NCBI GenBank assembly: GCA_021779695.1
Contig: JAJYAE010000017.1
Span: 1-27,651, forward strand
DNA from: Acidobacteriota bacterium
GTDB lineage: Bacteria > Acidobacteriota > Terriglobia > Terriglobales > Acidobacteriaceae
Direction: 5' to 3'
DNA length: 27,651 nt
A program made the position numbers and the translations under genes. Of the stretch, positions 1 through 27,651 are shown piece by piece. Under the pieces are notes generated by a model that did no database searches, had not been told where the DNA came from, and was given only the letters and a program-made list of their open reading frames with translations. Each line of letters begins with the position of its first letter. Position 1 is the first letter of the stretch.

Positions 1-265
1 GAAGCGTTGTTTTCCCAGAATTGTATGGCCCGACAATAGCGATGATCGCCGGATTACTGCGGCCAGCAACGAATGAAAGGGCCTCGATGCCGAATGCATT
101 CCCCGACCAAGGCAGCACAGAATTAGGCTCTTGCGGTTGTTTGGGATCAGACTCGGCCTGATGCGATCTCTTGGTGGCAGCACGCCAATTGGGACAATTC
201 TGCAGGTCCTCTCCTAAATCACACCCAATTTCAGGACGACAGTTCGGATCAGCGCAGACACTCAT
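1..265 (-). CDS. P-loop NTPase with Cys-rich N-terminus, likely double-GTPase-type conflict protein (partial, runs off the left edge)
   Basis: The first 88 codons of a larger gene are visible. Its ATG (265-263) overlaps the TGA of the upstream 432-aa gene (264-262) as ATGA, so the two are translationally coupled. Residues 4, 9, 15 and 24 are cysteines (CADPNC, then GC and NCPNW), which looks like a small metal-binding knuckle. A polar linker follows, then a hydrophobic strand and a perfect Walker A loop, GPYNSGKTT, at residues 79-87. The Walker B and any nucleotide-specificity motif lie outside the window, so GTPase rather than ATPase is inferred. The Cys-rich N-terminus followed by a P-loop, next to an all-helical partner, resembles what I recall of the double-GTPase (DO-GTPase2-like) components of GTPase-associated conflict systems. 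A dynamin-like or AAA NTPase is the alternative. Confidence 0.7.
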   Translation of the reverse strand, partial: MSVCADPNCRPEIGCDLGEDLQNCPNWRAATKRSHQAESDPKQPQEPNSVLPWSGNAFGIEALSFVAGRSNPAIIAIVGPYNSGKTTL

Positions 266-1560
266 TTCACATCTCCATCCTGTCCAGAGCCAAGTAATCT
301 CAATGCTTGGATCTCCCGATACAGATGCAGGCATATTTCCGCGTCGGTGAGCGTCAATGATGGAGACAGTCCTGTTCGCGTCAGGAGACTGTTCAGATCT
401 GCTTTCCCCGTCGTGAACTTCTTGATGAAATCGAGGAGCATCGGTCGGCCTGCGGAACCCTCAATGTCTTCAGGTAGTTGTGCCAGAAGCGCGGAGATTT
501 GCGGTTCTTTTTTGAGGTGATCGAGATAGTCTCCAAGATTTGCTTTCGCCGGTTTTCCCTTTCCGGATGCCCCGCCCCACTGCGCCGAGAACGCTTCCGC
601 GAGGAAATATTCGACTGCAATGGGATTCCACGTTGGTAGCAATGTGGCGAAGTCTAGGGCGAAAGCCAAAGGGAGGAGGACTGACTTCGTCCCACGATAA
701 CTCTGCTGCAGGTGCTCCGAAAAGGCCGATTCTTTCCACCAGAGAAGATCGGCTTGCCTCTTTAGCGTGGTGATCGGTGCAATCACGCCCGTCAAAGTCG
801 CAGTCATGGAATCAACGAGATCTTTGAGTCCCTTTTGCAGGGGATCGATCAGATTCTTTTTCAGATCGTCTGAGGAAATACCGCCGGCCTTTACCGCTGC
901 TTCTACTGTGCTGGCTATCGCCTCAACACCTTGATTTGTGATCATCTCCAGCAATTGCTGGTCATGCGTCATCCAGTTCTGATTATTCCAAGGTGGCCGT
1001 GGAAAACCAGCCTTTAAGACATCGCGGCTTACCGTTATGGAACCGCTGTTCAACGGGCCCAGCTTAATGGCTGGAAGCTTCGGAGAAACAACATTTGCAC
1101 CGCTTGGCCAGTGCCGTTCTGCCTCTTCTTGGGAGATTTTCCGAACGCGATCACGAAACGAGGTCAAAATCTCCGTCTCGCCTCCGGATTGAATATGCGG
1201 GAGAATATTCCTCGTGATCAAATCCACGGAGCCTGCAACATCAGGCTCCTCTTCCGAGAGATGGGACAAGGCATCGAGGATAATCGCACGGAATACAGTA
1301 CGCGGCTCAGTGAAGATTTCGGTGTAAGTATTCCATTGTTTCTGGACGGCGGATGCGACTGTCTCAAACGCAGGATCGTTGATCGGGGTTTCTGGGTCCA
1401 GCGCTGCGCGTGTATAGGGTATGGCAAGGAAGAGATCACTTCCTATCGCCTGTACAACGTCGGTGACCGCCGCTCGTAGCTTCTGTAAGAGTCCATCATC
1501 CGCAGATTTAATGGTGAAGATTCGCCTCTCGAGAAACAAGAGTAGATAGTCTTTGTCCAT
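262..1560 (-). CDS. All-helical protein, candidate GTPase-associated system helical (GASH-like) component
   Basis: This is a 432-aa soluble protein with no signal peptide or obvious enzyme motif. The start is supported by AAGGGG about 11 nt upstream of the ATG. Predicted secondary structure is almost entirely helical. The most distinctive segment is a tryptophan pair in LLWWKESAFSEHLQQSYRG (about 272-290), followed by a hydrophobic stretch (293-322) that includes LLPTWNPIAVEYFLAEAF. A helical protein with a WW motif that immediately precedes and overlaps a P-loop NTPase gene matches my memory of GASH proteins in predicted GTPase-centred conflict systems. I cannot run a profile to confirm this. 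The segment is less GC-rich than the core genes (31 of 60 bases in both 301-360 and 841-900). If the family call is wrong, it should be treated as a hypothetical partner of the NTPase. Confidence 0.65.
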   Translation of the reverse strand: MDKDYLLLFLERRIFTIKSADDGLLQKLRAAVTDVVQAIGSDLFLAIPYTRAALDPETPINDPAFETVASAVQKQWNTYTEIFTEPRTVFRAIILDALSHLSEEEPDVAGSVDLITRNILPHIQSGGETEILTSFRDRVRKISQEEAERHWPSGANVVSPKLPAIKLGPLNSGSITVSRDVLKAGFPRPPWNNQNWMTHDQQLLEMITNQGVEAIASTVEAAVKAGGISSDDLKKNLIDPLQKGLKDLVDSMTATLTGVIAPITTLKRQADLLWWKESAFSEHLQQSYRGTKSVLLPLAFALDFATLLPTWNPIAVEYFLAEAFSAQWGGASGKGKPAKANLGDYLDHLKKEPQISALLAQLPEDIEGSAGRPMLLDFIKKFTTGKADLNSLLTRTGLSPSLTLTDAEICLHLYREIQALRLLGSGQDGDVK

Positions 1561-1762
1561 CGTCGACTGGCCCCTTCACAATGAGAACTGATCTCCATCA
1601 TAACGGCGGGGCTAAAGTGGTGCTGCACGCGGTGGAGACACTTACTGCGACTCAATCAATTACTCGGGCCAATACTCTGGTTGCAGATCCCGAGCGGGAC
1701 TAAATTTAGACGCCACACTGCCAGCAGCAACCAACAGCCATCAGAACAGCCACCAAACGATT

Positions 1763-1789
1763 TTGGCCTCTCCGGTTTCGAGAGGCCAA
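1763..1789 (-). terminator. Hairpin downstream of tRNA-Leu
   Basis: A 10-bp perfect stem (TTGGCCTCTC at 1763-1772 with GAGAGGCCAA at 1780-1789) has a 7-nt loop and lies about 25 nt past the tRNA-Leu 3' end on the minus strand. No clean U-tract follows, so it is terminator-like, not a textbook intrinsic terminator. It also marks the boundary between the tRNA and the accessory two-gene unit. Confidence 0.5.
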
Positions 1790-1813
1790 TTCAATCTAAA
1801 CTCTTGATTTTGT

Positions 1814-1901
1814 TGGTGCCGGGAGGGGGGGTCGAACCCCCATGACCGCAAGGGTCGGCGGATTTTGAGTCCGCTGCGTCTGCCAGTTCCGCCATCCCGG
1901 C
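1814..1901 (-). tRNA. tRNA-Leu (anticodon CAA)
   Basis: The acceptor stem pairs GCCGGGA (from 1901) with TCCCGGC. The anticodon stem GCGGA/TCCGC encloses loop CTCAAAA, giving anticodon CAA, which reads UUG. The variable arm is long, as expected for a class II leucine tRNA. The T arm has GGTTCGACCCC, and CCA is encoded at the 3' end (1816-1814). The 3' end points toward the accessory NTPase system. Confidence 0.96.
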
Positions 1902-2104
1902 TGGTTGGGAGGAACAACTTCAACTAGTGTAATCGACCGTGAGTCCTTTTGGAGTGGATTCACGCATCAGATCCAGAAGAACGATGGAATGGCGCGGTTC
2001 GTCACCTCTGGATCCGATTTTTGCGTTGGGCATCCAACGGTTGACCGTATGGCACGCCCTCGTGGGGTCCCCGCATTATCTTCAGTGCATGTTGCGAAGG
2101 AACA

Positions 2105-2137
2105 GAAAAGGCCCGCAAAAATATTGCGGGCCTTTTC
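2105..2137 (-). terminator. Strong intrinsic terminator of the GH3 gene
   Basis: A 14-bp perfect stem has a 5-nt loop. The arms are GAAAAGGCCCGCAA (2105-2118) and its complement (2124-2137), so an A-rich strand and a U-rich strand flank a GC core. It starts 19 nt beyond the GH3 stop codon. Its symmetry means it could also stop transcription from the other side. Confidence 0.85.
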
Positions 2138-2155
2138 AAGGTTGGCGCACCCAAA

Positions 2156-4825
2156 TTATTCAGGGAGCGTTGTTGTCCCTGCCACGGTAAAGTTACCGGT
2201 CACGGTGGGTGCGCCGGTGTTCGGCTGGCCACCGCCGACAAAAACGGTGTACTGGCCCTCCGCAACAATCGGCTCGCCTGCCTCATTGACCATGCTCAGG
2301 TCGCGCGGTTTGAGGTAGAAACTCACCTTTTTCGACGCACCGGGTTCAAGATGCACGCGATGGAAGGCTCGGAGCGCACGCAGCGGAGCACCGGGTGTGC
2401 TGGGGAAGCTGAGATAGAGCTGCGCAACTTCATCGCCTGCACGGCTGCCTGTGTTGGTCACTGTGACCTCGGCCGTCATCGCGTCGCCAGCATGCACAGG
2501 TGCCGAAGGCAGCGTGAGGCCGCTATATGCGAACTTGGTGTAGCTCAATCCATAGCCGAAAGGATAGAGCGGCGTACCGGTGAAGTACCTGTAGGTGCGG
2601 CTCTTCATCGAGTAATCTTCAAACGGCGGTAGCTGATCCACCCCTTTATAGAAGGTGACGGGCAGTCGGCCAGCAGGGTTATTCCAGCCAGAGAGCGTTT
2701 GGGCAACTGCCATCCCTCCCTCTTCGCCGGGATACCACGCTTCGAGGATCGCATTGGCGTGTTCGGCCGCCCAGTTGACGGCGAGCGCGCTGCCATTGGT
2801 GAGCACCACAACAAGCGGCTTGCCTGTTGCAGAGAGAGCCTTCAGTAAGTCCTGTTCCGGCTGAGGAAGGTCGATGCTGGTGCGGTCGCCGCCGACAAAT
2901 CCAGGTACGTTGACCTTCATCTCTTCGCCTTCCAGCTCACTGGTGATACCAACCACTGCGACCACGACATCAGCATTCTTGGCAGCGTCAATCGCCTCAG
3001 GCTGCGGGGTCAAGTCCACCTTGCTCCAGACGAGCCGTGCAACAACGGGCTCATTCTCGGTCATCTGACCGTATTCCACGGCGAGGGGATAGGCCTTGCC
3101 CTTCTCCATGTGAACCAGGCCTAGCTTCGTGCTTACCTGGCCGGCGTGAAAGTCCTGCGTCACTTCCTTCCCGTCCAACATGACGCGGAAATAGCCGACG
3201 GCTTCCATGCCAAGGTTGTAGTCGGCGGTCTCTGACGCGGTGAGCGTACCTTCCCAGCGAATGCCAATAGGGCTCTTACCAGCAACTTCATCGGGCAGGG
3301 ACTGTGAGGTGGCGTTTACGCCCGACTCAACGCGGGTTGCCAGCACGGGGGGCTTCGCGGCCCCCTCGCTGAGGCTGATTCCCGTGTTCTGAACGTACGT
3401 GGCCTTCAGTCCAGGCTTGTTATCAAACTTCACGGCGCTTGCGGGAACCGGGTCCGCCTTCTTGCTCAGGAACTGCGTGCCTTCCGCATAGGTGATCGTG
3501 TCGTTGGCAAACTCTTCCTGCAAGCCGTCATAGATCGAGACGATGTGGTTGGGAATGCCCGTATAGTTGCCGAGCAGGAATCGTGTCTGCTTTGCCAGCG
3601 GGCCGATGAGGGCAATCTTGATACCGCGGGTCTTGAGCGGCAGGGTGCCGTCGTTCTTCAACAGCACCATCGACTCGTTAGCCAGGTGCAGCGCCAGTGC
3701 CTTGTGGCCTGCGCTGTTGAGCGCGTCCGGATTGATGTGGTTGTAAGGCACCATGGCCGGCGGGTCGAAGAGCCCGAGCTTGATGCGTGCAGTGAAGAGC
3801 CGAGTAACGGCCGTGTCAATCTCGCTCTCTTTCAGGTAGCCCTGTTTGACGGCATCCAGATAGGGCTTGTAGTCGTGGTCGTCCTTCACCTTGGCAAAGA
3901 AGTCGGCGCACTCGTTATCCATGCCGCGCTGCAGGCTTATGGCCGAGGCCTGCGCCTGCGTGGGCTTGTAGTGGTGGCCGCTAAAGATGTCGATTACAGC
4001 GCCGCAGTCCGAAACAACGTAGCCCTGGAAGCCCCACTTGCCGCGAAGCTGATCCTGGAGCAGGAACTGGTTGGCGCAAGCCGGTTCGCCGTTGATGCTG
4101 TTGTAAGCACACATCACAGAGCCAGCTTTGCCCTCAGTCACCGCTGCGCGGAACGCCGGCTCATAGGTGTCCAACTCGTCGTGTTTACTTACATCTACGT
4201 TGGCTTTGTGGCGTGTTGGCTCAGGGCCACTATGCACATCGAAGTGCTTCGGAGTGGCGATGACACGGTAGTAGCGCGGATCGTCTCCTTGCATGCCGGT
4301 GACGAAAGCCACGCCCATGCGGCCTGTGAGGAATGGGTCTTCGCCGTAGGTCTCCTGGCCGCGGCCCCAGCGAGGATCGCGAAAGATATTCAGATTCGGC
4401 GCCCAGAAGTCGAGGCCCTGGAATATGTTGCTGTGGCCTTGAGCGCTCATGGCCTGCATGTATTTGATGCGGCCCTCTGTGCTGATATCGACGCCCATGT
4501 GATGAATGGAGGCTGGATCAAATGTGGCGCCCAGACCAATCGGCTCAGGGAATTCGGTCGTGCCATCGACAGCCACTCCGTGCAGCGCCTCGCTCCACCA
4601 GTCATAGGACGGAACATGGAGACGTGGAATAGCGCGAGCCTGGTTGACGAGTTGGCTGGCCTTCTCTTCGAGTGTCATCCGGTGAACCAAATCGGCCGCA
4701 CGCTGCTCTGCCGGCAGATTTGGGTCAAGGTAAGCGGGCCGTGCCGCATCCTGCGCGTGGGTTGCCCACGCCAATCCAAGGCAGGCCACTCCTGCTGCAA
4801 TCCATCTCAATCCCAGGCTCTTCAT
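2156..4825 (-). CDS. Secreted glycoside hydrolase family 3 beta-glycosidase with inserted PA14 domain
   Basis: This 889-aa enzyme probably releases glucose or xylose from the non-reducing ends of plant polysaccharide oligomers. An ATG at 4825 is chosen because AAAGGGG lies just upstream and it begins a good signal peptide (MKSLGLRW, hydrophobic core, cleavage near ATHA/Q at about residue 24). A longer frame to 4924 would bury that signal. The N-terminal (alpha/beta)8 domain contains the KHF and VVSDCGAV motifs, and D273 is the expected nucleophile. The second alpha/beta domain includes ESMVLLKND and is split by a PA14-like insertion at about 471-603. An Fn3-like domain occupies about 785-865. 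The SDC form of the nucleophile motif is common in the xylosidase/glucosidase branch, but substrate cannot be fixed from sequence. The gene has its own promoter and terminator. Confidence 0.93.
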   Translation of the reverse strand: MKSLGLRWIAAGVACLGLAWATHAQDAARPAYLDPNLPAEQRAADLVHRMTLEEKASQLVNQARAIPRLHVPSYDWWSEALHGVAVDGTTEFPEPIGLGATFDPASIHHMGVDISTEGRIKYMQAMSAQGHSNIFQGLDFWAPNLNIFRDPRWGRGQETYGEDPFLTGRMGVAFVTGMQGDDPRYYRVIATPKHFDVHSGPEPTRHKANVDVSKHDELDTYEPAFRAAVTEGKAGSVMCAYNSINGEPACANQFLLQDQLRGKWGFQGYVVSDCGAVIDIFSGHHYKPTQAQASAISLQRGMDNECADFFAKVKDDHDYKPYLDAVKQGYLKESEIDTAVTRLFTARIKLGLFDPPAMVPYNHINPDALNSAGHKALALHLANESMVLLKNDGTLPLKTRGIKIALIGPLAKQTRFLLGNYTGIPNHIVSIYDGLQEEFANDTITYAEGTQFLSKKADPVPASAVKFDNKPGLKATYVQNTGISLSEGAAKPPVLATRVESGVNATSQSLPDEVAGKSPIGIRWEGTLTASETADYNLGMEAVGYFRVMLDGKEVTQDFHAGQVSTKLGLVHMEKGKAYPLAVEYGQMTENEPVVARLVWSKVDLTPQPEAIDAAKNADVVVAVVGITSELEGEEMKVNVPGFVGGDRTSIDLPQPEQDLLKALSATGKPLVVVLTNGSALAVNWAAEHANAILEAWYPGEEGGMAVAQTLSGWNNPAGRLPVTFYKGVDQLPPFEDYSMKSRTYRYFTGTPLYPFGYGLSYTKFAYSGLTLPSAPVHAGDAMTAEVTVTNTGSRAGDEVAQLYLSFPSTPGAPLRALRAFHRVHLEPGASKKVSFYLKPRDLSMVNEAGEPIVAEGQYTVFVGGGQPNTGAPTVTGNFTVAGTTTLPE

Positions 4826-4877
4826 CGCAACCCCTTTTTCGGTCAGGCAGATTGGTTCCCGCAGAATTTCATCACGA

Positions 4878-4889
4878 GAAAACGTTCGC
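4878..4889 (-). promoter_or_regulatory. Candidate LacI-type operator upstream of GH3
   Basis: GAAAACGTTCGC is an imperfect palindrome around a central CG, the usual architecture of LacI/GalR-family operators (4 of 5 flanking positions are symmetric). It sits just downstream of the proposed GH3 -10 element, a position suited to repression. A LacI-family regulator is encoded at 13941-15011, but a link between the two is only inference. Confidence 0.3.
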
Positions 4890-4904
4890 TTGTCCCGCTT
4901 GCCA

Positions 4905-4934
4905 AAGCTAAAAGCGCAGAGCAACTTGTGTCAA
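4905..4934 (-). promoter_or_regulatory. Candidate sigma-70 promoter for the GH3 gene
   Basis: On the minus strand a perfect TTGACA (4934-4929) is followed after 18 nt by a weak TAGCTT (4910-4905). This gives a leader of about 70 nt before the GH3 ATG at 4825. The -35 is convincing; the -10 is poor, which suits a regulated promoter. Confidence 0.4.
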
Positions 4935-5006
4935 GGCTGGCGCGCTTGGAAAGGCAGGGAAAAATCGCTTTAGGTGTGAAACGGGGCCGGAGAGCGGCGA
5001 ATTAGA

Positions 5007-6212
5007 CTAGGCGCCTGGATTGAAGAAATTGCCGAGGCCGGCTCTCTGGGCATGAGCGGCCATCGAAGACTGGATTTCAAGCGCAAGCGCAAGCGCTTCC
5101 CTGCCCTGCCTTGGGGTGACCGAGGGCTCGCGGCGCGTGCGGGCGGCGTCAAGAAACGCCTCAACCTCCAGGCGCAGCGGCTCACCGGAAGTGACTTCTG
5201 GCTTGACGAAGCGCAGTCCCGGCGCGGGGCCAGTATGCGGTGCAGCCAGACCTTGCGCAATCTCGCGTAAACGCGCTGGATCCTTCTGTGCAGCCATGAT
5301 CTGCCCGAGCAGCGCGGCGGGAATCTGTCCCGAGGCAAGAAGCTGCTGAATCACCGCGGAATCCAGATTGCCGGTGGATAAGAATTGCGCGGCGGCCGAG
5401 GCGAGTTGCGGGGAGATAGAGCTCTTTTCCAGGTCGTCAATGCGAATCACCAGCACATCGCGGCGGGCGTAATCAAGGGAAACATATTGGCGCGGCTCAA
5501 AGAAGCGCAACTTGCGCACACGCTCCGTGGAAACACGCGAGGCGGTGAAGTTGGCGACGCAGCCGGACTCAAACTCGACGCGAACGTTGGCGATATCGAC
5601 TTTGGGCGAGAGGATGGGCAGACCAACGGCGCGCACCTCGCGCACGGGCGAATCCGCGAACGTCAACACGATATCAAGATCGTGAATCATCAAGTCAAGG
5701 ACGACATCAACATCGAGAGCGCGGGGCGTGAAGACCGAGAGGCGATGCGCCTCAAAGAACATAGGCCGATGCAACTTGGGCTGAACAGCAAGGACTGCGG
5801 GATTGAAGCGCTCCAGATGGCCGGGCTGCAGAATACGCTGATGCTTTGTGGCCAGCGCGATAAGCGCATCGGCTTCAGCGAGCGTGGCTGCGATAGGCTT
5901 TTCCACAAGAACGTCGAGGCCCGCTTCGAGCAACTGCGCGGCCACGTCGTGATGATGCACCGTGGGCACAGCGACGGTTGCGGCGCTCAGGCTGAGATCG
6001 GCGGCAAGCAGCGCATCGACAGTGGGGAAGACGGGAATCGCGTATTGCTGTGCGGTCTCGGCAGCGCGCGCTGGGTCAGGCTCAACGGCGGCGACCAGGG
6101 TGACACCGAGTCCTGCCGCCTCCAGCTCGCGATAGACACGAAGGTGGTTACGGCCGAAGGCACCTGCTCCGGCGACGGCGACACGGATCGCGGTCTGGCC
6201 GGATGCGCTCAA
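5007..6212 (-). CDS. Gfo/Idh/MocA-family NAD(P)-dependent oxidoreductase
   Basis: This cytosolic dehydrogenase of about 401 aa is predicted to oxidise or reduce a sugar or sugar derivative. The Rossmann fold begins at once with IRVAVAGAGAFGRNH (the G-rich NAD(P) loop), and the family signature EKP is at about 104-106. A C-terminal alpha/beta domain carries LDLMIHDLDIV, the usual position of the active-site histidine. Two starts are possible, neither ATG. GTG at 6242 overlaps the upstream small gene by 34 nt and lacks a clear RBS. TTG at 6212 overlaps its stop codon as TTGA, has GAAGG about 9 nt upstream, and is preferred. Coupling to the 72-aa protein suggests the two act together. The substrate is unknown; homologues often serve in surface-polysaccharide or inositol-type pathways. 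Confidence 0.85.
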   Translation of the reverse strand: MSASGQTAIRVAVAGAGAFGRNHLRVYRELEAAGLGVTLVAAVEPDPARAAETAQQYAIPVFPTVDALLAADLSLSAATVAVPTVHHHDVAAQLLEAGLDVLVEKPIAATLAEADALIALATKHQRILQPGHLERFNPAVLAVQPKLHRPMFFEAHRLSVFTPRALDVDVVLDLMIHDLDIVLTFADSPVREVRAVGLPILSPKVDIANVRVEFESGCVANFTASRVSTERVRKLRFFEPRQYVSLDYARRDVLVIRIDDLEKSSISPQLASAAAQFLSTGNLDSAVIQQLLASGQIPAALLGQIMAAQKDPARLREIAQGLAAPHTGPAPGLRFVKPEVTSGEPLRLEVEAFLDAARTRREPSVTPRQGREALALALEIQSSMAAHAQRAGLGNFFNPGA

Positions 6213-6427
6213 ACGCCTTTGCCTTCGACAGCCTTGAGACACCGGCCGTATAGCTCGAGCAACTGATTCACGTGCTCCTCGGGCTTGGGCGCCGGGGAGC
6301 CGCTGAAGCCTGTGGAAGGCGCGGCGGCGCGGCCTACGCCTGTGGTGCCGGCGATGAACTTGAGCAGGTCGAGGGCGATATCTTCATTGCGGCGAGCACC
6401 GAGGCCCGCGACGTTCGTTCCATCCAT
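6209..6427 (-). CDS. Small conserved-looking hypothetical protein coupled to the oxidoreductase
   Basis: This 72-aa soluble protein starts MDGTNVAGLG and has a helical centre (NEDIALDLLKFIAGTTG). An Ala/Pro/Gly linker follows, then a second helix ending EEHVNQLLELYGRCLKAVEG. Its stop codon overlaps a TTG start of the oxidoreductase gene, so it is probably the first gene of a two-gene operon. CGGAG lies about 12 nt before the ATG. I do not recognise a family. The two-helix layout could be a small adaptor, but that is a guess. Confidence 0.6.
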   Translation of the reverse strand: MDGTNVAGLGARRNEDIALDLLKFIAGTTGVGRAAAPSTGFSGSPAPKPEEHVNQLLELYGRCLKAVEGKGV

Positions 6428-6543
6428 GCTGAATGCGTCTCCGAAATGGATGCTACCAGATTGGGCCGCGACCGGTGTCTCGGCGAGCGCCCTTGCTGCG
6501 TACGGACCGCAATCACAGCGACGGCGGCCCGCATCGCAGCCGC

Positions 6544-6822
6544 CTACAACTTGATGCCCAGGCTCGACAGGAATTCCTTCACCTGCGGCCAGACTGCTTT
6601 GACGTCAGTTGCCGTCTGCACGTCGAGGATGATGTTCAACGGGTTCGACGCCACGCCAGCCATGTCCGTCAGCGGCTTTTCGACTGCGCCCAACAGTGCG
6701 GCGAGCGCAGCCACAACGGTCGGTGCTGCGTGCAGTGCCTTGTCGGCTCCCGTGAGCCACTTCAAGGCATCTTCCGCACCAATTTCAATTCCTTTTTCGA
6801 TGCTGACCAAAATGTTTGCCAT
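6544..6822 (-). CDS. Small helical hypothetical protein (92 aa)
   Basis: The chosen ATG (6822) has AAAGGA about 10 nt upstream. The reading frame stays open to 6999, but the extra residues are Cys/Gly-rich and look non-coding. The product MANILVSIEKGIEIGAEDAL... is short and alanine-rich, with a hydrophobic central helix (about 32-46, TVVAALAALLGAVEK). It contains the repeated-looking pieces GAEDALKWL and GADKALHAA, and ends VKEFLSSLGIKL. It has neither a signal peptide nor a clear transmembrane span. A phage-holin-like or structural small protein is conceivable, but I cannot assign it. It lies 116 nt upstream of the 72-aa gene and could share a transcript with it. Confidence 0.6.
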   Translation of the reverse strand: MANILVSIEKGIEIGAEDALKWLTGADKALHAAPTVVAALAALLGAVEKPLTDMAGVASNPLNIILDVQTATDVKAVWPQVKEFLSSLGIKL

Positions 6823-7064
6823 AGCGATAAGTCCTTTTCTGGTCCCGAGCATGGGCCGTAGCAGACCGCTCGCGGACAGGAGATATGGCGGCTTATGGCA
6901 GGGGCCCAAGTCTTGTCCAATCCCCTGCCCGCAGCCGCCGCGCAGACACACAGCGGCTTCCGCGCCCCGGAGCTCTTCGCAAGGAAGGAGCGAACACATT
7001 CGCCGGGCACGGTACTGACGCTGGGTTGTCTGGCTACTGTCTCAGGATAGAGAAACGAGGGGAA
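6823..7064 (-). other. Long untranslated leader upstream of the 92-aa gene
   Basis: Within the 370-base gap between the aspartyl protease stop (7193) and the 92-aa gene start, the only elements I can support are a terminator (7117-7148) and a candidate promoter (7065-7093). The remaining roughly 240 bases up to the RBS hold no ORF I trust and no recognisable riboswitch. Confidence 0.35.
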
Positions 7065-7093
7065 TTAATATGCAAAACGCCTCTATCTGTAAA
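7065..7093 (-). promoter_or_regulatory. Candidate sigma-70 promoter for the 92-aa gene
   Basis: On the minus strand TTTACA (7093-7088) is separated by 17 nt from TATTAA (7070-7065), inside an AT-rich island just past the aspartyl protease terminator. It would start a transcript about 235 nt before the 6822 ATG. Confidence 0.4.
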
Positions 7094-7116
7094 CTACTCA
7101 AAACAAATCGCTTCAT

Positions 7117-7148
7117 AAAAAAATCCTGCAAATGGGCTTGACAGGATC
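7117..7148 (-). terminator. Intrinsic terminator of the aspartyl protease gene
   Basis: On the minus strand a 6-bp stem (ATCCTG with CAGGAT) and a 13-nt loop are followed directly by seven T residues (complement of 7117-7123). It lies 45 nt beyond the protease stop. The T-run makes this the most classical terminator in the window, although the stem is short. Confidence 0.75.
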
Positions 7149-7192
7149 TTGGCATCGAGCCCGATTCCCGGTTCTTTCGTCGAAGGCTGCGA

Positions 7193-8146
7193 TTAGCCAG
7201 CTGGAATGAGAGCTGGGCGCGCCGGTGCGGGTGCTGGCTGGTTGAGCAGGCGCAGCAGCGTGGGCAGTGCACTCAGGTGAAACTGCTGTTCGCGTGCATC
7301 AAAGCGGACGAGTTGGTGCACCTGGTCAAATGTAATTGCGAAGTTCTGCATGGGGCAGGCGCCGAAGTTCGCCAGCGGAAAAACAGGATTAATCTCGACG
7401 AACGGGTGGATAAAGGTGTAACGACCAGCGTGCACGTCCGCGCCAAGCACACCCGCGGTGATCTGGAAGCGGGTGGCAACCGATTCGCTATTCGCGAAGA
7501 GTTCGGGGTCAACGTCAAAGTGCAAGCGTGCCGCGAGAGCCGCGGGAAGGCTCAGGCCGATGCCGCCGGAGTCGAGTTGGGCGTCCACCTGCACTCCACC
7601 GAGATGGAGTGTGATGATGGGCACCCCATCCTCCACACGCATGGGCAGGACATTGAATCCTCCATCCGGGACAAGCCCGCCTAATGCCAGCGTCATACGT
7701 TGCGCGGGGTAATCAAGGGTAAGCAGGTAGCTGCGGAAAAGAGTGAAGCCAAGTAGCCCCTGGCAGGTCGCGTCTTCCGGCGGAAGCGTGTGCAGGATGG
7801 CACTCACGCCGGTGAACTCCACATCGGCGACACGGAGCGATTGCACAAGGACAATGGGACTTCTTGTAGCGCCCTGGCCGCTTGGGTCTGTGAGGCGGGC
7901 CTCACCGATGGCGGGCAAGCCCAGTTCTCCCGCAAGTTCCGGCGTCACAAGCGCCTGGCCGCCCGTGCCCGTGTCGACGACAAAGCGGAATGGCCCTTTG
8001 CCATTGATCATGACCATGACATAGGCCTTGCCGTGAACGATTTCCAGCGGCACGGAGTGCCCCTGCGCGGCAATGGGCGGGGTGAGGCTGAACAGAAGAG
8101 CGCAGCCTGCGCTGGCGAGAAGCGAAGATCGAATCATGGAAGGCAT
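7193..8146 (-). CDS. Exported retropepsin-like aspartyl protease
   Basis: The 317-aa product starts at the ATG at 8146, which is preceded by a strong GAAAGGAGG and opens a signal peptide (MPSMIRSSLLASAGCALLF..., cleavage near IAAQ/G, about residue 28). Two aspartyl-protease half-motifs follow: FVVDTGTGG with D58 and AQLDSGGIG with D192. The protein therefore holds two pepsin/retropepsin-like lobes in one chain (aspartyl protease 2 type). The second motif has DSG where DTG is commonest, which is tolerated in the family. The protein likely acts in the periplasm. It is divergent from ispE and ends at its own terminator, so it appears monocistronic. The substrate is unknown. Confidence 0.88.
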   Translation of the reverse strand: MPSMIRSSLLASAGCALLFSLTPPIAAQGHSVPLEIVHGKAYVMVMINGKGPFRFVVDTGTGGQALVTPELAGELGLPAIGEARLTDPSGQGATRSPIVLVQSLRVADVEFTGVSAILHTLPPEDATCQGLLGFTLFRSYLLTLDYPAQRMTLALGGLVPDGGFNVLPMRVEDGVPIITLHLGGVQVDAQLDSGGIGLSLPAALAARLHFDVDPELFANSESVATRFQITAGVLGADVHAGRYTFIHPFVEINPVFPLANFGACPMQNFAITFDQVHQLVRFDAREQQFHLSALPTLLRLLNQPAPAPARPALIPAG

Positions 8147-8314
8147 TGCGCCCTCCTTTCGCGCGGTCGGGGATTGCCCGCACGGGGGAAGCATCGAGCT
8201 TCTGCCGTGATTGTACGTCCATCTCGGATCGAAAGTTCCAGTCCTGGGAGACGATTTGTTTCAGGCGACCATCGAGCAGAGGGATGCCGGAGGCCTGGGC
8301 CAGAGGCGCCGCAC

Positions 8315-8320
8315 TACAAT
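8315..8320 (+). promoter_or_regulatory. -10 element immediately upstream of ispE
   Basis: TACAAT matches the -10 consensus at 5 of 6 positions and ends only 8 nt before the ispE ATG (8329). Transcription would begin at or within a few bases of the start codon. I see no good -35 at 17-18 nt. AAAGG between the two could still serve as a very close RBS if another promoter is used. Confidence 0.4.
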
Positions 8321-8328
8321 AAAGGCGT

Positions 8329-9372
8329 ATGTCGACACGCGTACGTTCGCATGCCAAGATCAACCTGGGTCTGGGAATCGGCGCTCCCCGGCCGGATGGT
8401 TTCCATGCGCTGGCCACGGTGTACCAGACGCTGGAAGTGCATGATGTGGTGACGGTTACGGCAACACAGGCCCAACAGACACACATCACTCTCACGAGCA
8501 ACGACGCGCGCGTTCCCACGGACCACCGCAACACTGCCTGGAAGATGATCTCGTTAGCTTTGGACGAGTGCGGCGTCAAGGCCACGGTCACGATCCATAT
8601 TGAAAAGCGGTTGCCCGTGCAGGGCGGACTGGGAGCCGGCTCAGCCAATGCCGTGGCTGCGCTGGTGGGGTTGGAGAACGAGCTGGGAGTCTTGTCTGGG
8701 CAGGCTGATTGGCCATCGCGGCGGCTTGAGCTGGCGGCAGCAGTCGGCTCGGATGTGCCGTTGTTTCTGATGGGTGGGGCCGTGCTCGGGATGGATCGCG
8801 GGCAGGAAGTGGCGCCTCTGCCGGACTTCGAGCCGGTATGGTGCGTGGTGGCGATACCTGCTGTGGGAGTCTCTACTCCGCAGGCCTTTCGGGACTGGGA
8901 TGCGCTGTGCGCCACGGAAGGTTTGACCGGCAAGGCAAGTGACGATAAACTAAAGCAGTTGAGCCGCGCCTACGCCAGCGCCTTTGCGGGATGGATTCCG
9001 CAGGGCGGGCAGAAAGCAGGCTCCTCCGGTGTCGCTTCCGTGGGAGGCGACCTGGCCGGACGCCAAGAGTCCGCGCTTGTCCGCACCGGGATCACGAGCT
9101 GGATTGCGAACGACTTTGAACGGGTTGTCTTCCGCCAGCATCCTTCCCTTGCAGAAATCAAGCGTCTTCTTGCCGCCGCCGGAACACCGGAGGCAGCTTT
9201 GCATGCTTCGCTGTCGGGGTCCGGTTCGGCGCTCTTCGGGTTGTACCTGACCCGTGGAGATGCGGAAGCAGCCCAGAGGCGGCTGGCCGAAGCGGGCACG
9301 GAAAGCCTGCTGACGCGCACCCTGCCAAGGGGACAGTACTGGAGCGAAATGCTTCTTCCGCAAGTTGGTTGA
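8329..9372 (+). CDS. ispE: 4-diphosphocytidyl-2-C-methyl-D-erythritol kinase
   Basis: IspE phosphorylates CDP-methylerythritol in the MEP pathway of isoprenoid synthesis. GHMP-kinase features are clear: the N-terminal AKINLGL (K10), the ATP loop PVQGGLGAGSANA (about 96-108), and the catalytic aspartate in GSDVPLFL (D142). The C-terminal GHMP motif is SLSGSGSALFG. At 347 aa it is longer than most IspE proteins. Much of the excess is a Gly/Ser-rich segment at roughly 215-255 (WIPQGGQKAGSSG region). The gene heads the plus-strand housekeeping run and is divergent from the aspartyl protease gene. Confidence 0.95.
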   Translation: MSTRVRSHAKINLGLGIGAPRPDGFHALATVYQTLEVHDVVTVTATQAQQTHITLTSNDARVPTDHRNTAWKMISLALDECGVKATVTIHIEKRLPVQGGLGAGSANAVAALVGLENELGVLSGQADWPSRRLELAAAVGSDVPLFLMGGAVLGMDRGQEVAPLPDFEPVWCVVAIPAVGVSTPQAFRDWDALCATEGLTGKASDDKLKQLSRAYASAFAGWIPQGGQKAGSSGVASVGGDLAGRQESALVRTGITSWIANDFERVVFRQHPSLAEIKRLLAAAGTPEAALHASLSGSGSALFGLYLTRGDAEAAQRRLAEAGTESLLTRTLPRGQYWSEMLLPQVG

Positions 9373-9418
9373 CAGCGCACGGGAACGCGAGCGAGACTCA
9401 CGTGCGGCTGCAAGAAAG

Positions 9419-9445
9419 GCCTTTCCGGCACAGTGCCGGAAAGGC
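9419..9445 (+). terminator. Hairpin between ispE and tRNA-Gln
   Basis: A 12-bp perfect stem (GCCTTTCCGGCA, 9419-9430, with TGCCGGAAAGGC, 9434-9445) has a 3-nt loop. It starts 46 nt after the ispE stop and ends 7 nt before the tRNA. No U-tract follows, so it may be a processing or attenuation structure, not a true terminator. Confidence 0.45.
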
Positions 9446-9452
9446 AAGAAGT

Positions 9453-9526
9453 TGGGCGATCGTCTAATGGTAGGACAGTGCCCTTTGGAGGCACTTGTCT
9501 AGGTTCGAATCCTAGTCGCCCAGCCA
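9453..9526 (+). tRNA. tRNA-Gln (anticodon TTG)
   Basis: The acceptor stem TGGGCGA/TCGCCCA, the D-loop with AATGGTAGGACA, and the anticodon stem GTGCC/GGCAC around loop CTTTGGA give anticodon TTG. The T arm contains GGTTCGAATCC. G discriminator and encoded CCA end at 9526. The U1 base and a weak U-A first pair are typical for glutamine tRNA. Confidence 0.97.
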
Positions 9527-9590
9527 TTTTTTATACGGGAGCGAATCCCGGAAGGCAGCCAAAGCCAACCAGCTTGGAGGTGCTCTTCAG

Positions 9591-10664
9591 ATGGATGCAG
9601 GAACCGTGGCCGTTACGTTGGAAGACAAACCGCAAATCTCGATCGACGCATCGAAGGAAGCCGCAGCCAAGGCCAAAGATGCCAAGCCAGCCGTGGAGCG
9701 CAAACGCGCGCGCAGCCTGACCGAGGACAAGCGCTTCAAGCTGTTCTCAGGCACGGCAAACCGGGCGCTGGCTGACGAGATTGCGACGCATATCGGCGTG
9801 AAGGTGGGCGAGGCCAAGCTGCAGCGCTTTGCCGACGGAGAGGTGTACTTCCAACTGCTGGAAAACGTGCGCGGCGTCGATGTCTTCGTCGTGCAGCCAA
9901 CCTGCTATCCCGTGGATCAGCACCTCGTGGAGTTGCTGGTGATGATTGACGCGCTGAAGCGGGCTTCGGCGGCGCGAATCACGGTGGTGGTTCCTTATTA
10001 CGGCTATGCGCGCCAGGACCGCAAAGACCGGCCCCGCGTGGCCATCAGCGCCAAGCTGATTGCCGACCTGCTGACAACGGCGGGGGCGAATCGCGCATTG
10101 TTTGTGGACCTGCACGCGGCGCAGATTCAGGGCTTCTTCAATATCCCCGTGGATCATCTGTTTGCGAGCCCGGTGCTGGTGAGCTACTTCCGCGATCTGA
10201 ACCTGCCGAATCTGACGGTGGTTTCTCCCGATGCGGGCGGCGTGGAGCGGGCGCGGTTTTTCGCGCAAAAGATGGGCGCGCCGCTGGCGATTGTGGACAA
10301 GCGGCGAACGGACATCAATGTGGCGGAAGTGATGAATGTGGTGGGCGATGTGAAGGGTCAGACCTGCCTCATCATCGACGACATTATTGATACGGCAGGC
10401 ACGCTGGTGAAGACCGTGGACGCACTCTATGCGAATGGAGCGGCCGCAGTCTATGCGTGCGCCAGTCACGCGGTGCTCTCCGGGCCCGCGATTGATCGCA
10501 TTGCCAGTTCGCGGCTCGAGCAGTTGGTGGTGACCAACACAATTCCGCTGCGCGAAGCGGCGCAGAAGCTGCCGAAGATTAAGGTGCTTTCGATTGCCGG
10601 CCTGCTGGGTGCGGCCATTGAGAGCATTCACATGGAGACCAGCGTGAGCACGCTGTTCAGCTGA
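9591..10664 (+). CDS. prs: Ribose-phosphate pyrophosphokinase (PRPP synthetase)
   Basis: Prs makes PRPP from ribose 5-phosphate and ATP for nucleotide, histidine and tryptophan synthesis. Family motifs are intact: RFADGEVYFQLLENVRG, VVPYYGYARQDRK, DLHAAQIQGFF, VVSPDAGGVERARFFA, and the PRPP-binding loop LIIDDIIDTAGTL. The homologous core begins at about residue 47 (KRFKLFSGTANRALADEIA), so the 357-aa protein carries a lysine/alanine-rich N-terminal extension of about 45 residues beyond the usual length of about 315. The ATG is supported by GGAGG 10-11 nt upstream. The gene follows tRNA-Gln directly. An internal start closer to the core cannot be excluded, but the extension is in a coding-like register. 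Confidence 0.96.
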   Translation: MDAGTVAVTLEDKPQISIDASKEAAAKAKDAKPAVERKRARSLTEDKRFKLFSGTANRALADEIATHIGVKVGEAKLQRFADGEVYFQLLENVRGVDVFVVQPTCYPVDQHLVELLVMIDALKRASAARITVVVPYYGYARQDRKDRPRVAISAKLIADLLTTAGANRALFVDLHAAQIQGFFNIPVDHLFASPVLVSYFRDLNLPNLTVVSPDAGGVERARFFAQKMGAPLAIVDKRRTDINVAEVMNVVGDVKGQTCLIIDDIIDTAGTLVKTVDALYANGAAAVYACASHAVLSGPAIDRIASSRLEQLVVTNTIPLREAAQKLPKIKVLSIAGLLGAAIESIHMETSVSTLFS

Positions 10665-10755
10665 TGGACAACCCCGGCGGGCCTGCATGGACGCCGCGAA
10701 CAAAGGGAGCGGCCTTCGAGTCCGTGCCCGACATTGAGAAACGAGAATAAGCACA

Positions 10756-11442
10756 ATGCCTGAAGTTGTCGTAGCGAAAGCCCGTGAGGGCAAGTTCAAC
10801 AAGAATGCTGCGCGCCGCGTGCGTGCCGCTGGCAAGATTCCCGCCGTGCTGTATGGCGCAGGGTATGAACCGGTCGCCGTTGAGTTGGACCCGAAGCAGA
10901 TCTCCCGAATTCTTTACTCCGAGAGCGGACATAACACGATTTTTGACGTGGAAGTGGCGGGCCATCCCACGGCCAAGGCTATGATCGTCGACTGGCAGTA
11001 TGAGCCGATCAAGGACCAGCTGATCCACATCGACCTGAAGCGGATCGCGCTGGATAAGCCTCTGCGCGTGAGCGTGCGCGTGAAGCTGCTGGGTATCCCG
11101 GTGGGCGTGAAGACCTTTGGCGGCATCCTGGATCAGGTGCTGCGTGAGGTTGAGATTGAATGCCTGCCAGCGGATATCCCGAGTCACATTGACGTGGACA
11201 TCAGCGAACTGGGCCTTCACCAGGTGCTGCGCGTCAATGAGCTACCTCACTCGGGCAAGATCAAGTTCCTGACGGCCGAGGACGCCGCCGTGGCACACGT
11301 TGTTTCGATCCGCGAAGAAGCGGCCCCGACAGCGGAAGGTGAAGCGGCGGCAGGTGCTACACCGGCTGAGCCGGAAGTGGCCAAGAAGGGCAAGGCAGAG
11401 CCTGCGGCGGATGCCGCCAAGAAGCCCGAGGCAAAGAAGTAA
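10756..11442 (+). CDS. rplY: 50S ribosomal protein L25 (general stress protein Ctc type)
   Basis: This 228-aa protein has the two-domain L25/TL5/Ctc layout: an N-terminal 5S rRNA-binding barrel (KNAARRVRAAGKIPAVLYG, then HIDLKRI near residue 92) and a C-terminal Ctc domain (about 98-190). The Ala/Glu/Lys-rich tail from about 190 is low in complexity. It lies 91 nt after prs with no terminator between, and 3 nt before pth, so prs-rplY-pth probably form one transcript. Confidence 0.95.
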   Translation: MPEVVVAKAREGKFNKNAARRVRAAGKIPAVLYGAGYEPVAVELDPKQISRILYSESGHNTIFDVEVAGHPTAKAMIVDWQYEPIKDQLIHIDLKRIALDKPLRVSVRVKLLGIPVGVKTFGGILDQVLREVEIECLPADIPSHIDVDISELGLHQVLRVNELPHSGKIKFLTAEDAAVAHVVSIREEAAPTAEGEAAAGATPAEPEVAKKGKAEPAADAAKKPEAKK

Positions 11443-11445
11443 GCC

Positions 11446-12096
11446 TTGGCCGAGGCAAGTGAGTCTCCCGGCAGCCGCAGCCCCTTCCTGGTGGTGGGGC
11501 TCGGCAATCCGGGTCTCGAGTATCTGTGGACGCCGCATAACGCGGGGTTCATGGCCATCGACCGCATCGCCCAGCAAGAGGGCGTTGTGGTCCAGAACCG
11601 GCGCTGCCGAGCCACCACTGCGACCTGCCGGATTGCGGGGCGTGAGGTGATCCTGGCCAAGCCGGAGACATACATGAATCTGAGCGGCGCATCAGTGGCC
11701 GCACTGATTCGGGAGTTTGAAGCCGACCCGGCGAAAGACCTGCTGGTCATCTATGACGAGCTGGATCTTCCACTGGGGAGCTTCAAGATCAGGGAACGCG
11801 GTTCGCCTGCCGGCCATAACGGAGCCCGCAGCGTAACCGGAGCGCTGGACAGCCAGGAGTGGCTGCGCTTGCGGATTGGGGTTGGCCTCGACCTGCCACC
11901 GGAGGTCAAAGCGGCAGGCGGAGGACGGCTCGGCAAGGATTACTTGCTGACCCCGATGCGCAAGGCGGAATTGGCAGTGCTCGACGAGGTGCTGGACCGG
12001 GTGTCCACGGCCACTCGACGCATCATCTCGGATGGTCCGTCACCTGCGATGAATGAGTTCAACCGCCGAGAGCGAAACGGCACGGCGGAGGAGTAA
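11446..12096 (+). CDS. pth: Peptidyl-tRNA hydrolase
   Basis: Pth frees tRNA from peptidyl-tRNA that drops off ribosomes. Catalytic and binding residues are present in the 216-aa product: N21 (GLGNPG), H31 (TPHNAGF), N78 (TYMNLSG), D104 (YDELDLP) and N125 (SPAGHNGARSV). The start is TTG at 11446, only 3 nt after the rplY stop. It gives a 12-residue N-terminal tail before the conserved FLVVGLGNPG strand. Reinitiation after rplY translation probably drives expression. Confidence 0.95.
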   Translation: MAEASESPGSRSPFLVVGLGNPGLEYLWTPHNAGFMAIDRIAQQEGVVVQNRRCRATTATCRIAGREVILAKPETYMNLSGASVAALIREFEADPAKDLLVIYDELDLPLGSFKIRERGSPAGHNGARSVTGALDSQEWLRLRIGVGLDLPPEVKAAGGGRLGKDYLLTPMRKAELAVLDEVLDRVSTATRRIISDGPSPAMNEFNRRERNGTAEE

Positions 12097-12169
12097 ACAG
12101 CAGGAGCCGGGGGCAGGAAGCGGAACTGCTGATTAGGAATGGCCGCTATGGTTTGTGCCGGCGGCAGAG

Positions 12170-12192
12170 GCTGGGATTCGATGGATCCCGGC
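12170..12192 (+). promoter_or_regulatory. Hairpin just upstream of the rpsF ribosome binding site
   Basis: GCTGGGAT (12170-12177) pairs with ATCCCGGC (12185-12192) with one G-T pair and a 7-nt loop. It ends 4 nt before the AAAAGGA of rpsF (ATG at 12208). A structure here could control initiation. S6:S18 leaders are known upstream of rpsF in many bacteria, but I cannot confirm that motif by eye. Confidence 0.3.
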
Positions 12193-12207
12193 GGAAAAGG
12201 AAACCGG

Positions 12208-12624
12208 ATGTCGCGTTTGTATGAAGTAATGTTTATTGTTCGGCCCGATGTGGTCGATGAGGAAGTGGACAAGCTGATTGCCGGCTTCACCACGTCAGTG
12301 ACGAACGGTGGCGGTGTGGTCAAGTCGGTAGAGAAGATGGGCAAGCGGAAGCTGGCCTACCTGGTGCGGAAGTTCGCCGACGGCAATTACGTCTTGATGA
12401 CCATCGAGGCAGGTGGCCCGGTAGTGCTGGAACTGGAGCGCCGTTTGCGCGTCTCTGAGCCGGTGATCAAGTTCATCACTGTTCGGATGGACGAAGAGGA
12501 GAAGCGGCTGACCAAGCTGAAGAACCTGCGCGCCAGCCGCCGCAAGCTCAGCGCCGAGCCAGCGGCAGCTCCCGCGGCTGCGGCTCCGGCCGAGGCGACG
12601 GAGTCCGTTCCTGCCAGCGTTTAG
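12208..12624 (+). CDS. rpsF: 30S ribosomal protein S6
   Basis: The ATG at 12208 is chosen because it starts the conserved S6 strand MSRLYEVMFIVRP and has AAAAGGA upstream; the frame is open to 12139 but that part is not S6-like. The 138-aa product contains KMGKRKLAYLVRKFADGNYVL and LRVSEPVIKFITVRMD, typical of S6. It ends in an Ala/Pro/Glu tail of about 25 residues. S6 pairs with S18 on the small-subunit platform, and rpsR follows 104 nt downstream without an intervening ssb gene. Confidence 0.95.
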   Translation: MSRLYEVMFIVRPDVVDEEVDKLIAGFTTSVTNGGGVVKSVEKMGKRKLAYLVRKFADGNYVLMTIEAGGPVVLELERRLRVSEPVIKFITVRMDEEEKRLTKLKNLRASRRKLSAEPAAAPAAAAPAEATESVPASV

Positions 12625-12728
12625 GACCGTTGCCGCAATCGGGCTTGCCGCCGGACGGCGAGGCCTCGATGCGGCCCCAATCTGCGCCTCTGCACCGCAT
12701 GCGCGCACTGAAATGAAGAGGGAATACC

Positions 12729-13100
12729 ATGTCTGATGAGATCACTGCAAAGGCGCCCGAAGCGGGCGCAGTAGCACCCCAGGCCGCAGCGAGCGCCGAA
12801 ACCAGCGCCCCGCAGGCTCGTGGGCCCCGTCCCGCAGGCTCTGGCGGACCGCGCTCTGGTGCCGGCCCGGGAGGTCGGGGCAAGTTCTTCCGCCGCAAGA
12901 AAGTCTGCAAGTTCTGCACAGAGAAGATTGACGCAATCCCCTACCGCGATGTGCGTCTGCTGCAAGGATTTGTGGCCGAGCGCGGCAAGATTGTGCCCCG
13001 CCGCCTGACCGGCGTCTGCACTACGCACCAGCGCCGCCTGACCCGGGCTATCAAGCAGGCCCGGAACATCGCCCTGCTGCCCTTCGCCACCCGCCACTAA
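12729..13100 (+). CDS. rpsR: 30S ribosomal protein S18, zinc-binding (C+) form with N-terminal extension
   Basis: The C-terminal half (about 52-123) is S18: [37 protein letters not shown] and [18 protein letters not shown]. Cysteines in VCKFC plus the GVCTTH pair could bind zinc, so this is a C+ version. The first 50 residues are a Gly/Ala/Pro-rich low-complexity tail that makes the protein 123 aa, against about 75-90 usual. GAGGG lies just before the ATG. It sits between rpsF and rplI, the usual cluster order. Confidence 0.94.
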
Positions 13101-13293
13101 GCCGTGACGCGACGTGGCCCGCATTTCAGAGAGTCTGATCCTTTTGTTGTAGGGCCAGGCTTCAGAAATCGGACTATGCTGTCGCGAGACACTGGAAGGG
13201 TAGAAATAACCTGGCGGGGCAACTGATGGCAGCGTTTGGAGTCTAAGAAGATGTACGCCAGCAAGCACCGCCTGTCACATTGGAGAGTTTTCG

Positions 13294-13773
13294 ATGGAAG
13301 TCATTTTGAAGGAAGATGTAGCCAACCTGGGCCATCGTGGAGATGTTGTGAAGGTCGCCGACGGCTACGGACGGAATTTTCTGCTGCCTCGCAAGCTGGC
13401 GCTGCAGGCAACCCAGGCCAACAAGGCTGTGATTGAGCAGATGAAACATGCGGCTGCCCGCCGTTCTGCCGCCGAGAAGGCGCAGGCCGAGCAGCAGGTG
13501 CCAGCTTTTGAAGCACTCACCCTCAGCTTTACCCGCAAGTCGGGCGAGCACGGCCACTTGTTTGGCTCTGTTACCTCGGCGGATATTGCTGGGGAGTTGG
13601 CTGCGAAGGGCTTCGAGCTGGACCGCCGCAAGATTCAGCTCTCAGAACCGCTGAAGAGTGTGGGAGACTACACCGTCGCAGTCAAGCTGCATCGCGAAGT
13701 AACGGCGCACGTCAAAGTTCTGGTGCAGACGGAGGCCGCCGAGGCGGTAGCCGAAGCAGTCGTCGCCGAGTAA
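13294..13773 (+). CDS. rplI: 50S ribosomal protein L9
   Basis: The 159-aa product begins with the L9 signature MEVILKEDVANLGHRGDVVKVADGYGRNFLLP. A long connecting helix (about 45-75) and the C-terminal rRNA-binding domain (GHLFGSVTSADIAGEL) follow. GGAGAG precedes the ATG. A 193-nt gap separates it from rpsR and holds no gene I can support. The C-terminus is Ala/Glu/Val-rich and ends the ribosomal block at a hairpin. Confidence 0.95.
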   Translation: MEVILKEDVANLGHRGDVVKVADGYGRNFLLPRKLALQATQANKAVIEQMKHAAARRSAAEKAQAEQQVPAFEALTLSFTRKSGEHGHLFGSVTSADIAGELAAKGFELDRRKIQLSEPLKSVGDYTVAVKLHREVTAHVKVLVQTEAAEAVAEAVVAE

Positions 13774-13793
13774 CTCCGGCACCTGGCTCCCAC

Positions 13794-13824
13794 ACCGCCT
13801 CCCGGTCTGCGATCGGGAGGCGGT
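13794..13824 (+). terminator. Hairpin terminator after rplI
   Basis: An 11-bp perfect GC-rich stem (ACCGCCTCCCG, 13794-13804, with CGGGAGGCGGT, 13814-13824) has a 9-nt loop and starts 20 nt after the rplI stop. The tract behind it (CGTGTCTTCG) is only weakly U-rich. Confidence 0.6.
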
Positions 13825-13940
13825 CGTGTCTTCGACGACGTTGCGACGGATCCCAACCCTCCTCCACAGCCAGCGGAACCCCGCAACTTCCACCTGCACT
13901 TTTGGTGCGCCTTACGAGGAAGGTGTTACAAAGGGAGTGC

Positions 13941-15011
13941 ATGCCCAAGCGCACAAAAGAAGGGTTAGACCTCCAGCCCGGCCGACCGGTGGGTTTGCGC
14001 ACCCTCGGTGAGTATCTGAATCTTTCTCCAGCGACTATCTCCCTGGTGCTGAATAATGCTCCTGGGGTTCGCTCTATTCCACAAGAGACACGCGATCGCG
14101 TCATCGAGGCTGCGGCCAAGTTTGATTACCGGCCCAGCTTTTATGCGCGATCGCTGCGCAAGCGGCAGACTTATACGGTGGGCGTGCTGGTTCCGGAACT
14201 CAGTGATAACTATGCGACGCAGGTTCTCGCGGGCGTCGAGGAGTTCCTGATCGAAGAGGGCTACTTTTATCTGACGGTGAGTCATCGGCGCAAACCTGAT
14301 CTCATCGAAGAGTACCCGCGGATGCTCATGGACCGGTCCGTCGAAGGCTTCATCCTTATCGACACCATTCTTGACAAAGGCTTTCGACTGCCTACGGTGG
14401 TCGTGGCTGGGCATCGGCACATTGAGGGTGCCACCAATGTGGTTCTCGATCAGCGTCGAGCCGCGGAGTTGGCGTTGCGCCACCTGCACCAGCTCGGGCA
14501 TCGCAAGATCGCGTTCATGCGCGGTGGAAGCCACAGCTCCGATGCCGACGACCGATGGGAGTGCCTGATGGCCGTGGCGCGCGACCTGAAGATCACAGTT
14601 CCACCAGAGCTGATGGTCCCATTGCGACTGCGAATGTCCACGCCGGAACTCGGCTTTGCTCCGACGAATGAGCTACTCGATCGCGGAGCTGACTTCACGG
14701 CACTGGTCTGTTACAACGACATCTCGGCCATTGGCGCGACGCGAGCCCTGTCTAACCGCGGACTGCGCGTGCCGCAGGACGTTTCTGTGGTCGGCTTTGA
14801 TGACATCGAGGGCGCTTCGTTTCATAACCCCAGCCTGACAACCATTCGGCAACCACTGATCGAGATGGGCCAGGTGGCGGCGCGCATTCTGCTGCAGCGA
14901 ATCCGCGGCCAGGCAACCTTTCCGGATGTGGTGCCGATTCATCCCGAGTTGGTGATCCGCGAATCCACAGGTCCCGTCGGTCTCAATCGGTCCCGCCCCA
15001 AACGGTCCTGA
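13941..15011 (+). CDS. LacI/GalR-family transcriptional regulator
   Basis: This 356-aa regulator has an N-terminal helix-turn-helix (LGEYLNLSPATISLVLNNAP, about 21-40). The hinge-type segment IPQETRDRVIEAAAKFDYRP follows, then a periplasmic-binding-protein-like sugar sensor domain (VGVLVPELSDNYATQVLAGVEEFL to the end, with VVGFDDIEGASFHNPSLTTIRQP). The ATG at 13941 has AAGGGAG upstream; a GTG frame reaches 13902 but adds non-conserved residues. It is followed after 4 nt by an MFS transporter, so it likely senses that transporter's substrate or a derived sugar phosphate and represses its own operon. The target sites and ligand are unknown. Confidence 0.93.
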   Translation: MPKRTKEGLDLQPGRPVGLRTLGEYLNLSPATISLVLNNAPGVRSIPQETRDRVIEAAAKFDYRPSFYARSLRKRQTYTVGVLVPELSDNYATQVLAGVEEFLIEEGYFYLTVSHRRKPDLIEEYPRMLMDRSVEGFILIDTILDKGFRLPTVVVAGHRHIEGATNVVLDQRRAAELALRHLHQLGHRKIAFMRGGSHSSDADDRWECLMAVARDLKITVPPELMVPLRLRMSTPELGFAPTNELLDRGADFTALVCYNDISAIGATRALSNRGLRVPQDVSVVGFDDIEGASFHNPSLTTIRQPLIEMGQVAARILLQRIRGQATFPDVVPIHPELVIRESTGPVGLNRSRPKRS

Positions 15012-15015
15012 GGCT

Positions 15016-16179
15016 ATGCGGCCCCGCACTTCCGAGTTTGAGTGGCGCGCGCTGATCGTACTTCATCTGGTTTTTGCACTCACCGGAATCGTACAGGCGA
15101 TCGGCGGCTCTCTCCTGCCATCGATTGCCATGCGGTTTCGCTTGGCAGACCGGGAATCGGGGCTGCTGTTTCTGCTCTATTTTGCGGGAGCCAGTCTGGG
15201 TGCAATCCTCTGTCGTCGCAACTATGCTCGCATTCTCGCACTGAGCTTTCTGATGATGGCGGGTTGCTGCCTCGGAATTACTCTGGCAACGCATCCAATA
15301 CTGCCGATCGCCTTTTTTCTCTTCGGCATCAGCAATGGCATTCCGATGTCGGCGGTGAATTTGTTTGCAGGGCACAGCTTTGCGGATCGCTGTGCGCCGA
15401 TGCTGACATTTCTCAACTTCAGTTGGAGTGCCGGTGCCTTTGCGGCCCCGCTCATCGCTGCGCGCATTCTGACACGAGCTGACTATCGTCCTGCTTATCT
15501 TCTCCTGGCAGCCATGGCTGCAGCTGCCTCACTTGCGTGCGCACTCTTCCTGCACGACGGGCCGGTCGCACCTCGAGCTCCGTCCCCGGCCGCACACCAT
15601 GCAACGACTTCAATCATCGTACTTTTTGGATTTGCGGCCTTCCTTCAGGTGGGCATCGAGAACACCGTCGTGACGTGGCTCGCAAGTTACATCCAACGCA
15701 TGGCAATCACAGGCGCTGCCCATGCAGCCGCGACTTCTTCCCTGTACTTTGCTGGATTTCTTGGATCGCGCGGCGCGTCTGCCGTGGTGCTGCTACGCGC
15801 CGACGCTTCGAAAATCCTTCGCGCCGCAGTATTCGCCGCGCTATCGGCTGCCCTCCTTCTCTTTGTCCTGCCTACGCCGACGAGCCGGGATGCTGCCATG
15901 CTGGTTCTCGGTGCGGCCCTGGCGCCAATCTATCCGCTCTTGATTGCCACCTTCTTTGCGCGTGCCCGGCACTCATCGGATGCGCGCTGGATTCTGGCGA
16001 CTGCAGGTCTGGGCGGCTCGGTGCTGCCATGGCTCACCGGGTGGGTCTCGTCGCATGCCGGCAACCTTCGCAGCGGCATGTTCACGATCCCCACCGCAAT
16101 TGCCCTTCTAGCTTTCCTTCTGCCCGCAATGCGGCCACGTCAGTCAAGCAGCCAAGGCGTTGAGGCCGCGGCAGAATGA
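15016..16179 (+). CDS. MFS transporter, probably sugar-specific
   Basis: This 387-aa inner-membrane protein is highly hydrophobic with about 11-12 predicted spans, beginning LIVLHLVFALTGIVQAIGGS. The first cytoplasmic loop region contains RFRLADRESG and the glycine/alanine-rich LLYFAGASLGAILCRR, consistent with the major facilitator superfamily. Its ATG lies 4 nt after the lacI stop with GAGG close by, so it is co-transcribed and translationally linked. The regulator type suggests a mono- or oligosaccharide cargo; that is inference from context. The last codons form the left arm of a terminator hairpin. Confidence 0.85.
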   Translation: MRPRTSEFEWRALIVLHLVFALTGIVQAIGGSLLPSIAMRFRLADRESGLLFLLYFAGASLGAILCRRNYARILALSFLMMAGCCLGITLATHPILPIAFFLFGISNGIPMSAVNLFAGHSFADRCAPMLTFLNFSWSAGAFAAPLIAARILTRADYRPAYLLLAAMAAAASLACALFLHDGPVAPRAPSPAAHHATTSIIVLFGFAAFLQVGIENTVVTWLASYIQRMAITGAAHAAATSSLYFAGFLGSRGASAVVLLRADASKILRAAVFAALSAALLLFVLPTPTSRDAAMLVLGAALAPIYPLLIATFFARARHSSDARWILATAGLGGSVLPWLTGWVSSHAGNLRSGMFTIPTAIALLAFLLPAMRPRQSSSQGVEAAAE

Positions 16180-16195
16180 GCCGCGGCCTCAACGC
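16157..16195 (+). terminator. 16-bp perfect hairpin containing the MFS stop codon in its loop
   Basis: The arms GCGTTGAGGCCGCGGC (16157-16172) and GCCGCGGCCTCAACGC (16180-16195) are perfectly complementary around a 7-nt loop, AGAATGA, whose last three bases are the transporter TGA. The left arm is coding. The convergent M61 gene stops at 16218, so the hairpin can act on both transcripts. There is no U-tract on the plus side. Confidence 0.7.
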
Positions 16196-16217
16196 AAACC
16201 CAGATCTTTGCTGTGGG

Positions 16218-18158
16218 CTACTCGGCGCTGCCTTCCGCCGTCGTCTTATCATCCTTGACGACTTCAGGCTTGGTCAGGGGGCGCGTGATGTCGTCCAGAT
16301 AGTCCGGAACGCCATTCACTCGCTCGAGCGCCGGGAACTTCTCGCCATCGTGATAATCGATCTGAGCGTTGAACACATAGGTATCTGACTGGAGAATCAG
16401 ATGGATTGGCTCTGTAGTTCCCTTTGCGCTGCGGATCGCTTCCCGCAGCCGGTCTCCTGAAAAAATCTGGCCATTGACGGCGAGGATCTTTTGTCCCGGA
16501 GCGAGTTCACCTTTATCCGCTGGGCCATTCCAGCGCACGTCACGGATCGTTCCGTCCTCTGAAACTTGAAGACCGATGGAGAACCAGCAGTTCACACCTC
16601 GAGCCCGCCTGCCAGCAGCCGCCATAAGACGGATCGAGGAAGTTGGTTCATCGCGATAGACGAGCTTATATCCGCCCTGCTCAATGCCTGCGAGATTCGC
16701 ACGCGGATTGATGTTGTCAATACGGTCGTGCAGGAACGAAGCCCAATCATACGGCACGACTTCATTGAGGTCCTGCACCAACTCGTCAAACGTGTAGGGC
16801 ACGATGAGCGGTCCCGTGTTCCCACCTTTTGCGAGAAAGATCTTCTCAAAGTCGTTGAGCGACTTTTTGTTGTCCGTCATCTTGCGGATGAGCGTGTCTG
16901 CATCAAGCCAGAGCAACTCGCCTTCAAAGTAGTAATCCTGTCCGCGGCGCCAGTTGGACCATGCCGGGTTCTGTCCGCGTAGGATGCTTGCGGCAACTGC
17001 CGTGTCTTCGGTAGGTCGCCATTCCCGACCGGGGCGGTAGTCAAGGGTGGCCGCAGTGTAGGCAAGAATGTCACGATACTGGGCTGGCGACTTAAGCCCT
17101 GAACGCGCCGCGAGTACGTTGCCGAGATACTCCGTCATTCCTTCATAGACCCAAAGCATTGCACCCTGCTGTGCAGTGGCAAAGTCCGGCTGATAGAGAC
17201 CGACGGGACGTCGATATTTGCCGTTCCAAGAGTGAGTGAACTCGTGAGAAAGCAGATCTGCATTGGGGAGTTGATGAGCCTCATCCGAGAATCCCTTTTC
17301 TCCCACTCCGTTGTCAGAGGACTGGCCATGCTCCAACCCTTCACCACCTGCCACATCTGAAAGCGTGAGGAGAAAGTGATAGACGGAATAATGATGGGAC
17401 GCATAAAGGGCATCAGCCTCGCGCACCAGGTTATTGACCTCGGCGAGAAATGTGGGGCGAAGCTTCACATCCTCAGGCTCATCGGCCACGACATCCAGAT
17501 AATGCTTCGGCGAGATGGTGGGTGCGAGGGCGTATTCATGAAAATACTCTCCCGTAATGATGGGCGAGTCTTCAAGCTGCTCGACGGTCGTTGCAGCGAA
17601 ATGCGTCGTGCTGCCAGCCATGGGCACCGGGTACGACGCGGCGTCGAGCGGCGTAAGCGCGGTTCCGACGCCCCAGCCGGCAGGAACCTTCAGCGAAGGC
17701 TGGATCGGAATGTCGTGCACAGGGATGTGAGCTGGATAAAGCAGAAGCTTTTCCCATTCGAGTACGGCCATCTTGTGCGTGACGCGCGCCGTCACAATGC
17801 AGTCCAGATGCGCGTGGATGGTCGAGACACCTTCCGGAACGTTGACATGAAACTCGTAGAGACTCACATCGTCGCGGCGCCAGGGAAGCACCTTGCCGTT
17901 CGCCGAGAAGACAACGCCGGTGATGTCCTCCGCGGGCCCGGCTGGCATGTGCGTGCCAGGAATCCACTCGGGAGTGATGAAGGTGGCGGGTCCAGGTTTG
18001 ACGGGCAATTCGATCTCGGCGTGGTACAGCTTACGAGGAGCATCAGTCAGGTCTGCTGTGATTTGAATTGGCGTCTGCTGGGCTACTGCTGGCAGAAGCG
18101 AAGCAACTACCCCCAAAAGACTCACAGCAGGCGTCAGAAATCTCGACAACGTTATCAT
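16218..18158 (-). CDS. Exported M61-family metallopeptidase with PDZ domain
   Basis: This 646-aa peptidase (glycyl-aminopeptidase-like) starts at the ATG at 18158, which has AGGAG upstream and opens a signal peptide (MITLSRFLTPAVSLL..., cleavage near AVAQ/Q). The N-terminal beta domain is followed by the zinc site HEFTHSWNGK (H305, E306, H309) and the expected downstream glutamate in YEGMTEYLG. A PDZ-like domain near the C-terminus (about 525-600) contains the loop-and-strand pattern APGQKILAVNGQIFSGDRLREAI. M61 enzymes in soil bacteria are periplasmic or secreted. It is monocistronic and divergent from the ATP-grasp cassette, with a 240-nt gap at 18159-18398 in which I see no clear promoter. 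Confidence 0.92.
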   Translation of the reverse strand: MITLSRFLTPAVSLLGVVASLLPAVAQQTPIQITADLTDAPRKLYHAEIELPVKPGPATFITPEWIPGTHMPAGPAEDITGVVFSANGKVLPWRRDDVSLYEFHVNVPEGVSTIHAHLDCIVTARVTHKMAVLEWEKLLLYPAHIPVHDIPIQPSLKVPAGWGVGTALTPLDAASYPVPMAGSTTHFAATTVEQLEDSPIITGEYFHEYALAPTISPKHYLDVVADEPEDVKLRPTFLAEVNNLVREADALYASHHYSVYHFLLTLSDVAGGEGLEHGQSSDNGVGEKGFSDEAHQLPNADLLSHEFTHSWNGKYRRPVGLYQPDFATAQQGAMLWVYEGMTEYLGNVLAARSGLKSPAQYRDILAYTAATLDYRPGREWRPTEDTAVAASILRGQNPAWSNWRRGQDYYFEGELLWLDADTLIRKMTDNKKSLNDFEKIFLAKGGNTGPLIVPYTFDELVQDLNEVVPYDWASFLHDRIDNINPRANLAGIEQGGYKLVYRDEPTSSIRLMAAAGRRARGVNCWFSIGLQVSEDGTIRDVRWNGPADKGELAPGQKILAVNGQIFSGDRLREAIRSAKGTTEPIHLILQSDTYVFNAQIDYHDGEKFPALERVNGVPDYLDDITRPLTKPEVVKDDKTTAEGSAE

Positions 18159-18398
18159 GATTTGCGGTTCTCCTGAAGGAAACAGGTTACAGCAGACAAG
18201 TGCGTTGCGCCCAGCCGTGGAAAGGATATCAATGGGAATCAGACAGAGTCCGATGCAGCGGAATGCCGCATGAGCCGCGCACAAAGTCGATGATTCCTGA
18301 TTTCGCCTTTATGGGCCGGGTGCTAGAACCAAAACACAGGTATCCGCTGCTGCCGCGCATTCGCCCAGCGCAACCCTGAATCTGTCCTCGAAAGTCGT

Positions 18399-19871
18399 AT
18401 GCGCATGAGTCCAGGCCACCCTCTCGAAGTGGATGCACTTTTCGGTGACTACCCGCTGGATCAAGCCTATGACGAGATGCGTGAGCAATCCGGTGCGATG
18501 CGTTCCACATACCGGACGCTGGCAGAGGCGCTCTCCCGTCTCCCGCGGGAGGAGTTGCAACGACGCAAGCAGTCCGCAGAGCTCTCCTTCCTGACGCAGG
18601 GCATCACGTTTACCGTCTATGGTCGGGAAGAAGGCACCGAGCGCATCTTTCCTTACGACCTGCTTCCGCGTCTGGTGACGGCACAAGAATGGAGCCGAAT
18701 CGAACGCGGGCTGACACAGCGCATCATCGCACTCAACTTGTTTCTCCGCGATGTCTACTCCGAGGGAAAGATTCTGAACGATCGCGTCGTGCCACGCGAA
18801 CTGGTTTATAGCTGCAAGCATTTCCGCCGCCAGATGCGCGGCTTACAGGTGCCGCGGAATGTGTACATCGCGGTGGTTGGCACGGATCTGCTGCGTGTTC
18901 GTAGCGGCGAGTTTGTTGTCCTCGAGGACAATCTGCGCGTGCCATCGGGCGTAAGCTACATGCTGGCCAACCGGCGCGTAATGAAGCGTACTTTCCCACA
19001 GCTTTTCCAAAGTTACGGCGTGAGGCCGATCGAACACTATCCTCAACTTCTTCTCGCGACGCTCCGCTCTCTGGCGCCCGAGGGCAGACCGGAGCCGAAT
19101 ATCGTTTTGCTCACGCCGGGGGTATTCAATTCCGCCTACTATGAGCACACCTATCTGGCGCGGCAAATGGGCATCGACCTTGTAGAAGGCCGCGATCTTG
19201 TGACGCACGACAACATTGTGTATATGCGCACTACCGATGGCTTGAAGCGCGTCGACGTCATCTATCGCCGCGTGGATGACGACTTCAGCGATCCTCTGGT
19301 TTTTCGCGGGGACTCCGCGCTGGGCTGTGCAGGCCTATTCAATGCGTATCGCGCCGGCAACGTAACAGTGACAAACGCATTTGGAACCGGACTGGCGGAT
19401 GACAAGGCGCTCTACGCCTATGTGCCCCGCATCATCCGCTATTATCTCGGCGAAGATGCCGTCTTGCCCAACGTTGAGACCTACCTGTTGACCGAGGAGA
19501 AGGAGCGCAGGCATGTTCTGGCCAATCTCGACAAGCTCGTCGTGAAAGCGGTTGGTGAGAGCGGTGGGTATGGCATGCTGATTGGTCCTCACTCGACGGC
19601 ACGGCAGCGCGAAGAGTTTGCGCAGCAGATTGAGGCCAACCCCAGAAACTACATTGCACAGCCTACCCTCGACTTCTCGCGCGCGCCGTGCTTGATCGGT
19701 GATCGGCTCGAGCCTCGTCATGTTGATCTGCGGCCCTACATTCTTTTCGGCGATAAGGTCAACATCGTGCCTGGCGGCTTGACGCGCGTTGCCCTTGAAA
19801 AGGGCTCGCTCGTGGTGAACTCGTCGCAGGGTGGTGGCAGCAAAGACACGTGGGTGCTGGAGTCCAGGTGA
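18399..19871 (+). CDS. Circularly permuted ATP-grasp family protein (amidoligase-like)
   Basis: The 490-aa product matches the circularly permuted ATP-grasp family (former DUF404/DUF407), thought to form peptide-like bonds using ATP. Characteristic stretches are [59 protein letters not shown] and [17 protein letters not shown]. The near-C-terminal [11 protein letters not shown] and [14 protein letters not shown] are also typical. No good RBS precedes the ATG at 18399; a second ATG two codons on is equally possible. It is the first gene of a three-gene operon with alpha-E and transglutaminase-like proteins, a recurrent set predicted (Iyer and Aravind amidoligase work) to make or modify a small peptide. 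The product is unknown. Confidence 0.92.
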
Positions 19872-19897
19872 GCATGACAGTCCGGGAGAGTCGAACG

Positions 19898-20860
19898 ATG
19901 TTATCGCGAGTGGCAGACAGTCTCTACTGGATGAGCCGCTATCTCGAGCGGGCAGAAAACACTGCGCGGCAGCTCGATGTCACGATGAGCCTGATGCTTG
20001 ACACGGCAGGCGCAAGCGCCGAGTCTCGATGGAGGCGGTTAGTGGCTGCGCTTGGCGATTCACTGGGCCTGGACTGGAATGGCGACCTTGACGCAATGGC
20101 CCACTCCCTGGTGTTCGACAATCTCAACACCGCTTCGGTGACCTACACCGTGAACGCTGCACGTGAAAACGCGCGGCAGGTGCGCGAAGAAATTTCTACA
20201 GAGCAATGGCAACGGCTGAATCGCCTGTATCACCAGATTCATTCGCCACATGCACTTTCGCAGTCCAGCTCCAATATGGCGGACGTACTGACAAGTGTCG
20301 TCGATGGTATCCACCTCTTCAAAGGCGTGACTGATACAACGATGATTCACGGGCAAGGATGGCACTTTATCCGGCTGGGCCGCTACCTGGAGCGCGCGTA
20401 CGCAACGGCTACACTGCTTGAGGTATTTCAGTCCGATCTCTTACAAGCTCCGGAACGCGACGATACTGGCTATCAGTACCTGGAGCAGGTTGGCCTTTTG
20501 CGCTGCTGTACGGCCTTTGAGGCCTACTGTCAGGTGTACACCGCAGATCTTTCGCCGGATCGTATTCTTGAGTTCCTTCTTCTCAATCGCGATTTTCCGC
20601 ACGCGATTCGCTACTCAGTGGAAGGAATCCGACAGGCTGTGACGGCAATTCAACGCACCGGGGCACGACGGCCTCCGGACGACTTGGCCGCGGGCATTGG
20701 ACGCCTGCACGCCATGCTCGATTTCACTTCGATCGCAGAAATACTCGCTGGAGATTCCGCGCGATTTCTGCACACCATCCGCGCGCAATGTCTTCGCATT
20801 CACGAGCTCGTTTACAGCTACTATGTCCACTATTCGATCCAGTCGGCTCTGGCTGTCTAA
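19898..20860 (+). CDS. Alpha-E domain protein
   Basis: This all-helical protein of about 320 aa has the family's N-terminal signature MLSRVADSLYWMSRYLERAENTARQLDV split over its first helix. I start at ATG 19898 because it matches that conserved beginning and has GGGAGA 8 nt upstream. ATG 19874, 2 nt after the ATP-grasp stop, would add eight residues and is also credible. Other family-typical pieces are HFIRLGRYLERAYATATLL (about 157-175) and the C-terminal IHELVYSYYVHYS. Alpha-E proteins almost always accompany circularly permuted ATP-grasp proteins and are presumed to be their partner. No catalytic motif is visible. Confidence 0.92.
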   Translation: MLSRVADSLYWMSRYLERAENTARQLDVTMSLMLDTAGASAESRWRRLVAALGDSLGLDWNGDLDAMAHSLVFDNLNTASVTYTVNAARENARQVREEISTEQWQRLNRLYHQIHSPHALSQSSSNMADVLTSVVDGIHLFKGVTDTTMIHGQGWHFIRLGRYLERAYATATLLEVFQSDLLQAPERDDTGYQYLEQVGLLRCCTAFEAYCQVYTADLSPDRILEFLLLNRDFPHAIRYSVEGIRQAVTAIQRTGARRPPDDLAAGIGRLHAMLDFTSIAEILAGDSARFLHTIRAQCLRIHELVYSYYVHYSIQSALAV

Positions 20861-20872
20861 CGGAGACACACG

Positions 20873-21859
20873 ATGCAGTTCTATTCCATACGTCACCTGA
20901 CACGCTTTCGCTACTCTGAGCCCATCCGCGAAAGTATCATGGAAACACGCATGCATCCGCGTTCCGACGCGAACCAGCACTGCCTGTCATTCACGCTCTC
21001 GGTGAGCCCGCGCTGTCGGGTCTTCAGCTATCGCGATCACCTTGGCAACAACGTGCAGCACTTTGACATTCCCGGAGAACACACACAACTCGTCATCGTG
21101 GCGGAGAGCGTAATAGAGCAGCAGCCGATTCCCATGCTTCCCAGCTTTCTGGCGCCTGACGCATGGGCAGAACTGGACGCTCTGATCGAGGAAGGCGACT
21201 ATTGGGAGATGCTCCTACCCAGTACGTTCGCCGTGGAGACACCCGCGCTCGTTGAACTGGCTTGCAAGCTCGACGTGGCGCGCCGCGATGACCCCCTTAT
21301 GCTGGTGCATGAGTTGAATCAGCGGCTCTTTGAATACTTTGAATACGTCCCACGCTCTACGCGCGTCGACTCGCCAATTGACGATGCGATCTTGAGCGGC
21401 AAAGGTGTCTGCCAGGACTTTGCCCACACTATGCTTGCGTTGCTGCGACATGTGCGAATTCCGGCTCGCTATGTTTCCGGCTATCTGTATCGCAGCCGCG
21501 AGGCGCATGATCGCAGTGCGCCCGATGCAACCCATGCGTGGGTGGATGTTCTGCTGCCGCAGTTGGGCTGGGTGGGCTTTGATCCCACGAACAACCTCAT
21601 TGCGCATCGGCGGCACATTCGCACGGCTGTGGGGCGCGATTACGCAGACGTGCCACCCACGCACGGCGTTTTCCGCGGCAGTGCGGAGAGTGAACTGTAC
21701 GTGGCTGTGCATGTGGAAGCCAATGAACAACCGCCCGCGCTGGACCGCAAGCTGCCGATTCCAGATGACTGGAGTGTATTGGTGGAGCGCGCGCAGCAAC
21801 CTGCCGCTGCTCGCACGCCCATGATGGATTTACAACACATGCAGCAGCAACAGCAATGA
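20873..21859 (+). CDS. Transglutaminase-like cysteine peptidase of the ATP-grasp/alpha-E cassette
   Basis: The 328-aa protein has the bacterial transglutaminase-like N-terminal beta domain (YSIRHLTRFRYSEPIRES, METRMHPR). The papain-like core follows with the complete triad: C180 in GVCQDFAH, H221 in ATHAWVDV and D237 in GFDPTN. No signal peptide is seen, so it is probably cytoplasmic and may hydrolyse or ligate the peptide made by the ATP-grasp partner. It begins 12 nt after alpha-E with GGAG upstream. The C-terminus is a short glutamine run (HMQQQQQ). Its stop is only 12 nt from the convergent araB stop, and I see no terminator between them. Confidence 0.93.
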   Translation: MQFYSIRHLTRFRYSEPIRESIMETRMHPRSDANQHCLSFTLSVSPRCRVFSYRDHLGNNVQHFDIPGEHTQLVIVAESVIEQQPIPMLPSFLAPDAWAELDALIEEGDYWEMLLPSTFAVETPALVELACKLDVARRDDPLMLVHELNQRLFEYFEYVPRSTRVDSPIDDAILSGKGVCQDFAHTMLALLRHVRIPARYVSGYLYRSREAHDRSAPDATHAWVDVLLPQLGWVGFDPTNNLIAHRRHIRTAVGRDYADVPPTHGVFRGSAESELYVAVHVEANEQPPALDRKLPIPDDWSVLVERAQQPAAARTPMMDLQHMQQQQQ

Positions 21860-21871
21860 TCCTGCACTGCT

Positions 21872-23455
21872 TCAGGCAGAGCGTCGAACCCCGGCAGCGA
21901 TGCGGCGCAAATCTGGCAACACCGCACCGAGCGCTATTGGCTCGGCATTTCGGCGGCCCATGGCAAAGTAGACCGAGCGGTAATGGCGGTAGAGCTGCTC
22001 ATAGACAGCAGCGGCCTTCGGATCAGGCTCGATGGTGCGCAGGGGCAGGCAAACAGCGGCCTGTGCCTCCTCGATGGACTTGTAAGCCCCGGCAGCAAGC
22101 AAAGCCATAATCCCGGAACCCAGGCTCGTAGGGATCCCCGCAGGGACCAGCACCGGCTTGTTCAGCACATTGGCGTAGACGCGATTGAGCACTTCGCTCT
22201 TTTGCGGAATGCCACCCGCATTAATCACGCGGTCAACGCGAACGCCGTGTTCGGCAAAGCGCTCCAAAATAATGCGCGTGTGGAATGCTGTCCCTTCAAT
22301 CGCAGCAAAGAGCTCGTCCTGTGCAGTGTGAATCAGATTCCAACCGAGAGTGATGCCGCCCAGTTCAGGGTTGACGAGTACGGTTCGATCCCCATTGTCC
22401 CAGCTGAGTCGCAACAGGCCAGTCTGCCCGGCCTTGTATACGTCGAGGCCATCAGAGAGAGCAGCGACAGTGGTTCCGGCGCGCTTGGCCACAGCGTCAA
22501 AGATGTCGCCTGTCGCGGAGAGCCCAGCTTCAATTCCGGTGTATGCGGGATGAACACTCCCTGGCACCACACCGCAAACGCCCGGCACAAGTTCTGCTTC
22601 TTTGGCCATCGCGATGATGCAGGTGGATGTGCCGACGACGTTAACCACATCGCCCTCGCGAATGTGTGAGCCAATTGCATCCCAGTGTGCGTCAAAAGCG
22701 CCGACGGGGATTGGAATGCCGGCACGCAGCCCCAGTTTCTCTGCCCACTCCGCAGAGAGGTGCCCGGCAAGGTGGTCGCTGGTGAGATATTCACCCCCCA
22801 TCCTGGCACGCACACCCTGAAGAAGCGGGTCCACTGCGACGAGAAATTCCTCAGGCGGCAGGCCACCCCACTTGGGATTCCACATCCATTTGTGTCCCAT
22901 GGCGCAGACGCTGCGCTTGAGGGCTTCGACCGTACGAACGCCACACAGCGTGGCAGCAACCATGTCGCAGTGCTCGAGTGCGGTGACAAAGCGGTCACGC
23001 TTGTCCGGGTTGTGACGCAGCCAGTGCAGGAGCTTCGCAAAGCCCCACTCATGCGAGTAAACGCCCCCGCACCAGTTGATCCCTTCGAAACAAAGCGCAT
23101 GAGCCTTCTGCGTAATTTCTTCCGCTTCAGAGTGCGCCCGATGATCGCACCAGAGATAGTAGTCGTCGAGCGGCTCAAAATCTTTGCCAACCGGGATCAC
23201 GCTGGAGCCTGTGGTGTCGAGCGCGATCGCCTCAACCTCGGCACCGGCTTTGCCGGTGGAGCGCAACACCTCCCGAGTGGCCTCAGCCAGGGCCCGCATC
23301 TGGTCTGCATGAGATTGCGTGGCGAAATCCGGATCGTCGCGCTTGCGGTGCAGCGGATAGGGTGCGGAGGCTGTGCCGATGGGTCCTTTGACGCTATCGA
23401 CTAAGGTGACACGTACGCTGAGTGTGCCGAAATCCACTCCGGCAACGATGGCCAT
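21872..23455 (-). CDS. araB: Ribulokinase
   Basis: This 527-aa FGGY-family kinase phosphorylates L-ribulose (and probably related ketopentoses) for entry to the pentose phosphate pathway. The ATG at 23455 has GGAGG upstream and starts the ATP-fold motif MAIVAGVDFGTLSVRVTLVD. DTTGSS and the catalytic region PVGAFDAHWDAIG are present. The C-terminal FGGY half shows INAGGIPQKSEVLNRVYANV. It lies 84 nt downstream of motB on the same strand with no convincing terminator in between. No araA, araD or arabinose transporter is next to it, so the pathway must be completed elsewhere. Together with the GH3 enzyme it points to use of plant pentosans. Confidence 0.93.
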   Translation of the reverse strand: MAIVAGVDFGTLSVRVTLVDSVKGPIGTASAPYPLHRKRDDPDFATQSHADQMRALAEATREVLRSTGKAGAEVEAIALDTTGSSVIPVGKDFEPLDDYYLWCDHRAHSEAEEITQKAHALCFEGINWCGGVYSHEWGFAKLLHWLRHNPDKRDRFVTALEHCDMVAATLCGVRTVEALKRSVCAMGHKWMWNPKWGGLPPEEFLVAVDPLLQGVRARMGGEYLTSDHLAGHLSAEWAEKLGLRAGIPIPVGAFDAHWDAIGSHIREGDVVNVVGTSTCIIAMAKEAELVPGVCGVVPGSVHPAYTGIEAGLSATGDIFDAVAKRAGTTVAALSDGLDVYKAGQTGLLRLSWDNGDRTVLVNPELGGITLGWNLIHTAQDELFAAIEGTAFHTRIILERFAEHGVRVDRVINAGGIPQKSEVLNRVYANVLNKPVLVPAGIPTSLGSGIMALLAAGAYKSIEEAQAAVCLPLRTIEPDPKAAAVYEQLYRHYRSVYFAMGRRNAEPIALGAVLPDLRRIAAGVRRSA

Positions 23456-23539
23456 GAGACGCCTCCGGTAAACGCTTTCTGGAACTAATTCAGAGTACAC
23501 CATTGCACGGATTCCGTGCCAGAGAGTAGGTCGGTTGAA

Positions 23540-24496
23540 TCAGTTCTTCCGCGCCGGCATGAGCTTCGTCAACCGCCTCAAGAGGGTGGAAGCTCGCGTT
23601 GAAACGGACGCCAATCCTTCTGGTGGCTCGGGCGGATTCTGCGGCGGTTCATGCTTGAGTGCCTGCCCTGCATGCTCCGCCGAAATGGCGCTGCTCGTGG
23701 GGGGTGTGGGCGACAGGGGTGCGGGCACATTCCCGACTGCCTTTGCGCCACGCATACCGGGCCATGGAGAAGATGCGTTCTTGACGAGAATGGAGATACG
23801 CCGGTTCGACGGATCAAAAGGATTGGATTTGACGCGCAGCAGCTGGTCAGCATAACCGCGCACCTGCGTCACCTGGTCAGGGCGGACCCCATCGGCCTGC
23901 ATCAGGCGGCGGGCCGCATTGGCGCGATCGGCCGAGAGCTCCCAGTTGCTGTAACTGGCATCCTGGGTATATTGCGCCGCATCTGTGTGGCCCTCAATGA
24001 GGAGATCATTGGGCAGGGTCTTCAGCTCCGAGGCCAGCAGGGCAAGCAATTCCTGGCCATTCTCACTGAGCCGCGCGCTGCCGCTCTCAAAGAAGGTGCC
24101 ATTCTTTGTCTCCAGGAGTTCAATTCGCAGTCCTTCCGGGGTAATGGTGATCTCAATCTGCTTCGAGAGCTTATCCAGTTCCTTCCTTGCGCGGATTTCG
24201 GCTTCGAGCCTCTCCTTCAGCTTCTGCAGAGCCTCATCCTGTTCCTGCTCAACTGCAACGTCGTTGCCGCTCATTGTCGTGCCAAGCAGCGAAGCCGTGC
24301 CTTTGGGATCGTTGAAGTATCCAGCCACAGCCTTCTTGATCTTCTCGCTGGAGTTCATCAGCCACAGTACGATGAACAGCGACATCATCGCCGTAACGAA
24401 GTCAGCATAGGCCACCTTCCATGCACCTCCGTGGTGGCCCCCATGAGCTGCCTTCTTTCGGACGACGATGATAGGCTGCATCCTCCCTGTCGACAT
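23540..24496 (-). CDS. motB: Flagellar motor stator protein MotB
   Basis: MotB anchors the stator to peptidoglycan and carries the proton-binding aspartate. From the ATG at 24496 (AAAGGAA upstream) the single membrane span covers about 28-48, and the aspartate in VAYADFVTAMM is residue 32, the same number as in E. coli, which supports this start. A basic, His/Gly-rich cytoplasmic N-terminus precedes it. The periplasmic OmpA-like domain (about 135-235) contains TFFESGSARLSENGQELL, IEGHTDAAQY, LSADRANAARRLM and NRRISILV. A proline-rich C-terminal tail of about 70 residues follows. It lies 24 nt after motA and is the last gene of the sigma-28 operon. Confidence 0.95.
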   Translation of the reverse strand: MSTGRMQPIIVVRKKAAHGGHHGGAWKVAYADFVTAMMSLFIVLWLMNSSEKIKKAVAGYFNDPKGTASLLGTTMSGNDVAVEQEQDEALQKLKERLEAEIRARKELDKLSKQIEITITPEGLRIELLETKNGTFFESGSARLSENGQELLALLASELKTLPNDLLIEGHTDAAQYTQDASYSNWELSADRANAARRLMQADGVRPDQVTQVRGYADQLLRVKSNPFDPSNRRISILVKNASSPWPGMRGAKAVGNVPAPLSPTPPTSSAISAEHAGQALKHEPPQNPPEPPEGLASVSTRASTLLRRLTKLMPARKN

Positions 24497-24520
24497 GCGC
24501 GTTTCCTTTCCAAATTACTT

Positions 24521-25390
24521 TTAGGCGGCGGCTTCCGCGGATTGGTTCTTGCAGCTCTTCTCCATCTCGTCAAAGCTGGGGCGCACGTGCGCGGGAATGG
24601 CACGCCGTCCCATCTCGATGGCAATCATCGGCGCGGATCCCTTCAGGAACGCCAGCAACAGCACACGCAGCACATGCAGGTAGCTGTTGTGTTCTTCGGC
24701 GTTCTTGCTCATGTTCGCCGCCAGCGGCCCCACCACGCCGTAGCACATGAGAATCCCCAGAAATGTACCCACCAGGGCCGCAGCGACCTTGTGGCCGATC
24801 TCTTCTGGCGGACCACCCAGCGCGCCCATCGTAATGACGACCCCCAGTACCGCGGCAACAATTCCCAGCCCCGGCAATGCATCCGCTACCGTAGACAAGG
24901 CGCTCACCGGTTGAGTCGCGTCGTGGTGATGGACTTCCATGTCGAGTTCCATCATTTGGTCCATGTCAAAGGGCTCCACCCCTCCTGTAATCGCCATGCG
25001 CAGGGTGTCGCAGACAAAGTCACGGGCGTGATGATCAGAGAGAAAATCGGGGTAGTTTTTAAAGATGGAGCTCTCCTGCGGCTTCTCCACGTCTGTCTCC
25101 ACGCTGAGGAGGCCTTCCTTGCGCACCTTGTTCAGGAACTGATACATCATTTTGAGCGTTGCGAGATAACGCTCCGGTCCAAACTTCGATCCGCGCAGGA
25201 CACCTGTCAGTCCTCCGACAATCCCCTTGAGAATATGGAGAGGATTCGCCGTCAGCAGAGTGCCCAGCGCCGCGCCACCCAGGATGATCAGCTCTGCTGG
25301 CTGAAGGAGGACCTGGATGTGACCCTTCTCCATAAGAAAGCCCCCCACAACGGCCGCAAAGACCAGCAGTACTCCTACGATTGCAAACAT
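24521..25390 (-). CDS. motA: Flagellar motor stator protein MotA
   Basis: The 289-aa four-span membrane protein forms the ion channel of the stator with MotB. Spans lie at about 1-20, 30-48, 170-190 and 203-224. The cytoplasmic loop holds R90 and E98 (FLNKVRKEGLLSVE), which interact with the rotor. The functional prolines are P173 (DALPGLG) and P222 (VVGPLA). All four match the E. coli numbering exactly. The GAALGT and PPEEIGHKVAAALVGTFLGI segments are typical for MotA. Its ATG lies inside the 3' end of the upstream PAS/GGDEF-like gene (16-nt overlap), so the two are translationally coupled. Confidence 0.95.
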   Translation of the reverse strand: MFAIVGVLLVFAAVVGGFLMEKGHIQVLLQPAELIILGGAALGTLLTANPLHILKGIVGGLTGVLRGSKFGPERYLATLKMMYQFLNKVRKEGLLSVETDVEKPQESSIFKNYPDFLSDHHARDFVCDTLRMAITGGVEPFDMDQMMELDMEVHHHDATQPVSALSTVADALPGLGIVAAVLGVVITMGALGGPPEEIGHKVAAALVGTFLGILMCYGVVGPLAANMSKNAEEHNSYLHVLRVLLLAFLKGSAPMIAIEMGRRAIPAHVRPSFDEMEKSCKNQSAEAAA

Positions 25391-26268
25391 TCCTGCCCCC
25401 CTTGCGCCATCATGACCTGGTTGCCTCCTGCTTGAAGGCTTGAATACATGGCAGCCTGGGCTCGCTCCAAAAGGGTGACCAAAAGCTCGGCGGGCCGGGC
25501 CATGGCAGCACCAACACTCACCGTGAGCGACAGGCGATCACCCCACCAGCGAAAATCCGCTGTCCGGGCGAGCCCCGCCACATGATGCGCGCGCAGCTTG
25601 AGCTCCTCGACATCCGGCGATTGCGCCAGGATGAGAAACTCGCCCTCATTCCATCGTCCCAATTCCTCACCTGGACGCAGGCCACCAGCAAGCGTTCGCT
25701 CCATACGGTCCAGCATCGCTTCGTAAGCCCTTGCTCCATGCGTTCTACGCAATGTCATCGCCTGGTCCACACTCAGCCAGAGGAGCCCAAAAGATAATGT
25801 GCCGGTGAGAAACTTTTCATACTGCTCCAGGAGAAATGCCTCAATCTGAGGATGCATTGAGTCCAGGCTCCCGCCCAGGCTGGGGTCGCCATGCGGAAAG
25901 GCTTTCACATATTCAACGCGATGAAAGAGGACGGCTGTACCGATTCGCGCCCCAAGATCGTTGCGTAAGACCACGCGACGCGCGGACAGGGATAAGTTCC
26001 CACCTAATTTATGTTGCCCATGTACAAGCTCGCCCCCTGCAACGCGCACACCACTGATTGCCCCGGCCGCATCACAAAGGAGATTCCCATGCAGCAACCC
26101 CTCAAGAGCCCAGGGAGTTGCGCGCGCAACGACCTCAATCCCGGCAAAGCCGGTCGTTGTCTCCGCTGCGTGATTCCAGAACATCACCTGACCCGCGTCA
26201 TCGAGCAAGGCGATCCCTTCGGGATGACCGCTCAGTGCCGCTTCCATCAGTTCTGCACGCCCTGGCAT
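25375..26268 (-). CDS. PAS plus degenerate GGDEF protein leading the motAB operon
   Basis: This 297-aa soluble protein starts at the ATG at 26268 with GAAAGGA upstream. Residues about 5-118 resemble a PAS sensor domain (EGIALLDDAGQVMFWNHAAETTTGF). Residues about 145-285 align with a diguanylate cyclase domain but are degenerate. GG[D/E]EF is replaced by NEGEF (207-211, in RWNEGEFLIL), the metal-binding LDID becomes LSVD, and FKxINDxxGH becomes AMTLRRTHG. The late GGDEF landmarks LSLTVSVGAA and AQAAMYSSLQAGGNQV are kept. It is probably enzymatically dead and could be a nucleotide or protein receptor. It overlaps motA by 16 nt and is directly under a sigma-28 promoter, so a role in stator or speed control is likely. 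Confidence 0.87.
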   Translation of the reverse strand: MPGRAELMEAALSGHPEGIALLDDAGQVMFWNHAAETTTGFAGIEVVARATPWALEGLLHGNLLCDAAGAISGVRVAGGELVHGQHKLGGNLSLSARRVVLRNDLGARIGTAVLFHRVEYVKAFPHGDPSLGGSLDSMHPQIEAFLLEQYEKFLTGTLSFGLLWLSVDQAMTLRRTHGARAYEAMLDRMERTLAGGLRPGEELGRWNEGEFLILAQSPDVEELKLRAHHVAGLARTADFRWWGDRLSLTVSVGAAMARPAELLVTLLERAQAAMYSSLQAGGNQVMMAQGGQECLQS

Positions 26269-26287
26269 GAGAATCCTTTCCCGCAGT

Positions 26288-26314
26288 ACATCGGCGGAAA
26301 AGAGCGAAACTTGA
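26288..26314 (-). promoter_or_regulatory. Sigma-28 (FliA) flagellar promoter
   Basis: On the minus strand TCAAGTTT (26314-26307) and GCCGATGT (26295-26288) are separated by exactly 11 nt. The sigma-28 consensus is TAAAGTTT-N11-GCCGATAA, so 13 of 16 positions match. The site ends 19 nt before the ATG at 26268, leaving a short leader with the RBS. It places the PAS/GGDEF-like gene, motA and motB in the late flagellar regulon. Confidence 0.85.
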
Positions 26315-26431
26315 TGGAACGCGCGCCTGGCAAAAGGGTAAGAATACCCTCATCAAGATGGACTTGGGAAAAAGACAAGGGGGCACAAACTTCCAACTTC
26401 CCAGAGTAAGTACCGCAGGGCGGGAAATGAT

Positions 26432-27651
26432 CTAGAGAGCTGAAGATTCGGCAGGTGGGGCCGGATTGGATTGGCCAAGAGGCAACCGGACCGTGAAACG
26501 CGTTTGGCCTGGATGTGACTCAACATCGATCTTTCCACCAAACTTCTGCGTCACAATCCGGTGAACAATCTCAAGACCCAGGCCGGTGCCCTTTCCTAGG
26601 GGCTTGGTGGTAAAGAAGGCATCGAAAATCCGAGGCAACACCTCCGCGGGAATTCCCTCGCCGTGATCAGTGACGCTGACGGCAAGGAACTCCGGCTCAT
26701 TCCACGTGGCTATCTCGACCTGCCCCTGCGCCGGCGAAGCATCGACGGCGTTGTCGATGAGGTTGGTCCAAACCTGGCTCAGGGCCGTTCCACGTGTTTG
26801 AATCTTCGAAGGCGAAGCAGAGAAGCATTTGACTGCCTCGATCTGCTTGACCCGCATTTTGTGGCCGAGCATTGTGAGCGTGCTCTGCAGGCTCTCATGC
26901 ACATCGAGTTCTCTGCACTGCGAGCGCTCATCGTATGCAAACTTTTTGACCGCCATCACCAGTTCGCTCACCCGCGCGATGCTGTCTTCGATAGAACAAA
27001 CGAGCCAAACACTCGAGGCAAGCGCGCCAAGCCAGTTGAGTGCATCAGAGAAGGCGGGCTGATCAAAATAAGCCCGCGCACATTCGAGTTCATGCCGGTC
27101 ATAGCGCATCGCCACGAGGGTCGGCGCAATCGAGTAGGCATTTTCGACACCTGCGTCCGCGAGCCATTGCCCCATCGACTCTTCCGCATCGGCCTGGTCA
27201 ACACTGCTCATCGCCGCCATCTTGCAGCCGCTCATCGCATGCTCCAGCAGGCCCCGTATGCACTCCAGTTGCTCTGCGCTCTTGGGCTGGTCACTCATGC
27301 GCAAGCTCAGCTTCTGGAGCTGCATCAGGTTTTCGCGCAACTGCGACGCTGCGCGCTTGGCGGCAGTTCCCGGGTTGTTGAGCTCATGCATAAGCCCCGC
27401 GGCAAGAGTGCCCAGCGAGATGAGCTTTTCGCGGTGCAGGGCTTCCTGCTGATGCGCGCGCAAGCGGGCGGTCATATCCGCGAGAACCACATTGCGCAGA
27501 GACGGGCAGCAGGCCAGCAAAGACCAGAAGCTGGCCTCCTTGAAGCGCAGCAGAAGCGAGTCCTGCGTCGTGACGATGGTGAATGGAGAATATGGCTTCC
27601 CCGTAAGCAGGGTCACTTCACCAAAGCCCTCGCCGGCGCGCGCGAAAGATC
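26432..27651 (-). CDS. Histidine kinase with N-terminal cyclic-nucleotide-binding domain (partial, runs off the right edge)
   Basis: The reading frame is open to the window end, so the true start lies beyond it; a GTG at 27616 is internal. The first visible residues, [19 protein letters not shown], are the phosphate-binding cassette of a cNMP-binding domain. [28 protein letters not shown] completes its end, split by a helix. Next come a HisKA-like H box with the histidine in [15 protein letters not shown] and the ATPase domain: N box [13 protein letters not shown]1 [18 protein letters not shown] and G2 [15 protein letters not shown]. No membrane span is visible, so it is probably a cytosolic kinase sensing cAMP, cGMP or c-di-GMP. 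The partner regulator is not in the window. Confidence 0.9.

What the first reader, a model, noticed from the sequence alone, without database searches (positions are those of the whole stretch)
1..1560. Candidate GTPase-centred conflict system at the left edge
Seen: a 432-aa helical protein with an LLWWKES motif overlaps by ATGA a gene that begins with four cysteines and a Walker A loop (GPYNSGKTT). Known: predicted GTPase-associated conflict systems pair a helical GASH protein with double-GTPase and further effector genes. Inference: this is such a system, with its GTPase body and effectors left of the window. Few have been tested, so it is the best lead for an undescribed defence or programmed-death system here.
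Basis: partly seen in the sequence, partly recalled or inferred. Interest (0 to 1): 0.75.

Follow-up and report, generated by a model that had tools for sequence, protein, structure and literature searches.

The report
GASH–double-GTPase conflict system, left edge
The left edge of this bacterial DNA holds the first gene and the start of the second gene of a predicted, apparently untested bacterial immune or self-killing system in which a GTP-driven switch is thought to release a killer enzyme; it is a new, distant member of a kind already described from sequence in 2020.

Summary
The 432-aa protein (262-1560, minus) is a GASH domain (PF19994, E 7.4e-45). The gene it overlaps by ATGA is the N-terminus of a zinc-ribbon DO-GTPase2: the 88 residues in the window carry four cysteines and a P-loop, match a DO-GTPase2 profile at 73.8 bits, and are 60-67% identical over their whole length to four full-length relatives with PF19993. 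In all 19 other GASH loci that I examined, GASH is followed by DO-GTPase2, DO-GTPase1 and GAP1; 18 have a recognisable effector. This is the GAP1-N1 GTPase-centric conflict system predicted by Kaur et al. 2020 (eLife 9:e52696). The window's GASH falls in a well-separated clade with an Acidobacteriota member. The pair lies on the 3' side of a tRNA-Leu with lowered GC, compatible with a mobile island. DO-GTPase1, GAP1 and effector would lie left of the window and could not be reached. I found no experiment on such a system in the library searched. Verdict: new member of a known, untested kind; moderate interest.

The parts
262..1560 (-). GASH gene (GTPase-associated system helical protein), 432 aa, first gene of the predicted operon
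   Evidence: PF19994 E 7.4e-45, 154.3 bits vs cut-off 27; 12 other homologues at 28-77% identity, all with PF19994
2..265 (-). 5' part of a DO-GTPase2 gene (88 codons in the window, runs off the left edge): cysteines 4, 9, 15, 24 (zinc ribbon inferred), then P-loop GPYNSGKTT
   Evidence: DO-GTPase2 profile 73.8 bits; 60-67% identity over 100% of the fragment to P0113, P0116, P0130, P0132, each with PF19993
262..265 (-). ATGA stop/start overlap between GASH and DO-GTPase2 (translational coupling inferred)
   Evidence: of 11 relatives' junctions printed there, 3 are also -4 (L001, L004, L005), 3 overlap by other lengths (L002, L013, L018) and 5 have gaps of 2-56 bases as annotated or listed (L003, L014, L015, L016, L017)
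1561..1813 (.). intergenic region upstream of the GASH gene; no sigma-70-type promoter match
   Evidence: 0 found in 1-2400; 1.3 expected from shuffles
1814..1901 (-). tRNA-Leu (CAA), 3' end facing the GASH gene; possible island insertion site (inference)
   Evidence: ARAGORN, Rfam; GC falls left of it

Best explanation
Positions 1-1560 are the promoter-proximal end of a GAP1-N1-type GTPase-centric conflict system: an operon GASH > DO-GTPase2 (with zinc ribbon) > DO-GTPase1 > GAP1 > effector, read leftwards off the window. Most likely working: the helical GASH protein and GAP1 bind a pair of Ras/MglA/Rag-like GTPases that act as a two-subunit switch. An invader signal changes the nucleotide state of the pair; GAP1 is thereby exposed or assembled and recruits an enzyme through a small adaptor (EAD1 on both proteins, or GAAD), or carries the enzyme fused. 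The enzyme, in the relatives most often a caspase-type protease, else a phosphorylase-superfamily protein, a calcineurin-type phosphoesterase or a trypsin with a nuclease, then damages the cell's own proteins, nucleotides or DNA, so that the cell dies or stops before a phage or plasmid can spread. Shown here: the two window genes and their families, the gene order and effector types in relatives, a GTPase-fold model of the nearest named full-length relative. Inferred: the genes left of the window, the switch, the role of GASH, the trigger and the outcome. The confidence below is for the identity of the system; for the switch-and-kill mechanism as worded I would give about 0.5.
Against: GAP1, DO-GTPase1 and effector are not seen for this locus. 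The GAP1 search gave 111 proteins, none listed with a longest contig equal to that of any GASH relative, so a GAP1 of this clade was not shown; that search needs shared 5-residue words, scored only the best 7,996 candidates and names one contig length per cluster, so it may have missed it. If EAD1 pairing were specific to each locus, GAP1's EAD1 should resemble its own effector's EAD1 most; it did so in 0 of the 15 loci with two EAD1 hits (mean normalised score 0.23 within, 0.21 between). The GASH model found no PDB relative, so its role has no structural support. The zinc-ribbon part of the P0116 model has pLDDT mostly under 50. No experiment on phage defence was found.
Confidence: 0.85

Rival explanations
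1. A remnant or a housekeeping switch: GASH and DO-GTPase2 persist without GAP1 or effector in this clade, or serve cell signalling (an MglA/Rag-like GTPase pair with a helical partner) rather than conflict.
For: No GAP1 of the window's clade was recognised among 111 GAP1 hits; the nearest PDB folds of the GTPase include MglA, a polarity switch (its role recalled).
Against: Both window reading frames are open as far as they go; the GASH protein is reported on 4 contigs and has full-length relatives, and so has DO-GTPase2; the four-gene core was present in 19 of 19 relatives examined; the low GC3 suggests arrival by transfer rather than housekeeping.
Confidence: 0.1
2. The system is maintenance cargo of a mobile element inserted at tRNA-Leu, protecting the element against rival elements or loss rather than the cell against phages.
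For: The tRNA-Leu 3' end faces the pair; GC 52-53% left of it against 56-64% in the windows to the right; GC3 of GASH 0.550 against a mean of 0.686 (sd 0.043, lowest 0.607) in 20 other genes; relatives on plasmids and a phage record.
Against: No integrase was recognised among the main window genes and no convincing repeat of the tRNA end in 1-5000; mobile carriage is equally usual for defence systems, so the two readings overlap.
Confidence: 0.15

Closest known systems
GAP1-N1-type GTPase-centric conflict systems (Kaur, Burroughs, Iyer, Aravind 2020, eLife 9:e52696, PMC7159879; abstract, passages and sections 27-28 read)
   Same: GASH protein followed by a DO-GTPase with N-terminal cysteines; the relatives show the second DO-GTPase, GAP1-N1 and EAD1- or GAAD-coupled effectors as described there
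   Different: The window's GASH is only 22-28% identical to those of L001-L005 and lies on a long stem (support 100/100, 1.79 changes per column) with an Acidobacteriota member; 'acidobacteri' does not occur in that paper's main text (its supplementary phyletic tables were not seen). Only the first gene and part of the second are visible here.
[quoted passage not shown]
   Same: DO-GTPase core
   Different: Per the paper they carry FNIII-repeat proteins instead of GASH; here GASH is present
Caspase-nuclease (canu) antiphage system (PMC12799240; abstract and passages seen)
   Same: A caspase-family protease in the system, as in 11 of the 19 relatives
   Different: GTPase and GASH occur 0 times in that paper's main text; different partner genes
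MglA and Rag/Gtr small GTPases (solved structures 3t1o, 4arz)
   Same: Predicted fold of the DO-GTPase2 relative P0116
   Different: 9-16% identity in those alignments; N-terminal cysteine-rich part; different gene neighbourhood

Membership tests
GAP1-N1-type GTPase-centric system | GASH-domain protein | tested here: met
   PF19994 154.3 bits vs cut-off 27
GAP1-N1-type GTPase-centric system | DO-GTPase with N-terminal zinc ribbon next to GASH | tested here: met
   On the N-terminal 88 residues only: four cysteines and P-loop; DO-GTPase2 profile 73.8 bits; 60-67% identity to four full-length PF19993 proteins. Pfam on the fragment alone is below cut-off; zinc binding itself not tested
GAP1-N1-type GTPase-centric system | Second paralogous DO-GTPase (DO-GTPase1) | not testable with these tools
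   Would lie left of the window; no genome held. Present in 19 of 19 relatives
GAP1-N1-type GTPase-centric system | GAP1 with GAP1-N1 domain | tested here: inconclusive
   Would lie left of the window; 111 GAP1 proteins found, none with a matching contig length. Present in 19 of 19 relatives (Pfam in 11, local profile in 8)
GAP1-N1-type GTPase-centric system | Variable effector, EAD1- or GAAD-coupled or fused to GAP1 | not testable with these tools
   Would lie left of the window; recognisable in 18 of 19 relatives
GAP1-N1-type GTPase-centric system | Mobile gene neighbourhood | tested here: inconclusive
   3' side of tRNA-Leu, GC and GC3 drop; no integrase recognised or att-like repeat found in the window part searched
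GAP1-N1-type GTPase-centric system | Action against invaders | not testable with these tools
   Predicted in the 2020 paper; no experiment found
TRAFAC GTPase (DO-GTPase2) | GTPase fold and motifs | tested here: met
   For the relative P0116: P-loop, D168xxG171, K242xD244; small-GTPase fold. For the window itself only the P-loop is visible

The most novel reading that the evidence does not exclude
The acidobacterial clade is a distinct branch of GASH systems: it keeps the GASH and GTPase switch but couples it to a GAP1 too divergent to be found by the search here, or to a different executor, carried on an island at tRNA-Leu.
Probability: 0.2. Interest if true: 0.55.

Novelty: new member of a known kind. 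Interest (0 to 1): 0.42.

Why it matters
GASH/DO-GTPase systems are predicted to join a G-protein switch to caspase-like killing in bacteria, a layout akin to the control of cell death in eukaryotes, yet I found no experimental work on them in the open-access library searched and no convincing relative of GASH or GAP1 among solved structures by sequence. This locus adds a divergent branch with an acidobacterial member, which helps to tell the constant residues (W274/W275 of LLWWK in 15 aligned GASH proteins; the four cysteines in 26 DO-GTPase2 proteins), and shows that such a system can be recognised from the first 1.5 kb of its operon.

Tried and rejected

Caveats on counts: the local profiles were built from L001-L005, so these five match by construction; their identity rests on Pfam where scanned (GAP1-N1 in 5 of 5; DO-GTPase2 in L001, L003, L004, L005; DO-GTPase1 in L001 and L003). 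For the plasmid loci, GASH rests on tblastn and the local profile, and caspase on the local profile or record annotation. For one search, 21 of the 120 listed proteins and five locus proteins were aligned; of 348 hits only 120 were listed, and the window's own full-length GTPase was not among them. The tree is rooted at the midpoint for drawing only.

Full report
What is there. On the minus strand, 262-1560 encodes a 432-residue protein with the LLWWKES motif, and its stop codon overlaps by ATGA the start of a second gene that runs off the left edge after 88 codons. The second protein begins with four cysteines (4, 9, 15, 24) and reaches a P-loop, GPYNSGKTT. Upstream are 253 bases and then a tRNA-Leu (CAA) on the same strand, 1814-1901. 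To the right of the tRNA lie ordinary chromosomal genes: a GH3 glycosidase, a GFO/IDH/MocA oxidoreductase, an aspartyl protease, a GHMP kinase, ribose-phosphate pyrophosphokinase, ribosomal L25, peptidyl-tRNA hydrolase, S6, L9 and others (20 ORFs scanned).

Identification. The 432-residue protein matches Pfam GASH (PF19994) over residues 19-422 at E 7.4e-45, well over the curated cut-off. A database search gave 13 proteins including the window's own; all 13 carry PF19994, and the 12 others are 28-77% identical. One, P0005, is named by its source as a GASH protein of Candidatus Angelobacter, a genus of Acidobacteriota. A maximum-likelihood tree of 25 GASH proteins puts the window's protein with eight others, P0005 among them, in a clade with support 100/100 and a stem of 1.79 changes per column. 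The second protein has only 15 residues of the PF19993 domain inside the window, so Pfam alone is weak (E 0.042); against a profile of five full-length DO-GTPase2 proteins it scores 73.8 bits. A profile search listed P0116, P0130, P0132 and P0113, 60-67% identical over the whole fragment, 323-325 residues long, each with PF19993. In two cases the GASH and the DO-GTPase2 relatives are reported from contigs of identical length (373,321 and 17,518 bases), which I take as linkage.

Neighbourhood in relatives. GASH loci came from genome contigs (5), plasmids (8), phages (1) and whole-genome searches (4 of 398 genomes and 3 of 296, each count including the centre genome that was known to have it, so 3 and 2 new; 0 of 14 control genomes in each). 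All 19 were examined. In each, GASH is followed directly by DO-GTPase2, DO-GTPase1 and GAP1. Effectors: a caspase-EAD1 protein in 11 (L001, L002, L004, L005, L013, L014, L016, L017, L019, L020, L021; Pfam for the first four, local profile or record annotation for the rest); a phosphorylase-superfamily protein in 4 (L015 upstream of GASH, L018, L022, and fused to GAP1 in L028); a calcineurin-type phosphoesterase with GAAD upstream of GASH in 2 (L023, L024); trypsin-EAD1 with an Endonuclease_NS gene in 1 (L003); undetermined in 1 (L029). Caspase, trypsin, phosphorylase and calcineurin domains, EAD1 and GAAD are all named for these systems by Kaur et al. (section 28).

Origin. GC falls from 56-64% in the 1-kb windows to the right to 52-53% at the left end, and GC3 of the GASH gene is 0.550 against a mean of 0.686 (sd 0.043, lowest 0.607) for 20 other genes of the window. 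With the tRNA 3' end facing the operon, an island inserted there is plausible. No integrase or convincing second attachment copy is visible, and of 12 relatives' loci scanned for tRNA genes two held one, neither next to the system, so this is inference. Low GC alone could also reflect a fast-evolving gene.

How it may work. The 2020 paper proposes that the GTPase-GAP1 pair sets a threshold and that EADs or GAAD recruit effectors. My evidence adds a G-domain fold for DO-GTPase2, invariant cysteines in 26 proteins and the constant gene order, which suit a fixed complex with a variable executor. Against a simple like-with-like code, GAP1's EAD1 was never most similar to its own effector's EAD1 (0 of 15 loci). 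The trigger, the role of GASH and the outcome remain inferences.

Novelty. Searches for GASH, DO-GTPase, GAP1-N1, EAD1 and combinations brought up the 2020 eLife paper as the work that describes these systems. Its 2021 sequel mentions systems with a core GTPase switch (PMC8195603, passages). PMC11237479 holds the term DO-GTPase once and PMC9599734 a word beginning with gash once (listings only; neither opened). I saw no experimental paper on them; most papers of subscription journals are not in the library. The window is therefore a new, divergent member of a known predicted kind.

Noticed in passing
L018 8989-15574: A complete GASH/DO-GTPase/GAP1/phosphorylase system sits beside an integrase gene on the record of Leptospira phage LkmZ_Bejolso9, so these systems can be phage- or prophage-borne.
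   Followed up: partly
L013 and L020: GAP1 is in two pieces: annotated as two CDS in the Enterobacter kobei plasmid L013, and lying in two frames in the Mesorhizobium loti plasmid L020, while the near-identical L016 has it in one frame.
   Followed up: no
P0169: A 1195-aa protein is listed with GAP1-N1, EAD1, PF00656 (caspase) and PF12770 (CHAT; name recalled): an effector joined directly to GAP1.
   Followed up: no
L003 16710-18670: Trypsin-EAD1 followed by a DNA/RNA non-specific endonuclease gene, a protease-nuclease pairing that recalls the proteolytically activated nucleases of PMC12799240, which are of another family.
   Followed up: partly
L028 198-2505: By eye, genes near this GASH locus (phylum of the Flavobacterium genome) look like pth, rplY and prs; in the window prs, L25 and peptidyl-tRNA hydrolase lie at 9591-12096, 8 kb from the GASH gene. 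Probably coincidence.
   Followed up: no
window 1763-1789: A perfect 10-base inverted repeat (TTGGCCTCTC...GAGAGGCCAA, seen by eye) lies between tRNA-Leu and the GASH gene, without a T run; perhaps a transcription terminator or processing signal.
   Followed up: no
window 18399-21859: Circularly permuted ATP-grasp, Alpha-E and transglutaminase genes in a row; from memory a recurrent, poorly understood cluster.
   Followed up: no
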